Assembly (NCBI RefSeq): GCF_004104375.1 | Contig: NZ_QOVM01000001.1 | Location: forward strand, 1-64,000 | Length of the DNA stretch: 64,000 nucleotides | Source: Leeuwenhoekiella aequorea | GTDB lineage: Bacteria > Bacteroidota > Bacteroidia > Flavobacteriales > Flavobacteriaceae | Reading direction: 5' to 3' | Shown here: one piece after another, positions 1 through 64,000 of the stretch | How the letters are laid out: each line of letters starts with the position of its first letter | Position numbering within the stretch: the stretch's first letter is position 1 | Program-made: the position numbers and the translations under genes | Notes under the pieces: model-generated | Told to the model about the DNA's origin: nothing | Databases searched by the model: none | Seen by the model: only the letters and a program-made list of their open reading frames with translations

Positions 1-116
1 CTGCATCTAACATAACAAAACCAACTTAAAGTGTTTGAATCTGTAAATGTTTTAAATATTGTAATCGAGTTGGTAATTATGAATTTGGGGAAATTCGTGG
101 GGCTTAAATTGTAATA

Positions 117-614
117 TTATTTTGTAATAAATATTTGGGTGAAATAAGCAGTTCCTTTTTCATTTTTTACTACGGAAATACCGCTATGTGTGAAATTTCC
201 TTCAAGAGCCTCTCTATGACCTTCACTCTTAATCCAGGCAGCAACTACTTCTTTAGCGTCTCGGTATCCAAAAGCTACATTCTCACTTACACGGGCAGCT
301 CCTTTAGATTTTAAATAATCTGAACGCTTAAAAAAGTTATCGTGACTAATGGTTCCTTTTGTAGCCATATACTTAGTATGCTCTACTGCTTTAACTTTTG
401 AATCTGAATTGTTTTGAAGTGCTGATAAACCTAATGATGCGCGGTGCTCATTAACTTCAGATAAAATTTCTGCAGCAAAAGCCTCTTCAACGGTAAGATC
501 TGCTGAGATTTCTAATGCAGCTTCTTCAACTGGCATTAATTCTTCATCCTGCGAGCAGCTTGTTAAAAATAAAGCGAAAGTAAGTGCCAAAAGGCTAGTA
601 GTAAAAGTTCTCAT
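117..614 (-). CDS. CAP-domain (SCP/YkwD-like) lipoprotein, copy 1
   Basis: Predicted secreted lipoprotein of 165 aa. A signal peptide ends in the lipobox LTSC (Cys20), so the protein is expected to be membrane anchored. The CAP domain covers about residues 45-163. Visible family residues are His79, His91, Glu111 in SENVAFG, and the segment SEGHREALEGNFTHSGI around His133. Bacterial CAP proteins of the YkwD type are common, but their biochemical role is mostly unknown. The protein is identical in sequence to the one encoded at 2430-2927. The start is the only ATG ahead of the signal peptide and lies just downstream of a good Bacteroidota promoter. Family assignment is confident; function is not known. 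Confidence 0.9.
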   Translation of the reverse strand: MRTFTTSLLALTFALFLTSCSQDEELMPVEEAALEISADLTVEEAFAAEILSEVNEHRASLGLSALQNNSDSKVKAVEHTKYMATKGTISHDNFFKRSDYLKSKGAARVSENVAFGYRDAKEVVAAWIKSEGHREALEGNFTHSGISVVKNEKGTAYFTQIFITK

Positions 615-642
615 GATTTGGGGTTTATGAGTTATGTTGTTA

Positions 643-673
643 CAAACATAGCATGAAGAATCTATTCCTACAA
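643..673 (-). promoter_or_regulatory. Promoter of CAP gene copy 1 (TTG-N20-TATGTTTG)
   Basis: Read on the minus strand, TTG (671-673) is followed after 20 bp by TATGTTTG (643-650), matching the Bacteroidota -33/-7 consensus TTG / TAnnTTTG. The CAP start codon lies about 30 bp further on. The same arrangement is present in copy 2. Confidence 0.75.
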
Positions 674-975
674 CACGTTGTCGGTTATTTTGTGTATTTC
701 ATCGACTACAATATCATTTTTAACATAATTAATGTAAATTTTAACAGTATTTGACGGCTAATTGTGTCTTTTGTCGATGTTCAAAAAGTATGAAAAAGGT
801 AAGAAAATTTAAAAAATATGCATTTCAGCGACATAACTGGTTAATTATTCGGTTAAAAGACACTTTATAGTAAGAAAGTAGGAAATAATCTCGTAGATTT
901 TTCTAATCAACATCAGCAGGTGATTTATTGTGATGAATTCGATTTTATGTACTTTACAGGTTTAAACAAAATAAT

Positions 976-2028
976 ATGAGATCTCTTTTCAGCTTATTAG
1001 CAATCATTCTTCTAGCATCTTGCAATCATCAGGAGCAATCCAAAGAAAAACCAGAAGATAAAACTCCCGTACAACAAAAATTTGCTATTGTTATTCACGG
1101 CGGCGCAGGCACAATTCTAAAAGAGAATATGACAGACTCTCTAGAACTAGCCTACAAAGAAGCACTGACAGAGGCTATAAAAATTGGATACGAAATTCTT
1201 GAAAACGGCGGCACCAGCCTTGAAGCGGTGCAGCGCACCATCAATAGTATGGAAAACTCCCCACTATTTAATTCTGCAAAAGGAGCTGTTTTTAATCATG
1301 AAGGTATAAACGAACTAGACGCATCTATTATGGATGGTGAAACTTTAAATGCAGGAGCCATTGCAGGTGTCACTAATGTAAAAAACCCTATCAATCTTGC
1401 ATATGAAGTTATGACCAACTCAGAACACGTCTTGTTAAGCGGTAAAGGAGCCGAGCTTTTTGCTAAAGAACACAACATAGAACTGGTTGATCCCTCCTAT
1501 TTTTTTACGCAAAATAGATTTGACGCTCTTCAGCGAACCTTAGCAAAAGAAAAAATATCATCATCTAATAAGACTGCTTTTTACGATCCGTTTATTAAAG
1601 ATGATAAATACGGCACCGTAGGCTGCGTGGCCCTAGACAAAAATGGAAATATAGCTGCCGGTACTTCTACAGGCGGTATGAATAATAAAAGATACAATCG
1701 TATTGGTGATTCGCCAATCATAGGTTCTGGTACATACGCTAATAATGCCACTTGCGGCGTATCTTCCACAGGATGGGGAGAATATTTTATAAGAGGTCAA
1801 GTGGCTTACGACATTAGCGCCCAAATCGAATATGCCGGCAAAGACTTAGAAAGCGCTGCAAAAAATGTCATACAAGATAAGCTTACAAATTTAGGCGGTA
1901 CCGGAGGAATAGTAGCACTCGATAAATTTGGAAACCCTTCAATGGAATTTAATACAGAAGGAATGTACAGAGCCTATATGAATGATAAAGGCCAACTAAC
2001 GCTGGGCATCTACAAAGAAAATGAATAA
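976..2028 (+). CDS. Isoaspartyl peptidase / L-asparaginase (Ntn-hydrolase), lipoprotein
   Basis: A 350-aa plant-type asparaginase (EcAIII/IaaA-like) that would hydrolyse L-asparagine and/or beta-aspartyl dipeptides. A lipobox LASC (Cys16) predicts export and anchoring. The motif HGGAG lies at 41-45. The predicted autocleavage site and nucleophile is Thr214 in KYGTVGCVALD, followed by the conserved GTSTGGMNNKR. The enzyme would mature by self-cleavage before Thr214 into alpha and beta chains. The gene stands alone between two direct repeats carrying CAP-domain genes, with no obvious operon partner. The family call is secure; preference between asparagine and isoaspartyl peptides cannot be read from the sequence. 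Confidence 0.93.
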   Translation: MRSLFSLLAIILLASCNHQEQSKEKPEDKTPVQQKFAIVIHGGAGTILKENMTDSLELAYKEALTEAIKIGYEILENGGTSLEAVQRTINSMENSPLFNSAKGAVFNHEGINELDASIMDGETLNAGAIAGVTNVKNPINLAYEVMTNSEHVLLSGKGAELFAKEHNIELVDPSYFFTQNRFDALQRTLAKEKISSSNKTAFYDPFIKDDKYGTVGCVALDKNGNIAAGTSTGGMNNKRYNRIGDSPIIGSGTYANNATCGVSSTGWGEYFIRGQVAYDISAQIEYAGKDLESAAKNVIQDKLTNLGGTGGIVALDKFGNPSMEFNTEGMYRAYMNDKGQLTLGIYKENE

Positions 2029-2429
2029 ATAAGTCAGCAATTAGGCGGAATACTAATCGGATTTAAAGCGATAGTTGAGTAATACAGTTTGAGCTGAAGG
2101 ATCCATTCATTATAATTACCCCTGATGTCAAAGCATTTATCTTTATTAAAGATTAGGTTTTAAAATGCACGTAAGACTTCTACCTAATTTTAGCTCATAC
2201 CAAGGACAATGCCATATAAAAGAAAACCTCTGAAGAATATCACTTCAGAGGTTATCGACAAATTTAATAAAATCCCATATCAGGATAAAAGCGAAACAGC
2301 AGGTCCCCACCCACTGCATCTAACATAACAAAACCAACTTAAAGTGTTTGAATCTGTAAATGTTTTAAATATTGTAATCGAGTTGGTAATTATGAATTTG
2401 GGGAAATTCGTGGGGCTTAAATTGTAATA
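2029..2429. other. Intergenic region between asparaginase gene and CAP copy 2
   Basis: About 400 bp without a convincing gene. It holds a strong hairpin at 2225-2253 serving the minus-strand CAP gene, and the first ~116 bp of direct-repeat copy 2 from 2314 onward. I see no RNA gene or mobile-element end here. Confidence 0.6.
2225..2253 (-). terminator. Rho-independent terminator of CAP gene copy 2
   Basis: Perfect 11-bp stem AACCTCTGAAG / CTTCAGAGGTT with a 7-nt loop. On the minus strand it is followed by TTTTCTTTT, so it terminates transcription from the CAP gene starting at 2927. Confidence 0.8.
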
Positions 2430-2927
2430 TTATTTTGTAATAAATATTTGGGTGAAATAAGCAGTTCCTTTTTCATTTTTTACTACGGAAATACCGCTAT
2501 GTGTGAAATTTCCTTCAAGAGCCTCTCTATGACCTTCACTCTTAATCCAGGCAGCAACTACTTCTTTAGCGTCTCGGTATCCAAAAGCTACATTCTCACT
2601 TACGCGGGCAGCTCCTTTAGATTTTAAATAATCTGAACGCTTAAAAAAGTTATCGTGACTAATGGTTCCCTTTGTAGCCATATATTTAGTATGCTCTACT
2701 GCTTTAACTTTTGAATCTGAATTGTTTTGAAGTGCTGATAAACCTAATGATGCGCGGTGCTCATTAACTTCAGATAAAATTTCTGCAGCAAAAGCTTCTT
2801 CAACGGTAAGATCTGCTGAGATTTCTAATGCAGCTTCTTCAACTGGCATTAATTCTTCATCCTGCGAGCAGCTTGTTAAAAATAAAGCGAAAGTAAGTGC
2901 CAAAAGGCTAGTAGTAAAAGTTCTCAT
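2430..2927 (-). CDS. CAP-domain (SCP/YkwD-like) lipoprotein, copy 2
   Basis: Encodes exactly the same 165-aa protein as 117-614: lipobox Cys20, CAP domain about 45-163, with His79, His91, Glu111 and His133 in the family motifs. Four nucleotide differences from copy 1 in the coding region are all silent. This suggests either a recent duplication under purifying selection or gene conversion. It has its own promoter (2956-2986) and terminator (2225-2253), so both copies appear functional. Confidence 0.9.
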   Translation of the reverse strand: MRTFTTSLLALTFALFLTSCSQDEELMPVEEAALEISADLTVEEAFAAEILSEVNEHRASLGLSALQNNSDSKVKAVEHTKYMATKGTISHDNFFKRSDYLKSKGAARVSENVAFGYRDAKEVVAAWIKSEGHREALEGNFTHSGISVVKNEKGTAYFTQIFITK

Positions 2928-2955
2928 GATTTGGGGTTTATGAGTTATGTTGTTA

Positions 2956-2986
2956 CAAACATAGCATGAAGAATCTATTCCTACAA
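2956..2986 (-). promoter_or_regulatory. Promoter of CAP gene copy 2 (TTG-N20-TATGTTTG)
   Basis: Same arrangement as in copy 1: on the minus strand TTG (2984-2986), 20-bp spacer, TATGTTTG (2956-2963). The upstream flank has diverged between the copies but these boxes are unchanged. Confidence 0.75.
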
Positions 2987-3351
2987 CACATTGTCGGTTC
3001 TTTTGTGTATTTCATCGATCATGACGTTATTTTTAACATAATTGGCGCAAACTTTAACAGTATTTGACGTCTAATTGTGTCTTTTGTCGATATTCACTAT
3101 ACATATAAAAGGTATGAAAATTTAAAAAAATGCATTTCAACGACATAACTGGTTAATTATTCGGTTAAAAGACACTTTAAATAAAATAAGTAGGAATTAA
3201 TTCTTGAAAAAAAGACTAGAAAAGTTTCAATAAGTACACACACCTTCCATTAAAAAAATTAATTCCTTAGTTGCCAGCACTGTAAATGAGAAAACTTTGA
3301 ATATTTAATAACTACAACGTTGTCTTTCATTTAACAAAGTTTTAGGTTTGC

Positions 3352-3386
3352 TTAGTTCGGCAAATTACGAACTAACCATAATTTTG
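3352..3386 (+). promoter_or_regulatory. Operator palindrome and -7 box of the efflux operon
   Basis: A perfect 8-bp inverted repeat TTAGTTCG (3352-3359) / CGAACTAA (3368-3375), with an 8-bp AT-rich centre, lies immediately upstream of a Bacteroidota -7 box TAATTTTG (3379-3386). The regulator ATG follows at 3405. A dimeric regulator bound here would block polymerase. Autoregulation by the adjacent GbsR/MarR-like protein is an inference from position. Confidence 0.65.
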
Positions 3387-3404
3387 CTCCTCGAATTTAT
3401 TATT

Positions 3405-3911
3405 ATGAATCAGGAAGAATTAGAAGAAACTAAAAAGCTATTAATCGAACGCCTTGGCGTACATATCGAATGTAAAGATCAATTAGCTCCCTTAGCCGCT
3501 AGAATTCTTGCAACATTAGTCTTAACAGGCAAAAAAGGAGCAACTTTTGAAGATCTGGTAACTGGCTTACAAGCTAGTAAAAGCACAATCTCTACCCACT
3601 TAAATACATTACAAAGCAATAAGAACATTACATATTATACAGTTTGTGGTGATCGTAAAAAATATTTCATTACTAACCCAGACGGTTTTATCATCAATTT
3701 AGATAAGATGATCACCACCTGGGAGAAGGAAAAACAATTACACCTTCAGGTAATGGAGTATAAGCAAAAAATAAATGACGACTCTAATTCTGCTGAGGAT
3801 AGAGTCTTTGACCTGGAATTTCATAAGGACTACATGAATTACTTAGACCAGGCTACCTCATCAATTAAGAATATCCGCCAAAAATTAGTCTCCAAAACAA
3901 ACCTAGAATAA
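3405..3911 (+). CDS. GbsR/MarR-family transcriptional regulator of efflux operon
   Basis: A 168-aa winged-helix regulator. The ATG at 3405 (MNQEELEETK) is preferred; an upstream in-frame start at 3348 would lie inside the promoter and operator. The N-terminal half holds a helix-turn-helix with the recognition-like segment LQASKSTISTHLNTLQSN, followed by a wing (KKYFITNPDGF). The C-terminal half is helical and probably dimerises. In Flavobacteriia such regulators commonly head RND efflux operons. Here it is 10 bp ahead of the adaptor gene and preceded by a palindrome that is its likely binding site. Ligand unknown. Confidence 0.85.
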   Translation: MNQEELEETKKLLIERLGVHIECKDQLAPLAARILATLVLTGKKGATFEDLVTGLQASKSTISTHLNTLQSNKNITYYTVCGDRKKYFITNPDGFIINLDKMITTWEKEKQLHLQVMEYKQKINDDSNSAEDRVFDLEFHKDYMNYLDQATSSIKNIRQKLVSKTNLE

Positions 3912-3921
3912 ATCTGTAAGT

Positions 3922-5058
3922 ATGAGAAATAGAGTTTTAATCAATTGTATCCCTGTATTATTGGGAATTTTACTTACCGCAACATCGTGTGGTGACAGTA
4001 AAACTGAACAACCTGCTCAACAGGCACAAAAAACACCAGCCTTACCGGTTGTTACCTTGCCCACTCAAACGGTTACAGGTTATACGTCTTACCCTACACG
4101 TATAGAGGGAATTGTAAATGCAGAGGTTTATGCGAAAATTTCGGGTTATATCACAAGCGTAGCTGTAGACGAAGGACAAAAAGTACGTAAGGGTCAAACA
4201 TTATTTAGATTAGAGACTCAATCTTTAAATCAAGATGCTGCTGCCGCAAGGGCAAATGTAAATGCAGCTCAAGTCGAGGTAGATAAACTTAAGCCACTCG
4301 TTGAAAAAAATATCATTAGTAATGTGCAATTAGAAACAGCTAAAGCACAATTACAGCAAGCAAAAAGTGGTTATAATGGGATTGCAGCAAATATTGACTA
4401 CGGAAATATAAAGAGTCCGGTTGATGGTTTTGTAGGTTCTATAAATTTAAGAACAGGTTCATTAGTAAGTCCGTCAAGTCAAGAACCTTTAACAACTGTA
4501 TCTGATATAAGCAAGGTGTATGCTTATTTTTCAATGAATGAAAAAGAGTACTTAGACTTTATTCAAAAAGCAGAGGGTGCTTCCATAGAAGAAAAAATAA
4601 AAAATATGCCAGCCGTAAGTTTAATTCTTGCCAATGGTGCAACCTATGATTCTGAAGGTAAAATCGAAACAATCAACTCTCAAATTAATATGAATACGGG
4701 TACAGTTTCATTTAGGGCTGTTTTTGATAATCCTTCTCGCATACTAACAAATGGAAATAGCGGAAAAATACGTGTTCCTAAGACGTATACAGATGTTGTA
4801 GTAGTACCTAAAGAATCAACATTTGAACAGCAAGGCGATATTTATGTTTATAAACTAGACTCAAATAACGTTGCCACTTCTGCAAAAATTAGTGTTAGTG
4901 GAGATGTTGACAACTTATATGTGGTAGAAAGTGGTCTTACAAAGGGAGATCGTATTGTGGCAAAAGGAACCAGCACGTTGCGGGGTCAAACTACTATACA
5001 GCCACAGGAAACACCATTTGATAGTGTTGCCAAGCCCGTAAGTAAAGTATTTAGATAA
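3922..5058 (+). CDS. RND efflux periplasmic adaptor (MFP) lipoprotein
   Basis: Membrane fusion protein of 378 aa that links the inner-membrane RND pump to the outer-membrane channel. Lipobox ATSC (Cys23) predicts lipid anchoring. The order of parts is: biotinyl/lipoyl-like half-motif around residues 70-100 (ISGYITSVAVDEGQKV), alpha-helical hairpin about 105-150, second lipoyl half with SPVDGFVG, then beta-barrel and membrane-proximal domains. It lies 10 bp after the regulator and 21 bp before the pump gene, as in AcrA/MexA-type operons. Family assignment is secure; transported compounds are not predictable. Confidence 0.95.
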   Translation: MRNRVLINCIPVLLGILLTATSCGDSKTEQPAQQAQKTPALPVVTLPTQTVTGYTSYPTRIEGIVNAEVYAKISGYITSVAVDEGQKVRKGQTLFRLETQSLNQDAAAARANVNAAQVEVDKLKPLVEKNIISNVQLETAKAQLQQAKSGYNGIAANIDYGNIKSPVDGFVGSINLRTGSLVSPSSQEPLTTVSDISKVYAYFSMNEKEYLDFIQKAEGASIEEKIKNMPAVSLILANGATYDSEGKIETINSQINMNTGTVSFRAVFDNPSRILTNGNSGKIRVPKTYTDVVVVPKESTFEQQGDIYVYKLDSNNVATSAKISVSGDVDNLYVVESGLTKGDRIVAKGTSTLRGQTTIQPQETPFDSVAKPVSKVFR

Positions 5059-5079
5059 CCCTCAGATAATACATATATT

Positions 5080-8000
5080 ATGTTACAAAAATTTATAGAA
5101 CGTCCCGTTCTCTCTACAGTAATATCTATTATTATCGTGATATTAGGGGTTCTAGGACTTTCATCATTACCTATAACGCAGTACCCAGATATTGCGCCTC
5201 CTACGATTCAGGTAAGTGCCACGTATCCTGGGGCAAATGCTGAGACAATTCTCGAAAGTGTAATCATCCCTATCGAAGAACAAATAAATGGTGTTGAGGG
5301 AATGACTTATCTTACCTCAACAGCGACTAATAATGGTACTGCAGCTATAACCGTATTTTTTGATCAGGATGTAGATCCAGACATTGCAGCAGTAAACGTA
5401 CAAAACAGGGTAGCTCAAGCAAACTCATTATTACCGCAAGCTGTAATACAAACAGGTGTTACCACACAAAAACAGCAAACAAGTGCATTAATGTTTATGT
5501 CATTCTTTAGTGAGAATGACGATTATGATGATATTTATCTTCAGAATTATTTGAAAATAAACGTTATACCAGAAATTCAGCGTGTAAACGGTGTAGGGAA
5601 TGTTCAGGTTTTTGGATCTAAAGATTACGCAATGCGTATCTGGCTTAATCCTCAAAAATTGGCTGCCTATGATCTAATCCCTTCAGATGTAACGGCTGCA
5701 CTAAATGAGCAAAGTTTAGAAGCTGCAGCAGGATCTTTAGGAGAAAATGATGGAGAGTCTTTTTCTTATGTTATAAAATATAGCGGTCGTTTTAAAACCG
5801 AAAATCAGTATAGTGATATTGTGATCAAAGCTCTGGGTAACGGCGAATTTCTAAGACTGAAGGATATTGCAGAAATAGAACTTGGTGCTCAATCCTATAC
5901 CGGTGGTGCAGTAACAAACGGAAATCCTGCTGTGAATCTTGGTATTTTTCAAACTAAAGGTTCTAATGCACAAGAAATTATAGAATCTATACAAACAAAG
6001 CTGGAAATTTTAAAAGAAGATTTTCCGGAAGGAATGAATGTTGTAATACCTTATAACACAAACAGTTTCTTAAGCGCTTCTATAGAAAAAGTATTACACA
6101 CATTAATCGAAGCTTTTGTTCTCGTATTTATAGTAGTATTTATTTTCTTACAGGATTTTAGATCTACTCTTATACCTGCAATAGCAGTACCTGTATCTAT
6201 CGTAGGTACTTTCTTTTTCTTAAGTCTATTTGGCTACTCGATAAACCTGCTTACTTTATTTGCACTAGTCCTCGCAATTGGTATTGTGGTGGATGATGCC
6301 ATTGTTGTAGTTGAAGCGGTACACGCAAAACTAGATGAAGGCGAGACAGATCCTAAGAAAGCAACTTCAGAGGCCATGCACGAGATTTCTGGAGCAATTA
6401 TCTCAATTACCCTGGTAATGGCTGCCGTATTTATTCCGGTAACCTTTGTACAAGGACCTACGGGAGTATTTTATGAGCAATTTGGCATCACGCTAATTGT
6501 AGCAATTATAATTTCTGCTGTAAACGCATTAACTTTAAGTCCGGCATTATGTGCTCTTTTCTTAAAAGGTCATGAGGAGAAAGCTCCAGATGGAAAAAAG
6601 AAGAATATAGCAAAGCGTTTCTTTGATGCTTTTAATACCGGTTTTAAAGCAACAACTGCTCGTTATGGTCGATCTGTACATTTCTTATACCGAAACAAAT
6701 GGGTTACAATACTCATATTCGTTTTAGCAATAGGTGGTATTTTCTGGTCATCATCAGTCGTAAAAACAGGGTTTGTTCCTGATGAAGATCGAGCGTTCTT
6801 ATTTATAAATACAGAACTTCCTCCAGGATCATCTATAGACCGTACCCACGAGGTAAATGAGAAGCTTTATAGTATGATTAAAGGAATGGAAGGTGTAGAA
6901 AGCATGTCTTTTATAGAAGGTAGAAGTATTATTAATGGAGCCGGAAGCAACTATGGTTTAGGATTTATTAAACTTGATGACTGGGAAGAACGTGGATCAG
7001 ACGAGCTTTCTATGGAAACAATCACTGGAAAACTCTTTGGTATTGCGGCTCAAATTCCAGAAGCTAACATAATTTTCTTTGCACCCCCTAGTATTCCCGG
7101 ATTTGGAAATGCTGCCGGAGCAGAAGTAAATTTACTAGACCGTTCTGGTGGAAGTTTTGAAGATCTTGATGCAACAAATCAAGAGTTTATAGGAAAACTT
7201 ACCCAACGACCAGAAATTCAATATGCTCAATCTTCATTTAACACAAAGTATCCGCAGTACGAACTAGATATAAATGTACCGGTAGCTAAAGAGCTTGGGG
7301 TTCCTATTAGTAGTATTTTCTCTACACTCCAAGGTTATATTGGGGGTGTATTCGCATCAGATTTCTCAAGATTTGGTAAGCAATATAGAGTATATATACA
7401 ATCACTTCCTGAAGATCGCGCAGACTTAGCGGATTTAAATGAGTTATATGTAAGAACTGATAGTGGTGAAATGACACCTATTACACAGTTTATAAACTTA
7501 ACTCGTGTTTATGGACCGCAATCTGTAACTCGTTTTAATTTATTTAACTCTACAAAAATTACAGCAGCATCTAGTCCGGGTTATAGTTCTGGAGATGTTA
7601 TTGCAGCAGTAGAAGAAGTGGCAAAAACTTTACCGTCAAATTATACAACCGCTTATTCTGGTTTAACGCGTGAAGAAGTAAATGCAGGGAATCAAACAAC
7701 AACTATATTTATTCTATCACTTGTCTTTGTGTATTTCTTACTAGCTGCACAGTATGAAAGTTATATCATTCCGCTTGCGGTAATTCTTTCGCTTCCTTTT
7801 GGAGTATTTGGAGCCTATATAACTACGCAGTTTACCGGCTTACAAAACAATATTTACTTTCAGATAGCACTTATAATGTTATTGGGGCTTCTAGCCAAAA
7901 ATGCAATTCTTATCGTAGAGTTTGCCATACAAAGGCGGAAAGCTGGAGAAAGTATTGTTGATGCAGCGGTACACGGAGCAGAATCACGTTTACGACCTAT

Positions 8001-8223
8001 ACTTATGACTTCGTTTGCTTTTATAATGGGGCTTTTACCTCTAGTATTTGCCAGTGGTGTAGGTGCCGAAGGGAATCGATCTATAGGTACGGGAGCAGTA
8101 GGTGGTCTTTTAATAGGTACTATAATTGGTGTTTTTATAATCCCTGTTCTCTACATTCTGTTTCAATGGTTACAAGAAAAAATATCTGGAGCACCAACCC
8201 CTAAAATCGAAGAAACTCACTAA
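5080..8223 (+). CDS. RND multidrug efflux pump, AcrB/MexB (HAE1) family
   Basis: Inner-membrane proton-driven pump of 1047 aa, the usual length for HAE1 transporters. The N-terminus MLQKFIERPVLSTVISII is typical. Proton relay residues are visible: the Asp pair in IGIVVDDAIVVVEAV in TM4 and the Lys in LLAKNAILIVEFA in TM10. The two large periplasmic loops lie between TM1-2 and TM7-8. The C-terminal end overlaps no other gene but leaves only 2 bp before the outer-membrane channel gene. Substrates may be antibiotics, bile-like detergents or solvents; the sequence does not tell which. Confidence 0.97.
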   Translation: MLQKFIERPVLSTVISIIIVILGVLGLSSLPITQYPDIAPPTIQVSATYPGANAETILESVIIPIEEQINGVEGMTYLTSTATNNGTAAITVFFDQDVDPDIAAVNVQNRVAQANSLLPQAVIQTGVTTQKQQTSALMFMSFFSENDDYDDIYLQNYLKINVIPEIQRVNGVGNVQVFGSKDYAMRIWLNPQKLAAYDLIPSDVTAALNEQSLEAAAGSLGENDGESFSYVIKYSGRFKTENQYSDIVIKALGNGEFLRLKDIAEIELGAQSYTGGAVTNGNPAVNLGIFQTKGSNAQEIIESIQTKLEILKEDFPEGMNVVIPYNTNSFLSASIEKVLHTLIEAFVLVFIVVFIFLQDFRSTLIPAIAVPVSIVGTFFFLSLFGYSINLLTLFALVLAIGIVVDDAIVVVEAVHAKLDEGETDPKKATSEAMHEISGAIISITLVMAAVFIPVTFVQGPTGVFYEQFGITLIVAIIISAVNALTLSPALCALFLKGHEEKAPDGKKKNIAKRFFDAFNTGFKATTARYGRSVHFLYRNKWVTILIFVLAIGGIFWSSSVVKTGFVPDEDRAFLFINTELPPGSSIDRTHEVNEKLYSMIKGMEGVESMSFIEGRSIINGAGSNYGLGFIKLDDWEERGSDELSMETITGKLFGIAAQIPEANIIFFAPPSIPGFGNAAGAEVNLLDRSGGSFEDLDATNQEFIGKLTQRPEIQYAQSSFNTKYPQYELDINVPVAKELGVPISSIFSTLQGYIGGVFASDFSRFGKQYRVYIQSLPEDRADLADLNELYVRTDSGEMTPITQFINLTRVYGPQSVTRFNLFNSTKITAASSPGYSSGDVIAAVEEVAKTLPSNYTTAYSGLTREEVNAGNQTTTIFILSLVFVYFLLAAQYESYIIPLAVILSLPFGVFGAYITTQFTGLQNNIYFQIALIMLLGLLAKNAILIVEFAIQRRKAGESIVDAAVHGAESRLRPILMTSFAFIMGLLPLVFASGVGAEGNRSIGTGAVGGLLIGTIIGVFIIPVLYILFQWLQEKISGAPTPKIEETH

Positions 8224-8225
8224 TT

Positions 8226-9626
8226 ATGAAAAAGCAACTTATATATAGATTCTTAATTCTGGGAGTAGTTCCTCTTTTTTTAGCCTCTTGCTTTGCAGCA
8301 AAAGATTATGAACGGCCAGAAGCTATAGTGAATGATCTTAACTACCGTACAGATAACTTGCCAGCAGACAGCTCAAATGTGTCTTTAATTTCGTGGCAAG
8401 ATTTGTTTACAGATCCTTTGTTAAAAACTCATATTGAAGAAGGTCTGGCTCAAAATATTGATATACGTGTAGCGATGCAGCAAATTCTTGCTGCACAGGC
8501 TTATTTCAAACAAGGCAAACAGGGTTATTTTCCTACTTTAAGTGTATCGCCACAATATACACACCAGGAATTATCATCTAACAGTCAGTTTGGAAGTCAG
8601 TTTTCTACTTTAGACGTTTATCAACTTGCCGGAAACTTAACTTGGGAGGCAGATATATGGGGAAAAATACGCAGTAATGAACGTGCATTTGCAGCATCTT
8701 ATCTACAAACCGTTGAGGCGCATAAAGCTGTAAAAACACAACTTATTGCCAATATAGCATCTGCATATTTTCAGCTTTTAGCACTTGATGAGCAGCTGGC
8801 AGTTACTGAAAGAACAATAGAAACCAGAAGCAGCAGTCTTGAAACCACACGTGCCCTTAAAGAAGCGGGTAACGTTACAGAAGTAGGTGTTAAGCAAACC
8901 GAAGCACAATTATATACTGCTCAAGCACTACGACTAGACATACTCAATCAGATACGGCTGCAAGAGAATAGCCTGTCTATTCTTTTAGGAAAAGAGCCCG
9001 GTCCTATAGCTCGCACAAAATTAAGCGAGCAGGAGATTAAAACTCCTCTTAAAACCGGAGTGCCTGCAGAATTACTAAGCAATCGTCCAGACATACGTGC
9101 TTCAGAATATAATTTGATGAATGCTTTTGAGCTTACAAATGTGGCGCGAAGTAGTTTTTATCCGTCCTTAACGCTTACAGCATCTGGTGGTTTTCAAAGT
9201 TTAAACTTTGACAAGCTTTTTGACTCTAGCTCATTGTTTGCAACAATTATAGGGGGTTTAACACAGCCTATTTTTAACGGAAGACAAATACGCACGCAGT
9301 ATGAAGTTTCACAGGCAAATCAAGAAGAAGCAAAACTTAACTTTAGAAACGCATTACTTAATGCAACACGTGAGGTTTCTGATGCGCTTTATTCTTATGA
9401 GATTGCTACTGAAAAATTAGGCGTTAAAAAGAATGAATATGAAGCTTATGAACTTGCAACTTCCTATTCTGAAGAACTTTTAGATAACGGATTAGTTAAC
9501 TATCTGGAAGTTTTAACCGCAAGACAAAATGCATTAAACTCAAGCCTAGATCTTGTAGACACTCGATTTAATCAACTACAAGCAATTGTAGATTTATATG
9601 AAGCGTTAGGTGGTGGCTGGGAATAA
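8226..9626 (+). CDS. RND outer-membrane channel lipoprotein, TolC/NodT family
   Basis: Outer-membrane factor of 466 aa completing the tripartite pump. Lipobox LASC (Cys22) matches the NodT/OprM-type lipoproteins rather than TolC. Two OEP repeats are recognisable, with the conserved segments TWEADIWGKIRS and LLSNRPDIRASEYNL, and long helices rich in Ala, Gln and Glu. It is the last gene of the operon and is followed by a strong terminator at 9669. Confidence 0.95.
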   Translation: MKKQLIYRFLILGVVPLFLASCFAAKDYERPEAIVNDLNYRTDNLPADSSNVSLISWQDLFTDPLLKTHIEEGLAQNIDIRVAMQQILAAQAYFKQGKQGYFPTLSVSPQYTHQELSSNSQFGSQFSTLDVYQLAGNLTWEADIWGKIRSNERAFAASYLQTVEAHKAVKTQLIANIASAYFQLLALDEQLAVTERTIETRSSSLETTRALKEAGNVTEVGVKQTEAQLYTAQALRLDILNQIRLQENSLSILLGKEPGPIARTKLSEQEIKTPLKTGVPAELLSNRPDIRASEYNLMNAFELTNVARSSFYPSLTLTASGGFQSLNFDKLFDSSSLFATIIGGLTQPIFNGRQIRTQYEVSQANQEEAKLNFRNALLNATREVSDALYSYEIATEKLGVKKNEYEAYELATSYSEELLDNGLVNYLEVLTARQNALNSSLDLVDTRFNQLQAIVDLYEALGGGWE

Positions 9627-9668
9627 TATTTGAAGTGTCTTTTACCCCTAAAAGAGAATTCAACCAGA

Positions 9669-9701
9669 ACCGACATCCCATAAGGAATGTCGGTTTTTTT
9701 G
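9669..9701 (+). terminator. Rho-independent terminator of the efflux operon
   Basis: Stem ACCGACAT (9669-9676) / ATGTCGGT (9687-9694) followed by a run of T. It lies 43 bp after the stop of the outer-membrane channel gene. Confidence 0.85.
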
Positions 9702-9737
9702 TGCGTTATATTTTCAGAGATCTAATTTTCAAATAAT

Positions 9738-10217
9738 CTAATTAAAATCTGAATGCGCTTTAATTGGGTTTTTACTCAATTGAGAATTATAATAGCGATT
9801 ATCCCCGGTCACCTCTTCACCCAACCATAGGGGTTTTATAAAAGCTTCATCTTCAAAATTTAATTCAATTTCGGCTAGAATTAACCCTTTATTTTCTCCT
9901 TCAAAAACATCTACTTCATAGGTATGAATACCGGCCTTCACAAGGTACCTTCTTTTTATAATAGTACCGGGTTCACAAAGTTCAAATAGCGCTTCGGCCT
10001 CTTCTTTAGAAAGTTGTTTCTCCCACTCAAAACGCGTGGTTCCGCTGCTGTTAGAACGTCCTTTTATAGTCAAGTAACCTTCCTCATTTTTAATGCGAAT
10101 ACGTACTGCACGATCTGGGTTACTATTCAAATACCCTTGTTTTATTTCGCTATACGTAAATGCATCAATTTTAAAATCATCACTCTTTACTAGAAATTTA
10201 CGTTCTATCTCCTGCAT
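9738..10217 (-). CDS. CYTH-domain protein (triphosphate tunnel metalloenzyme)
   Basis: A 159-aa single-domain CYTH protein. The signature ExExK is seen at the N-terminus in MQEIERKFLVK, and alternating charged residues for a triphosphate tunnel follow (RAVRIRI, YLTIKGR, RFEWEKQL, EVDVFEG, AEIELNFED). Family members hydrolyse inorganic triphosphate, thiamine triphosphate or other organic triphosphates; the substrate is not predictable here. It is the second gene of a two-gene operon, starting 1 bp after the stop of the SDR-like gene. Confidence 0.9.
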   Translation of the reverse strand: MQEIERKFLVKSDDFKIDAFTYSEIKQGYLNSNPDRAVRIRIKNEEGYLTIKGRSNSSGTTRFEWEKQLSKEEAEALFELCEPGTIIKRRYLVKAGIHTYEVDVFEGENKGLILAEIELNFEDEAFIKPLWLGEEVTGDNRYYNSQLSKNPIKAHSDFN

Positions 10218-10218
10218 A

Positions 10219-10875
10219 TTAGTTGGCTATTTTCTTTATTTCATCAGACTCAATCCGAATTTCACTATAGGTATTAAACGCCAGATATTGCATTGTGGCT
10301 ACAATAGGTTCTGGCTTAATACTTTGGTATTTTTTTAAAGGTCCTATTAGTAATGGATTTAAAACTTTAAATGCCCCAATGGCTAGTTTTTCTAGAATAC
10401 GTTGTTCTTCACGATATCCTGCTAGTAAAGAAGGCTGCAGAAAATAGGTTTCATTTACATTTTGTTTTAAAACATCACGTTCCATTTCACCTTTAGTTTT
10501 ATTGTAAAAAACACTACTGCTAGGATTAGCTCCTAAAGCTGAGATTGCAATAAACTTCGGGATATTGTTATACGCACTTAATTTTGCAGCAGCCACAGGA
10601 ATCCCATAATCAATTTTTTTATAGGTTTCTTTATCATCGGTTTTTGCTTGCGTGGTACCAATACAACAGAAAACCACATCTCCTTTAAACTGTTCTGCGT
10701 ATTTTTCTAGATCAAATAGATCTACAATATGTTCTTCTAGCTTAGGATGTACAATTCCTGACTTTCTTCTATGGAAACTAATAAGTTTATCATATCTGGA
10801 ATCCTCTAAAATATTTTTTGCCAGAGCGTTTCCTATTAAGCCTGTAATTCCTAAAAGTATTGCTGTTTTTCCCAT
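10219..10875 (-). CDS. NAD(P)-binding atypical short-chain dehydrogenase-like protein
   Basis: A 218-aa protein with an N-terminal Rossmann fold. The dinucleotide-binding glycine motif is visible in AILLGITGLIGNALAK, and FCCIGTTQAKTDD and YNKTKGEMERDV resemble the TIP30/HTATIP2-like branch of atypical SDRs. The Tyr and Lys of a YxxxK-type motif can be read in YNKTKGEME. A reaction cannot be assigned. It is the first gene of a pair with the CYTH gene and is divergent from the DNA polymerase IV gene. Confidence 0.8.
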   Translation of the reverse strand: MGKTAILLGITGLIGNALAKNILEDSRYDKLISFHRRKSGIVHPKLEEHIVDLFDLEKYAEQFKGDVVFCCIGTTQAKTDDKETYKKIDYGIPVAAAKLSAYNNIPKFIAISALGANPSSSVFYNKTKGEMERDVLKQNVNETYFLQPSLLAGYREEQRILEKLAIGAFKVLNPLLIGPLKKYQSIKPEPIVATMQYLAFNTYSEIRIESDEIKKIAN

Positions 10876-10994
10876 ATCTCAAAAATTAATTATAGCTATA
10901 AAGATCACATGATTTTAAAACATGAAAACTACTAAAACCTAAATAAAATACTGCCAAATAAAGCCTAAGCTATTTTTAAATAACCTTTAGTAGG

Positions 10995-11002
10995 TAACTT
11001 TG
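10995..11002 (+). promoter_or_regulatory. -7 box of dinB (TAACTTTG)
   Basis: TAACTTTG matches the Bacteroidota TAnnTTTG box and ends 7 bp before the ATG at 11010. The expected transcript start therefore falls almost on the start codon, suggesting a leaderless or nearly leaderless mRNA. No clear -33 TTG is present. Confidence 0.55.
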
Positions 11003-11009
11003 TAGCGCT

Positions 11010-12113
11010 ATGGAAGACTTTCCTGTAAACCGAAAAATAATTCACGTAGATATGGATGCTTTCTATGCATCTGTAGAGCAATTAGACAACCCAGAATTAC
11101 GTGGTAAGGCGGTTGCCGTAGGTGGCGGTTCAGAACGCGGTGTAGTTAGCGCTGCTAGCTATGAAGCACGCAAATTTGGTGTACGTAGTGCAATGGCTGG
11201 CGGTCTTGCGCGCAAATTATGTCCAGAACTTATTTTTGTGAAAACACGTTTTGAACGCTATCGTGAAATTAGCGCTCAAATACGTGAAGTCTTTTATGAA
11301 TATACAGACCTTGTAGAACCCTTATCCCTTGATGAAGCATATCTCGATGTCACTCAAAATAAAAAAGGCAACCCCAGCGCAAGCTTAATAGCTAAAGAAA
11401 TACGAGCTAAAATCAAAGATAAAACTGGCCTCAATGCCTCAGCGGGAATTTCTATAAATAAGTTTATTGCAAAAGTAGCTAGTGATATAAATAAACCCAA
11501 TGGTCAAAAAACCATAGGTCCAGAAGAGGTGATTGCATTTTTAGAAGATCTTGATATACGTAAGTTTTATGGCGTAGGTAAAGTCACCGCAGAGAAAATG
11601 TATCAATTGGGAATTTTTACTGGTAAGGATTTAAAGACAAAATCAATCGAATTTTTAAATGAGAAGTTCGGAAAAAGTGGAGCCTACTACTATCACGTGG
11701 TGCGAGGTATTCATACCAGTCAGGTAAAACCAGACCGGATACGCAAATCCCTGGGCGCCGAACGTACGTTTAGCGAGAATATATCTTCAGAAATTTTTAT
11801 GATAGAGCGCTTAGAAAATATCGCTGAAGAGATAGAGCGCAGAATGAAAAAATCTGATGTAGCGGGCAAAACAGTGACCTTAAAAATAAAATACAGTGAC
11901 TTCACTTTAAAAACACGCAGCAAAACCTTACCCTATTACATTCGTTCTAAAGAAGTGATTTTAGAAACTGCCCGCGAATTACTCTTTCAGGAAAAGATGG
12001 AAAATAGTGTTAGATTGCTAGGCATAACACTCGCAAATTTGAATACTGAAGAGCGTGATCAAAAAGTTTCAGAAGACAAGGTTATTGCTGTTCAGTTAAA
12101 ATTTGACTTTTAA
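11010..12113 (+). CDS. dinB: DNA polymerase IV (Y-family translesion polymerase)
   Basis: A 367-aa error-prone polymerase that copies past DNA lesions. Catalytic carboxylates are visible in IIHVDMDAFYASVEQ (palm, N-terminus) and in the segment PLSLDEAYLDVT. The steric filter, fingers, thumb (ASAGISINKFIAKVASDINKP) and little-finger domains all appear complete. The C-terminus ends VQLKFDF, which resembles a beta-clamp binding peptide (QLxLF-like). The ATG at 11010 is placed right behind a -7 box. The gene is monocistronic, ending at a bidirectional terminator shared with pyk. Confidence 0.96.
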   Translation: MEDFPVNRKIIHVDMDAFYASVEQLDNPELRGKAVAVGGGSERGVVSAASYEARKFGVRSAMAGGLARKLCPELIFVKTRFERYREISAQIREVFYEYTDLVEPLSLDEAYLDVTQNKKGNPSASLIAKEIRAKIKDKTGLNASAGISINKFIAKVASDINKPNGQKTIGPEEVIAFLEDLDIRKFYGVGKVTAEKMYQLGIFTGKDLKTKSIEFLNEKFGKSGAYYYHVVRGIHTSQVKPDRIRKSLGAERTFSENISSEIFMIERLENIAEEIERRMKKSDVAGKTVTLKIKYSDFTLKTRSKTLPYYIRSKEVILETARELLFQEKMENSVRLLGITLANLNTEERDQKVSEDKVIAVQLKFDF

Positions 12114-12117
12114 TAAA

Positions 12118-12143
12118 AAAGCCTTTCATTTCTGAAAGGCTTT
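12118..12143. terminator. Bidirectional terminator between dinB and pyk
   Basis: Perfect 11-bp stem AAAGCCTTTCA / TGAAAGGCTTT with loop TTTC. A-run on one side and T-run on the other allow use by both converging genes. Confidence 0.85.
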
Positions 12144-12167
12144 AAGAATTATAAATTAATGTTGTGA

Positions 12168-13604
12168 TTAATTTCCTTGTATTTCTCGTACACGTAAGGT
12201 ATTTACCATTCCTTTTTCGCTAATAGGCATTGCTGCAAGGCTAATAACCATATCACCTACTTCAAGATAACCTTGATCCCGTGCAATGCGATTTACGTCA
12301 CGTACGGTCTCGTCTGTAGATACAAATTTATCGTAATAAAATGCTTTAACTCCCCAAAGTAAGTTTAATTGGGTCAAGATAATTTTATTAGATGTAAATA
12401 CTAAAATATGAGATTTTGGCCTCCAAGCTGAAATTTGAAAAGCTGTATAACCACTATTTGTAAGCGTTGTAATTGCCTTTGCATCAATCTCATTTGCCAT
12501 TAAGGCAGCGTGATAACAAATTGCTTTAGTAATATATCGATTTGTGCGTATGTGCGGAGGAGTATGTGGTACTTTAATAAGATCAGAATCTTCTACTTTA
12601 GATAAAATCGAAGCCATACGCTCAATAACCTGAACAGGATATTTACCTACAGATGTTTCTCCACTTAGCATCACAGCATCTGCACCATCCATTACAGAGT
12701 TAGCAACATCGTTAACTTCTGCTCGTGTAGGCGTTAAGCTATCGATCATGGTTTCCATCATTTGAGTCGCAATGATTACCGGTATGCGTGCTTTTTTAGC
12801 TGCAAGTACAAGTTCTTTTTGAATAAGAGGAACTTCTTCTGCAGGAATTTCAACACCAAGATCTCCACGAGCAACCATAAGTCCATCACTATAAGCAACA
12901 ATTTTATCGATGTTCTTAACAGCTTCTGGTTTTTCTATTTTGGATATAATAGGAATTTTGTGCTCTGAGTGTTCTTTAATTAAATCTTGCAATTGTATTA
13001 AATCACCTTCGTGACGCACAAAAGAAAGAGCTAACCAATCTACTTTTTGACTAATTGCAAAAATTGCATCTTCAATATCTTTTTCTGTTAACGCAGGAAG
13101 AGAAATGTTTGTATTCGGAAGATTTACACCTTTGCGTGATTTTAGCGGTCCACCTTGAATAACTACAGTTTCAACTTCACTTTCGTTATCAGATTTAAGA
13201 ACTTCAAAAATTAATTTTCCGTCATCAAGAAGTATGCGTTCTCCTTTATTTACATCTCTAGGAAAATGTTGATAATTCATATAAACACGCTCCTTTGTAC
13301 CTTCAAACTCTTCTTTTGTAGAAAAAGTGATGATGTCTCCAGGATTAACTTCAATACCTTCTTTCATTATACCTACACGAAGCTTAGGGCCTTGTAAGTC
13401 TGCTAAAATAGCGGTGTTGTAACCAAATTCATCGCTAAGGCTGCGTATCATTTGAATGCGTTCTTTTACTGCATCATAATCTGCATGTGAAAAGTTGATT
13501 CTAAAGACATCTACACCCGCTTTAATCATTTCGTGTAGTACCTCTCTCTTGCTAGTTGCGGGACCTAGAGTTGCAACAATTTTGGTTTTTTTCTTATTTG
13601 ACAT
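12168..13604 (-). CDS. pyk: Pyruvate kinase
   Basis: Catalyses phosphoenolpyruvate + ADP to pyruvate + ATP in glycolysis. It is 478 aa, the usual bacterial length. Visible motifs: KIVATLGPAT at the N-terminus, ILADLQGPKLRVG, the Lys-containing IISKIEKPEAVKNID, and the metal/phosphate-binding GLMVARGDLGVEIPAEEV and MDGADAVMLSGETS. The C-terminal domain is complete and ends near MVNTLRVREIQGN. Its ATG overlaps the stop codon of the IPExxxVDY-family gene by one base, so the two are translationally coupled. Confidence 0.97.
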   Translation of the reverse strand: MSNKKKTKIVATLGPATSKREVLHEMIKAGVDVFRINFSHADYDAVKERIQMIRSLSDEFGYNTAILADLQGPKLRVGIMKEGIEVNPGDIITFSTKEEFEGTKERVYMNYQHFPRDVNKGERILLDDGKLIFEVLKSDNESEVETVVIQGGPLKSRKGVNLPNTNISLPALTEKDIEDAIFAISQKVDWLALSFVRHEGDLIQLQDLIKEHSEHKIPIISKIEKPEAVKNIDKIVAYSDGLMVARGDLGVEIPAEEVPLIQKELVLAAKKARIPVIIATQMMETMIDSLTPTRAEVNDVANSVMDGADAVMLSGETSVGKYPVQVIERMASILSKVEDSDLIKVPHTPPHIRTNRYITKAICYHAALMANEIDAKAITTLTNSGYTAFQISAWRPKSHILVFTSNKIILTQLNLLWGVKAFYYDKFVSTDETVRDVNRIARDQGYLEVGDMVISLAAMPISEKGMVNTLRVREIQGN

Positions 13605-14092
13605 TATTCAAAAATTAAATTTTGTTTTGATTTTAAGGAACTTACGTTAACATCGTAAGCCGTTATTATTTGGGATATTTGGTTCAACTGGTTTAGAAGT
13701 GTCTGTAGGCATACCTGTTCAGAATCACTCTCAATTTTGAGCAAATAATCTGCATTTCTAACCTCGGGTACTAAATTAAAAGTCTTAAAATGTTCACCTG
13801 CAGATTCTGCAAATAAATCATTATTAGATAAATTACCTAGCTCTTTAAATTTGTACTTGTTGCTTATAAGCGTATAATTTACATAGTTTTTTACATCTTC
13901 ATACTGCATAGTAGGAAAACTATATCTGTCATTCTTAGTATAGTAATGTACATCCTTAGCACATTTTAAATGTAAGCCTGCATATTTATTAAGAATAAAC
14001 GCCAATCTATAATCTTCTAATGAACAATGCATTGCTATTAATGCAAAATCGTATTCAAACGTATCGTCCAATAAAAGTTTTAGAGCGGCCAT
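13604..14092 (-). CDS. IPExxxVDY-family protein
   Basis: A 162-aa protein found next to pyk and rnc in many Flavobacteriia; function unknown. The N-terminus contains IAMHCSLEDYRLAFILNKY, characteristic of the family. The naming motif appears as LVPEVRNADYLLKIE, a slightly divergent form (VPE...ADY instead of IPE...VDY). No signal peptide or membrane segment is visible. It sits between rnc (96 bp upstream) and pyk (1-bp overlap), so it is probably co-transcribed with central metabolic genes. Confidence 0.8.
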   Translation of the reverse strand: MAALKLLLDDTFEYDFALIAMHCSLEDYRLAFILNKYAGLHLKCAKDVHYYTKNDRYSFPTMQYEDVKNYVNYTLISNKYKFKELGNLSNNDLFAESAGEHFKTFNLVPEVRNADYLLKIESDSEQVCLQTLLNQLNQISQIITAYDVNVSSLKSKQNLIFE

Positions 14093-14188
14093 AGAAATGT
14101 TTAAGCACCTAAATATACTTAAAGTCTAACAGAAATATGCGTGTTTAACCTTAAGTAAATGTAAAATGAGAATCTATGCTAAATTGAT

Positions 14189-14935
14189 TTAGTTGAAACG
14201 ATGCAAATCTATTTTGTTTTGAAAAACATAGTAGGCTCTTTTTGCGGCTTTCTCTTCAGCTTTCTTTTTTGAAGTAGATCGTCCTTTTGCAACTTGCTTA
14301 CCATCAATAGATAACTTTACCGAAAAATGCCTGATAGCATCTAACCCTGAGTCTTCATAAGTATCAAATTCAAACACTCGCTTTTCTTTTTGACACCATT
14401 CGATAAGAAGACTTTTGTAGCTAATTACCCTACCCTCCAGTTTTTCTATATCTACATACGGTTCTATTACACGCTTGTTGATAAACCTACAACAGTATTT
14501 ATATCCGCGATCCTGGTAAATAGCACCTACAAGTGATTCAAATAAATTTCCGTGCACATTTGTGCCAAAATTCTCTTTGGGTATTGCAGACCTTAAAAGA
14601 CTTAATAGATTTAAATCTCTACCTAATTCATTTAAATGTTCTCGGCTAACTACTTTAGATCTCATTTTTGTAAGATACCCTTCATCACCTCTGCCTACCT
14701 CATCAAAAAGGTGAGCTGCAATTACACTTCCCAGCATAGAATCACCTAAAAACTCGAGACGCTCATAATTAAAAGCGTGGCCTTTAGCATTTTTAATCCC
14801 CATTGATCTATGGGTAAATGCCTCTTCGTAGTGTTTAATATTGCTAGGTTTAAAACCAATAATAGCTTTAATAGCAGCAAAAAAATTCCCGTCCTTTTCA
14901 GAACGGGAAGTAAATATGTTGCGAATCGCACTCAT
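14189..14935 (-). CDS. rnc: Ribonuclease III
   Basis: Double-stranded-RNA endonuclease of 248 aa for rRNA and mRNA processing. The signature ERLEFLGDSMLGSVIAAHLF carries catalytic acidic residues, with the second acidic pair in NLFESLVGAIYQDRG. A C-terminal dsRNA-binding domain begins near SYKSLLIEWCQKE and includes GKQVAKGRSTSKKKAEEKAA. It starts 6 bp after fabF, an arrangement (acpP-fabF-rnc) widely conserved in bacteria. Confidence 0.96.
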   Translation of the reverse strand: MSAIRNIFTSRSEKDGNFFAAIKAIIGFKPSNIKHYEEAFTHRSMGIKNAKGHAFNYERLEFLGDSMLGSVIAAHLFDEVGRGDEGYLTKMRSKVVSREHLNELGRDLNLLSLLRSAIPKENFGTNVHGNLFESLVGAIYQDRGYKYCCRFINKRVIEPYVDIEKLEGRVISYKSLLIEWCQKEKRVFEFDTYEDSGLDAIRHFSVKLSIDGKQVAKGRSTSKKKAEEKAAKRAYYVFQNKIDLHRFN

Positions 14936-14941
14936 ATATTA

Positions 14942-16195
14942 TTATTCGCTAAACTTTTTGAAAATTACACAAGCATTGTGACCTCCAAAACCGAAAGTGT
15001 TGCTCATTGCAACGTTTACCTCACGTTTTTGAGCTTTGTTTAAAGTTAGGTTTAGTGAAGAATCAATATTCTCATCTACAGTCGTATGATTTATTGTAGG
15101 CGGTACAAGACTGTGCTGCATAGCTAATATTGAAGCAATTGCTTCTATAGCACCGGCAGCCCCCAGTAAGTGACCTGTCATAGACTTTGTTGAATTAATA
15201 TTAATATCTTTAGCATGCTCACCAAATACTTTAGTAATTGCCTTCAGTTCTGCTACATCACCTAATGGGGTTGAGGTACCATGAGTGTTAATAGCATCTA
15301 CTTCTTCAGGCTTAATATTTGCATCACGTAAGCAATTAAGCATTACACGTTCTACACCTATACCTTCAGGATGTGGAGCAGTCATATGATACGCATCACT
15401 TGACATACCACCACCAGCAATTTCTGCATATATTTTAGCTCCTCTAGCTTTAGCGTGCTCGTATTCCTCAAGGATCAGAGCACCTGCACCTTCTCCTAAA
15501 ACAAACCCATCTCGGGTAGAGTCAAAAGGACGTGAAGCTGTTTCAGGATTATCATTTCTGGTCGACAAAGCGTGCATAGCGTTAAAACCGCCCATACCTG
15601 CTTTTGTTACTGCTGCCTCACTTCCTCCCGTAACAATAATATCACAATGGCCTAAACGTATATAGTTTAGAGCATCTATCATTGCATTGGCAGACGATGC
15701 GCAAGCAGAAACTGTCGTATAATTAGGACCCATAAAACCGTGCTTGATAGAAATATTACCAGGGGCAATATCAGCTATCATTTTAGGTATAAAAAATGGG
15801 TTAAATCTTGGGGTCCCATCACCTTCAGCAAAGTTTATAACTTCATCTTGAAAAGTCTCAAGACCACCTATACCAGCTCCCCAAATTACTCCAACTCTAA
15901 ATTTATCAACCTCATCAAGATTTATTCCTGCATCCTTGATAGCCTGATCTGAAGACACTAATGCATATTGTGCAAAGCGATCTAACTTTCTGGCTTCTTT
16001 TCTGTCAAAAAAATCTTCAGCGTTAAAATTTTTGAGCTCACAAGCGAATTTGGTTTTAAACTTCTCTGCGTCAAAATACGTAATAGGGGCACAGCCACTC
16101 TTACCTGTACTCAATCCTTCCCAATATTCTTCAATATTGTTCCCGATTGGCGTAAGCGCACCAAGACCTGTTACAACGACTCGCTTTAACTCCAT
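14942..16195 (-). CDS. fabF: 3-oxoacyl-[acyl-carrier-protein] synthase II
   Basis: Condensing enzyme of fatty-acid elongation, 417 aa. The catalytic triad is visible: Cys in TTVSACASSANAMIDAL, His in NTHGTSTPLGDVAE, and His in SMTGHLLGAAGAIEAI. N- and C-terminal thiolase halves are both complete. It is 19 bp downstream of acpP and 6 bp upstream of rnc. Beta-ketoacyl-ACP synthase II (FabF) fits better than FabB from length, motif pattern and neighbours. Confidence 0.97.
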   Translation of the reverse strand: MELKRVVVTGLGALTPIGNNIEEYWEGLSTGKSGCAPITYFDAEKFKTKFACELKNFNAEDFFDRKEARKLDRFAQYALVSSDQAIKDAGINLDEVDKFRVGVIWGAGIGGLETFQDEVINFAEGDGTPRFNPFFIPKMIADIAPGNISIKHGFMGPNYTTVSACASSANAMIDALNYIRLGHCDIIVTGGSEAAVTKAGMGGFNAMHALSTRNDNPETASRPFDSTRDGFVLGEGAGALILEEYEHAKARGAKIYAEIAGGGMSSDAYHMTAPHPEGIGVERVMLNCLRDANIKPEEVDAINTHGTSTPLGDVAELKAITKVFGEHAKDININSTKSMTGHLLGAAGAIEAIASILAMQHSLVPPTINHTTVDENIDSSLNLTLNKAQKREVNVAMSNTFGFGGHNACVIFKKFSE

Positions 16196-16214
16196 AAGGT
16201 AATTTGCTTTCTTC

Positions 16215-16448
16215 TTATTTTGCTTCTTCTATATAGGAAATAGCCTGGCCTACAGTAGCTATATTTTCTGCCTGGTCGTCTGGAATTTGGATATCAAATT
16301 CTTTTTCAAACTCCATAATAAGCTCAACTGTATCTAACGAGTCTGCTCCTAGGTCGTTTGTGAAGCTAGCTTCTGCAACAACCTCGTTCTCATCAACGCC
16401 TAATTTATCTACGATGATGGCTTTTACTCTTGATGCAATGTCTGACAT
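16215..16448 (-). CDS. acpP: Acyl carrier protein
   Basis: A 77-aa acidic carrier of fatty-acyl chains. The 4'-phosphopantetheine attachment site is Ser37 in [16 protein letters not shown]. The protein is the expected length and the first gene of the acpP-fabF-rnc group. It is transcribed divergently from purN. The intergenic region is AT-rich; no clear TAnnTTTG box was found on this strand. Confidence 0.97.
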
Positions 16449-16624
16449 AATATTTTATTTTTAATTTTAATTAGGAGGCAAAAATAGCAAACTTTACGGT
16501 TTTACCACATTCCCTATCTAAAATGTGTCGTTAAAATAAACATTTCCTTTTTAACTTTAGAAAAAAAACCTCCTAATAAAGGATATTTATTACTTGCTTT
16601 GCAGCTCCAAAACATAAGTATACT

Positions 16625-17194
16625 ATGAAGAAGATCGTAATTTTTGCATCTGGCAGCGGTTCAAATGCACAGCGTATTGCAGAATATTTTAAAGAGCGAA
16701 ATGATGCGCGTGTTGATCTTATTTTGAGCAATAAACCCACTGCAAAAGTACTTGAACGGGCTACAAAACTTGATATTAGCAGCTTTAGTTTCAATAAAAA
16801 AGCCTTTTATGAGACTAATCATGTTTCTAAACTTCTAGATGCAATACAACCAGATCTTATAGTTCTTGCCGGCTTTTTATGGCTATTCCCTAAAGCTATA
16901 ATTAAATCATATGAGGGAAAAATTATAAATATACACCCAGCCTTGCTACCTTCTTACGGCGGGAAAGGTATGTATGGGGCAAATGTGCACAATGCAGTTG
17001 TAACTGCAAAAGAAAAAGAGTCTGGCATTTCTATACATTATGTAACTGAAAATTATGATGAGGGCGCAATAATTTTTCAGGCTAAGACAAAACTTAATTC
17101 AGAAGAAACGGCAGAAAGTCTAGCCGCTAAAATTCATCAGCTTGAATATGAGCATTTTCCAAAAGTTATTGCGGCGCTATTAGAAAAGCAATAA
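16625..17194 (+). CDS. purN: Phosphoribosylglycinamide formyltransferase
   Basis: Third step of purine synthesis: transfers a formyl group from 10-formyl-THF to GAR. It is 189 aa, normal for PurN. Visible: phosphate-binding FASGSGSNAQRIAEYF at the N-terminus, catalytic Asn and His in INIHPALLPSYGGKGMYG, and the Asp in VTENYDEGAIIFQ. The ATG at 16625 has no good alternative. Divergent from acpP; the PurF-like gene lies 1.7 kb downstream on the same strand. Confidence 0.96.
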   Translation: MKKIVIFASGSGSNAQRIAEYFKERNDARVDLILSNKPTAKVLERATKLDISSFSFNKKAFYETNHVSKLLDAIQPDLIVLAGFLWLFPKAIIKSYEGKIINIHPALLPSYGGKGMYGANVHNAVVTAKEKESGISIHYVTENYDEGAIIFQAKTKLNSEETAESLAAKIHQLEYEHFPKVIAALLEKQ

Positions 17195-17250
17195 ACAATT
17201 AAAATATCATTGAGATTTCCGCCTGTGTGGAAATGAAAAGTAATTTTTCA

Positions 17251-17886
17251 ATGGCTAAAAAAGAAAAGTTCTACGTCGTTTGGCAAGGAAAAAAACCTGG
17301 TATTTATACAAAATGGAAGGATTGCAAAGCGATGATTGATGGTTATGCAGGAGCCCAATACAAATCCTTTTTATCTTTTGCAGAAGCTAAAACAGCATTC
17401 AATAAAGATTATAATGATGTAAAAGGCAGTTCTAAAAAAAAGCGGGTGCTTTCTGATATTGAAAAGCAAAAATATGGCGAACCCAATCTTTATTCTATTG
17501 CTGTAGATGCCGCAAGTTCAGGAAATCCGGGAATTATGGAATATCGCGGTGTTGACACACAAACTCAAAAACAACTCTTTCATCAAGGTCCTTTTAAACA
17601 AGGAACAAATAATATAGGTGAATTTTTAGCACTTGTACACGGACTCGCTTTTCTGAAAAAAAATAAAAGTGACCGCATAATTTATTCAGACTCTAGAATT
17701 GCCATAGGCTGGGTCAAGAAGAAAAAATGCAATACAAAACTTACTGAAAGCGCCCGCAATAAAGATGTTTATGATCTGGTACGTCGCGCCGAACACTGGC
17801 TTAAAGCAAATACGTATACAACAGTAATTGTTAAATGGGAAACAAAAGCGTGGGGAGAAATTCCTGCAGATTTCGGAAGAAAGTAA
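17251..17886 (+). CDS. RNase H1 with N-terminal viroplasmin-type RNA/DNA-hybrid binding domain
   Basis: Cuts RNA in RNA/DNA hybrids. The preferred start is ATG 17251 (MAKKEKFYVVWQGKKPGI, 211 aa); in-frame starts exist at 17227 (GTG) and 17233 (ATG). Residues about 4-50 form a caulimovirus viroplasmin/HBD domain (WQGKKPGIYTKWKDCK, YKSFLSFAEAKTAF). The RNase H fold follows, with acidic residues in YSIAVDAASSGNPG, NNIGEFLALVHG, IIYSDSRIAIGWV and a final Asp in EIPADFGRK. This domain order is that of eukaryotic-type RNase H1 found in many Bacteroidota. Confidence 0.9.
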   Translation: MAKKEKFYVVWQGKKPGIYTKWKDCKAMIDGYAGAQYKSFLSFAEAKTAFNKDYNDVKGSSKKKRVLSDIEKQKYGEPNLYSIAVDAASSGNPGIMEYRGVDTQTQKQLFHQGPFKQGTNNIGEFLALVHGLAFLKKNKSDRIIYSDSRIAIGWVKKKKCNTKLTESARNKDVYDLVRRAEHWLKANTYTTVIVKWETKAWGEIPADFGRK

Positions 17887-17936
17887 GTTTAATAGTTCTC
17901 TAACGACCATTGTTTAAAATTGCACTATCAAAACAG

Positions 17937-17944
17937 TATATTTG
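17937..17944 (+). promoter_or_regulatory. -7 box upstream of PfkB kinase gene (TATATTTG)
   Basis: TATATTTG fits TAnnTTTG and lies 15 bp before the ATG at 17960. No correctly spaced TTG was found upstream (TTG copies give 14- or 24-bp spacers). Confidence 0.45.
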
Positions 17945-17959
17945 CACAAAATTATTTGA

Positions 17960-18883
17960 ATGCAAAAAATGGTAATTGTAGGCACTTGTGCCTTTGATGA
18001 AATAGAATCTCCTTTTGGAAAAACAGGAAAAATATTAGGTGGTGCAGGTACCTACATAGGTCTTGCTGCATCAAATTTTGATCTAGATCAAGCAATAGTT
18101 TCTATTGTAGGGTCAGATTTTCCGCAAGAATATATTGACATTTTAAAGAATAAAGGTGTGAATATGGAAGGTCTTGAGATCGTTAAAGATGGTAAAACAT
18201 TTTTCTGGAAAGGTCTTTATCATAATGACCTCAACTCAAGAGATACACTAGTAACAGAATTAAATACCCTAGCAGATTTTAATCCAATTGTTCCTGAAGA
18301 TTACAAAGATTCAGAAATTGTGGTTTTAGGTAATCTGCATCCTATAGTTCAGCTCTCTGTATTAAAGCAAATGAATACTAAGCCAAAACTTGCTATTCTG
18401 GACACCATGAACTTCTGGATGGATAGTGCCCTTGAAGATTTAAAAAATGTAATTGCACATGTAGATGTGATTACAATTAATGATGAAGAAGCACGCCAAT
18501 TAAGTGATGAATATTCTCTGGTTGTGGCAGCACAAAAAATATCGGAGATGGGACCTAAATTTGTTGTGATTAAAAAAGGAGAACACGGAGCGTTACTTTT
18601 TGAAGGTGAGAATATTTTCTTTGCTCCTGCACTACCTTTAGAAGAAGTTTTTGACCCTACCGGTGCCGGCGACACCTTTGCAGGAGGATTTGCAGGTTAT
18701 CTTGCCAGTACAGGAGATTATTCTTTTGAAAATATGAAACGAGCAATTATTCACGGCTCGAATCTTGCATCATTTTGTGTAGAGAAATTTGGCACAGAAC
18801 GAATGCAAGATTTAAAACCAGACGAGATAAATCAACGCTTACTGAAATTCAAAGCGTTAACCCAATTTAATATAGACCTATAA
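17960..18883 (+). CDS. PfkB-family carbohydrate/nucleoside kinase
   Basis: A 307-aa ribokinase-fold sugar or nucleoside kinase. The substrate-side glycine motif is KILGGAGTYIGLAASNF near the N-terminus. The C-terminal PfkB signature DPTGAGDTFAGGFAGYLA contains the catalytic Asp and the anion hole. It lies 51 bp before the PurF-like gene on the same strand, so the two may be co-transcribed and the kinase may serve nucleoside salvage. That substrate is an inference from position only. Confidence 0.88.
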   Translation: MQKMVIVGTCAFDEIESPFGKTGKILGGAGTYIGLAASNFDLDQAIVSIVGSDFPQEYIDILKNKGVNMEGLEIVKDGKTFFWKGLYHNDLNSRDTLVTELNTLADFNPIVPEDYKDSEIVVLGNLHPIVQLSVLKQMNTKPKLAILDTMNFWMDSALEDLKNVIAHVDVITINDEEARQLSDEYSLVVAAQKISEMGPKFVVIKKGEHGALLFEGENIFFAPALPLEEVFDPTGAGDTFAGGFAGYLASTGDYSFENMKRAIIHGSNLASFCVEKFGTERMQDLKPDEINQRLLKFKALTQFNIDL

Positions 18884-18934
18884 AACAACCGCGCCCTCTT
18901 CTAACCGAAGGGGGCGCAAACATTTGACTAAGTT

Positions 18935-20833
18935 ATGAGTGACGCAATAAAGCACGAATGTGGAATTTCGGTAATACGGTTATTAAAGCCACTAGAGTAT
19001 TACAAGGAGAAGTACGGCAGTGCATTTTATGGGGTAAATAAAATGTATCTAATGATGGAGAAGCAGCATAACCGCGGTCAGGATGGTGCAGGTTTTGCCA
19101 GCATAAAATTGGATGTAGGTCCAGGCGAGCGATACATAAGCAGACAGCGATCAATAGCACAGCAACCTATTCAGGATATTTTTGCACAGATTAATTCTCG
19201 AATTAATGAGACGCTACTTGAGCATCCAGAATACGCAGATGATGTTGCATTACAGAAAAAGTATGTTCCATATATAGGTGAATTGCTTTTAGGCCATGTA
19301 CGCTATGGTACCTTCGGAAAAAATAGTGTTGAAAGTGTACATCCATTTTTAAGACAAAATAACTGGATGCATCGTAATCTTATTGTTGCGGGTAACTTTA
19401 ATATGACTAATGTTTTTCAGCTTTTTAATAAGCTTGTAGAACTTGGTCAGCATCCTAAAGAGAAGGCAGATACTATTACCGTAATGGAAAAAATAGGTCA
19501 CTTTCTGGATGATGCCGTTGCTAAAATTTATAAAAAACTTAAAAAAGAAGGGTTTTCAAAGTTTGAAGCATCTCCGCAAATTGCAGAGCGCCTTAATATC
19601 GCAAAGATTTTAAGAAAAGCTTCAAGAGACTGGGATGGTGGTTATGCAATGGCTGGCTTACTGGGTCATGGAGATGCGTTTGTATTGCGTGATCCATCAG
19701 GAATAAGACCTGCATATTACTATCAAGATGATGAAGTGGTGGTAGTTGCTAGTGAGCGACCTGTAATTCAAACTGTTTTTAATGCAAAGTTTGAAGATGT
19801 TCAGGAATTAGATCCTGGTCATGCTATCATTATTAAGAAAAGTGGAGCGACTTCTATAGAGCAGGTACAAGAGCCTCGTGAGCGTAAAGCATGTTCTTTT
19901 GAACGTATCTATTTCTCTAGAGGTAGTGATGCAGAAATTTACCAAGAACGTAAACAACTTGGTCGTTTGTTAATGCCCGAAGTTTTAAAACATATTAATC
20001 ACGATACGCAAAACACTGTTTTTAGTTATATTCCTAATACAGCAGAAACATCATTTTATGGAATGGTCGAGGCTGCTCAAGAAGAACTTGATAAGCAAAA
20101 AACAGCTGAAATACTAGAACATCGCGACACCTTAGATGAAAAAGGTCTTAATACCATTTTATCAAAGAAGCTAAGAACTGAAAAAATAGCAATTAAAGAT
20201 GTTAAGCTACGTACTTTTATCACAGAAGACAGTAGTAGAGATGATCTAGTAGCTCACGTATATGATGTTACGTATGGTGTTGTTAAATCGACAGATAATC
20301 TTGTGATAATTGACGACAGTATTGTTCGCGGTACAACATTGAAGAAAAGTATTATTAAAATGCTTTCTCGTCTGAATCCTAAAAAAGTGGTAGTTGTTTC
20401 TTCGGCACCGCAAATACGCTATCCAGATTGCTATGGTATCGATATGGCAAAACTTCAAGACTTTGTGGCATTTAGAGCTGCAGTAGCATTGTTAGAAGAA
20501 ACAGGTCAAACAGAAATTATAGATCGGGTTTATCAAAAATCACTATCGCAAGTAAGTTTTGAAGATAAGGATGTAGTAAACTATGTAAAAGAAATTTACA
20601 AACCTTTTACAGACGAGCAGATATCTGATAAAATTGCACAGTTACTAGTTGATGAAACAATACAGACTGAGGTAAGTGTTATTTATCAAAAAGTTGAAAA
20701 TTTACATAAGGCTTGTCCTAAGAATTTAGGAGACTGGTACTTTACAGGTGATTATCCTACTCCGGGGGGAAATCGCGTTGTAAACAGAGCTTTTATCAAT
20801 TATGTAGAAGGAAGTTTAAAAAGAGCGTATTAA
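18935..20833 (+). CDS. Amidophosphoribosyltransferase-like (PurF family, long form)
   Basis: A class II glutamine amidotransferase joined to a phosphoribosyltransferase, 632 aa, clearly longer than typical PurF (about 470-510 aa). The predicted nucleophile is Cys9 after a short propeptide (HECGISVIRLLKPLEYY), so N-terminal processing would be needed. Conserved N-terminal-domain segments include HNRGQDGAGFA, LLGHVRYGTFG and GGYAMAGLLGHGDAFVLRDP. The PRPP-binding motif is LVIIDDSIVRGTTLKKS. Additional sequence lies between the domains and at the C-terminus. Flavobacteria often carry this long form besides a standard PurF; no second copy is in this window. A role in purine synthesis is likely but the reason for the long form is unknown. 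Confidence 0.85.
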   Translation: MSDAIKHECGISVIRLLKPLEYYKEKYGSAFYGVNKMYLMMEKQHNRGQDGAGFASIKLDVGPGERYISRQRSIAQQPIQDIFAQINSRINETLLEHPEYADDVALQKKYVPYIGELLLGHVRYGTFGKNSVESVHPFLRQNNWMHRNLIVAGNFNMTNVFQLFNKLVELGQHPKEKADTITVMEKIGHFLDDAVAKIYKKLKKEGFSKFEASPQIAERLNIAKILRKASRDWDGGYAMAGLLGHGDAFVLRDPSGIRPAYYYQDDEVVVVASERPVIQTVFNAKFEDVQELDPGHAIIIKKSGATSIEQVQEPRERKACSFERIYFSRGSDAEIYQERKQLGRLLMPEVLKHINHDTQNTVFSYIPNTAETSFYGMVEAAQEELDKQKTAEILEHRDTLDEKGLNTILSKKLRTEKIAIKDVKLRTFITEDSSRDDLVAHVYDVTYGVVKSTDNLVIIDDSIVRGTTLKKSIIKMLSRLNPKKVVVVSSAPQIRYPDCYGIDMAKLQDFVAFRAAVALLEETGQTEIIDRVYQKSLSQVSFEDKDVVNYVKEIYKPFTDEQISDKIAQLLVDETIQTEVSVIYQKVENLHKACPKNLGDWYFTGDYPTPGGNRVVNRAFINYVEGSLKRAY

Positions 20834-20953
20834 AAAAGGTACTTAAACTGATAATTTCGTATTTTATCTAAAACTTTATGTATACTTAATTATACAACGT
20901 ACTTTGGACATTACCAGAGCATAAGTAGGTTAAGTTCATGGTAGATTTGGGGC

Positions 20954-20982
20954 AAAAAAGGTGGATTTATTCCACCTTTTTT
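20954..20982 (+). terminator. Terminator of PurF-like gene
   Basis: Perfect 12-bp stem: AAAAAAGGTGGA (20954-20965) / TCCACCTTTTTT (20971-20982), loop of 5 nt. The right arm is also the first 12 bp of the 127-bp repeat unit, so the array has apparently grown from this terminator arm. Confidence 0.85.
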
Positions 20983-21518
20983 ATTGCCAAAATTCGGGGT
21001 TGCGCTCACACAAAAAATGACCAGAAGTCGCAAAAATTCATTGTTGAATAAAGGTTGAAATAAATTTTAGAAGCGAGCCGTTTCTTTCTTCAGGTTTTCC
21101 ACCTTTTTTATTGCCAAAATTCGGGGTGGCGAGCACACGAAAAATGACTAGAAGTCGCAAAAGTTCATTATTGAATAAAGGTTGAAATAAATTTTAGAAG
21201 CGAGCCGTTTCTTTCCTCAGATTTTCCACCTTTTTTATTGCCAAAATTCGGGGTGGCGAGCACACGAAAAATGACCAGAAGTCGCAAAAATTCATTATTG
21301 AATAAAGGTTGAAAATAATTTTAGAAGCGAGCCGTTTCTTTCCCCAGGTTTTCCACCTTTTTTATTGTCACAAATTCGGGGTGGCGAGCACACGAAAATG
21401 ACTAGAAGTCGCAAAAATTCATTGTTGAATAAAGGTTGAAATAAATTTTAGAAGCGAGCCGTTTCTTTCCCCAGGTTTTCCACCTTTTTTATTGCCACAA
21501 ATTCGGGGTGGCGAGCAC
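20971..21518. repeat. Tandem array of a 127-bp repeat, four full units plus a partial
   Basis: Units begin with TCCACCTTTTTTATTG at 20971, 21098, 21225, 21352 and 21479. The first four are each exactly 127 bp and the fifth stops after about 40 bp. Units differ by a few substitutions and compensating 1-bp indels. Each contains a GGGGTGGCGAGC segment that can pair with the CCACC at its own start, the small hairpin ATTCA/TGAAT, and AAGCGAGCCGTTTCTTTC. No reading frame is conserved through the units. It is an intergenic minisatellite of unknown role. Confidence 0.95.
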
Positions 21519-21548
21519 GATATTTTTTGACATAAAAAATGAGCATAA

Positions 21549-21576
21549 AAAAACCCGGAATAAATTCCGGGTTTTT
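21549..21576. terminator. Terminator of sod (bidirectional)
   Basis: Perfect 12-bp stem AAAAACCCGGAA (21549-21560) / TTCCGGGTTTTT (21565-21576) with a 4-nt loop, 24 bp after the sod stop. Symmetric, so it also stops read-through from the repeat array. Confidence 0.88.
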
Positions 21577-21599
21577 GAATAATTATAAATGCTTATTAA

Positions 21600-22208
21600 T
21601 TATTTATTCTGCGCATAGCGGCTAGAAACTTCTTTCCAGTTTATTACATTAAAAAATGCTTCAATATAATCTGGACGTCTGTTTTGATAGTTTAAGTAAT
21701 ATGCGTGTTCCCATACATCCAATCCTAGAATCGGCGTACCACCACAACCTACTTCTGGCATAAGTGGATTATCTTGATTAGGAGTAGAACATACTTCTAC
21801 TTTTCCACCTTCATGAACACATAGCCAAGCCCATCCAGAACCAAATTGTGACCCTGCTGCACTACTAAATTTATCTTTAAAAGCTTCGAAAGAACCAAAA
21901 GCAGCATTAATTGCCTCGGCTAATTCTCCTGTAGGCTCTCCTCCTCCATCTGGAGACATTACTTCCCAGAAAAGACTATGGTTATAAAAACCACCACCAT
22001 TATTACGAACAGCACTATTAGACATATCAAGATTGATTAGAATATTTTCTATAGTCTTACCTTCGTGATCTGTGCCTTCGATAGCTGCATTTAATTTGCT
22101 TGTATAACCAGCGTGATGCTTACCGTGGTGAATTTCCATGGTTTTAGCATCAATATTAGGTTCTAATGCGTCTTTAGCATATTTTAAACTTGGAAGTTGA
22201 AATGACAT
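21600..22208 (-). CDS. Superoxide dismutase, Fe/Mn family (probably Mn or cambialistic)
   Basis: Dismutates superoxide to oxygen and peroxide. It is 202 aa, usual for the family, without signal peptide, so cytoplasmic. Metal ligands are visible: His in [10 protein letters not shown], His in [11 protein letters not shown], and Asp and His in [19 protein letters not shown]. The segment [12 protein letters not shown] carries the Gln found in Mn-type enzymes (Fe-type enzymes have a different residue here), favouring Mn or cambialistic use. It is monocistronic with its own -7 box and terminator. Metal choice is inferred. Confidence 0.95.
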
Positions 22209-22245
22209 ATTTATTTATTTTTTTGTTAATATAACAGTTGATTTC

Positions 22246-22253
22246 CAAAGATA
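22246..22253 (-). promoter_or_regulatory. -7 box of sod (TATCTTTG on minus strand)
   Basis: CAAAGATA on the plus strand reads TATCTTTG on the minus strand, 38 bp upstream of the sod ATG. No well-spaced TTG is visible. Confidence 0.45.
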
Positions 22254-22369
22254 GCAATTCAGCTTTCGTAATTAAAGCAACACGTGTTATAAAAGTCTTA
22301 AGTTTTAAATATTAAGTTCTTAGGGCCTTATTCGAATTAAATTATTAACTCCTTTATTATCTTGAATTT

Positions 22370-25300
22370 ATGCAAGATCATCATACAATTTCTATTTACA
22401 ATGCTTCCGCCGGTGCCGGAAAGACATTTGCTCTTGTAAAAAATTATCTCGTAATACTTTTTAAAAGTAAAAACGAGTTTAAATACCGCAGAATTCTTGC
22501 GATTACATTTACAAATAAGGCGGTTGCAGAGATGAAATTGCGTATTGTAGATAATCTTCAGTCTTTCACAAAGGATGAGATCATCAATGATCCCAGTCCC
22601 ATGTTGCTTGCTATCGAAGAAGAGACCGGCTTGAGCAGGTTAGATATTCAGAATAAATCAAAGAAGCTTCTAAAAAATATAGTTCAGGATTTTGCATCAT
22701 TTGATGTTGTTACTATCGATAATTTTACGCATCGAGTTATTCGCACATTTGCACACGATTTAAAAATTCCTCAAAATTTTGAGGTTGAATTAAATACTCA
22801 AGATGTTTTAGAACAGGCTGTAGACAGGTTAATTGACAAGGCCGGAAAAGATAAACTGGTGACCGATATTCTTCTTGATTATGCTCTAGAGAAAATAGAC
22901 AGTGATCGAAGCTGGGATATATCTAGAGATTTTTATGACATAAGTAGATTATTACTTAGTGAGAATGACAGAGCTTATTTAAAAATGCTTGAGGGAAAGT
23001 CGCTTGAAGATTTTGCCGAATTGAAAAGACATATACGACTATCTGTTATTAGCACAGAAAAAGCAATTATTGAAAACGCAAAAAAACTTCTCGATTTTAT
23101 TTCTTCAAATGGGCTGGAAGAAGGACATTTTAAAGGTAAATATTTACCGAAAGCACTCGTAAAAATTGCTGACGGGTTGTTTACAATCAATACCACATCT
23201 GCATGGGTAGTGAATTTAGGTGAAGAGCCTATGTATACAAAAACGCAAAAACAGCCTATTAAGGATATTCTAGATGAAATTGCTCCAGAAATCGCTCTTC
23301 AGTTTAACACAATTAAACATGATATTTTAAACTTAAGTTTTCAGGAAGAGCTTTATAAAAAAATTACTCCTCTATCTGTATTACAAGCGATACAAGACGA
23401 GGTTGATAAAATAAAGACAGAGAATAATTTGATATTAATATCAGATTTTAATGAGTTGATAAGTAAAAATATTGCCGATCAACCTACACCATTTATTTAT
23501 GAGCGTTTGGGTGAGCGTTATGAAAATTACTTTATAGATGAGTTTCAGGATACTTCAAGATTACAATGGGGAAATTTAATCCCATTGATAGATAATGCCG
23601 TTAGTGTAAATCAATCTGAAGATTTATCGAATAGTCTTATGCTAGTGGGAGATCCTAAGCAAGCAATATACCGCTGGCGCGGAGGGGAGGCTGCTCAGTT
23701 CATAGAGTTATCTAATACTACTAATCCTTTTCAAAATGAAGATAAGGCAATTATAAATCTACCCTTTAATTACCGCAGTTTTCACGAAGTTATTAATTTT
23801 AATAATTCCTTTTTTAGTAAGCTCGCGAATATCTTTGAAAATGAAGATTATAAAAGAATATATACTGAAGGCAATGCCCAAAAAGTAAATTCTAAAGAAG
23901 GAGGTTATGTGTCAATTTCTTTTATAGATGCCATTAATAAGGAAGAATCTATCCCCTTATATCTTGACGAAGTAGTATCAAGAATCGCATCTTGTCGAGA
24001 AAATGGTTTTGATCTAAATGAGCTCTGTATTCTTGTGCGTAAAAATTCTGAAGGTATTGCAATCGCTCAACGTTTACAAGAAGAAAATATACCTGTTATT
24101 TCTAATGAGAGTCTATTAATAAAACAATCTGCTCAAGTTCAATTTATAGTTAATCTTCTTCATTATACGATAGAAAAAGAATCGTCTGCTATAAGTATTA
24201 AACTGCTTGAATATTTAGCTGAAGAATTTTTAAACTTAGAAAACCCACACACTTTTTACAAAAACAACTTAATATTTACGGGAGCCACCTTACTTAGTAA
24301 TGCTTTAGGAGAAAAGTCAATCTTTGACTTTGAGCAATGTGCTAACCTTCCCCTCTATGAAGCTGTAGAATATATTATACGAAGTTTTGAATTACAAAAA
24401 GATGGTGGCGCCTACTTGCAATTTTTTCTGGATGCCGTTTATGACTTTACTCAAAAAAATTCTGGCGGTGTCCCCGAGTTTATAACCTGGTGGGATCGCA
24501 AGCAAGACAAACTAAGCATAAGTACACCACCTGGCTCAGAAGCGATACAGATAATGACTATACATAAAGCAAAAGGTCTTGAATTCCCCGTTGTAATATA
24601 TCCTTTTGCAGATAGCGAATTATATCCCAGAAACTCTGATTCGTATAATTGGTATTTACCAGGTAAGGAAGATTTCTTAGGATTTGAAGCTTTACTTATA
24701 GGTCAAAAAAATGAGCTCACACAGTTTAATGATCAGACTGAAGCTTTATATCATATTAAACGAAGCCTTCAGCAGTTAGATAATATTAATATCCTTTATG
24801 TTGCATTAACGCGTAGTGTAGAGCAATTACATATCATTACAAATAAAGGTGCGCTGAGCAAAAGTGAACCAAAATCATTTTCAGACTTGTTTATAAATTA
24901 TGTAAGTGAGTTTCCTGAATTTAGTGAAGAATCTTATTTCTTTTCAACAGGTAATAAAGAGCGAATTTCAAAACCCGGTATTTCAGATCTTATTTCAGAA
25001 CATTTGGCACTTACTAGTACAGCAAAGGAAGATCATAATCTTATTATGGTCACCCAAGCTGATACATTGTGGGATACTGAACTGGTTGAGGCAATAAATC
25101 TGGGGAACGTTATCCATGAACTTATGGAAAATATAAAATTTGAAGAAGATATAATTTCAGCATTAAATAAAGCCCGCACTACAGGATTGATAGAAGCCGA
25201 TTACTATCAGATTCTTTATGAAAAATTACAAGGATTGATCGTCTTATTAAAAACTGAAGGATTCTTCAATAAAAGCAATACTATTTTAAACGAAAGGGAT

Positions 25301-25513
25301 ATAAATTTAAACGGAAAAACTATTAGACCAGACCGTTTGGAGATTAACGCTGATAAAGAAGTATGGTTATTGGATTATAAAACAGGTTCAAAAAACGACT
25401 CCCATAAAGATCAAATAGATGTGTATGCTAAGGCTTTAACTACCATGGGATATACCATTAGGAAGAAAATAATTGTATATCTCAATGAGGAGGAGCAAAT
25501 ATACATCCCTTAA
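22370..25513 (+). CDS. AddA/RecB-like UvrD-family helicase-nuclease
   Basis: ATP-dependent DNA end-processing enzyme of 1047 aa. The N-terminal Walker A is ASAGAGKTFALVKNYL. Superfamily 1 helicase motifs follow: FIDEFQDTSRLQW, LVGDPKQAIYRWRGG, INLPFNYRS, MTIHKAKGLEFPVVIYP and LYVALTRSVEQLH. A C-terminal PD-(D/E)XK nuclease has His in NVIHELMENI and acidic/Lys residues in RPDRLEI and VWLLDYKTGS. The presumed partner subunit is the AddB-like protein at 28737-31439, separated here by two ompA genes. Role in double-strand break repair by homologous recombination is inferred from the family. Confidence 0.9.
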   Translation: MQDHHTISIYNASAGAGKTFALVKNYLVILFKSKNEFKYRRILAITFTNKAVAEMKLRIVDNLQSFTKDEIINDPSPMLLAIEEETGLSRLDIQNKSKKLLKNIVQDFASFDVVTIDNFTHRVIRTFAHDLKIPQNFEVELNTQDVLEQAVDRLIDKAGKDKLVTDILLDYALEKIDSDRSWDISRDFYDISRLLLSENDRAYLKMLEGKSLEDFAELKRHIRLSVISTEKAIIENAKKLLDFISSNGLEEGHFKGKYLPKALVKIADGLFTINTTSAWVVNLGEEPMYTKTQKQPIKDILDEIAPEIALQFNTIKHDILNLSFQEELYKKITPLSVLQAIQDEVDKIKTENNLILISDFNELISKNIADQPTPFIYERLGERYENYFIDEFQDTSRLQWGNLIPLIDNAVSVNQSEDLSNSLMLVGDPKQAIYRWRGGEAAQFIELSNTTNPFQNEDKAIINLPFNYRSFHEVINFNNSFFSKLANIFENEDYKRIYTEGNAQKVNSKEGGYVSISFIDAINKEESIPLYLDEVVSRIASCRENGFDLNELCILVRKNSEGIAIAQRLQEENIPVISNESLLIKQSAQVQFIVNLLHYTIEKESSAISIKLLEYLAEEFLNLENPHTFYKNNLIFTGATLLSNALGEKSIFDFEQCANLPLYEAVEYIIRSFELQKDGGAYLQFFLDAVYDFTQKNSGGVPEFITWWDRKQDKLSISTPPGSEAIQIMTIHKAKGLEFPVVIYPFADSELYPRNSDSYNWYLPGKEDFLGFEALLIGQKNELTQFNDQTEALYHIKRSLQQLDNINILYVALTRSVEQLHIITNKGALSKSEPKSFSDLFINYVSEFPEFSEESYFFSTGNKERISKPGISDLISEHLALTSTAKEDHNLIMVTQADTLWDTELVEAINLGNVIHELMENIKFEEDIISALNKARTTGLIEADYYQILYEKLQGLIVLLKTEGFFNKSNTILNERDINLNGKTIRPDRLEINADKEVWLLDYKTGSKNDSHKDQIDVYAKALTTMGYTIRKKIIVYLNEEEQIYIP

Positions 25514-25683
25514 TAAAACACAAATTAACTTAAGGCAACTTATTAACAATGGAATTTTAAATATGTTTATATATCTGATATACAGTTATTTAAAAAATAT
25601 ATTTTAATGTTTGTAAGTTAATAAATACTTCTCCTTTTTTGTAATTCTTAATAAAGGTTTAATAAAACTTTATCAATTGCCGC

Positions 25684-25714
25684 TTTGTATCTAAATTTTA
25701 ACAAACTACTTTTA
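25684..25714 (+). promoter_or_regulatory. Promoter of first ompA paralogue (TTTG-N19-TACTTTTA)
   Basis: TTTG (25684-25687) is followed by a 19-bp spacer and TACTTTTA (25707-25714), a one-base departure from TAnnTTTG. The layout matches the promoter of the second paralogue at 27207-27237, including the intervening TTTTAACAAA. Confidence 0.6.
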
Positions 25715-25746
25715 CCCCCGTATTGAATAACTTATCCTTTAAAAAT

Positions 25747-27123
25747 ATGATTAAAAGTACTAGTATATTGTTTATGTTTTTTGCAGTATTCTTTGGAGCA
25801 AACACAGTTTTGGCTCAAGATGCAAACAACCCTTGGTATATAAGTGTTGGAGTTAACGCTGTTGACACTTATCCTGTAGATGAAGACAATCGACCCTTAA
25901 CAGGTGGTTTTCTTAATGAAATGTATAATGTAGATGACCACTGGAATATTCTACCTTCTATCTCTACTTTATATGTAGGTCGTTACATAGGTAGTGGATT
26001 TGCATTTGGAGTTAGAGGTTCTTTAAATAAGATTGAGAAGCTTGGTGATACAGATGCTAATGATCTTGCTTATTACGGTTTAGACGGTACATTTACATAC
26101 AGCTTCCGCGATGCTCTTTTTGGAGAAGGCGGCTGGTTTGATCCTTATTTAGGTGTAGGTGGTGGTTACGTATTTGTAGGTGATTTATCTAGCCACGGTA
26201 CAGCTAACGGAACTGTAGGTTTAAAGCTTTGGCTTGGAGAGTCTATTAGTTTAGACTTATCTACAACGTACAAGCACGCATTTGAAGATAGATATACTAA
26301 ACATATGCAACACACTGCAGGTATAGGTTTCGCTTTTGGTGGAGTTGATACAGACGGTGATGGTATCTTTGATAAAAATGACGAATGTCCAGACGTTCCT
26401 GGTTTAAAAGAATTTAATGGTTGTCCTGATACTGATGGTGATGGAATAAAAGATTCTGAAGATGCTTGTCCAGAAGTTGCTGGTCTACCAGAATTTAATG
26501 GTTGTCCTGACTCTGATGGTGATGGTATTGCAGATCCTCAAGATAAATGTCCTGATGTTGCTGGTTTACCTGCTTTAAATGGTTGTCCTGATGCTGATGG
26601 TGATGGAGTAACTGATGCTGAAGATAAATGTCCTAATGAAGCTGGTCCTGCAGCTAATGATGGTTGTCCTTACCAAGATAAAGATAACGATGGTGTATTA
26701 GACAAGGATGATGAGTGTCCTACAGTTCCTGGTACAGTAGCAAACAATGGTTGCCCAGAAGTAACTGTTGAAGTATTGGAAGAAATCAATGTACAGGTTA
26801 GAACAGTTCTTTTTGACCTAAACAAAGCAACAATACGTAAAGAGTCTTTTGAAACTTTAGATAATGTTTCTGGGACTATGATGGAGTATCCTAATACGAG
26901 ATTCTTAATAGAAGGTCATACAGATAGTCAAGGTAGTGATGCATATAACTTAAAGTTATCTGACGAGCGCGCTGCTTCAGTTAAAAATTATTTAATTGAA
27001 AAAGGATTGCCTGCATCAAGATTATCTTCAGAAGGATTTGGTGAGACTAAGCCAGTAGCAAATAATGCTACAGCAGCTGGTAGACAACAGAACCGTAGAG
27101 TTGAAATATCACTTATAAAATAA
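25747..27123 (+). CDS. OmpA-family outer-membrane protein with thrombospondin type-3 repeats (paralogue 1)
   Basis: The preferred start is ATG 25747 (MIKSTSILFM, 458 aa); an upstream TTG at 25723 is less likely. A signal peptide ends near NTVLAQDA. About residues 25-200 form an outer-membrane beta-barrel. Next come about five calcium-binding-type repeats (DTDGDGIFDKNDECP and variants, each ending NGCP), then a C-terminal OmpA peptidoglycan-binding domain with FLIEGHTDSQGSDAYNLKLS and RRVEISLIK. It likely links outer membrane and cell wall. The neighbour at 27273 is a close paralogue. Confidence 0.92.
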   Translation: MIKSTSILFMFFAVFFGANTVLAQDANNPWYISVGVNAVDTYPVDEDNRPLTGGFLNEMYNVDDHWNILPSISTLYVGRYIGSGFAFGVRGSLNKIEKLGDTDANDLAYYGLDGTFTYSFRDALFGEGGWFDPYLGVGGGYVFVGDLSSHGTANGTVGLKLWLGESISLDLSTTYKHAFEDRYTKHMQHTAGIGFAFGGVDTDGDGIFDKNDECPDVPGLKEFNGCPDTDGDGIKDSEDACPEVAGLPEFNGCPDSDGDGIADPQDKCPDVAGLPALNGCPDADGDGVTDAEDKCPNEAGPAANDGCPYQDKDNDGVLDKDDECPTVPGTVANNGCPEVTVEVLEEINVQVRTVLFDLNKATIRKESFETLDNVSGTMMEYPNTRFLIEGHTDSQGSDAYNLKLSDERAASVKNYLIEKGLPASRLSSEGFGETKPVANNATAAGRQQNRRVEISLIK

Positions 27124-27206
27124 TCTAACTTGTTATTAGCTATGCAACAAATCAAATGCCAGAATCATCTTAAATAAGCGATTATTCGATTTTTCTCAAA
27201 TTTGAT

Positions 27207-27237
27207 TTTGTTGCTAGTTTTTAACAAATTACATTTG
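27207..27237 (+). promoter_or_regulatory. Promoter of second ompA paralogue (TTTG-N19-TACATTTG)
   Basis: TTTG (27207-27210), 19-bp spacer, TACATTTG (27230-27237): a textbook Bacteroidota promoter. The ATG is at 27273, leaving a leader of about 30 nt. Confidence 0.8.
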
Positions 27238-27272
27238 CTTCAATTAACACACTTAAATTTTACTTACTTAAC

Positions 27273-28655
27273 ATGAAAAATCTTACTCAATTATTTTTAT
27301 TTGCAGCTCTTGTCGTGATCGGCATGAGTCAGGCAAATGCTCAAGACAAAAACAACCCTTGGGCTGTTAGTATTGGTGTAAACGCGGTAGATACATACCC
27401 TGTATACCCACCAGATAACAGACCAATGACTGGAGGCTTTCCTGATGAATTTTACAATGTTTCTGATCACTGGAATATTCTTCCATCAGTTTCTACATTA
27501 TATGTAGGTCGTTACATTGGTGCTGGTTTTGCATTAGGTGTACGTGGTTCTATCAACAAAATTGATAAATTAGGTGACCTTCCTGTTGATGATTTAGCTT
27601 ACTATGCTGTTGATGGTATGTTCTCTTATAGCTTCCGTGATGCCCTTTTTGGCGAAGGTGGCTGGTTTGACCCTTACCTAGGTGGTGGTGGTGGTTACGT
27701 GTTCATTGGTGATAAGCCAAGTCACGGAACATTAAACGGTACTGTAGGTTTAAAAATCTGGTTAAGCGATAAAATTAACCTTGATCTATCTTCTACTTAC
27801 AAGCATGCAATGATGCCTGGTACTTATTACACAAGACACATGCAACACGTAGTTGGTGTAGGTTTTGCTTTTGGCGGAAAAGATACTGATGGTGATGGTG
27901 TTTATGACAAAAATGATGAGTGTCCTGAAACTCCAGGTCTTAAAGAATTCAACGGATGTCCTGATACAGATGGTGATGGTATAAAAGATTCTGAAGATGC
28001 TTGTCCTGAAGTAGCTGGTTTACCAGAATTCAACGGATGTCCTGATTCTGACGGTGATGGTATCGCTGATAACGAAGATAAATGTCCTAACGTAGCTGGT
28101 CCTGCTGCAACTAATGGTTGCCCTGATGCTGACGGTGATGGTGTTATCGATGCAGAAGACAAATGTCCTAATGAAGCTGGTCCTGCTTCTAACGATGGTT
28201 GCCCATTCGTAGATACAGACGGTGACGGTGTTGCTGATAAAGATGACAAGTGTCCTAACGTAGCTGGTCCTGCTTCTAACAATGGTTGTCCAGAAGTTGA
28301 CGCTGCTGTATTAGAAGAATTAAATGGTGAAGCTGGTCGTATCTTATTTGATACAGATAAAGCTACTATCCGTAAGAGCTCTTTAGCTACTGTAGATAGA
28401 ATTGCTGCAATCGTTATGGAATATCCTAACGCTAAATTTGAAGTTGAAGGTCACGCTGATAGCCGTGCAAGTAATGCTTACAACATGAGTCTTTCTGAAA
28501 GAAGAGCTCAATCAGTTGTTGATTACTTAATCTCTAAAGGTGCTAACGCTAGCAACCTTATGATTCACGCTTACGGTGAAGAGCAGCCAATCGCTCCTAA
28601 CACTTCAGCTGCAGGTATGCAACTTAACAGACGTGTGAAACTTACTTTAAAGTAA
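27273..28655 (+). CDS. OmpA-family outer-membrane protein with thrombospondin type-3 repeats (paralogue 2)
   Basis: A 460-aa protein with the same plan as its neighbour: signal peptide ending near SQANAQDK, beta-barrel, about five DxDGDGxxDxxDxCP repeats, and an OmpA C-terminal domain (KFEVEGHADSRASNAYNMSL, ending NRRVKLTLK). The two proteins align over their full length and differ mainly in the last repeats and the OmpA domain. The gene has its own strong promoter and terminator. Such proteins are usually abundant in the flavobacterial outer membrane. Confidence 0.92.
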   Translation: MKNLTQLFLFAALVVIGMSQANAQDKNNPWAVSIGVNAVDTYPVYPPDNRPMTGGFPDEFYNVSDHWNILPSVSTLYVGRYIGAGFALGVRGSINKIDKLGDLPVDDLAYYAVDGMFSYSFRDALFGEGGWFDPYLGGGGGYVFIGDKPSHGTLNGTVGLKIWLSDKINLDLSSTYKHAMMPGTYYTRHMQHVVGVGFAFGGKDTDGDGVYDKNDECPETPGLKEFNGCPDTDGDGIKDSEDACPEVAGLPEFNGCPDSDGDGIADNEDKCPNVAGPAATNGCPDADGDGVIDAEDKCPNEAGPASNDGCPFVDTDGDGVADKDDKCPNVAGPASNNGCPEVDAAVLEELNGEAGRILFDTDKATIRKSSLATVDRIAAIVMEYPNAKFEVEGHADSRASNAYNMSLSERRAQSVVDYLISKGANASNLMIHAYGEEQPIAPNTSAAGMQLNRRVKLTLK

Positions 28656-28695
28656 GATCATTTTCAGACTAGATTCTGATTACAATATTTTTTTT

Positions 28696-28723
28696 AAAAC
28701 GCCCCGTTTATTCGGGGCGTTTT
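28696..28723 (+). terminator. Terminator after second ompA paralogue
   Basis: Perfect 11-bp stem AAAACGCCCCG (28696-28706) / CGGGGCGTTTT (28713-28723) followed by more T. It ends only 13 bp before the AddB-like ATG. Confidence 0.88.
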
Positions 28724-28736
28724 TTATTTTTAGCAT

Positions 28737-31439
28737 ATGACTACATTCATCGACGAGATAATTGAAGATTTATTAAACTCTAACATACCGCTTTCTCAAA
28801 CGGTGATTGTTTTACCCTCTAAAAGAGCTGGGAGTTTTTTTATTAAGAATTTAAAAAAGAAGTTAAAAGATGAGGTTTGCTTTCTGCCAAAGACCTTAAG
28901 CATAGAAGAACTTGTTGAGGATATATCAGGATTGATTCCTGCATCACAAACCCAATTACAAGTCGAATTGTATCACATATATCAACAACAATACAATCAA
29001 GGGGAGCCAGAATCATTTCTAAATTTTCTTGGATGGGGACAAACTCTGTTAGGTGATTTTAATGAGATAGACAGACACCTTATAGCTACAAAACCTTTTT
29101 TTGATTATCTAAGTGCTATAAAGGAATTAAACCATTGGTCAACAGACAAATCTTCTACGCTAGTTTCTAATTATCTTATTTTCTGGAAATCTATAGCAGA
29201 CTATTATGAGAATTACAAAACACATCTAGAAAAGTTAGGTCTAGGCTATCAAGGTATGCTTTATCGAAAGGCAGTTGAAAATATAAATGACTATCTTAAA
29301 GATGATGAGCAACATTATCATTTTTGTGGATTTAATGCTTTAAACACAGCAGAACAGGAAATAATTAAACGATTCTTAACCAGACCATCTACTAAGATTT
29401 TCTGGGATATTGATCCGTATTTCTTAGAAGATCAATATCATGTTGCCAGTACATTTATAAGAACATACCTTAAATCCTGGCCCCAATTAAATCCTGATAA
29501 TTCAATTCTAGTAAAAGGGAAATCTCGATACAATTCTGAAAAGAACATTGTTGCTACCGGAATCTCACAGAACATTGGCCAAATTAAATATGTAGGACAA
29601 TTATTAGCAGATTTCTCACAAAACGACCTAGAAAACACAGCGGTAATTCTTGGTGATGAAGCACTCCTATTACCTTTGTTAAATTCGTTACCACATAATA
29701 TTAAGGCATTAAATGTTACTATGGGTCTGCCTTTACAGCAAGTAGCCCAAGCTGCTTTCTTTGAAAACTGGTTTCAATTACAACTCAACTTTAAAGAAAA
29801 TGGATTTTATTATAAAGATGTACTCGCCTTACTAGATCAACAGTATGCAATAATTCTCTTAGGAGATATTCGGCTGACTATAAAAAAAGAGATAACTCAG
29901 AAAAATCTAATTTATATAGATCCTTTAAAACTAAATATTACCAGCGAGTCTACTGCACTACAACTTATATTCAGTTCATGGAAAGATAAAAGTAGACAAG
30001 CATTAGCAGCTATTTTAAAAATCATACAGCTTTTAAAAGAAGAACTCTTTCCACAAAAGAACTGGCTACAGTTAGAATTTCTACACGCTTTTTTAGAACT
30101 CTTTAATCAGCTTAAAAATTTAAATGACACCTATACTTATCTTGGAGACATTAAGACGCTTAAACAGTTTTATAGGGAATTACTTAGTAAAGAAACATTA
30201 GATTTTAGAGGAGATCCCTATTCAGGTTTACAAATTATGGGAGTCCTTGAATCTCGAGTACTCGATTTTGAAAATATTATTATAACCTCGCTCAATGAGG
30301 GAACTTTCCCTTCAGGTAAAAGTCAAAACAGCTTTATACCGTTTGACTTAAAGATAGAATACAAATTACCTACCTATAGAGAAAAGGATGCTATATATGC
30401 CTATCATTTTTTTAGACTTTTACAGCGTTCTCAACATATAAATCTTCTTTATAACAATGAAGCAGGTGGTCTTAATAGTGGTGAGAAAAGCCGTTTTTTA
30501 TTGCAGCTAGCCACAGATCCCGATGTAAACTACTCATACAAAGAACAAACTGCAAGTGCCGGTGTGACTTTGAAGCCTAAAACACTTAAAAAAATTAAAA
30601 AAACACCAGAGATAATTGCTAGTATTAAAAAACATGTCGAGGCAGGTTTATCTCCATCTGCTTTAACAACTTACATTAGAAATCCTATTGATTTTTATTA
30701 TAAATACGTTTTAGGTATTAAAGAGCTGGACGAAGTTGAGGATATCATTGCTCACAATACATTAGGAACTGTGGTTCATGAAACACTAGAAAAATTATAT
30801 GAACCGTATTTGAATACGGTACTTACTCCCGCAATCCTCACCAAAATGGAAGCAGGTATTGAACAGGAAGTACGTAAACAATTTGCGATCTGGTACAATG
30901 CGATAAATATTGATACAGGTAAAAACCTGATAATTTTTAACGTAGCCAAGCAATTTGTACGCAATTTCTTAATTCTAGAGCAAAATGAGATAGGGAGTGG
31001 AAACCAGATTATAATTAAAGCTCTTGAGGCAAAATATAGTGTCACAATCAGGGATGGAGTGACATTAAGAGGAACAGTAGATCGAATAGATACTGTAAAT
31101 GATGTTTTAAGAGTTTTAGATTATAAAACCGGAAGAGTCGAAAAAGGACATCTTGTTCTAAAGGAATGGGATGATCTTATTTCAAATTATAACAAACAAT
31201 CTAAGGCATTTCAAGTTTTATGTTACGCACTAATGCTTTATAAGTCTGAAGGGCTTCCTCAAAGTACTGAAGCCGGTATTATATCTTTTAAAAATTTAAA
31301 AGAAGGTTTCTTAAAACTGAATAAAGATAGAAACTCTTTAATTACTCAGGATCTTATTGAAACCTTTCAAGAATATCTCTTGCAGCTAGTTGATGAGATT
31401 TTAGACATCGACACCCCCTTTACAGAAAAGGAAGTATAG
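28737..31439 (+). CDS. AddB-like PD-(D/E)XK nuclease
   Basis: A 900-aa protein resembling the AddB subunit of AddAB helicase-nucleases. The N-terminal segment VIVLPSKRAGSFFIKNL takes the place of a Walker A but lacks GKT, so ATP binding is doubtful. The middle resembles an inactivated helicase core (IIITSLNEGTFPSGK). The C-terminal nuclease shows LSPSALTTYIRNPIDFYYKY, GTVVHETLEKLY and GTVDRIDTVNDVLRVLDYK. The cysteine set of an iron-sulfur AddB is not seen. The partner is the helicase-nuclease at 22370-25513. The start directly follows a terminator, so its own promoter must lie in or near the ompA terminator. Confidence 0.85.
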   Translation: MTTFIDEIIEDLLNSNIPLSQTVIVLPSKRAGSFFIKNLKKKLKDEVCFLPKTLSIEELVEDISGLIPASQTQLQVELYHIYQQQYNQGEPESFLNFLGWGQTLLGDFNEIDRHLIATKPFFDYLSAIKELNHWSTDKSSTLVSNYLIFWKSIADYYENYKTHLEKLGLGYQGMLYRKAVENINDYLKDDEQHYHFCGFNALNTAEQEIIKRFLTRPSTKIFWDIDPYFLEDQYHVASTFIRTYLKSWPQLNPDNSILVKGKSRYNSEKNIVATGISQNIGQIKYVGQLLADFSQNDLENTAVILGDEALLLPLLNSLPHNIKALNVTMGLPLQQVAQAAFFENWFQLQLNFKENGFYYKDVLALLDQQYAIILLGDIRLTIKKEITQKNLIYIDPLKLNITSESTALQLIFSSWKDKSRQALAAILKIIQLLKEELFPQKNWLQLEFLHAFLELFNQLKNLNDTYTYLGDIKTLKQFYRELLSKETLDFRGDPYSGLQIMGVLESRVLDFENIIITSLNEGTFPSGKSQNSFIPFDLKIEYKLPTYREKDAIYAYHFFRLLQRSQHINLLYNNEAGGLNSGEKSRFLLQLATDPDVNYSYKEQTASAGVTLKPKTLKKIKKTPEIIASIKKHVEAGLSPSALTTYIRNPIDFYYKYVLGIKELDEVEDIIAHNTLGTVVHETLEKLYEPYLNTVLTPAILTKMEAGIEQEVRKQFAIWYNAINIDTGKNLIIFNVAKQFVRNFLILEQNEIGSGNQIIIKALEAKYSVTIRDGVTLRGTVDRIDTVNDVLRVLDYKTGRVEKGHLVLKEWDDLISNYNKQSKAFQVLCYALMLYKSEGLPQSTEAGIISFKNLKEGFLKLNKDRNSLITQDLIETFQEYLLQLVDEILDIDTPFTEKEV

Positions 31440-31532
31440 AATATCTATTAATTGAAGATTAGCTATCAACACTATAGATACTATTTGATAAAATAGAATT
31501 ACATTTAAAACTCAATCAAACTTTTTTAGTAA

Positions 31533-33473
31533 ATGAATAATTTCAGCAAAAAATTTGCTTTTGCAACACTAACTCTGACAACACTTTGTGTGGTTAATGC
31601 TCAGGAAATTAAGGTTTATAATCAACCTCTTTTCAGCGAATTTCTTGAACATAGTGGTAATGAGTTTCGTTCTGCCACTGGTGAACCCGGTGAGAATTAT
31701 TGGCAAAATGAAACCGATTATGTTATTGAAGCTACGCTTAATGAGCAAGCACAAACTATCACGGGTAAAGTCACGCTGCATTATACAAATAATAGTCCGT
31801 TAGCACTAGATTACATCTGGATGCATCTGGAGCAAAACCGATTTACGGAAAAATCTAGAGGAACGCTCACAACCCCTATCGCTGGTAATCGCTATAATGG
31901 TGATGTAGATGGTGGTTATACGCTCTCAAATTTAAACGCCAAAGTAAAACGTAGCAATTCCTCAAAACACATAATTACAGATACGCGTATGCAAGTATTT
32001 TTTGCAGAACCTCTAGCTGCAAAAGGTGGTGAAGCTACTATCTCTATGAATTTTAAATATAAAATTCCTCAGGATGGTATGGATCGTATGGGACGTGTAG
32101 TCACAAAAAACGGAACCATCTTTGCTTTAGCACAATGGTTTCCCAGAGCGGCGGTTTTAGATGATATCGAGGGCTGGAATATAGAACCTTATCTTGGCGC
32201 AGGCGAATTTTACCTAGATTATGGAGATTATGATTTTAAAATTACTGCTCCATTTGACCATATAGTTGTAGCTTCAGGTGAATTACAAAACCCTAAAGAT
32301 GTTATGTCTTCTAAAATGCGCGACCGGATGGATCAAGCAAAAAATAGCGATGAGACGGTATACATTATAAAGCCAGAAGAACTTAATGATATGTCATTAA
32401 GAGCTAAACAAAACGGTACACTTACTTGGCATTTTAAGATGAAAAACACCCGTGATGTAGCATTTGCATCTTCTAAAGCATTTATTTGGGATGCGGCAAA
32501 GATCAATTTACCCAATGGAAATAAAGCTGTTGCCCAATCTGTTTATCCTATTGAAAGTTCTGGTGAAGAAGCGTGGTCACGATCTACAGAGTATACTAAA
32601 AATTCTATAGAGAATTATTCTAATAAATGGTTTGAATATCCATATCCAACAGCTGTAAATGTTGCCGCAGAAATAGGCGGTATGGAATATCCCGGATTGA
32701 GTTTTTGCAGTTGGAAATCTAAAGGAGCTGGACTATGGGGTGTTACAGATCACGAATTTGGTCATAACTGGTTTCCCATGATTGTAGGGTCTAATGAAAG
32801 ACGTTATGCCTGGATGGATGAAGGTTTTAATACTTTCATTAACCACTATAGCACACTAGAATTTAATAATGGAGAGTACCCTGCAAATCTTAGCAAAGTA
32901 CGCAATTCTATAGGCTGGTTTAATAGCCCTAATCGGGAAGGCATAGACACCTATCCAGATGCGACAAATCTAAGAAACCTTGGGATGACGGCATATTACA
33001 AACCTGCACAGGGATTATTTATGCTTCGTGAATACATCTTAGGATCAGAGCGCTTTGACAATGCATTTAAATCGTATATCAAAACTTGGGCTTACAAACA
33101 TCCACAACCCAGAGACTTTTTTAACCATATCGAAAATGTCGCTGGTGAAAATCTTGCCTGGTTTTGGAAAAGCTGGTTTTATGGTACGGGAAATATTGAT
33201 TTAGCTATTGACACAGTTAGTGAGAAAGAGGGTAATTATATCATAACTATTTTAAATAAAGGTGAAGTCCCTATGCCTGTAAAGATGATGGTGACTTATG
33301 ATGATAACACTACCGAGTTGATAACGCTTCCTGTAGAGATCTGGCAGCGCGGTAATTCATGGAATTATATGCTGAATAGCACAAAAAAGTTAAGTAAAGT
33401 TGAACTTGATCCAGAGAAAATAATTACTGATGTAAATTTTGAAAACGATATTTGGGAACCGACTCAGAAATAA
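31533..33473 (+). CDS. M1-family zinc aminopeptidase, secreted
   Basis: A 646-aa gluzincin peptidase of the aminopeptidase N type. A signal peptide ends near CVVNAQEI. The substrate-anchoring GAMEN-like motif is EIGGMEYPGLS. The zinc site is complete: His407-Glu408-Phe-Gly-His411 and Glu430 in WMDEGFNTFIN, with the 18-residue spacing typical of the family. The C-terminal part carries a small beta-rich domain. It is likely periplasmic or surface located, trimming peptides for nutrition. Monocistronic, with a terminator at 33501. Confidence 0.93.
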   Translation: MNNFSKKFAFATLTLTTLCVVNAQEIKVYNQPLFSEFLEHSGNEFRSATGEPGENYWQNETDYVIEATLNEQAQTITGKVTLHYTNNSPLALDYIWMHLEQNRFTEKSRGTLTTPIAGNRYNGDVDGGYTLSNLNAKVKRSNSSKHIITDTRMQVFFAEPLAAKGGEATISMNFKYKIPQDGMDRMGRVVTKNGTIFALAQWFPRAAVLDDIEGWNIEPYLGAGEFYLDYGDYDFKITAPFDHIVVASGELQNPKDVMSSKMRDRMDQAKNSDETVYIIKPEELNDMSLRAKQNGTLTWHFKMKNTRDVAFASSKAFIWDAAKINLPNGNKAVAQSVYPIESSGEEAWSRSTEYTKNSIENYSNKWFEYPYPTAVNVAAEIGGMEYPGLSFCSWKSKGAGLWGVTDHEFGHNWFPMIVGSNERRYAWMDEGFNTFINHYSTLEFNNGEYPANLSKVRNSIGWFNSPNREGIDTYPDATNLRNLGMTAYYKPAQGLFMLREYILGSERFDNAFKSYIKTWAYKHPQPRDFFNHIENVAGENLAWFWKSWFYGTGNIDLAIDTVSEKEGNYIITILNKGEVPMPVKMMVTYDDNTTELITLPVEIWQRGNSWNYMLNSTKKLSKVELDPEKIITDVNFENDIWEPTQK

Positions 33474-33500
33474 TTTCTAATTTTTTAAAACATCCATTAT

Positions 33501-33528
33501 AAAATCCCAGATCGAGTTCTGGGGTTTT
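33501..33528 (+). terminator. Terminator of M1 peptidase gene
   Basis: Stem AAAATCCCAGA (33501-33511) / TCTGGGGTTTT (33518-33528) with one T-G wobble pair and a 6-nt loop, 27 bp after the stop. Confidence 0.75.
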
Positions 33529-33591
33529 GTAGTTTATAGCATTTTGTAACAATTAGTATATTATAACTACCTATACCTAAAACAGATAATT

Positions 33592-33981
33592 ATGGAACTG
33601 CAGTCAAACAATCTCAACACTTTCAGAATTTTATATATAATTAAGGGTGTACTTACATTACTGGGATCCTTGATTCTATTAGGCTATTTGATTTTTATCT
33701 ACAGTTATACCAGCGAAACAGATACTATTCCTTCTGCAGATTTAGGTTTCCAAAGTATACTGGCAATTGTTCTTGGAATAGGTTTTTTGATTTGTTTGAT
33801 TGTAGGTATACTTTCGTTATTAGCAGCTAAATATATTGGCCAAGCTCGTAACTATACTTTTGTACTTGTAGTAGCCATAATATCTTGCCTTTCTGGTATA
33901 CTAGGCATCCTGCTTGGTGTTTTCACAATAATAGAGATCAATAAACCTCACGTCAAAATACTCTTTGATCAAAAAAATTAA
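33592..33981 (+). CDS. Small hydrophobic membrane protein, unknown function
   Basis: A 129-aa protein with three clear membrane segments: about residues 12-35 (ILYIIKGVLTLLGSLILLGY), 48-72 (FQSILAIVLGIGFLICLIVG) and 82-108. The tail EINKPHVKILFDQ is short and cytoplasmic or periplasmic. The pattern resembles small flavobacterial proteins annotated only as membrane or CCC-motif proteins. Nothing indicates a substrate. It stands alone between the M1 peptidase and the ClC gene. Confidence 0.7.
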   Translation: MELQSNNLNTFRILYIIKGVLTLLGSLILLGYLIFIYSYTSETDTIPSADLGFQSILAIVLGIGFLICLIVGILSLLAAKYIGQARNYTFVLVVAIISCLSGILGILLGVFTIIEINKPHVKILFDQKN

Positions 33982-34036
33982 AAATTTATAGTCCAGAGGA
34001 TAACCTTCGTATTACTATAGAGTTTAGTTATTCTAG

Positions 34037-34044
34037 TATATTTG
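34037..34044 (+). promoter_or_regulatory. -7 box upstream of ClC gene (TATATTTG)
   Basis: TATATTTG matches TAnnTTTG and lies 93 bp before the ATG at 34138, predicting a leader of about 85 nt. No TTG at the right spacing was found. Confidence 0.4.
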
Positions 34045-34137
34045 CGCCTAAACAAAACGGCATAAGGTTTTTTATTTCTTCAAAAACTGTCGTTATTTCC
34101 AAATGCTAGAAAAAGCAATTCGATATGGTACAATCTT

Positions 34138-35442
34138 ATGGATAACAACAAGCTAAAACTCTATTTATTTAAAATAGAACAAATTCCAGCATTGCTCTAC
34201 CTCTTCAAATGGCTCATTATTTGTACATTTTTAGGAGCAATCGCAGGTAGTGTCTCTGCATTTTTTCTCGTTAGTCTTGATTGGGTAACAGCTTATAGAG
34301 AGTCTCACTTTTGGATTATAGCATTGCTGCCCGTGGCAGGATTTATTGTTGGTATATCCTATCACTTATACGGTAATAGTGTAGTAAAAGGAAATAACTT
34401 ACTTCTTGAAGAATTTCATACGCCAAAAAAAATTATTCCCTTTAGAATGGCTCCTTTAGTTCTCTTCGGAACTCTAGTTACTCACCTATTTGGCGGATCT
34501 GCCGGGCGGGAAGGAACCGCAGTTCAAATTGGAGGAGCCATAGCAGACCAATTTACTAAGATTCTAAAACTTTCAAATCGAGATCGTAAAATTTTACTTA
34601 TAGCAGGTATAAGCGCAGGCTTTGCTTCTGTTTTTGGAACACCACTCGCAGGAGGAATTTTTGCTTTAGAAGTTCTGATTCTTGGCAGAATTCGTCTCGA
34701 CGCAATTGTCCCCAGTTTTTTAGCGGCAATTCTTGCAGATTATTTTTGTAAGATTTGGAATGTTACACACACTCATTATCATATAAATTCTATCGTAGAA
34801 ATGAATCCCCAAAACTTACTTTGGGCACTGTTAGCAGGAGTAATTTTTGGTTTGGTGAGTATGTTGTTTTCAAAATCTACACACTTCTGGAGTGATTTAT
34901 TTAAAAAACACCTTAAATATCCTCCTCTTCGACCCGTTATTGGCGGAGTCGTAATTGCAATCGCAGTATATGCAATTGGCACAACAAAATATATAGGTTT
35001 AGGTGTACCTACAATTGTAGATTCATTTAATATATCAATGAACTCCTACGATTTTTTATTAAAACTTCTATTTACTTCATTCACACTGGGTGCCGGTTTT
35101 AAAGGAGGCGAGGTAACTCCTTTATTTTATATAGGAGCAACTCTAGGAAATGCATTAATTTGGTTTGTGCCTTTACCTATAGATTTATTAGCAGGTATGG
35201 GGTTTGTAGCTGTTTTTGCAGGCGCTACAAATACACCTATCGCTTGTACAATTATGGGAATTGAACTTTTTGGTATAGAGTCTGGAGTTTTTATTGCATT
35301 GGCGTGTAGTACCGCCTATTTATTCTCCGGCCACTCTGGAGTTTATGCTGCTCAAATAATTGGAAGTCCAAAATCTGAAAAATTTGATGACGAAAAAGGA
35401 ATCTATTTATCTGATATCAAAGACAAACGCAAACAAAAATAG
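34138..35442 (+). CDS. ClC-family chloride channel or H+/Cl- antiporter
   Basis: A 434-aa integral membrane protein, length of bacterial ClC transporters. Anion-selectivity motifs are visible: GSAGREGTAVQIGG (GxxGxEG; the gating glutamate is in REG), GTPLAGGIFALEV, and KGGEVTPLFYIGA. The final pore motif region reads GATNTPIACTIMGIELFG. No CBS domain follows. Some family members export fluoride, but this one has the classical E-containing GREGT motif of Cl- transporters rather than the fluoride-type sequence. Substrate remains an inference. Confidence 0.9.
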   Translation: MDNNKLKLYLFKIEQIPALLYLFKWLIICTFLGAIAGSVSAFFLVSLDWVTAYRESHFWIIALLPVAGFIVGISYHLYGNSVVKGNNLLLEEFHTPKKIIPFRMAPLVLFGTLVTHLFGGSAGREGTAVQIGGAIADQFTKILKLSNRDRKILLIAGISAGFASVFGTPLAGGIFALEVLILGRIRLDAIVPSFLAAILADYFCKIWNVTHTHYHINSIVEMNPQNLLWALLAGVIFGLVSMLFSKSTHFWSDLFKKHLKYPPLRPVIGGVVIAIAVYAIGTTKYIGLGVPTIVDSFNISMNSYDFLLKLLFTSFTLGAGFKGGEVTPLFYIGATLGNALIWFVPLPIDLLAGMGFVAVFAGATNTPIACTIMGIELFGIESGVFIALACSTAYLFSGHSGVYAAQIIGSPKSEKFDDEKGIYLSDIKDKRKQK

Positions 35443-35940
35443 CAGAACTTGTTACACTAAAACCCAATTTTTAGGATGTGTTCAGTTACCAGACTGTGAA
35501 ATCGACACGAAAACTTAATGACTTTAGAGGAAGGAAATTTAAATAAAAGACGAGAACTTAAATGTATCGTCTTTCTGTGCAGAGTTATGCCGATCCATTT
35601 TCTTTTTCAGTTATGACACTATCTCAAAAGGATTTTCTTCTATCGAATTCACAATGACTTTTTAAACCAGCCTACAGCTTTCTGGCTTTATCTATCTATG
35701 CTATCCCGGAAAGTAGCTTTCGTAGAATGTGATTTTTTTTTAAAAAAAATCAGTAAAAAAAATCATACCCGTTCTGATTTGACCCTGCAACCTTTAGGCG
35801 ATTATAGGCATTATCACGATAATACTCTTCATCTACTTCCTCAATTTTCAGTTGATTCTTCAAGGGTCTACAATCCTTTTAATATCACCTTGAAAATCTT
35901 CTGCGATTAATGCTTTTTTAAAACACATTGAAAAACAATT
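35443..35940. other. Region between ClC gene and histidine kinase
   Basis: About 500 bp without an intact gene. Most of it is the decayed response regulator (35555-35928, minus strand). The remaining ~110 bp next to the ClC stop show no signal. A short plus-strand open frame at 35698-35910 is antisense to the pseudogene and not supported. Confidence 0.6.
35555..35928 (-). pseudogene. Decayed response-regulator receiver gene, partner of the TPR histidine kinase
   Basis: Directly 12 bp downstream of the kinase stop, the minus strand reads MCFKKALIAEDFQGDIKRIV, the usual start of flavobacterial response regulators, then stops at 35860. Homology continues in other frames: TLEEST, then KIEEVDEEYYRDNAYNRLKV and SNQNGYDFF, then after a stop KKNHILRKLLSG, then KVIVNSIEENPFEIVS and KKKM. 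Together these follow the family pattern of a receiver domain through its beta5 region. Frameshifts and stops (including homopolymers T9 and A8) break it at least four times. No helix-turn-helix output domain was found before the ClC gene. Called from sequence pattern by eye. Confidence 0.75.
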
Positions 35941-37878
35941 TTAATTAGGAATTTTAATCAAAGCCTTAAAACCATTGCCCTGTTTAGATTCAAAACTAAT
36001 GCTTCCTCCTATGGCTTCTATACGCTTTTCTGTAATGAAGAGTCCATTTTTCTCAATTTCAGAAATATCAATCCCTACACCATTATCTAAATACCGAATT
36101 TCAAGTTCGTTTGCCTGCTGCTTCAGGTTTAAAGTAACAAGTTTAGCTTTGCTGTGTTTACTCATATTGATAAACAACTCCCGTAAGACTTTATAAAGAG
36201 TTATTTTGGTCACATTGCTCAGGGATTGCCAGGGTATATCTTTACCACCCACAATAAGCAGCTGTGTTTCTTCTGGTTTTTGAGAATTCAGCATAGCATA
36301 AAGGACCTCCTTAAAATTTGCACCGGTATCCACGGCGTTAATTTCACGCGAAAAATCCCGACTTTGTTGATAGAGCTCATCAAGCTCGTCGAGTATTTTT
36401 TCAGGATCGGCTTTACTCTGCACCAATAGCATCAAGTGATGTAAACCTGCCCCAAAATCATCGTGTAACCGTTGTGACAAAGCCGCTTCTGTAGCGTAAG
36501 AAGCCTCAACACGATCTGCCCGGTTTTGGGCTTTTAAGCGTTTAACGCGTTGTCTATTTGAATAATAACCAATTGCTAACACAGAGGCTAAGAAAACTGT
36601 ACCTCCAAGAAACCAATATCTCATATTACGTTCTTGAATAGCTTCTAGCTCGGCTTCCGCATTTTCTTTTTCTAGCCTTAGTATTGATTCCTGTTTTATT
36701 TGATCATCATATTTGTATTTGGCAAACTGAGTTTTTACTTTAAGCTCTTGCTTATAGAGACTATCTTGTAAAAAGATGTAACGGTTGTGTATTTCTACAC
36801 GATCAGGAAACAACTGCATCAGGTGTTTCATGGCATCTTTTTCTGCCCTTGGAACTCTAATCGTTTTTGAAAGTTGAATTACGGAGTCAAAATAACGGGC
36901 AGCCCGTTGGGGTTCTATCTTGCTGTAAAACTCGCCTAGATGTGTATAGCTAGAAAGCAAGCCACGCTTATCACCTGCTTGTTTACGCAAGTATAATGGC
37001 TTTAAAAAAGAATTTTTTTTAATTGGTTTGTTAGATAACCAGTTTGCGTATGCCAAATTATCTAAAACACGAGCGTGTTGAGAACTTTCTATTTTTAATG
37101 AGGAACTCTCTAATATTTCATTTAAGAGTTTAGCTGCTCTAAAAAATTCACCATTATCTATATAAGTTACTGCTAAGTTATTTTTAATACTTAACCCATT
37201 CTCTTCACTTTCAGTCAAAGCTATAGCTTTTAAAAAGTATGTTTCAGCATCTTTATAATTAAAGAGTTTACGATGGTTTGTTCCTAAAGTACTGAATGCA
37301 GAAGCTGTTTCATTTTTACTCTTTTCTCCAAAATATTGCAAAGCTTCAGTTAAGGTTTCTTTACTTCCAAAAAAATCGCTTTGAGCTTGCTGAATATTAG
37401 CCATATTCAACAAATTTTTTCCGATCCAACTACTATCTTTCTCTCGTTGATAATAAGTCTTAGAGCGATTGTAACGTACAAAAGCACTATCGGGTATTTC
37501 TGCTATTATCTCGTAGTAATATCCCATTAAGTAGTTTTGCTTGGCTAATACTAACTCATTTTGAAACTGCTTAGGTATTCGGCTCAAAACTTTATCATAC
37601 TTGATAAGACTATCATATTGTCCTAACGAAAGATGCAACCAGTTTTTTTGATATAAAATTTTCGGTAATAAAGTATCAGATGGGATAGTACTGACTAATT
37701 TAAACGCCTTTTCTGTCAATTCATATTGTGCGTTTAAAGCTAAATCTGCATTTTTCGATTCTTCAAAATATTTAAGTGTACTGTCTATACGAGTGGTTGG
37801 TGTACTTTGCAAACTTCTCTGCTTTCCTGTGCAAGAAATCAGTAGAATATAAATGAGTAAGAGTAGCGTTTTCTTCAA
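35941..37878 (-). CDS. TPR-repeat sensor histidine kinase, lipid-anchored
   Basis: A 645-aa sensor kinase. Lipobox LISC (Cys16) begins the protein. Residues about 20-400 are tetratricopeptide repeats, presumably periplasmic. A membrane segment lies near 417-437 (YWFLGGTVFLASVLAIGYY), then a coiled coil and a HisKA_3-like dimerisation helix with phospho-acceptor His in SQRLHDDFGAGLHHLMLL. The C-terminal HATPase has LRELFINMSKHSKAK (N box) and RYLDNGVGIDIS (G1 box). The kinase looks intact, but its expected response regulator directly downstream is a pseudogene, so it is now an orphan. It is preceded by a small lipoprotein gene. Confidence 0.9.
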   Translation of the reverse strand: MKKTLLLLIYILLISCTGKQRSLQSTPTTRIDSTLKYFEESKNADLALNAQYELTEKAFKLVSTIPSDTLLPKILYQKNWLHLSLGQYDSLIKYDKVLSRIPKQFQNELVLAKQNYLMGYYYEIIAEIPDSAFVRYNRSKTYYQREKDSSWIGKNLLNMANIQQAQSDFFGSKETLTEALQYFGEKSKNETASAFSTLGTNHRKLFNYKDAETYFLKAIALTESEENGLSIKNNLAVTYIDNGEFFRAAKLLNEILESSSLKIESSQHARVLDNLAYANWLSNKPIKKNSFLKPLYLRKQAGDKRGLLSSYTHLGEFYSKIEPQRAARYFDSVIQLSKTIRVPRAEKDAMKHLMQLFPDRVEIHNRYIFLQDSLYKQELKVKTQFAKYKYDDQIKQESILRLEKENAEAELEAIQERNMRYWFLGGTVFLASVLAIGYYSNRQRVKRLKAQNRADRVEASYATEAALSQRLHDDFGAGLHHLMLLVQSKADPEKILDELDELYQQSRDFSREINAVDTGANFKEVLYAMLNSQKPEETQLLIVGGKDIPWQSLSNVTKITLYKVLRELFINMSKHSKAKLVTLNLKQQANELEIRYLDNGVGIDISEIEKNGLFITEKRIEAIGGSISFESKQGNGFKALIKIPN

Positions 37879-37955
37879 AAAAGTTTTTAGCTAAACTACT
37901 ACAAAAAGAGCTATACCTCGTGGTACAGCTCCTATTTATTAAGACTCAAATTCAT

Positions 37956-38123
37956 TTAATCTCCCATACCTTCAGGAGGCGGAGGTGGAGGTGTTATTTG
38001 TTCATCATCTCCCTCAGTGGCCTGAGTTCCTTTAATTAAACTTTCTTCATAAGCGTCTGCACTGCAAGAGGTAACCACCCCGTTTAAGGCCACAATAAAT
38101 ATGGCTATTATAATTTTTTTCAT
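37956..38123 (-). CDS. Small proline-rich lipoprotein upstream of histidine kinase
   Basis: A 55-aa predicted lipoprotein. It begins MKKIIIAIFIVALNGVVTSC with lipobox Cys20, continues with an acidic stretch (TEGDDEQIT) and ends in six consecutive prolines followed by EGMGD. It lies 77 bp ahead of the histidine kinase on the same strand and is probably part of the same transcript. It might be a ligand or accessory of the TPR kinase; this is only position-based. Short length makes the call less certain, but the signal peptide and lipobox are clean. Confidence 0.65.
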   Translation of the reverse strand: MKKIIIAIFIVALNGVVTSCSADAYEESLIKGTQATEGDDEQITPPPPPPEGMGD

Positions 38124-38501
38124 CTTTTTAAGATTTGGAATTAGACAAAGAGGTGGCCGTCCGAGATTTCCCCAGCATTTGCTTTACAGCCACCATTGAG
38201 TTTTGGAGTACTCCTGTTGATTTTTTGGAAAGTGGAAATCTTATGCAGCAGCTTTAAGCTACTTTCCAATTGGCTTAAGCCACTGCATTATAGATTTCCG
38301 TAAGAATGCTTGTTCTAGAAAAGCTATGTTAGCAACACATAGCAGCAAGTATTCTCTGGGACAAAGTAAAGGGAAGATGAAAGAGTAGTTGCAGACAGAC
38401 AACAGACAGGTTTTAGACAGCTAATGGACACCCCGTAAAAACAAGGGTTCACAATGGGTCTGTCTAAAAGTTGTCTACATATTATTTGTATTTTTGATAA
38501 G
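38124..38501. other. Divergent intergenic region with inverted repeats
   Basis: 378 bp between the small lipoprotein (minus) and a membrane protein gene (plus). It contains an imperfect inverted repeat GGAAATC...TATGCAG (38234-38248) / CTGCAT...GATTTCC (38283-38299), a hairpin GCTATGT (38323-38329) / ACATAGC (38337-38343), direct GACAG repeats around 38391-38420, and the 10-bp inverted repeat described separately. No gene is supported here. Confidence 0.6.
38411..38496 (+). promoter_or_regulatory. Inverted repeat and -7 box upstream of the membrane protein gene at 38502
   Basis: TTTTAGACAG (38411-38420) and CTGTCTAAAA (38460-38469) form a perfect 10-bp inverted repeat with a 39-bp spacer. 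It is followed by a -7 box TATTTTTG (38489-38496) 5 bp before the ATG at 38502. The layout suggests a regulated, nearly leaderless promoter. Confidence 0.45.
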
Positions 38502-39275
38502 ATGGATGAACGATTAACTAAAAAAATTGTTGAAGAAGTATTTGAAAAAGCCAAAACAAAATCGGCTTCACATAGCAAACATGCTTTATCCAAACAGGTT
38601 GAATTAGAATCCAGATTGAGTTATAGAACTCTTGAGCGAACCTATAATAAATTCATAACCAAAACCCGAGATCTAGATTATGCTCCAAATTCAGATAGTA
38701 TTGATGAATTCTGTATTTATTTGGGATATCAAAATTATGCTGATTATGTCTCAAAAAAATCAGTTAAAACCACACCTTCTCAAGATTCTACATTAGATAT
38801 ATCAAAGCCTACTGAAACAGCAAAACCGACATCTAAAAGGAAATTACAATTTTTGGTTATTGCTGCCCTAGTTATAATTTGTATAGCTATCGCTGCACAT
38901 ATGAATTACAACAGTATAGGTTTAAAAAATACAAAATCTGGAGCCTGTATGACATGGAATGGGGGTAGTTATGAAAAAATTTCCTGTTCCGAAAAACCCT
39001 ATTCTAAGTTCGGCACACCTATAGAACCTTATGATGACACACGACTAAAAAATTTTAAGCGTATTAAAGTGAATATGGCTACTCCTTTTTTTGCTGAAGA
39101 AACTGACAAACCACTTATCTGGTATTATAAAACCGATGAAGAAACGATTGAATACTATACTGCTCCTGGAGTTCATCCGGTAAATGGGAAAACTCTAAAA
39201 GCCGTGACGAAATATATTATACAGAAGTATGTCCCACTACATCAAAACTGGGAGTCATCTTTTCTAATAGAATAA
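38502..39275 (+). CDS. Predicted single-pass membrane protein with N-terminal helical domain, unknown function
   Basis: The chosen start is ATG 38502 (MDERLTKKIVEEVFEKA, 257 aa), just behind a -7 box; an in-frame ATG at 38454 lies upstream of it. Residues 1-90 form a helical domain with LSYRTLERTYNKFI and FCIYLGYQNYADYV. That pattern recurs in flavobacterial proteins and looks DNA-binding-like, but I cannot name a family. One membrane segment lies near residues 117-136 (FLVIAALVIICIAIAAHM). The C-terminal ~115 residues, presumably outside, contain two cysteines (GACMTWN, ISCSEKP). This could be a membrane-bound regulator or anti-sigma-like protein. It ends about 70 bp before the element boundary. 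Confidence 0.6.
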   Translation: MDERLTKKIVEEVFEKAKTKSASHSKHALSKQVELESRLSYRTLERTYNKFITKTRDLDYAPNSDSIDEFCIYLGYQNYADYVSKKSVKTTPSQDSTLDISKPTETAKPTSKRKLQFLVIAALVIICIAIAAHMNYNSIGLKNTKSGACMTWNGGSYEKISCSEKPYSKFGTPIEPYDDTRLKNFKRIKVNMATPFFAEETDKPLIWYYKTDEETIEYYTAPGVHPVNGKTLKAVTKYIIQKYVPLHQNWESSFLIE

Positions 39276-39346
39276 GCTTGGTTTTTTAATGAACAATCCG
39301 TCAAGTGTGTCAAAAACTTTAAATTTTCAAATTGCGTGCAAATAAA

Positions 39347-39379
39347 AAGGGTTTCGAGAGCAAAACTCTGGAAACCCTT
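39347..39379 (-). terminator. Terminator of the interrupted tRNA-Ala gene
   Basis: Stem AAGGGTTTC (39347-39355) / GAAACCCTT (39371-39379), extended by AGAG / CTCT inside. Read on the minus strand it is followed by TTTTTATTT. It directly adjoins the 3' end of the tRNA half and terminates in the tRNA direction. Confidence 0.8.
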
Positions 39380-39380
39380 G

Positions 39381-39422
39381 TGGAGAAGATCGGGCTCGAA
39401 CCGACGACCTCTTGACTGCCAG
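39381..39422 (-). tRNA. 3' half of tRNA-Ala(GGC), element attachment site
   Basis: On the minus strand the sequence runs anticodon loop CTGGCAG, stem TCAAG, variable loop AGGTC, T-arm GTCGG-TTCGAGC-CCGAT, acceptor CTTCTCC and discriminator A. The loop gives anticodon GGC (Ala), and U at position 70 fits the G3-U70 identity pair of tRNA-Ala. The 5' half is absent: the bases before the loop do not pair with TCAAG. The break lies exactly at the anticodon loop, a known crossover position of tyrosine recombinases. This is therefore an att half-site, not a working tRNA. The complete gene is expected at the other end of the element. Confidence 0.8.
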
Positions 39423-39570
39423 GTTTTCTTTAACACTTCTCTAACTATTAAAAATCGATATAATTTATTGATTTTCAGGTTTCTAATAATTTTTGATATT
39501 ATAACATATCACTTGATATCAAAGAATTGCGTGCAAATTGCGTGCAAATTTTTTTACTAATTTTAAGGAT

Positions 39571-40791
39571 ATGAAGACCAGTTTAGTCCTTTCCTTAGAC
39601 ACACGAAGATCGAAAAAAGATGGCACATATCCTATCATTTTGAGATTGACTCATGGCCGAAAAACAACATCAATTGCCATGGGGTTTTCTGTACTTAAAT
39701 CGGAGTGGGATGATCGCAAGAAAAGGGTAAAAAGATCGTATAAGGGAGTAACTTCTATAAATAGATTGAATACCCTTTTGGCCAAAGAAAAAATTGATGC
39801 GATGGATATCATCAATAAGCTTCAAGATAAAAAACGTTTACACCGTATGGGAATAATGCAATTAAAAGATCTGATTGCAACAAAATCGCATTATGAATCC
39901 TTTTTTAAATTTGGAGAGCGCGTCATTGAAGAAATGAAAGAGATGAAACGCTTTGGAAATGCGGAGGCTTATAATCAAGTACTCAAAGCGATTAGAAAAT
40001 TTATGAGTGGCAGTGATTTAACGTTTAATGAAATCAATTATGAATTTCTGGTAAACTTTGAAAAGCATCACCTTTCAAAAGAAGGAAATTCAATTAACGG
40101 TGCTGCTTCCTATCTTAAGGGAGTACGCGCTATCTACAATAAAGCGATTAAGATGGGATACGCCGAAAAAGATGGGCATCCGTTTGAGTTTTATACCATT
40201 CGCACCACCCCTACAGCCAAAAGAGCTTTAGATATCGAACACTTAAAGAAAATCATCAACCTGGAATTAAAACCGGGTCACCATCTTTTTGATTATCGCA
40301 ATTATTTTGTCTTGTCTTATATGCTTTACGGTATCTCCTTTATAGACCTGGCTTATTTAAAAATGGAAAATATAATCGATGGGCGTTTAAAATTTAAGAG
40401 AAAAAAGACCGGTAAACTGTATGACATTAAACTGTTTCCTCAACTGGAAGCGCTTTTAGCACATTACACTGTTGGAAAAAGAAAGAGCGATTATATTTTT
40501 GATATCATCTTTAGAAACGATCCAGAACTCGCCTATAAGGATGCAAAATGGGAGCGTTTACGCTATAATAAAGGTCTAAAGGAACTTGGTGAGCTCTGCG
40601 GGATTGAAACCCGTTTAACGTCTTACGTCTCCAGACACAGTTTTGCGACGCAAGCGATGCTGCACAAAGTGCCTGTGGTGGCGATTTCTGCAATGCTTGG
40701 GCATAGCAAGTTGAGCACGACTCAAATTTATTTAAAGGATCTGCCTAATAATATTCTAGATGAATATAATGTGTTAATACAATCTACTTAG
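39571..40791 (+). CDS. Tyrosine recombinase / integrase of the element
   Basis: A 406-aa site-specific integrase of the Bacteroidota phage-integrase type. The start ATG 39571 (MKTSLVLSLDTRRSKKDGT) is preferred; an upstream in-frame TTG at 39538 falls within the 13-mer repeats. An N-terminal arm-binding domain is followed by a SAM-like core-binding domain (about 100-200) and the catalytic domain. Catalytic residues: Arg and His in YVSRHSFATQ, His in AMLGHSKLSTTQ, and the nucleophile Tyr in TTQIYLKDL. It lies 148 bp from the tRNA half-site. A second, decayed copy of its 3' end lies at 55786-56078. Confidence 0.93.
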   Translation: MKTSLVLSLDTRRSKKDGTYPIILRLTHGRKTTSIAMGFSVLKSEWDDRKKRVKRSYKGVTSINRLNTLLAKEKIDAMDIINKLQDKKRLHRMGIMQLKDLIATKSHYESFFKFGERVIEEMKEMKRFGNAEAYNQVLKAIRKFMSGSDLTFNEINYEFLVNFEKHHLSKEGNSINGAASYLKGVRAIYNKAIKMGYAEKDGHPFEFYTIRTTPTAKRALDIEHLKKIINLELKPGHHLFDYRNYFVLSYMLYGISFIDLAYLKMENIIDGRLKFKRKKTGKLYDIKLFPQLEALLAHYTVGKRKSDYIFDIIFRNDPELAYKDAKWERLRYNKGLKELGELCGIETRLTSYVSRHSFATQAMLHKVPVVAISAMLGHSKLSTTQIYLKDLPNNILDEYNVLIQST

Positions 40792-40803
40792 AAAATCCAA
40801 ACT

Positions 40804-40840
40804 AAAATAACCCTAACAAGAATATTCTTAGGGTTATTTT
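40804..40840. terminator. Bidirectional terminator between integrase and the glucan operon
   Basis: Perfect 13-bp stem AAAATAACCCTAA (40804-40816) / TTAGGGTTATTTT (40828-40840). It closes both the integrase gene and the convergent polysaccharide utilization operon. Confidence 0.88.
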
Positions 40841-40860
40841 AATCACATATTGGATAACGC

Positions 40861-42306
40861 TTAATAAACCAAGCTTTGAATACTATGGGCTGGTATTTCT
40901 AAAGTAGTTTCAGCTCCTTGGATATACAGTGAATACGATAAATTCTCATCAGTTTTATTCATCACCACCGTCACATAAGAACCATCTATATTTTCAAAAC
41001 TTGTACTCATTAGCACACTTCTACTTACTGCAGAACTAAGACGTTTAGCTTGTTGTTTTATGAATTTTGAAAAATGACCTATGTAATAATATGATGGTGT
41101 ATAAATTAATTCACCGGTTGTCGTGTCTGCGTGAATAGGAGCAAAACAAAAATTCCCCACATGATTGGGCCCGCCGTTTTGATCCAAAAGAATATTCCAG
41201 TCTGTCCAGGCTACCGTCCCATTGTTAAAATCGTGAATCATTTGCTCGCCATAACGCTCACCATTAGGCCAATATTGATATCTGGAAGCATCAAACTTTT
41301 CAATGCAACCTTCTGTAAACATGAGCTTTTTATCAGGAAATGCTTCATGCACACGGTTTACATTCTCGTATAAAGGTTCGGCACCGGTCCAAGTTTCATA
41401 CCAGTGAAAGCCGGTACCCCACGCATATTTTGATGCTTCAGGATCTTCAAAAATCACATTAGAGCGGTTTACCATAAGATCTCGATTATGATCCCAGACG
41501 ACTATATTTTTAGCTCCTAAGCCTTCTTTTTCTAGGGTTGGCCCAAGATAGTCTTTTAAGAAATCGCGCTCCTCTTCGGCAGAATAAATACAGGATTCCC
41601 AAGTTTGCGTCGCCATAGGTTCGTTTTGAATTGTAAGCCCCCATATAGGCATTCCTTCAGCCTCATAAGCTTTTATAAACTTAGCGTAATAATTTGCCCA
41701 ATTTTGACGAAATTCCGGCTTTAACTTTCCGCCTTTCAGCATAGAACCGTTTGTTTTCATAAATGCCGGCGGACTCCAGGGACTCACATAAAGTGTCAAT
41801 TTTCCACCTGCAGTTTGGGTTGCTCTTTTAATCATTGGGATGCGGTATTGCTGATCGTGAGCTATAGAAAACGTGTTTAAATCTGCATCTCCTTCTTCCA
41901 CATAGGTATAACTTTCCTTACTAAAATCGGAACTGTGAATTGTGGTTCGCAATAACGAATAACCGATGCCTTTTTCAGAATCGTAATACGCATCTAGCAA
42001 GTGTTGTTGTTGTTCTTTTGGTAGTCCTGCAAAAATTTCGGCACTTGCATCAGTTATTGCACCACCAATTCCTAAAATATTTTGAAAGGTTTTCTTCGGA
42101 TTTATAAATAACGAGATTTCGGTTTCTAAAGGTTGTGTCGCTTCTTTAAATTGAGCCGTTCCGGTTATAGATAAACGAAGATCTGTATCTTTTGAAGTTG
42201 TATAGATCTTGATTTCTTTGTTTGAAAAATCGGCATCTTGAGCATTCACGGTCAATGTGCTTGCACAAAGAAATAAGACTCCTAAATAGTATAAATAATT
42301 TTTCAT
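40861..42306 (-). CDS. GH30-family glycoside hydrolase (glucosylceramidase-like)
   Basis: A 481-aa secreted enzyme with a cleavable signal peptide ending near TLTVNAQD. GH30 catalytic residues: acid/base Glu in LTIQNEPMATQTWE and nucleophile Glu in KKLMFTEGCIEK. The (beta/alpha)8 core is framed by a beta-sandwich whose end (SLYIQGAETTLEIPAHSIQS) is present. Of the three GH30 proteins here it is the most different, resembling the glucosylceramidase-like subgroup that includes exo-beta-1,6-glucosidases of marine laminarin loci. It is the last gene of the operon, 14 bp after the next GH30. Substrate is inferred. Confidence 0.92.
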   Translation of the reverse strand: MKNYLYYLGVLFLCASTLTVNAQDADFSNKEIKIYTTSKDTDLRLSITGTAQFKEATQPLETEISLFINPKKTFQNILGIGGAITDASAEIFAGLPKEQQQHLLDAYYDSEKGIGYSLLRTTIHSSDFSKESYTYVEEGDADLNTFSIAHDQQYRIPMIKRATQTAGGKLTLYVSPWSPPAFMKTNGSMLKGGKLKPEFRQNWANYYAKFIKAYEAEGMPIWGLTIQNEPMATQTWESCIYSAEEERDFLKDYLGPTLEKEGLGAKNIVVWDHNRDLMVNRSNVIFEDPEASKYAWGTGFHWYETWTGAEPLYENVNRVHEAFPDKKLMFTEGCIEKFDASRYQYWPNGERYGEQMIHDFNNGTVAWTDWNILLDQNGGPNHVGNFCFAPIHADTTTGELIYTPSYYYIGHFSKFIKQQAKRLSSAVSRSVLMSTSFENIDGSYVTVVMNKTDENLSYSLYIQGAETTLEIPAHSIQSLVY

Positions 42307-42320
42307 AATTCGTTTTAAAA

Positions 42321-43724
42321 TTAAAGTACCAGCGTCCCTACATCTCCAGCAGCAAGAGCAACCAATACATTTGAATCTTTTCTTTTTACCTCAACTGTTT
42401 TAGTTTCGTTAGACGTATTTTGAAGTATAACTACCGTTTTACCTTCCGGAGTTTTAAAAGCAACATTAGGAATATCACTCGTTGCGTTAGAATCGATACG
42501 CAACGAACCCGCAGGAACAAATTTTGATGCTTGCCCTATTATATAGTAGGCTGGCTCACGGGTAACAGTATCTCCTTCTAGGGTAACAGCACCTAAGCAA
42601 CGATCACAACCGCCACGATCTGTATGTGGCTCTTGATTTTTATCGGCAGCTAAATTCCATTCTAAAACGGTTTTACACCAGTTTCGGGTAGCTCCAATAA
42701 TTAAATTTTCGGTATGCCATGCCATTTCCTGTGCAAAATTACCGGGAGCTCCCACCCACTGTTCTGTGAAGTATAAATTCTTATCAGGATGCGCGTCATG
42801 AACTTGCATTAAGGCATCAATTTCTCCACCGTACAAATGAAATGCCGAGCCATCAACATACTTTGCAGTTTCGGGATCATTTAAAATAGAGATGGGATAA
42901 TCAGGCCGATCTGCATTGTGATCGTACAAAAGTATTTTTGTTTTAATACCTTCTTTTTGAAATGCAGGACCCAAGTGATTTTTTATAAATTCTCCCTGTT
43001 GTGGCGCTTTCATTAAAAGGCTGGGATTATTACCGGGATGCAAGGGTTCATTTTGAATGGTAACTGCATCTATAGTAATACCTTCAGCATGCATCGCTTT
43101 AATATATTTTATAAAATAAGCCGCATACACTTCGTAATATTCTGGCAACAAACTTCCGCCTCGCGTATCGCCGTTATCTTTCATCCAAACCGGTGGAGAC
43201 CACGGCGAACCTAAAATCTTGATGTCGGGGTTTATACTTAAAATTTCTTTTAAAACCGGAACTAAGTGCAGGGTATCTTGAGCCAACGAAAACTTTTCAA
43301 GATTCTCATCTGTTTCTCCCTTCGGAAGATCATCATATGAAAAAGGAGCTGCATCAAGGTCTGAAGCGCCAATACTCAATCGTAAATAACTTACTCCCAG
43401 TTCGTCTTTTGCAAAAAGTTCGTTTAATAATTCAGCCCGAGCAGAATCGCTCATCGTATGGATATGCATCGCGCTACCGCCTGTCAACGTGTATCCAAAA
43501 CCATCCATAGTTTGATACGTAATTGAATCGTTAACCACGATGGTCTCATCAACCAGAGTAGTATCTAGAGTTTGGGAAGGGATTTCACGCTTTTCTAGCA
43601 ATGCGGTTTTATCTAAAGAAGTAATCCAGATTTCAGCGGTTTCTGTTTTTTTCTCTGATGTTTTACAACTCTGAAAAATGCAGAATAGGCTAAAAAGCAG
43701 GTAGGGGTATTGATTAAATTTCAT
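42321..43724 (-). CDS. GH30-family glycoside hydrolase, lipoprotein
   Basis: A 467-aa lipoprotein (lipobox FQSC, Cys20), so probably on the outer membrane surface. Catalytic acid/base Glu lies in VTIQNEPLHPGNNPS and nucleophile Glu in NLYFTEQWVGAPG. Substrate-site elements YTLTGGSAMHIH and GSPWSPPVWMKDNGD are shared with the GH30 at 45503-46987; the two are clear paralogues. Likely an endo- or exo-acting beta-1,6-glucanase. Located 14 bp upstream of the third GH30 gene and 17 bp after GH5. Confidence 0.92.
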   Translation of the reverse strand: MKFNQYPYLLFSLFCIFQSCKTSEKKTETAEIWITSLDKTALLEKREIPSQTLDTTLVDETIVVNDSITYQTMDGFGYTLTGGSAMHIHTMSDSARAELLNELFAKDELGVSYLRLSIGASDLDAAPFSYDDLPKGETDENLEKFSLAQDTLHLVPVLKEILSINPDIKILGSPWSPPVWMKDNGDTRGGSLLPEYYEVYAAYFIKYIKAMHAEGITIDAVTIQNEPLHPGNNPSLLMKAPQQGEFIKNHLGPAFQKEGIKTKILLYDHNADRPDYPISILNDPETAKYVDGSAFHLYGGEIDALMQVHDAHPDKNLYFTEQWVGAPGNFAQEMAWHTENLIIGATRNWCKTVLEWNLAADKNQEPHTDRGGCDRCLGAVTLEGDTVTREPAYYIIGQASKFVPAGSLRIDSNATSDIPNVAFKTPEGKTVVILQNTSNETKTVEVKRKDSNVLVALAAGDVGTLVL

Positions 43725-43741
43725 TTACGATATCACTTAAT

Positions 43742-45478
43742 TTAGTTACTGATTTTTATGCTTTGAAGATTGAAACCGGAGTGTTCTACTAAAAGCTTAA
43801 TGGTGTTTTTTCCAGCTTTTAAATACACCGAAACAGGCGCAGTCCATTCCCATTTATCAGCTGTATTCTCTATGTTAATTGGTGTAGTATTGCGGTCGTT
43901 TATTAGCAGAGAAGCTTTACCCGTATTGGTGTTTGAACTTATTTTTAGAGAAATTGAATACGCCCCAGCTTCATTTGTATTAACCGTGTAATGCAGCCAT
44001 TCATGCTGCTCCAAATCTCCCACATAAACCGCCTCATTATCAGGATTTATTTTAAAAAGATCAACCCCATCATTGCGGTATGTTCTTCCTAAATTCCAGG
44101 TTTGCCGCTCTTTGCCTGTGGAAATATGATAATTTGCAGAAATCGTATCGTGATACGCAACGCCATCTGTACCTAAATCATAATCTGCCGCTTTGATCAC
44201 AAGCTGGTTTTTTAATTGATTGTATTTAAATGGGATTGCATCGGCGTTTTTGGGTTGCCTAATGATCGCATCGAGCACATCATAATGCACAATACAGTTT
44301 TCTATTTTTGCATTTTCTGCTAACTGCATTAACGCTTCAAATGCTTCTTCAGACGAAGGTTTTTCTGATTTTTCTGCCCAATAATTCAGTAAATCACGGT
44401 ATCCTTTATTTATTTTAATTTCTAAAGGGTTATTAAAACCAAGTTTTTTTAAAGGCCACCAACACCAGCCAATATTATTTTCTTCCATTAAAGAAATGGC
44501 ATCTCTAAACCAAACATTAGAATTTTCGCCAGACTCACCCAGCCAGACCGGGATATTGTATTTGTTACGGTATTCCAGAAACTGTTGTATAGAAGCTGTG
44601 TCGTTGTAATTCCAGTATTTATGAAAACTAAGTACAATATTGGTGTCCCAAGGCGGTAAAACACCATTGTAATTATTACCCCAACCGTTACCTTCTATAA
44701 TCACAATATGATTGGTATCTATTTCACGAACGGCTTTGGTAAGTTCTTCTAAGAGTTTACGTAATGGCTTATTTTCCGTATCTTCTATACCATTTTCATT
44801 CTTGCCGTTTTCAAAAGTCCAGTTGGGTTCATTAAGTAAATCATAAGCGCCAATCCAGGTTTCATCTTTGTATCGCTCAGCAAGTTTTTGCCAGACTGCA
44901 ATAAGTTTTTGTTGATTTGCCTCACTCTCCCAAAGCGAAGGTTTTGAAGGATTTCTATCTGAAATATTTACGTCGTGACCTTGCCCTCCGGGAGCTGCAT
45001 GCATATCTAGAATCAAATACATCTTATTTGCTTTACACCATTTAAGCAAGGAGTCTGTAAGTTGAAAACCTTCTTCGAGCCATGTATTTTTACCTGCAAC
45101 AGGCTCTTCATCTACAGGAAGGGTAAATAAATTATAATGTAACGGTAAACGTATAGAATTAAAACCCCACTGCTTAAGCGAATCTACATCACGCTTTTGC
45201 ATATGATTTTTACGCCATGCTGCATAAAACTGCTCTGTTTTCTCCTTGCCTACAAGTTCTTCAACGTGTTCTTTAAACACATACTGCTGGCCTGAAAATG
45301 GAACTTGAAGCATATAGCCTTCCTGCAGCATATAACCGCCTAGACCAATACCGCGAAGCAATACATTTTCGCCATTCTCATTTACAATTTTAGAATTTTC
45401 AGCTTTTAAAAATCCCTGACCAAAAACCTGACTTCCAAAGAGAAAAAATGTCAGGAAAATTAAATGTGTTATTTTCAT
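43742..45478 (-). CDS. GH5-family glycoside hydrolase with C-terminal CBM6-like domain
   Basis: A 578-aa secreted enzyme with signal peptide ending near FGSQVFGQGF. The GH5 barrel covers about residues 25-350: MYLILDMHAAPGGQGHD, acid/base Glu in YDLLNEPNWTF and nucleophile Glu in VWLGESGENSN. The C-terminal ~135 residues form a beta-sandwich resembling carbohydrate-binding module 6 (EWLHYTVNTNEAGAYSISLK). GH5 enzymes of this type act on beta-glucans; whether it cuts beta-1,3-, 1,4- or 1,6-links is not decided by the sequence. Third gene from the operon end. Confidence 0.9.
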   Translation of the reverse strand: MKITHLIFLTFFLFGSQVFGQGFLKAENSKIVNENGENVLLRGIGLGGYMLQEGYMLQVPFSGQQYVFKEHVEELVGKEKTEQFYAAWRKNHMQKRDVDSLKQWGFNSIRLPLHYNLFTLPVDEEPVAGKNTWLEEGFQLTDSLLKWCKANKMYLILDMHAAPGGQGHDVNISDRNPSKPSLWESEANQQKLIAVWQKLAERYKDETWIGAYDLLNEPNWTFENGKNENGIEDTENKPLRKLLEELTKAVREIDTNHIVIIEGNGWGNNYNGVLPPWDTNIVLSFHKYWNYNDTASIQQFLEYRNKYNIPVWLGESGENSNVWFRDAISLMEENNIGWCWWPLKKLGFNNPLEIKINKGYRDLLNYWAEKSEKPSSEEAFEALMQLAENAKIENCIVHYDVLDAIIRQPKNADAIPFKYNQLKNQLVIKAADYDLGTDGVAYHDTISANYHISTGKERQTWNLGRTYRNDGVDLFKINPDNEAVYVGDLEQHEWLHYTVNTNEAGAYSISLKISSNTNTGKASLLINDRNTTPINIENTADKWEWTAPVSVYLKAGKNTIKLLVEHSGFNLQSIKISN

Positions 45479-45502
45479 ATTGAAGCTTAACTGATTGCTT
45501 GT

Positions 45503-46987
45503 TTATTCCCAAATATAGGTGCCAACTGCACCTGCATCTAATGCGGTCACAACCCATTTTCCATTCTGTTTAATGTTGAAGGGAAGATTTGTGGAACCAT
45601 TATTTTCTACGATAAGTACTTTTTTACCATCTGGTCTTACAAAAGCAACATTTTGAAGTTCTCCTTTTAGAGCACTTTCTATGCGTACCGAACCTGCAGA
45701 AACAAATTTTGAAGCATGCGCAACAATATAATATCCCACATTACGGGTAATAGCAGATCCACTTAGAGTTAATGCTCCTTTACAAACTGTACAGCCACCA
45801 TCTGTATGCGGTCCAAATCCTGCATCATTCGCTAAATTCCACTCCAACGCATTTTTACTCCAATTACGCATAGAGCCAATAATCACATTCTTTAAATGCC
45901 ATTTTAGTGTTCCTGCAAAATCTTCTGTTGATGAGTTGTATTGTTCCGTGAAATAGACATTTTTATCAGGGAAGGCATTATGAACTGTAGATAAGGCCGC
46001 AATATCCCCAGCATAGAGGTGAAAAGCAGAGCCATCTATAAATTGATTTGTAACTGCATCATTTAATATGGAAATGGGGTACTGGGGATTATCACAATTG
46101 TGGTCATAAATAATAATTTTAGTTGCTATCTCAGCTTGCTTTAAAAAAGGACCTAAATTATTCTTAATAAAGTTTGACTGTTCTGTAGCAGACATCTCCA
46201 TACTAGGATTGTTACCTCCATGTAAGGGTTCATTTTGAGGGGTAAGCGCATCTATAGTTATTCCCTCTGCTTGCATAGCATTTAAATATTTTACCCAATA
46301 ATTAGCATATACCTCATAATATTTGGGCTGTAATCTTCCACCTATGAAACTACTATTATCCTTCATCCAAACGGGAGCCGTCCATGGGGAAGCCATAATT
46401 TTAAGACTAGGATTAATAGTAAGTATTTCTTTTAAAAGATCAATTACACCACGGTCTTTTTCTATACTGAATTCAGATAAATCTTCATCGGTCTCACCCG
46501 CAGGCATATCATTATAAGTAAATGGAACTTCATTAAGGTCTGAAGCACCTACACTTATTCTTAAGTAACTGATGCCAATATCATTTGTACCTGTACCGAA
46601 AAGTTCCTGAAGTAAATCTCTCTTTTTATCAGCTGGTAATGCATTAATCACTTGAGCACTACCGCCGGTTAATGAAAAACCAAAACCATCTATAGTTTGA
46701 TAGGTTTTTGACGCATCAACTTCTATGCTAGTATATCCATTAGGGCTTGTGCCAAAGATTAAGTTCCCAGGTTGCTTATCTAGTTCTGCACTTCGGTTTC
46801 CTGTAGTAAGCCAGAAATCCATTTCATTTACAGTACCGGAAGGATTTGTGGGCGTTGTAGGTATCTCCGGATTTTCGGGAGTTTCTGTTAGTTCTTCATC
46901 TGTAGAAGATGAGGAGCAACCGGCAGTAATTCCTAATACGAATATTAGGTAAAACAATCGGCTCGAAATTGTATATACTAGTTTCAT
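45503..46987 (-). CDS. GH30-family glycoside hydrolase, lipoprotein
   Basis: A 494-aa lipoprotein (lipobox TAGC, Cys24) with a Ser/Thr/Pro-rich linker after the anchor. GH30 catalytic Glu residues lie in LTPQNEPLHGGNNPS and NVYFTEQYNSSTEDF. It is closely related to the protein at 42321-43724 in core and C-terminal beta-domain (VVTALDAGAVGTYIWE). Probably surface exposed, cutting beta-1,6-glucan for uptake by the SusCD pair. It follows the surface-binding protein gene after 70 bp, the largest gap in the operon. Confidence 0.92.
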   Translation of the reverse strand: MKLVYTISSRLFYLIFVLGITAGCSSSSTDEELTETPENPEIPTTPTNPSGTVNEMDFWLTTGNRSAELDKQPGNLIFGTSPNGYTSIEVDASKTYQTIDGFGFSLTGGSAQVINALPADKKRDLLQELFGTGTNDIGISYLRISVGASDLNEVPFTYNDMPAGETDEDLSEFSIEKDRGVIDLLKEILTINPSLKIMASPWTAPVWMKDNSSFIGGRLQPKYYEVYANYWVKYLNAMQAEGITIDALTPQNEPLHGGNNPSMEMSATEQSNFIKNNLGPFLKQAEIATKIIIYDHNCDNPQYPISILNDAVTNQFIDGSAFHLYAGDIAALSTVHNAFPDKNVYFTEQYNSSTEDFAGTLKWHLKNVIIGSMRNWSKNALEWNLANDAGFGPHTDGGCTVCKGALTLSGSAITRNVGYYIVAHASKFVSAGSVRIESALKGELQNVAFVRPDGKKVLIVENNGSTNLPFNIKQNGKWVVTALDAGAVGTYIWE

Positions 46988-47057
46988 TTTTAGCTTTTTT
47001 AATTAAAAAAACAATAAACAACCAACACTTCTTAAAACGAACTGCTGCTTTTATTGA

Positions 47058-47924
47058 CTAATTCGCACTTCCTCTAAATTCTACATTGGTAAGAGATATA
47101 CCCGTAGAACCCATATTTTCTCCACCACTTTTGATAACTAAATAAACAGTACCAGATTGATCGAAGCTTACTGTATTACCAGAACCCACACAACCTATTT
47201 TAGATAATTTACCTTCAAATTGTCCGTTTGCACAACCATCCCATGTACTTAATCCCATTCTACGGCCTTCTGCGGTGTAATCCTGATTTTGAACGGGTAC
47301 AACTGGTGATACATAAACCTCAAACCAGGTGTTTACAGACCCATTACCAAAGACCTTCATATCAATGGTGTATTCTTTATTTGCTTCTACCTCTACGGCT
47401 TGATATAAACCTTGTTGATTATAACTAGAGCCGACTACATTTGCACTTCCTTCAGTGAACGTAAAATATGTTCCGGATTCACTAATCTTAAGAATAGTCC
47501 ATTCATTTTGGTCTGCTTCTGTCATAAAGCTTCCTCCTTTAATAAGGTTTCCTGCTACAGGATCTGAAGTGGCAACATTTACTTCTTGTGAAGTTTCATT
47601 TACCACACCGCCGCGCCCGTAGGCTTGATGTGTAATGGTGTAAGTACCTGCATCTGGCAAAAAAATCTCTTCACTAAATGAACCTGTAAAAAAACCGTCT
47701 CCAATATTCCAAAGTGATTTCAGAACATTATCGTTACTGGCATCAAGAACAAAGCGATTAGGTTCTCCACTCACTGCTTCTATAGTAAAAGAAGCATCCA
47801 CATTAGGATCGCTAAGACCATTACCTCCTGCAACTTCGTCTGGCTGGCAGTTAGTAAATCCTAATAATGCAATCATAAGACCTGCAAGGCCTAAAGTTTT
47901 AGACTTTATAGTTTGTGATATCAT
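47058..47924 (-). CDS. PKD-domain surface glycan-binding lipoprotein (SusE-position)
   Basis: A 288-aa lipoprotein (lipobox FTNC near residue 26). Residues about 40-125 form a PKD-like domain (FVLDASNDNVLKSLWNIGDG, TYTITHQAYGRGG). Residues about 130-288 form a carbohydrate-binding-like beta-sandwich with YTIDMKVFGNGSVNTWFEV. No catalytic site is visible. Its place directly after SusD suggests a SusE/F-like glycan-binding role on the cell surface; this is inferred from order and architecture. Confidence 0.8.
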   Translation of the reverse strand: MISQTIKSKTLGLAGLMIALLGFTNCQPDEVAGGNGLSDPNVDASFTIEAVSGEPNRFVLDASNDNVLKSLWNIGDGFFTGSFSEEIFLPDAGTYTITHQAYGRGGVVNETSQEVNVATSDPVAGNLIKGGSFMTEADQNEWTILKISESGTYFTFTEGSANVVGSSYNQQGLYQAVEVEANKEYTIDMKVFGNGSVNTWFEVYVSPVVPVQNQDYTAEGRRMGLSTWDGCANGQFEGKLSKIGCVGSGNTVSFDQSGTVYLVIKSGGENMGSTGISLTNVEFRGSAN

Positions 47925-47940
47925 GTCTCTAATGTTTTGA

Positions 47941-49455
47941 TTAATAATTAGGATTTTGAACGATTAAGGTATTCTCTAATTCATTAAGTGGAATTGGAAA
48001 AATTTCATTCTTACCCGATGTAAAACCCCTGTCTGCTAATACACTCGCTGCTCTTCCGGTACGCACGAGGTCAAACCAACGATGTCCTTCTCCTGCTAGT
48101 TCGCGTCTTCGCTCTAACATAATATTATCTATAGAAACAGGTACTGGTGAAAGACCTACTCTGGCACGCACGGCATCCAGAAGTGCCTGAGCACGTGCTC
48201 CTGATGCCCCAAGTGCTTCAGCTTCCATTAAATAGGTATCTGCAAGACGAATGATGTACACATTTTGTTTATAATTAAGTTCTACGTTACCACCACCCGT
48301 AGATTGATCAGACTTTAAAGGCATAAATTTTTTCAAGAAGTAGCCGGTATCTCTATTACCCGGTGTATAGTTCGCTTCACCTGCAGCTTGCAATGCTTTT
48401 AAGTCAGCAATTGTTGCATCAAATCTTGGATCCCCTTTCAAAACATCGTAAAGTCCCTGAGTTACAGTATTAAAACTCCATCCTCCTGCGTAGTCAGGAG
48501 CTGATGAACCTGCAGTAACCGAATAACCACGAGGACCTACCATTTGATTCACGGTGTTACCTTCATTCTGACCACCACCCCAGGTGTCATAACTAACGTT
48601 TGCAAGACTTGTCGCAGCCAGTTCAATAATAGATTCTGAGTTAAACTCATTCGTCAAACTAAAAAGATCTGCAAAGTTATCTACCAACTTGTAACCATAT
48701 TTACTGGTTTCTCCTGGCATGCCATTAACCTCTGCAAATTGTTGTGCTGACTGTTGATTTTTACCTTCATACAAATACACTTTTCCCAATAATGCCTGAG
48801 CACTACCCTGGGTAAAACGACCTGCTTCATTTTCTAAATCAGTAATACGTAGCGGTAGGTCTGGTAAAGCTTCACTTAAATCTGTTTCTATCTGAGCGTA
48901 AATTACCTCTGGAGCTACTTGCTCTACCGTATAGATCTCACTGGTTAAGATAGGCTCAGTAAACAAAGGCACATTTCTGAACAGTCTAACCAATTCAAAA
49001 TAGTAGTATGCTCTGAGTGCCTTTGCCTCTGCAGTGAATCGTGTGCGCAATGCATCATCCATCGGTACATCAGGAAGTTTTTGAAGGAGAATGTTTGTTC
49101 TGAATATTCCTTGAAAATAGTCATTCCAAAAACTCCCGGGTATAGTTGCAGGATCAATAGTATAATTTGAAAAAGATTGAATCCCAGTTCCGTCTGAAGG
49201 ACCACCACCACCGGCGAAATGATCATCTGAACCCGCATTCATCATCGTTATCATGTTCTCAAAGCTTTTTGATTGCTTGCCCATGATATCGTATGCTGCT
49301 ACTAATCCTGAAAAAGCTTCATCTTCGTTAGAATAATAACTGTCAACCAAAGGCTGACCTAAAGGATCTAGTTCTATAAACTCTTTAGAACACGAAATCG
49401 CAGATGCTGTCATTATCAATAAAACAGCGGGGTATAAAATCGATTTTAGTTTCAT
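47941..49455 (-). CDS. SusD/RagB-family nutrient-binding lipoprotein
   Basis: A 504-aa outer-membrane lipoprotein (lipobox AISC, Cys22) that caps the SusC channel and binds glycan. Family hallmarks: FIELDPLGQPLVDSYYSNED near the N-terminus, TPR-like helices, and the C-terminal RRRELAGEGHRWFDLVRTGR. It starts 12 bp after the SusC stop. Together with SusC it forms the import unit of the locus. Confidence 0.95.
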   Translation of the reverse strand: MKLKSILYPAVLLIMTASAISCSKEFIELDPLGQPLVDSYYSNEDEAFSGLVAAYDIMGKQSKSFENMITMMNAGSDDHFAGGGGPSDGTGIQSFSNYTIDPATIPGSFWNDYFQGIFRTNILLQKLPDVPMDDALRTRFTAEAKALRAYYYFELVRLFRNVPLFTEPILTSEIYTVEQVAPEVIYAQIETDLSEALPDLPLRITDLENEAGRFTQGSAQALLGKVYLYEGKNQQSAQQFAEVNGMPGETSKYGYKLVDNFADLFSLTNEFNSESIIELAATSLANVSYDTWGGGQNEGNTVNQMVGPRGYSVTAGSSAPDYAGGWSFNTVTQGLYDVLKGDPRFDATIADLKALQAAGEANYTPGNRDTGYFLKKFMPLKSDQSTGGGNVELNYKQNVYIIRLADTYLMEAEALGASGARAQALLDAVRARVGLSPVPVSIDNIMLERRRELAGEGHRWFDLVRTGRAASVLADRGFTSGKNEIFPIPLNELENTLIVQNPNY

Positions 49456-49467
49456 AACTCTATTTTT

Positions 49468-52400
49468 TTAAAATTGTACATTAACGCCTATAAGCCCTGT
49501 TCTCGCTTGTGGATAATATCCTCGATCTATACCGAATATACCCCCACCTATTTCAGGATCATAACCGGTATATTTTGTGAAAGTAACTAGGTTTTCACCG
49601 GTCAAATAAATTCGTAATCTTGTAAGACCTATACTTTCAATTACATTTCTATTTAAAGAATATCCTAATTGAACCGTTTTTATTCTTAAGTAATCTCCTT
49701 TTTCTAAATAGAAATCTGAAGGGTTTGTGAAGTTGTTGTTTCGATCAATATTACTTAAACGTGGAAAGCTATTTGAAGTTCCTTCTCCTGTCCAACGATT
49801 AAGTGCCTCTGTCTGATAATTTGCATTACTTATATCCAGACGTCTTAAGCCTTGGAAAATTTCATTTCCACCTGCTCCTTGTGAAAACACAAGCAAATCA
49901 AAGTTTTTGTAATCAAGATTCAGAGTTAAACCAAATGTGTATTTAGGAATTGAACTTCCTATAAATTTACGGTCATCTGCATTTATAGAACCGCTATCAT
50001 CAACATCTTCATATCTAAAATCCCCGGGTACTGCATTAGGCTGAATAATTACACCTTCAGAATTTACATAGGAATTAATCTCTTCCTGATTCTGAAAAAT
50101 TCCCCGGGTTTTAAAGCCAAAAAATGAATTAAGAGGCTGTCCTACTGCTGTTCTTGTAATAGGATATGTGCTTGATTGAAACCCGGCACCACCAGATAAA
50201 AAGTCAATACCTTCTCCTAAGTAAACCACTTCATTTTCTAAATAAGAAACATTTCCATTAAGTGAAAAATTGAAATCTCCAAAGTTTTTTGAATATCCTA
50301 ATTCAATGTCAAATCCTTTGTTTACCATATCTGCTACATTAGCAGCAGGACTTCCTGTTGCTCCAACGTAACCCGGAAGGCGTACATCTTGTAGTATCCC
50401 CACTGTTTTCTTATTGTAAAAATCAACAGTGACAGAAAGATTGGTAAAGAAACGTGCATCAAAACCGATATTACTTTGTCTTGTTTCTTCCCATTTTAAA
50501 TCAGGATTTGCAGGAGCATTAGGACTGTTACCTATAACTACGGCTGAAACATTCCCAAAAGTGTAGTTACGACCTGCACCAATGGTTGAAAGGTATCTAA
50601 AATCACCTATAGCATCACTACCTACAATACCGTAACCCCCTCTAAGTTTAAATTGATTAACAACATCATTTTCTTTCCAGAAATCTTCTTTTAAAGGATT
50701 CCAACCTAAAGAGAATGAGGGAAAAAATCCATATTTATTATTTGATCCAAAACGAGAGGAGCCATCACGACGTATAATACCCGTTACCAGGTATTTCTCT
50801 TTGTAATTATACGTAAGACGTGAAAATAAAGAAGTTACTCTATGCTCCGTTCCTATATAAGCGCTGGCAATAATTTGATCATCAGGTACCTGAATAAATG
50901 CTGCATCTTCTCTACTGTTTACAGGAATATCATTGTACGTTACAGTTTCACCTTTAGTGTCATTTTCAGTATAGGAACCTTGACCTAAAAGAAGTGTAAA
51001 ATCATGATCTCCTAATTGTTTTGAATAGGACAACGTGTTTTCAATATTCCAACCAAAACCTCTGTTTGTACCTCTGGAGATATTATTCTGAGAAGTCACT
51101 GTTGAGGTGTTTAAAAAAGACACTGGCGTAAAACTCTCATAACCGTAATAGGCTAATTTTCCTCCTAAAGTACTTCTGAAGTTTAGACCAGGTATTAGTT
51201 CAAGATTCACATAGACATTACCTACAAAATTATCTGCCCAGTCATAATTACCCAATCGCGTTTGAATATAGGCTAAGGGGTTAGTCATTTCCTGAATTAC
51301 AAGATTAGAAATTCCATAAGGATTTCCATTAGGGTCTCTAATTATACCAGGATTAGTATATAAACCAGAATTAGCAACGGCAGGATCTGTAATCACAACA
51401 GGAGTTGTAGGATCTAAATTTATAGCTGAACTTAAGGGTCCTCCAAACTCACTGTTTGTATTACCAATACCTATACTCTTCTCATTAGAATACCCTATTG
51501 TTTCACCAATTGTAATTATATCATTAATCTGGTGGGTAGAGTTCAGTCGTATGTTCTGCCTCTTATAATTAGAAATTTCTTTTGCGACTATACCTTCCTG
51601 ATCTAAATAACCAAATGACAAGTAGAAGGTAGAGACTTCATTACCTCCGCTTAAACTAAACTCGTGATTCTCTTTTTTTGCACTGTTATTGAAAATAACA
51701 TCTTGCCAATCTGTACCTACCCCTAGGTTTTCTGGGTTGGGAAATGGCAGGTTAAAATCTTGTGGAGAACCACTAAAATCATTAGCATATTTCTCGTTAA
51801 ATAAGGTCGCATATTCTGTTGCATTTAATAGATCTAGTTTACGCGCTGGTCCAGAAAGACCTGTGTACCCATTATAGCTAACCGTAAGTTTACCTAATTT
51901 TCCTTTTTTGGTAGTTACTAAAATTACACCTGCTGCTGCTCGGGCTCCATATATTGCCTGTGATGCAGCATCTTTAAGAACTTCTATAGACTCAATATCA
52001 GATTGATTTAAATACCCAATGCCTCCGGCATCTACAATTACTCCGTCTACAACCCAAAGAGGTTCATTATTACCAAAACTGGTAATACCTCTTACACGAA
52101 TAGTAGAAGATGCTCCTGGCTGACCAGAATTTGCTGCAATAGTTATCCCGGAAGTTCTACCTTGTAAAGACTGCTCAATACGAGTCACTGGTAGACTTTC
52201 TAACTCACTAGCTTTAATACTTGAAATTGCCCCAGTAACCACACTTTTCTTCTGAGTACCATATCCTACAACTACAACCTCATCAAGAGCTGCTGAGTCT
52301 TCAGACAATGTTATCTTTAAATTAGTCTGCTGCCCTACCGGAAATTCAAGCGTTTTAAATCCTATATAAGAGATAACGAGGATATCCTGAGAGCTAGCGT

Positions 52401-52584
52401 CGATTGTAAAATTTCCATCAAAATCAGTTTGAGTTCCCTGATCGGTTCCTTTTACCAAAATATTTGCCCCAGGCAAAGGCATAGCATTTGCATCTAAAAC
52501 TGTACCTGTTATCTCATTCACCTGTGCATGAATTGCACTAAAAGCGAATAAAAACAGCACCAAAAAGTAATTTTTAATTCTCAT
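49468..52584 (-). CDS. SusC/RagA-family TonB-dependent transporter
   Basis: A 1038-aa outer-membrane importer. The signal peptide ends near AFSAIHAQVNE. A carboxypeptidase-regulatory-like domain (ITGTVLDANAMPLPGANILV) comes first, then the TonB box region and plug (VVVVGYGTQKKSVVTGAI, SLQGRTSGITI, TIRVRGITSFGNNEPLWVVD), then the beta-barrel ending in GLIGVNVQF. It is the first gene of the operon. The leader of about 100 nt contains a 12-bp palindrome (52660-52671). Confidence 0.96.
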   Translation of the reverse strand: MRIKNYFLVLFLFAFSAIHAQVNEITGTVLDANAMPLPGANILVKGTDQGTQTDFDGNFTIDASSQDILVISYIGFKTLEFPVGQQTNLKITLSEDSAALDEVVVVGYGTQKKSVVTGAISSIKASELESLPVTRIEQSLQGRTSGITIAANSGQPGASSTIRVRGITSFGNNEPLWVVDGVIVDAGGIGYLNQSDIESIEVLKDAASQAIYGARAAAGVILVTTKKGKLGKLTVSYNGYTGLSGPARKLDLLNATEYATLFNEKYANDFSGSPQDFNLPFPNPENLGVGTDWQDVIFNNSAKKENHEFSLSGGNEVSTFYLSFGYLDQEGIVAKEISNYKRQNIRLNSTHQINDIITIGETIGYSNEKSIGIGNTNSEFGGPLSSAINLDPTTPVVITDPAVANSGLYTNPGIIRDPNGNPYGISNLVIQEMTNPLAYIQTRLGNYDWADNFVGNVYVNLELIPGLNFRSTLGGKLAYYGYESFTPVSFLNTSTVTSQNNISRGTNRGFGWNIENTLSYSKQLGDHDFTLLLGQGSYTENDTKGETVTYNDIPVNSREDAAFIQVPDDQIIASAYIGTEHRVTSLFSRLTYNYKEKYLVTGIIRRDGSSRFGSNNKYGFFPSFSLGWNPLKEDFWKENDVVNQFKLRGGYGIVGSDAIGDFRYLSTIGAGRNYTFGNVSAVVIGNSPNAPANPDLKWEETRQSNIGFDARFFTNLSVTVDFYNKKTVGILQDVRLPGYVGATGSPAANVADMVNKGFDIELGYSKNFGDFNFSLNGNVSYLENEVVYLGEGIDFLSGGAGFQSSTYPITRTAVGQPLNSFFGFKTRGIFQNQEEINSYVNSEGVIIQPNAVPGDFRYEDVDDSGSINADDRKFIGSSIPKYTFGLTLNLDYKNFDLLVFSQGAGGNEIFQGLRRLDISNANYQTEALNRWTGEGTSNSFPRLSNIDRNNNFTNPSDFYLEKGDYLRIKTVQLGYSLNRNVIESIGLTRLRIYLTGENLVTFTKYTGYDPEIGGGIFGIDRGYYPQARTGLIGVNVQF

Positions 52585-52659
52585 TCGATCAATAGATTTA
52601 ATTGTTAGTCAGCTAATACAAGAAATCTATGTTGTCATATTCTCATAAATACAGTCAAC

Positions 52660-52698
52660 GAAAACGTTTTCTTGTTAAAATAATACCACTCAAAACTA
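52660..52698 (-). promoter_or_regulatory. -7 box of susC and 12-bp palindrome downstream of it
   Basis: CAAAACTA (52691-52698) reads TAGTTTTG on the minus strand, a TAnnTTTG box. About 20 bp further in the direction of susC is the perfect palindrome GAAAACGTTTTC (52660-52671), with the central CG typical of LacI-family operators. If used, it would act as a roadblock in the early transcript region. No LacI-type gene is in this window. Confidence 0.5.
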
Positions 52699-52829
52699 TT
52701 ATTTAACAACACAGAGACATAGAAAAGAACTACACTTGTACTACGCCAAAATGTTAACCTTACTCGTCAGCACTACTTCATACAGTTTTAGCATCTGAAT
52801 TTCAGTATTTTAATGATCTTATTTTTTAC

Positions 52830-52837
52830 TAATTTTG
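52830..52837 (+). promoter_or_regulatory. -7 box of the propeller regulator gene (TAATTTTG)
   Basis: TAATTTTG fits TAnnTTTG and lies 25 bp before the TTG start at 52863. Together with the susC box it gives a divergent control region of about 280 bp. Confidence 0.45.
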
Positions 52838-52862
52838 TTAATGGAAATGAAAAATTATAAAG

Positions 52863-55775
52863 TTGATTAATCTATTACACTTGTTGGTTAGAATAAAAGT
52901 ATTAGTATGCCTGATAGCTCTGGCTTGTTCTTCGTGCCTAGTAGCTCAAGAAAATGAATTTTTCCAAAGAATAATTCCTAAAATAACGCATTACACAAGG
53001 GAAGATTTTGAAGCAGACAGTCAATTTTGGACAATGACAGAAGATGCAGAGGGCGTATTTTATTTTGGCAACAATGACGGAATTCTAGTTTTTGATGGAG
53101 AGCGATGGCAAAAAGTAACCTTGCCCAATAATTCTGCAGTTAGAAGCTTGCTTACCGATGAAAATAATAAAATACATGCAGGTGGTTTTAATGAAATAGG
53201 ACTAATTGAAAAAGACTCTGAAGGTAATTATTATTATAAATCAAGAAATAAACCATTAGATCTTGAATCTTTGAATCTCGAATATTTCTTTCAAGTTCAC
53301 GAATTTCAAGAAGCCATTATTTATAGATCATTTCAGGAGCTTATTGTAGTTAGAGAAAATAATGTTACTCACATAAAAGCCAATTTAAACTTCATTTATT
53401 CAGGTGTTGTAAACGGACATTTTTATGTTCAAGATCAAAACCACGGAATTTTCGAATTTGATCCTAAAAGCTCTAGTCTTAAAAAGATATTTGAAACCCC
53501 TTTAAACTTAGATAACATTGTTGCTTTCTTACCTACAGATGAACTTAACGAAGTTTTAGTGTTAACAAAACCCGGAGGTGTCTATTTAGCAAACAGAGAT
53601 ACCAATACATTAGAATTTATAAAAGAACTATTTCTCGAAAACGAACAAGAAGAAATACTTTCAGCTGTAAACTTCAATAAGACTTATTTGTTAGGTACGT
53701 TATCATCTGGTATCATAGAGTTAAACTCAGGCTTTCAATTAGATCACAAAAGATCAACCTTTTCAAAACTTGCCAACTCAACCATTTTATTTATTTATCC
53801 ACAAGAAAATCAAAAAAGAATTTGGGCAATGATGAATAGTGGTATTGATCTTATTGAGTTTGATTCTCCGGTATCACAGCTATTTGAAAACTCATCTATC
53901 GCAGATATTTATATTCACAAAAACATCTTATACCTAGCAACAAATACGGGTGTGTTTTATAGTGCTTTTGATAGTGATCATATTGAAAAACTCAGTTTTC
54001 AAAAGATTCCAAATCTCGAAGGACAAGCGTGGTCAATTCAGGAACAAAATGATGTGATATTAATAGGGCACGATAAAGGGCTTTTTCGTCTAGATCAATT
54101 TAAGCCCATTCGTATAGGAAACACCTATGGGATATGGAAAGTCATCCCTATAAATGGTAAGACAAATAGCTTCTTTGCCGCAGGTTATAGCGGATTATAT
54201 CCTCTTACTTATAATGCAGGAAATTGGAAATTAGAAGATAAAATAAGTGGATTTGATGAGTCTAGCAGAGATATCGTTCAGATAGGAGAAAGTAATAGCT
54301 TTTGGATTTGTCACGGTTATAAAGGCGTTTACCATTTAAAACTTAATGAACGTTTTGACCGAGTGTTTTCATTAGAACATTTTACAGATCAAAATGGACT
54401 TCAGTCTGCCTTTAATGTAAATGTAACCTTATATAATAAGGAAATTATTTTCACTACAAATACCGGGATATATACTTTTGATAAGAATAATTCTCAATTT
54501 ATACCTTATACATCACTTAATAAAGTGCTTAACCCTAAGTTAAATACACGTAAACTTATAACCACCGACTCAAAAGTTTGGTTTGTTCAGGATGATGAAG
54601 TAGGATATTTTGACACCAGTAATGAGGATATAACCGTTAATAAAAATCTTTTTTTAAATCTAAAAGGGAATTTAAATCGGGGAATGGAAAGTATCCTTCC
54701 ATTAAGTCACGATCAGGTCCTCATAGGTGCTACAAATGGTTTGTTCCTTTATAATTTATACGAGAACAACCCCGATATAAGAGCGACAACTCAGATAACA
54801 GGAATGTTGTATCAAAAGAAACCGCAAGCTTTTACAAGATTAGGTTTAATGAATAATCAGCAATTAACCAATGTTATAGATATATTACGATTTGAATTTT
54901 CCGCACCTCAATTAACTCCTTCTTCCCAAAAAGAATTTCAATTTAAACTAGAGGGTGTAGACAGCGAATGGTCTGAGTGGTCCACAAATCCATATAAAGA
55001 ATATACGCACCCCATCCCTGGTGATTATATTTTTAAAGTCCGTAGTCGTAATTTTATGGGGCAAACCGCAAGTGAAGCTTCTTTAAATTTTACTATACCC
55101 CACCCTTGGTACCAAAGTAAAGCTGCATACTTGTTTTATATTCTATGTATTATTACAATAACGTTTGTGATCATTAAACTTGTAAATAAAAAGATTGAAA
55201 AAGAACGTCAAAAAGAAAAACTGACTGCTCAAAAATCTAAAAAACTTCTGGAGCTCGAAATTGAACAGCTCAAGCTAGAACAAGACAAAGCACGTATTAA
55301 AAAACACAAAGAAGAATTAGAAATAGATAACCTTGTAAAAAGTAAAGAGCTGGCTAATTACACGATGCTTCTCGTTAAAAAGAAAGAAATATTTACAGAA
55401 ACTTTTAATGCCCTTAAAGATTTTAGAAATTCCTTAAAGACTCAAACTGCTCGCAAAAGACTTCAAGATGTTTTATTTAACCTCAACCAGCATAGAATGG
55501 GTGAAGAATATCTAAATGTTTTTGATATTCACTTTGAAAAAGTACACGAAAACTTTTTTAATCATCTTAAAGAAATAGATCCGAGTATAACGAAAAGAGA
55601 ACTTAGACTGTGTGCTTTTGTAAAAATGAATCTTACAAATAAGGAGATTGCTCCTCTATTAAACATTTCTACACGTGGTGTTGAAACTGCTCGTTACAGA
55701 ATACGTAAAAAATTGAAGGTGAACGATGAAAGCTTCAATTCCTACTTAGAGGGATTAGAGAGCATTTCAAACTAA
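52863..55775 (+). CDS. Propeller/Y_Y_Y-domain membrane sensor with LuxR-type HTH
   Basis: A 970-aa one-protein sensor-regulator. The start is probably TTG 52863, since an in-frame stop lies just upstream and no ATG precedes the signal segment. Order: signal peptide, two beta-propeller-like sensor halves (about 30-660; GNNDGILVFDGERW), a Y_Y_Y domain (about 680-755; FKLEGVDSEWSEWSTNPYKE), a membrane helix (YLFYILCIITITFVIIKLV), a long coiled coil, and a C-terminal LuxR-type helix-turn-helix (MNLTNKEIAPLLNISTRGVE). No kinase or receiver domain is present. It is divergent from susC and is the likely regulator of the locus, sensing oligosaccharides in the periplasm. Confidence 0.88.
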   Translation: MINLLHLLVRIKVLVCLIALACSSCLVAQENEFFQRIIPKITHYTREDFEADSQFWTMTEDAEGVFYFGNNDGILVFDGERWQKVTLPNNSAVRSLLTDENNKIHAGGFNEIGLIEKDSEGNYYYKSRNKPLDLESLNLEYFFQVHEFQEAIIYRSFQELIVVRENNVTHIKANLNFIYSGVVNGHFYVQDQNHGIFEFDPKSSSLKKIFETPLNLDNIVAFLPTDELNEVLVLTKPGGVYLANRDTNTLEFIKELFLENEQEEILSAVNFNKTYLLGTLSSGIIELNSGFQLDHKRSTFSKLANSTILFIYPQENQKRIWAMMNSGIDLIEFDSPVSQLFENSSIADIYIHKNILYLATNTGVFYSAFDSDHIEKLSFQKIPNLEGQAWSIQEQNDVILIGHDKGLFRLDQFKPIRIGNTYGIWKVIPINGKTNSFFAAGYSGLYPLTYNAGNWKLEDKISGFDESSRDIVQIGESNSFWICHGYKGVYHLKLNERFDRVFSLEHFTDQNGLQSAFNVNVTLYNKEIIFTTNTGIYTFDKNNSQFIPYTSLNKVLNPKLNTRKLITTDSKVWFVQDDEVGYFDTSNEDITVNKNLFLNLKGNLNRGMESILPLSHDQVLIGATNGLFLYNLYENNPDIRATTQITGMLYQKKPQAFTRLGLMNNQQLTNVIDILRFEFSAPQLTPSSQKEFQFKLEGVDSEWSEWSTNPYKEYTHPIPGDYIFKVRSRNFMGQTASEASLNFTIPHPWYQSKAAYLFYILCIITITFVIIKLVNKKIEKERQKEKLTAQKSKKLLELEIEQLKLEQDKARIKKHKEELEIDNLVKSKELANYTMLLVKKKEIFTETFNALKDFRNSLKTQTARKRLQDVLFNLNQHRMGEEYLNVFDIHFEKVHENFFNHLKEIDPSITKRELRLCAFVKMNLTNKEIAPLLNISTRGVETARYRIRKKLKVNDESFNSYLEGLESISN

Positions 55776-56186
55776 TACAGTAAATGTAAAAGCGATCATA
55801 TTTTAATATCATCTTTAGAAACGATCCAGAACTTGCCTACAAGGACGCAAAATGGGAACGTTTACTCTACAACAAAGGTCTAAAGGAACTTGGCGAGCTG
55901 TGTGGCATTGAAACCCGTTTAATGTCTATGTGTACAGACACAGCTTTGCGACGCAAGCAATGTTACATATAGTGCCTGTAGTGGCTATTTCAGCAATGCT
56001 TGGATATGGCAAGTTGAGTACAACTCAAATTTATTTAAAGGATCTGCATTCTAATATTCTTGATATATATAATTAGCAGGTATACGGACAATAAAATTTT
56101 CAAGTGAAAGAAAAAAAGCTTCAACTCTATAGGCATGGAGTAATTGAATTTCATCTAAACACGATCGTTTCAAAATCTTTACCATC
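55776..56186. other. Region between regulator and BfmA-like gene
   Basis: About 410 bp; the integrase remnant (55786-56078) fills most of it. The last ~110 bp before the BfmA-like stop show no recognisable signal. Confidence 0.6.
55786..56078 (+). pseudogene. Decayed C-terminal fragment of a tyrosine recombinase
   Basis: DNA similarity of roughly 85% (by eye) to the 3' end of the intact integrase gene, matching about 40480-40780. Readable pieces are IIFRNDPELAYKDAKWERL, LKELGELCGIETRL, and after a frameshift SFATQAMLHIVPVVAI and KLSTTQIYLKDL. A base is lost near 55926, another near 55798, and the catalytic LGHSK has become LGYGK. Most remaining differences from the intact gene are silent, so the fragment derives from a once-functional relative rather than a fresh copy. 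It begins about 10 bp after the regulator stop. Confidence 0.9.
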
Positions 56187-56540
56187 TCAATCTTTAAAAG
56201 AGTCACTATTTTTCTCCAAAATTTTCCGCTCCACAAGTAAGGGTTTCTCATTTTTTTGGGGCTGAAATAAGCGCTCTAATAATTCTCGTGAAGGCTTCAA
56301 TTGTTCTGTTTCCATTCTTCTTAATATAGCCTCAACAGCATCCATGCGCTTGTCAACTAGTACGTGTAAACTATGTACAGAATCATCAAAAGGAACAAAA
56401 GGATTAATCGAATACTTCTCAAAAAAGTCCAACATGACTTCTAAGGTTTCTGTATAATTTGCATCATTTGTTATGGCGTACTTTTTAAAGCGCTCCACCG
56501 TTTCTGTATGAAAATTAATTCTGGAAAATTTAGGACTCAT
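56187..56540 (-). CDS. BfmA/BtgA-like mobilization protein
   Basis: A 117-aa protein. The start ATG 56540 (MSPKFSRINFHTETVERFKK) is preferred over one 30 bp upstream. The N-terminal half fits a ribbon-helix-helix DNA-binding plan and resembles BfmA/BtgA mobilization accessory proteins of Bacteroidota elements (NFHTETVERFKKYAITND, TLEVMLDFFEKYSINPF). The C-terminal half is a charged helix (VDKRMDAVEAILRRMETEQ). Such proteins act at oriT with a relaxase; no relaxase is in the window. This supports the idea that the element is, or was, mobilizable. Confidence 0.65.
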   Translation of the reverse strand: MSPKFSRINFHTETVERFKKYAITNDANYTETLEVMLDFFEKYSINPFVPFDDSVHSLHVLVDKRMDAVEAILRRMETEQLKPSRELLERLFQPQKNEKPLLVERKILEKNSDSFKD

Positions 56541-56570
56541 AGCTTTAAAATTTAAAATTAGGATAATCAC

Positions 56571-57335
56571 TTGCCCTGTTCATAAGGCTTGAGAAGCGTT
56601 TTTAAACTTTTTGGCGCAAAAGTGAATTTCACTCAAAATTAAAAATGATCATAAATAACTGAAATACAGTGATTTAAAACTAAAAATGAGATCTGTAACA
56701 TCGCGCAGCGTGTTACCCTCTTGCTGATCATTTTTATCCGCTTCGCTCCTCAAAACGATAACTTTTAAACCCTAAGTTATCATTAAAAATCCTCATTAAT
56801 TATGATAGCAAATAGCATCAAATTAAATGATATCAAAAAGTCTATTTACTTATTATATCTGGAGCGTTTTCCTTGTAAAATGATTGAAATAGTATTTTCA
56901 ACGTGTTCGAATTTTCAATTTTATTAAAACGAAAAAAGAGTTAGTATTCATTCCCATTTACTTCCCATAGAGCTGTATGCGTTTCCTTTTCGATTGCCCG
57001 TATTTAAAATTTAGAATTGAGAAAAGCTTTTATAAAAAGAGCGAGCTGAGGCCTGCACTGAGCAGCGTCGAAGTGAGCCTGATTATGCAAAGCGCCTCAA
57101 GCTAAATTTTAGTTCTTTAAAGAAAAGGAAACGGCTGCTGTGGAGAATGCCTAATGATAGTTTTGAGTTTATCCAATGTTGGATTTGAATACAAATTTTC
57201 AAGTCATTAGGATCAAGCGAACTTAATCCCTCTTTCAGGGATTGGGTTCAAGACCTTTGAATGAACCGCTTTTCCCGAAATGAAGTCTTTTGCGAAATGG
57301 AGGGGAATGGGGTGAAGGCTTTACTATTTGCTACT
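56571..57335. other. Long non-coding region between BfmA-like gene and defence cluster
   Basis: 765 bp without a supported gene. It contains a nested inverted-repeat structure (56981-57132), a hairpin AATCCCT/AGGGATT (57225-57243) and a smaller GGTTCA/TGAACC repeat (57245-57267). Its place upstream of a BfmA-like gene would suit an origin of transfer, but no known nic sequence could be recognised. Confidence 0.6.
56981..57132. repeat. Nested inverted-repeat element of about 150 bp
   Basis: Outer arms GTTTCCTTTTC (56981-56991) / GAAAAGGAAAC (57122-57132) are perfect. Inside them TAAAATTTAG (57005-57014) pairs with CTAAATTTTA (57102-57111), and GAGCTGAGGC near 57040 pairs imperfectly with GCCTCAAGCT near 57095. 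The whole could fold into one long imperfect hairpin. It may be a MITE-like element, a structured RNA or an oriT. Confidence 0.6.
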
Positions 57336-58406
57336 TTATTCAAGTGAACCAATATAATCTAGTTTCTCAATTCTATTTTTAGCCCATTTAAGAAGCTCCA
57401 ATTTATCATAATCTAAATCTTTATTTTTTTCAAGCATACTGATAAACTCCTTCAAGTTTTCAACACGCTTCCATTGATCAGCAATATTCAATAGTTCTTC
57501 AAATCGCTTTTCTTCTTCTACCATTTGTTTTTCAATGGCTTTGGCTTTTTGTATTTCAATTTCATTTTGCCGGTACTTAATCTCCTGATAAATTCCTTTA
57601 GCTCGATTAGTTCTTCCTAAATATTCCAACTTAGCAATAATTTCAGAAATTTTATCTTCAACAAATACTGTCTTTTGATCCTGCCATTCCTTGCCCCACC
57701 ACTCATCAATCTTAAAAGCAAGTTTCCCCGTACCTAAAAGGTCAGAACCCCATCTATCATTCTCCCTTTTAACCCTCTTATTTACTTCCCGTAAACTGAA
57801 AGGAAATAGTTCACCATGAATGTTAATTTTATAACTTTTGTTTTGTAGTTTAAAACTGTGCCCTCTTAAACGTAAATTTTTAATCAGGCAATCCATAAAA
57901 CGCAGAGCGCGAGATTGAACCTGCTTTGTAGTACTTATTGAAACTCTAGGATTATCCCTGTAATTAAAATAAACACCTCGCCTTTTACTAATCTTTTCTA
58001 TTTCAGCTTCTATACGTAAGTAATCTTGAATGAGTTCATCTGGTTTACTCAGTCTGTTTGAAACTGTTAAGTTAAGTTTAGAGTCGCTTTCGATTTCAAA
58101 CTGAATTGATAGTTCTAGTTCTTTACCTTGCAAATAAGCTTGTGAGATTAAATCTGCTTTTTGTTTTACTCTCCTCCAAATTATTTTATCCTGATCTTCA
58201 GAAGATAATTCGGGTTTTACTCCCTGTTTACCAAATTTCAGCTTAGCCCAATAACTTGATTTGGGTCTAGGAATGTTGTTCTTATTGCAGATTAAAATTA
58301 TAGAATGGTAATCTATACCATACTCATCAGTAATTTTTGATAAGGATTTAGACCAAACTAGATCATAGAACTCTTTTCGGCTAAGTCGTTCCTGCATGGG
58401 CTCCAA
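57336..58406 (-). CDS. Conserved protein of unknown function with N-terminal HTH-like domain
   Basis: A 356-aa protein. The N-terminal ~60 residues (KEFYDLVWSKSLSKITDEYG, then NNIPRPKSSYWAKLKFGK) match a widespread pattern I know from uncharacterised proteins of mobile elements, of the form YxxVW...LAxxYGxSD...IPxPxxGYWAK. It looks like a helix-turn-helix. The rest is helical and charged, with a coiled coil near 285-320. No catalytic motif is seen. It is the last gene of the minus-strand McrBC cluster, 97 bp after mcrC, and may be a regulator or a further component. Confidence 0.6.
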   Translation of the reverse strand: MEPMQERLSRKEFYDLVWSKSLSKITDEYGIDYHSIILICNKNNIPRPKSSYWAKLKFGKQGVKPELSSEDQDKIIWRRVKQKADLISQAYLQGKELELSIQFEIESDSKLNLTVSNRLSKPDELIQDYLRIEAEIEKISKRRGVYFNYRDNPRVSISTTKQVQSRALRFMDCLIKNLRLRGHSFKLQNKSYKINIHGELFPFSLREVNKRVKRENDRWGSDLLGTGKLAFKIDEWWGKEWQDQKTVFVEDKISEIIAKLEYLGRTNRAKGIYQEIKYRQNEIEIQKAKAIEKQMVEEEKRFEELLNIADQWKRVENLKEFISMLEKNKDLDYDKLELLKWAKNRIEKLDYIGSLE

Positions 58407-58503
58407 TAAGTTTTCAGAGTTTTGATTATTGAAAAATAAAAATGGCCATTATTTGTCTTTAGGGGTTATTTTTCTCGCTATTCTTGAGTTCTATTTACTT
58501 GAT

Positions 58504-59742
58504 TCAAAATCCCAGAACCCTTTTCAAATCTGAGCTAAAATTATCATTTATCCTTCCGCCTTCTAAAATGTTTATCCATGCTAAACCACAGCTATGGTTC
58601 TCACCTTTATCCTTGATAGGTTCAAATTGTTTTACTGCTGTAACTTTTTCTTTATTCGATGGATATAAGAGAATAGCTTGAGTGGATTTCCAATATTCAT
58701 TATACACATACATCTGCCGCAAGTCGTTAGTCGAAGGTTTATATTGATCAATGATTTTCCACTTGGTATCAATGATCATTGCAGTGTGGTCGCCTTTTCT
58801 AATTACAATATCAGGCCTTATGGTAATACCATTCCAAAAGGTTTTACTACGCTGTCCCAATACCTGAACCTCATCATCCCGAAAGGCTTTTTTAAGATGT
58901 ACCAAAATATATTCTTCCCAAAGATTATTCATATCAAAGAGCAACGCAATCATCTTCTCTGAACCGCTTTTGACGTTAGGTGCAAAATTGAGAATAATGA
59001 GACGGGCTATTTCTAGGGCAGTTGTATAGGGTTGTTCTTTTCGACCTAAAACCAATTTATCAAAAGTAGCCGCTGTTGCTTGGATTGCTTTTACTTCCGG
59101 AAAATCTAATTGGATGGACTTACATTTTCCATACAAATACCCTCCCCGTGTAAACTGCTCAATGATTCCTAGTGCCTGATTTAATATCTGATGAATCAAA
59201 TGATCTTTATCGTAAACCTGATGCTCTGTGTAAAAGCGTTCTTTATGTATAAGGTTTTGCGAAATTTGCTTGGCAAAAACCAATTTTCCCTTTAAAGTAT
59301 TTAGATTGCCTTGTTTGCGGTAGTATTTTTTAATAAGCCCTTGATGCATGAGTTTTTGTACCTCATTCAAATACCACTCAAAATAAATATCAAGTAAATG
59401 TTTGCTTTGTTTAGTGACATTAGCGTGATCAACTTGATTTACTTTAAGTCGCCTGGTTACCCGTAGCATCTCAATTAAAGCATTTTGCCAAGCGCCTTCA
59501 TCTGCACTGGAGCGGTCTGCTTTCGGTAATACTTCTATACACACATCATGTACCTGTAAAACGCCTACGTAGTGTTTAAAAGTGATTTTATTAAGCCCTA
59601 CTGTAAAGTATTTGTTGCCGTGAAGCTCATTTAATTTAACTAGGGCTCGAAAGTGCTTTTTCTTAAATTCGACCTTACCCTTTTTAGTTCCAATATTTAA
59701 ACTATCATACTCAAAAACTTGTATTTGCCTGGGACTATGCAT
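58504..59742 (-). CDS. mcrC: McrC-like restriction nuclease subunit
   Basis: Endonuclease partner of McrB. The preferred start is ATG 59742 (MHSPRQIQVFEYDSL, 412 aa), overlapping the mcrB stop by 8 bp; an ATG at 59772 would overlap by 38. An N-terminal beta-rich domain includes VCIEVLPKADRSSADEGAW. The C-terminal PD-(D/E)XK nuclease shows acidic residues in TIRPDIVIRKGDH and the D-x-K in AMIIDTKWKII. McrC proteins bind McrB hexamers and cut DNA when it translocates. Tight overlap with mcrB shows co-translation. Confidence 0.88.
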   Translation of the reverse strand: MHSPRQIQVFEYDSLNIGTKKGKVEFKKKHFRALVKLNELHGNKYFTVGLNKITFKHYVGVLQVHDVCIEVLPKADRSSADEGAWQNALIEMLRVTRRLKVNQVDHANVTKQSKHLLDIYFEWYLNEVQKLMHQGLIKKYYRKQGNLNTLKGKLVFAKQISQNLIHKERFYTEHQVYDKDHLIHQILNQALGIIEQFTRGGYLYGKCKSIQLDFPEVKAIQATAATFDKLVLGRKEQPYTTALEIARLIILNFAPNVKSGSEKMIALLFDMNNLWEEYILVHLKKAFRDDEVQVLGQRSKTFWNGITIRPDIVIRKGDHTAMIIDTKWKIIDQYKPSTNDLRQMYVYNEYWKSTQAILLYPSNKEKVTAVKQFEPIKDKGENHSCGLAWINILEGGRINDNFSSDLKRVLGF

Positions 59743-62455
59743 ATTCTGAAAGCTCCTGTATTGCTGCATCAAAATCTATCTCACTAAAAGGCTTTAGTAA
59801 GTAACGTGTAGTTTCATTTTCAACCGAAATTCTTGTAGACTTTGAAAATATAGCTTGGGAATCATAGTTCTCAATTTCTACAAATTCATCCCCTAAAACC
59901 AGTCCTATCTTAGAGTAGTCTTTATAAAAATATTCCTGAAGCAACGGTATAATTTTATTTTCAAAAACCTCTTGAAGTTTTAGCTGCATGTCTGCCGCCT
60001 GATATACTTCAAAAAAATAGGAATGCCCTATAGTATGATCCCGATCCAGTAAGTATTCTATACGTTTATTGATTGTTTTAAGAATTGAATCTAGACGTAT
60101 ACCTGAATAAGTATAATTATTAAAATAAGATATTTGTTTCTCATCAATTCCTTCATTAATCATTTTAGACCAGATTGCTTTTCGATCTTCATAAAGATGA
60201 TCATCTGCCCCAACAAATTTTAAAAACTGTTCTTCTTTAGTTTTATATAATTTACTTAACCAATCGTTCTCTTTATACTTCCAAAGTAATTCCCAGAAAA
60301 ATCGCTGAGGTTTTAATAAATCTGCATCTGGCATAATTTCTTTAAAAGAGAATCTTCTTCTTAAAGCAGTATCTAACGCTTCTACAGAACGGTCAGCAGT
60401 GTTCATTGTACCAATTATATATACATTTGAGGGTATTGAAAAAGTTTCTTTAGAATAAGGTAAAGTAACCTCAATCATTTCTTTATTATCCTTACGCTTA
60501 TCCGGTTCAAGTAACGTTATCAACTCTCCAAAAATGGCTGATACATTTCCTCGGTTAATTTCATCTATAATGAGCACATAATTTTTCTTGGTTTGCTTGG
60601 CTTTCTTACTATCTTTTAATCCGCATTGATCTTTTAAATGCTCAAGAATGCTCTTTACATAACTGGGATTATACATTCCTGCAGTATCCTTACCGATATA
60701 CAGTTTTTTTATAAAATCAATAGAAGCCGGGTAATCTGGTTGTTCATTTACACTGTTTTCTGGGTTTACTCTAAAGGTTGTACCACCATTATAACCAACT
60801 CTGAATTTTTTACCCCTACTCGTTTGTAACTGTTGCTCTCCTTCATTTTCTATTTTAGTTTTAAATTTTTCAATAGCATCTTCTACTGTTTCACTGCCTC
60901 CTTCTGCGTGTTCACACAATTCTTTAAATACACCGGGTTGTACTTTATATATTACCTCTTCTTTTTCATTGGTTTCAGGCTTAATCCCTTCTACAAAATC
61001 CTCATATCCAAAACTTTGATGAAACGTAGTAAACGCAACTTGTTTTGATTCAACTAAAGAGTTATAAACTTCATTAATCTGCTCTCGATAACTCAAATTT
61101 TTCGAAGGGTCATAATCAAAATCTGGCTTTGCAATAGAAACAGCGATTTCTTTAGTAGAATAAGTTTTTCCAGTACCTGGAGGACCGTATAAAATTTGAT
61201 TTAAAGGAATATTAAACTCTTCAATGTTTTCAAAAAGTTCTTGATTTATATTATTCAGGAATATTTTCTCAATAGCACTTTTGTTCCATACCCTGCTTAT
61301 TGTATTCCTATAACCACCTTGACCTATTAATTTTACAGGTTTAAAATTAGGCTCCCAATCCACCTCCAACTCCCTGCCGTCATTACGGTTACCCTTTACA
61401 ATACCACGTGCATGAACTTCTAAGACTGGGATTGTACGCCCTTCCTTTTTCATCGTATAAGTGGTTTTAGCTGCTATTGCTGCTCCTACAAGCACTTTAT
61501 TAGTAGCATCGATAAACTTTGTTTTATACCCATTGACCCATATACCTTCTTCTAAAAATTTACTAAGTTGATTGGTGTCTTTAGTACCGTAATAGTGAAA
61601 CCCAACGCAGTAGTAGGCTGGTACATTTTTATAATCTTGTATTGATTTCTCTCCACTCATAAATTCATTGACATTTAAATTCTTAAATAAGATATATTTT
61701 AAAGCGTTGCTAGTAGTACCAGCATCCTTATTCCATTGGGTACGTTTAGAATCTTTAATATGTTCATATTGAAGCCTAAACTGATTTTTAAACTCTTCTA
61801 ATACTTCGTGATCAATTTCTGACCAATTATCAACTTGTAGTTTTATATAACTTTGATCGGGTACACCTTTATAATCATAGCTATAATTAATAGTATACTT
61901 ATTCTCTAAATGCTTCTTAAATTTTGGGCTTATCAAAAGTCCTATATAGGATTTCGAGTCTTTTTCACTATAGGAGTACGCGGCTCTCATACCTACGATA
62001 ATAGAAAGATCACCATCAGCTTCAATTGCCATTCTTACCTTATAGACCTCAATCTCTAGATCTGATAAAATACTTTGCCCAAAATTTATAAAATCCTGAA
62101 AAAGTGTTCTATTCTTAATTTTGGTCTCAATATGTTTTATAAGTTTACTTTTATCTGGGTTATTGTAAACTAAATCTTCTGTGATTTTAAAACCGAAATC
62201 TTCAATGAATTGATTTGTAGATAGACCACCTCCTATTCTTTTCATTTCTATTTCTGGGTGCTCTTCTTCTACAATTTGTGCAGCTCTGCCTAAAACAATC
62301 TTAGGTGGCATTTTGATTCCTTTATATTCCACATGATACCGTTCACTCCTATTGGTATCTGGCCAATCTTCATTGTTTTTTAGTACCCTTTCGATAGTTG
62401 ATTTCCAGATTTGGTTTTCCTTTTCAGTCATAGAATTATCTTGATTTAGCAGCAT
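59735..62455 (-). CDS. mcrB: McrB-like AAA+ GTPase with unusual N-terminal recognition domains
   Basis: A 906-aa motor subunit, about twice E. coli McrB (459 aa). Residues about 10-90 resemble a ScoMcrA-type head domain (VEYKGIKMPPKIVLGRAA, GGLSTNQFIEDFGFKI). About 110-250 is unassigned (FQDFINFGQSILSDLEIEVY). About 275-390 looks like an EVE/PUA-type reader (YYCVGFHYYG, KVLVGAAIAAKTTYT, RGIVKGNRNDGRELEVDWE). The AAA+ core has Walker A ILYGPPGTGKTYSTKE (about 421-436), Walker B YVLIIDEINRGNVSAI and the McrB signature MNTADRSVEALDTALRRRF. The start may be 62455 (20-bp overlap with the preceding gene) or ATG 62431. It presumably recognises modified bases; that is inference. Confidence 0.88.
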   Translation of the reverse strand: MLLNQDNSMTEKENQIWKSTIERVLKNNEDWPDTNRSERYHVEYKGIKMPPKIVLGRAAQIVEEEHPEIEMKRIGGGLSTNQFIEDFGFKITEDLVYNNPDKSKLIKHIETKIKNRTLFQDFINFGQSILSDLEIEVYKVRMAIEADGDLSIIVGMRAAYSYSEKDSKSYIGLLISPKFKKHLENKYTINYSYDYKGVPDQSYIKLQVDNWSEIDHEVLEEFKNQFRLQYEHIKDSKRTQWNKDAGTTSNALKYILFKNLNVNEFMSGEKSIQDYKNVPAYYCVGFHYYGTKDTNQLSKFLEEGIWVNGYKTKFIDATNKVLVGAAIAAKTTYTMKKEGRTIPVLEVHARGIVKGNRNDGRELEVDWEPNFKPVKLIGQGGYRNTISRVWNKSAIEKIFLNNINQELFENIEEFNIPLNQILYGPPGTGKTYSTKEIAVSIAKPDFDYDPSKNLSYREQINEVYNSLVESKQVAFTTFHQSFGYEDFVEGIKPETNEKEEVIYKVQPGVFKELCEHAEGGSETVEDAIEKFKTKIENEGEQQLQTSRGKKFRVGYNGGTTFRVNPENSVNEQPDYPASIDFIKKLYIGKDTAGMYNPSYVKSILEHLKDQCGLKDSKKAKQTKKNYVLIIDEINRGNVSAIFGELITLLEPDKRKDNKEMIEVTLPYSKETFSIPSNVYIIGTMNTADRSVEALDTALRRRFSFKEIMPDADLLKPQRFFWELLWKYKENDWLSKLYKTKEEQFLKFVGADDHLYEDRKAIWSKMINEGIDEKQISYFNNYTYSGIRLDSILKTINKRIEYLLDRDHTIGHSYFFEVYQAADMQLKLQEVFENKIIPLLQEYFYKDYSKIGLVLGDEFVEIENYDSQAIFSKSTRISVENETTRYLLKPFSEIDFDAAIQELSEYA

Positions 62456-63104
62456 AAATGATGGTATTGACTGTAATAAGAAAAGTCAATAGGCCACATA
62501 CACATGCAATAAGATTAAAGGTGTTGAGTCTGAAAATATTTATTAGTAAATAAACATCGAAACAGATGGGTCCAAAAAGAACAATAGCTTGTAAAGCTGT
62601 ACCTGACCACTTCATCCACTTTTTTAAATCTTTCTTTTCTGTTTGATAATCTAACCCATGAAATAAAATGCTAAATGGTCGTATCGCATTTAACGTTTCA
62701 CTTAGTGAACCAATTTTATAAAGGTCTTTAGCCAACTGGTCAAACTTTATTCTAAGGTCATTGTTATTGTACCAGCGAATAATATTTGCCATGTATAGAT
62801 AACTGAATAAAACAGCTATTCCATTAAGAAGTTTATACTTATCGGTTAGTTGAAAGCTTAATATATTAACTTTTTTAATGTAATCCCACAATACCAAAAA
62901 ATAGATTACTACACTTACCACAAGCACAAAAGAATTACGCTGTATGGCTCTATTGTTTGACCGAATATTTTCTGTTATAAGATTGAGGTAATTTTGCTTA
63001 CTGGATTCTGATTCTATCTCTTGATCTTTATTAGAGTCAAGTATTTCAGGAATCTCAATTTCTGAGGCTATTTGCTTTAAGTATTCGTTCTCTACTTCTG
63101 TCAT
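62436..63104 (-). CDS. Four-helix membrane protein in the McrBC cluster, unknown function
   Basis: A 222-aa protein with a charged N-terminal ~55 residues (EIPEILDSNKDQEIESESSK) and four membrane segments: about 58-77 (SFVLVVSVVIYFLVLWDYI), 90-110, 165-185 (ALQAIVLFGPICFDVYLLI) and 196-215 (LIACVCGLLTFLITVNTII). The loop between helices 2 and 3 is soluble and helical. It lies 2 bp after the pentapeptide-like gene and overlaps mcrB by up to 20 bp, so it belongs to the operon. No family recognised. A membrane effector is possible. Confidence 0.7.
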   Translation of the reverse strand: MTEVENEYLKQIASEIEIPEILDSNKDQEIESESSKQNYLNLITENIRSNNRAIQRNSFVLVVSVVIYFLVLWDYIKKVNILSFQLTDKYKLLNGIAVLFSYLYMANIIRWYNNNDLRIKFDQLAKDLYKIGSLSETLNAIRPFSILFHGLDYQTEKKDLKKWMKWSGTALQAIVLFGPICFDVYLLINIFRLNTFNLIACVCGLLTFLITVNTIIYAAKSR

Positions 63105-63106
63105 CT

Positions 63107-64000
63107 TTACTTTCCACTAAATTTTCTAAAAGCTCTAATTATTTGAAAGATGAAAATGCCTAAGATCAATCGATGAAGAAGGTCTAACAAATACAGAAAA
63201 GCACTTCTATCTTCTCCGTAAACGCTTTCAAACTTTCTAGCAGGATTAAATATTTGCCAGTAAACCTTAAAATGACCAATGCATTCCAACCAAGTCATCT
63301 TAACCTCTTCCCAAGAAGTTGCATAGCAATACTGCAATTTGTCAGAAAAGAGAGGTAGCTCTATTAAGTAAAAACCAAGAGTTATTAAGGCTACAATCCA
63401 AAGTGGTTTAAACCAATCTATCCCATAATTATTAGTCATATTTACGGTCATAATTAATTTATCATTGCTGCCATAATTGTCTGAACTTTTTAGTTCCGCT
63501 CTATGTGCTCGCATCTCTCTTGCTTGAAACAAAAGACTATCTATTTGATTGCCCTGCGATTTTAATGCATGTTTTATTTGCCTATATATTTCCCTACGTG
63601 TTCTATGTGCTTTAGAAGTATTATTATCAGAAAATCCCATAACCAGTTGGCTGTCATCAAACCAATTCACATTAGAGCATTTTATCCCATCAAATGAAGT
63701 ATTCTCTACATTGATCGTAAGGAAACTTCTAAAATCCATCTCAGTAAATCTGGTAGTACCCAGATCATTATGAGCCATTATAATTGCACTTGAGTCAACC
63801 AGATTTGTTTTAAAGAGTTCATTCTCTGCTTGGCACCTTTCAAAAGTGACATCTGCATAATTTGTAAACTCTATCATTTTGAGCGTGCGTATACTCATCT
63901 GGCATAAAAGAAGTTTTAGATTTTGATTTATACCTGAAATATTCAACTCTGCTACCCGCCAATTTTGAATACGTAAAACACCTTTTAAATCTGGGGTAAT
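63107..64000 (-). CDS. Pentapeptide-repeat-like protein with two-helix channel-like C-terminus (partial)
   Basis: The frame stays open to the window end, so the gene starts outside; at least 297 codons are visible. The N-terminal visible part has pentapeptide-like spacing (VTFERCQAENELFKTNLVDSS, CSNVNW). A middle segment (RREIYRQIKHALKSQGNQ, LFQAREMRAHRAELK) recurs in pentapeptide-channel proteins. Two membrane helices lie near the C-terminus (PLWIVALITLGFYLIELPL; LLDLLHRLILGIFIFQII) with a loop between them rich in aromatic residues. The layout is that of two-helix ion-channel-like membrane proteins. Function unknown; it is the first seen gene of the cluster. It lies 2 bp ahead of the four-helix protein. 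Confidence 0.65.
   Translation of the reverse strand: MTPDLKGVLRIQNWRVAELNISGINQNLKLLLCQMSIRTLKMIEFTNYADVTFERCQAENELFKTNLVDSSAIIMAHNDLGTTRFTEMDFRSFLTINVENTSFDGIKCSNVNWFDDSQLVMGFSDNNTSKAHRTRREIYRQIKHALKSQGNQIDSLLFQAREMRAHRAELKSSDNYGSNDKLIMTVNMTNNYGIDWFKPLWIVALITLGFYLIELPLFSDKLQYCYATSWEEVKMTWLECIGHFKVYWQIFNPARKFESVYGEDRSAFLYLLDLLHRLILGIFIFQIIRAFRKFSGK

Follow-up and report, generated by a model that had tools for sequence, protein, structure and literature searches.

The window analysed here, a 64-kb stretch of Leeuwenhoekiella aequorea DNA, ends inside a run of eight genes that lie on one strand beside tRNA-Ala, in the order hsdR-hsdM-hsdS-PP-TM4-mcrB-mcrC-YWAK (Table 1). Past the window end, the upstream part of the run is a complete Type I restriction-modification system, with the nuclease and SWI2/SNF2 motor domains of HsdR, the N6 methylase of HsdM and the specificity domains of HsdS. 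Type I restriction-modification cuts DNA that lacks the host mark, and McrBC cuts modified DNA. PP and TM4 are packed between the two systems, with gaps of 15 bp (hsdS-PP), 2 bp (PP-TM4) and 4 bp (TM4-mcrB). A first-pass annotation of the window had described five tightly packed minus-strand genes, all of which are confirmed as open in the sequence; the pentapeptide/two-helix gene among them (PP) is present, but it is cut by the window end and is not the first of the run. The 97 bp reported before the last gene holds for a TTG start, an ATG start giving 106 bp.

Table 1. Genes and features of the locus (contig: position past the window end, given on the contig).
Feature	Position	Strand	Remarks
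BfmA/BtgA-type mobilization protein	56187..56540	-	NCBIfam NF041200, E 1.8e-16 for listed ORF 56187-56570; near the island's left end
YWAK protein gene	57336..58406	-	356 aa
mcrC	58504..59742	-	412 aa from likelier start; listed ORF begins 59772
mcrB	59735..62431	-	898 aa from likelier start; listed ORF begins 62455
TM4	62436..63104	-	222 aa
PP	63107..64000 in window, to 64843 on contig	-	C-terminal 297 of 578 aa within window
hsdS	64859-66850 (contig)	same strand as PP	Methylase_S 7.6e-26, 2 stretches
hsdM	66843-68462 (contig)	same strand as PP	N6_Mtase 5.5e-67
hsdR	68556-71648 (contig)	same strand as PP	HSDR_N 7.2e-27, SWI2_SNF2 6.9e-41
tRNA-Ala(ggc)	71923-71997 (contig)		

On the strand of the run, terminator-like sites are absent from the junctions between genes; two lie inside hsdR and mcrB, and with 8 such sites in all against 8.8 expected, their number is at chance level. 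A Bacteroidetes-type promoter pattern gave 0 matches (1.5 expected), and a search of the 19-kb stretch for a duplicate of the tRNA-Ala 3' end was negative.

McrC matches the Pfam McrBC family over residues 64-371 (E 3.5e-60), aligns to a solved McrC at 6.2e-23 and has a visible PD...DTK nuclease motif, which is the DUF2357/PD-(D/E)xK architecture of McrBC Type IV restriction. McrB aligns to solved McrB GTPases (best E 4e-55) and carries the GPPGTGKT, LIIDEINRG and MNTAD motifs, that is, the Walker and NxxD signatures. Its N-terminal region, where a domain that reads modified bases is expected in McrBC, is less familiar: the best Pfam stretches in the whole protein all lie past residue 411, and a PDB sequence search with residues 1-400 gave no hit at E<=10. 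McrB most likely starts at the ninth codon of the listed ORF, which leaves 4 bp after the TM4 stop, and a relative in another genome (G287) begins with a matching MTEEEKQIW; the overlap of up to 20 bp with TM4 proposed earlier is therefore abandoned. McrC most likely starts at 59742, so that 8 bp stands from the earlier estimate of an 8-38 bp overlap with mcrB and the longer overlap does not. We also considered the CoCoNuT subclass, a clade with coiled coils that we take, from a section heading, to be counted among the teal and yellow NxD clades; by its signature motif McrB does not fit there, as the motif reads NTAD, hence NxxD and not NxD. The NxxD signature of the McrB GTPase, and the NxD variant assigned to the teal and yellow clades of McrBC, are as described in the sections of PMC11090510 drawn on here.

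The two proteins between the restriction systems are less easily placed. PP consists of a pentapeptide-like repeat region followed by two hydrophobic C-terminal helices (residues 478-496 and 548-566). Pentapeptide_3 of Pfam was matched at E<=0.1 by 15 of 21 family members, the L. aequorea protein itself not being among them, and the ortholog of Leeuwenhoekiella polynyae scored E 1.4e-4 and 22.5 bits, below the curated cut-off of 27. These repeat matches and the two end helices would liken PP to pentapeptide-repeat proteins that end in a pair of membrane helices, but none of the 21 members matched Ion_trans_2 in Pfam. The idea, suggested by pentapeptide-repeat channels, that the PP C-terminus forms a two-helix cation channel found no support either in profile comparison or in a fold search of the PDB. 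In hhalign, run without a positive control, a comparison of 17 PP sequences with 28 proteins that carry a filter-like motif and come from Ion_trans_2 loci gave a probability of 0.3% (E 0.18 over 12 columns). Searched with Foldseek against the PDB, a model of the C-terminus (mean pLDDT 79) returned nothing at E<=0.001 (best 3.5), pore-domain chains appearing in non-significant rows only.

TM4 is a predicted helical membrane protein, with three hydrophobic stretches by hydropathy and four long helices in its structure model. Nothing in Pfam came near cut-off (best E 0.041), PADLOC, NCBIfam and PHROGs gave no match, and the best E in a fold search with the model (mean pLDDT 67) was 0.16. Across Pfam, PADLOC and the fold and profile searches, neither PP nor TM4 was recognised as a member of a toxin, channel or pore family. 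There was no match to PP in plasmid records, to its C-terminus in phage records or to TM4 in either, and scans of viral contigs with TM4 and the PP C-terminus brought up 90 and 59 candidate stretches, respectively, none of them a relative.

The last gene of the run appears to be of another kind. The N-terminus of the YWAK protein has a helix-turn-helix-like segment, read by eye from its pattern, a PDB sequence search with the protein gave nothing useful, and its relatives occupy varied defence loci, twice as the end gene of an operon that includes a Piwi-domain gene. YWAK probably lies outside the PP-TM4 cassette and seems to be a separate gene of the island.

A second copy of the pair in L. 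polynyae (G144, locus L041) is the most informative comparison. The DNA homology that the two species share begins at the start codon of PP and ends 55 bp beyond the stop of TM4 (2471 alignment columns, 78.8%), and dN/dS is 0.20 for PP and 0.11 for TM4. Both genes are held under purifying selection, which is evidence of use, not of defence. Past TM4, 38 of 51 bases match the 5' end of mcrB, exactly at the expected place, with mismatches by codon position of 2, 4 and 7; on the + strand, 49 other loci of ~20 kb gave at best 31 (mean 27.4), and none of 100,000 shuffles of the stretch reached 38. Judged by these matches, the 55 bp are the dead start of mcrB. GmrSD follows this remnant, SIR2-HerA is also a neighbour, and McrC was not found in the L. 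polynyae genome. The gene upstream of PP, at which the contig begins, is a 124-aa tail matched by our methyltransferase-system marker model and not by Pfam. PP and TM4 were found together at these two loci only; in both, a methyltransferase-system gene precedes the cassette and mcrB or its remnant follows. One dead mcrB is a single event. From sequence comparison, PP-TM4 looks like a portable cassette, intact where McrBC was lost and GmrSD is present. The pair is kept in L. polynyae with GmrSD and SIR2-HerA, and therefore has no fixed partner. Of the grouping of membrane genes with McrBC, what stands is that PP-TM4 is a genuine linked pair that preceded mcrB at a second locus, whereas a unit triggered by McrBC is unsupported.

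The neighbourhoods of relatives, collected by a pattern-based scan that divergent relatives may escape, argue in the same direction. Counting L. aequorea in each set, McrB or McrC lay within 8 kb at 1 of 7 TM4 loci, 2 of 23 PP loci and 2 of 17 YWAK loci, so that the check for co-occurrence with McrBC proposed in the first-pass annotation turned out negative for 6, 21 and 15 loci, respectively, and a fixed unit of PP, TM4 and YWAK with McrBC is rejected. Any restriction marker lay within 8 kb at 3/7 TM4, 8/23 PP and 9/17 YWAK loci, as compared with 0/20 control places, which were round coordinates picked by hand, one per genome, on contigs of test loci, and which all came from the family draw, ten of the PP loci being from the wider phylum draw. 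With L. aequorea excluded, the counts were 7/22 for PP (one-sided Fisher p 0.006) and 2/6 for TM4 (p 0.046), the latter a weak association drawn from six loci. Seeds for the marker models came from the L. aequorea operon and from GmrSD of L. polynyae, and the models were then extended with test and control loci taken together. Contig ends shortened some loci (L041, L044 and L073), and the loci counted leave out G202 for PP, G083 and G262 for YWAK, which are partial or contain stops, and the G689 tRNA site. Among individual loci, TM4 adjoins GmrSD in G207, a PP relative lies within another Type I and McrBC run in G078, and PP lies downstream of hsdS in G153, with two small genes between and an AbiV-family gene following.

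An alternative is that PP-TM4 is unconnected cargo of mobile islands, with its own, perhaps non-defensive role and an incidental co-transcription with restriction genes. We regard this as unlikely, yet as the most serious competitor. Restriction markers were missing from the 8-kb surroundings of PP at 15 of 23 loci and of TM4 at 4 of 7, several PP relatives look solitary, PP has a thiC-like gene (assigned by eye from the sequence) nearby in two genomes of one genus, and the pair is kept in L. polynyae, where McrC was not found. One of the 15 marker-free loci (G159) does hold, per Pfam, a 98-aa GmrSD_N fragment beside PP that the GmrSD marker model missed. Against incidental carriage stand the absence of markers from all 20 control places, the tight same-strand run around the cassette and its comparable placement at both pair loci.

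The arrangement also has to be read against known systems. In the sections of PMC11090510 drawn on here, unidirectional hsd and mcrBC genes, possibly in one operon, are frequent in the McrBC branch of E. coli K-12, and the prevalent associations named for those branches are Type I restriction-modification, a DISARM-like system and methyltransferases; membrane genes are not named there. Same-strand runs with both Type I and McrBC also occur in G078, G287, G179 and G007. Type I and McrBC in one operon is already published; L. aequorea differs by the two membrane-protein genes between hsdS and mcrB, and PP-TM4 is the new part. The GmrSD Type IV system with SIR2-HerA in L. polynyae occupies the place behind PP-TM4 that mcrBC holds in L. 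aequorea, but GmrSD is an unrelated nuclease, and no PADLOC model matched PP or TM4. A functional likeness may exist to PrrC and RloC (PMC2610378), in which an effector tied to Type I restriction could act once restriction is defeated: PrrC is kept silent by the Type I enzyme to which it is linked, and an anti-restriction factor of the phage switches it on, whereas for RloC such linkage is rare. These are, however, tRNA nucleases with ABC ATPase motifs, whereas PP and TM4 are predicted membrane proteins for which Pfam and PADLOC gave no such match.

Our preferred explanation, held tentatively and rated as a whole somewhat below an even chance, is that PP-TM4 would be a membrane effector pair of its own, which does not need McrBC and backs up the restriction operons that carry it, the locus being a candidate layered-defence operon (Type I restriction-modification, PP-TM4, McrBC) in a tRNA-Ala island. 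In this reading PP would act as the sensor, its pentapeptide-like part responding to infection or to a failure of restriction. Its membrane segments, together with those of TM4, would damage or depolarise the membrane and so stop the phage. Alternatively, the pair could serve as a platform in the membrane, on which the restriction enzymes would dock to the PP repeats and be kept close to where DNA enters. The 15-bp and 4-bp spacings to hsdS and mcrB would suit such a role, and the long repeat region may be a plausible binding surface, but the pair persists beside other neighbours in L. polynyae and we judge a platform improbable. Least probable is a PrrC-like guard, in which the Type I enzyme would keep PP-TM4 silent until a phage inhibitor of the enzyme releases it: PP does lie directly behind hsdS on the same strand in L. 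aequorea, and downstream of it in G153, with PrrC itself as precedent, but the gene upstream of PP in L. polynyae was not recognised as hsdS and solitary PP relatives exist.

For the backup effector pair, a more general form can be put forward with distinctly less confidence, as a doubtful proposition: PP-TM4 would be an undescribed membrane effector of two proteins that attaches itself to restriction operons and survives the loss of its nuclease partner, thereby forming a third, membrane-acting layer. Such a layer would fire whichever DNA-cutting system adjoins it, the nuclease behind the pair being swappable (McrBC lost, GmrSD present) while the pair stays.

To our knowledge, extra genes inside joint Type I and McrBC operons have so far had no assigned role. 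Here, one such insert stands out as a separate cassette that has visibly changed its partner, in which the end of a dead mcrB and a different modification-dependent nuclease follow intact membrane genes. If PP-TM4 is an effector, the backups in restriction loci would include one that acts on the membrane, in addition to those known to cut tRNA.

The first-pass annotation had described a five-gene McrBC operon with two membrane proteins and a conserved protein. All five genes are present, but they do not make up the complete locus, since the window ends inside it and the contig continues with three Type I restriction genes and a tRNA-Ala gene (see table). In order of transcription, the run reads hsdR, hsdM, hsdS, PP (a 578-aa pentapeptide-like protein with two hydrophobic C-terminal helices), TM4 (a 222-aa predicted helical membrane protein), mcrB, mcrC and YWAK (a 356-aa protein with a YWAK pattern). 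Gaps measure 93 bp (hsdR-hsdM), 15 bp (hsdS-PP), 2 bp (PP-TM4), 4 bp (TM4-mcrB, from the likelier mcrB start) and 97 or 106 bp (mcrC-YWAK), and both hsdM/hsdS and mcrB/mcrC overlap by 8 bp. Because of this tight spacing, the eight genes are likely co-transcribed; no terminator-like site was found on their strand between any two of them, and a terminator-like hairpin of 15 pairs lies immediately after tRNA-Ala. HsdS has ~230 residues beyond its two specificity domains, and among the 25 PADLOC matches listed nearly all stop near residue 430 or earlier (one reaches 512 and one 660).

Features of the run and of related loci (window coordinates, or positions in fetched stretches, L)
Feature	Position	Size	Strand	Support
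hsdR	contig beyond window	1030 aa	shared with rest of run	Pfam confirmed
hsdM	contig beyond window	539 aa	shared with rest of run	Pfam confirmed
hsdS	contig beyond window; L002:9860-11851	663 aa	shared with rest of run	Pfam confirmed
tRNA-Ala	contig beyond window
Flanking regulator to YWAK	55776-57335
BfmA-type mobilization gene	56187-56540
G287 hsdR-mcrB insert	L134:7909-9986
YWAK, Piwi operons	L056:9076-10215; L057:9414-10547
G159 GmrSD_N fragment	L046:8730-9026	98 aa
G153 Type I locus	L045:62-11261
L. polynyae mcrB remnant	L041:3301-3378

The tRNA-Ala site looks like an insertion hotspot. The flanking GNAT gene occurs in 13/13 genus genomes searched, this one included, and in all 11 others whose GNAT surroundings were fetched (G689 was left out) a tRNA-Ala(ggc) lies within ~1.2 kb of it. 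The island is absent from two of the 11 (G679 and G681), where its L. aequorea neighbours, a LuxR-type and a SusC-type gene, lie ~1 and 4 kb past the tRNA; in G687 and G684 integrases lie near the same tRNA. The interval between the flanking regulator and YWAK is gene-poor; besides the mobilization gene it contains one small, overlapping ORF, and it may be what is left of a mobile element.

McrC is a full-length member (Pfam McrBC, 3.5e-60; a solved McrC, 6.2e-23) and the McrB GTPase is of the ordinary McrB type. The McrB N-terminal region gave no Pfam match before residue 412 in a whole-protein scan and no PDB sequence match over residues 1-400; part of it has relatives in 11/299 genomes sampled from the family. 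McrC was present in five of ten further loci fetched for this region, with same-strand Type I markers in three (G287 first locus, G179 and G007) and without them in two (G287 second locus and G080), and G078 carries the same kind of Type I and McrBC run. The runs in G287, G179, G007 and G078 agree with a published census, which in its treatment of the E. coli-type McrBC branch describes frequent Type I association, potentially as a single operon (PMC11090510). These runs carry varying extra genes, since the inserts differ: DUF4062 and Schlafen-AlbA_2 genes between hsdR and mcrB in G287, a PP relative and a 186-aa gene between hsdS and hsdR in G078. The G287 interval suggests that such runs have a position whose additional genes vary.

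When restriction markers (HsdM, HsdR, GmrSD, McrB and McrC) were counted within 8 kb, they were found at 3/7 TM4 loci (this one included), 8/23 PP loci and 9/17 YWAK loci, and at 0/20 control places. Excluding this genome, the counts were 2/6, 7/22 and 8/16 (one-sided Fisher p versus controls 0.046, 0.006 and 0.0004, respectively). The controls were hand-picked round coordinates, one per genome, all in the family sample, and ten of the PP loci stem from the phylum-wide sample; the marker models were seeded on this operon and the L. polynyae GmrSD and then extended with test and control loci pooled. McrBC itself was near 1, 2 and 2 of these loci, versus 3, 8 and 9 with any marker, so the general link of PP, TM4 and YWAK is to restriction/defence loci and not to McrBC, and the McrBC-tied unit proposed earlier fails on co-occurrence. 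Across whole genomes, McrC was present in two of the nine others searched that have TM4 or full-length PP. Counter to the restriction link, 15/23 PP loci and 4/7 TM4 loci had no marker, which would suit PP-TM4 being unconnected cargo; set against the empty control places, this reading appears unlikely, and it is the best of the rivals. In G159, which is among these 15, the GmrSD marker model overlooked a GmrSD_N fragment 23 bp ahead of a full-length PP gene, a third contact of that PP subfamily with GmrSD or McrBC. Elsewhere, G153 has a Type I locus (HsdR 58% and HsdM 65% identical to those of L. aequorea) in which PP lies downstream of hsdS and an AbiV-family HEPN gene comes next. In stretches L047 and L048, from two members of a single genus, full-length PP occupies the same place without a restriction marker, near a gene that we take, by eye, to be thiC-like.

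YWAK occurs in 19/299 family genomes, this one included, and stands at the 3' end of Piwi-domain-gene operons in two genera (G244 and G054) and behind hsdR in G174. Its conserved N-terminus looks like a helix-turn-helix, the sole Pfam match being RWP-RK (best E 0.018, 2/13 members). We regard YWAK as an island gene in its own right that may have a regulatory role.

TM4 is rare, being found in 5/299 family and 2/395 phylum genomes, both counts including the present one; scanning the genome collection by sequence pattern gave four loci, three of them already in the family set. PP relatives occur in 13/299 family genomes, and in 11/345 genomes by C-terminal-domain profile. Two loci carry PP and TM4 side by side, the present one and that of Leeuwenhoekiella polynyae (NZ_QOVK01000020.1). 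DNA similarity between them opens exactly with the PP start codon, at its first base, and runs to 55 bp past the TM4 stop. The pair is thus a cassette, flanked in L. polynyae by a methyltransferase-type gene tail at the contig end (marker model E 1.4e-7; no Pfam match) and, on its 3' side, by GmrSD, SIR2 and HerA. In G207, a stop-interrupted TM4 adjoins a GmrSD 71% identical to that of L. polynyae, with hsdM, hsdS and a further two-helix protein ahead of them.

Judged from its sequence, the 55 bp behind L. polynyae TM4 is a dead mcrB start. At the exact expected place, 38/51 bases match L. aequorea mcrB (in 49 other loci the + strand gives at best 31 and on average 27.4), a score reached by 0/100,000 shuffles; mismatches at codon positions 1, 2 and 3 number 2, 4 and 7, the start codon is lost and in-frame stops are present. 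Because the McrB of G287, with no TM4 ahead, has N-terminal residues much like those of L. aequorea McrB, the stretch is old coding sequence and not spacer. It lies directly behind intact PP-TM4, and GmrSD begins ~100 bp after TM4. Given this remnant, and since a search of the L. polynyae genome found no McrC, PP-TM4 lay ahead of mcrB in the two loci's common ancestor; McrBC was later lost, and GmrSD is what now follows the pair. Both membrane genes remained intact after the loss, with dN/dS between the two species in the purifying range (0.166/0.847 = 0.20 for PP and 0.108/0.965 = 0.11 for TM4). Horizontal movement of the cassette fits its synonymous divergence (0.85-0.97), far under the 2.9 of a flanking core gene (a single gene, near saturation), and its absence from the 19-kb stretch retrieved for the tRNA-Ala site of L. 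polynyae.

PP combines a pentapeptide-like region with two hydrophobic helices, and TM4 is by prediction a helical membrane protein whose structural model, of modest confidence, gave no fold match. Neither a profile comparison nor a fold search supported the idea that PP is a channel. PADLOC models gave no match for PP, TM4 or YWAK, and among the matches listed in the open-access literature (subscription papers lay outside the scope) no title or abstract start describes membrane genes of this kind alongside McrBC or Type I restriction. That PP-TM4 serves as a platform we consider improbable, and a strict PrrC-type guard slightly more so. PrrC sets the precedent for an effector linked to Type I restriction (PMC2610378). 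We tentatively place ahead of these, and of unconnected cargo, the reading that PP-TM4 is a membrane effector pair, which would back up restriction and would not need McrBC to do so.
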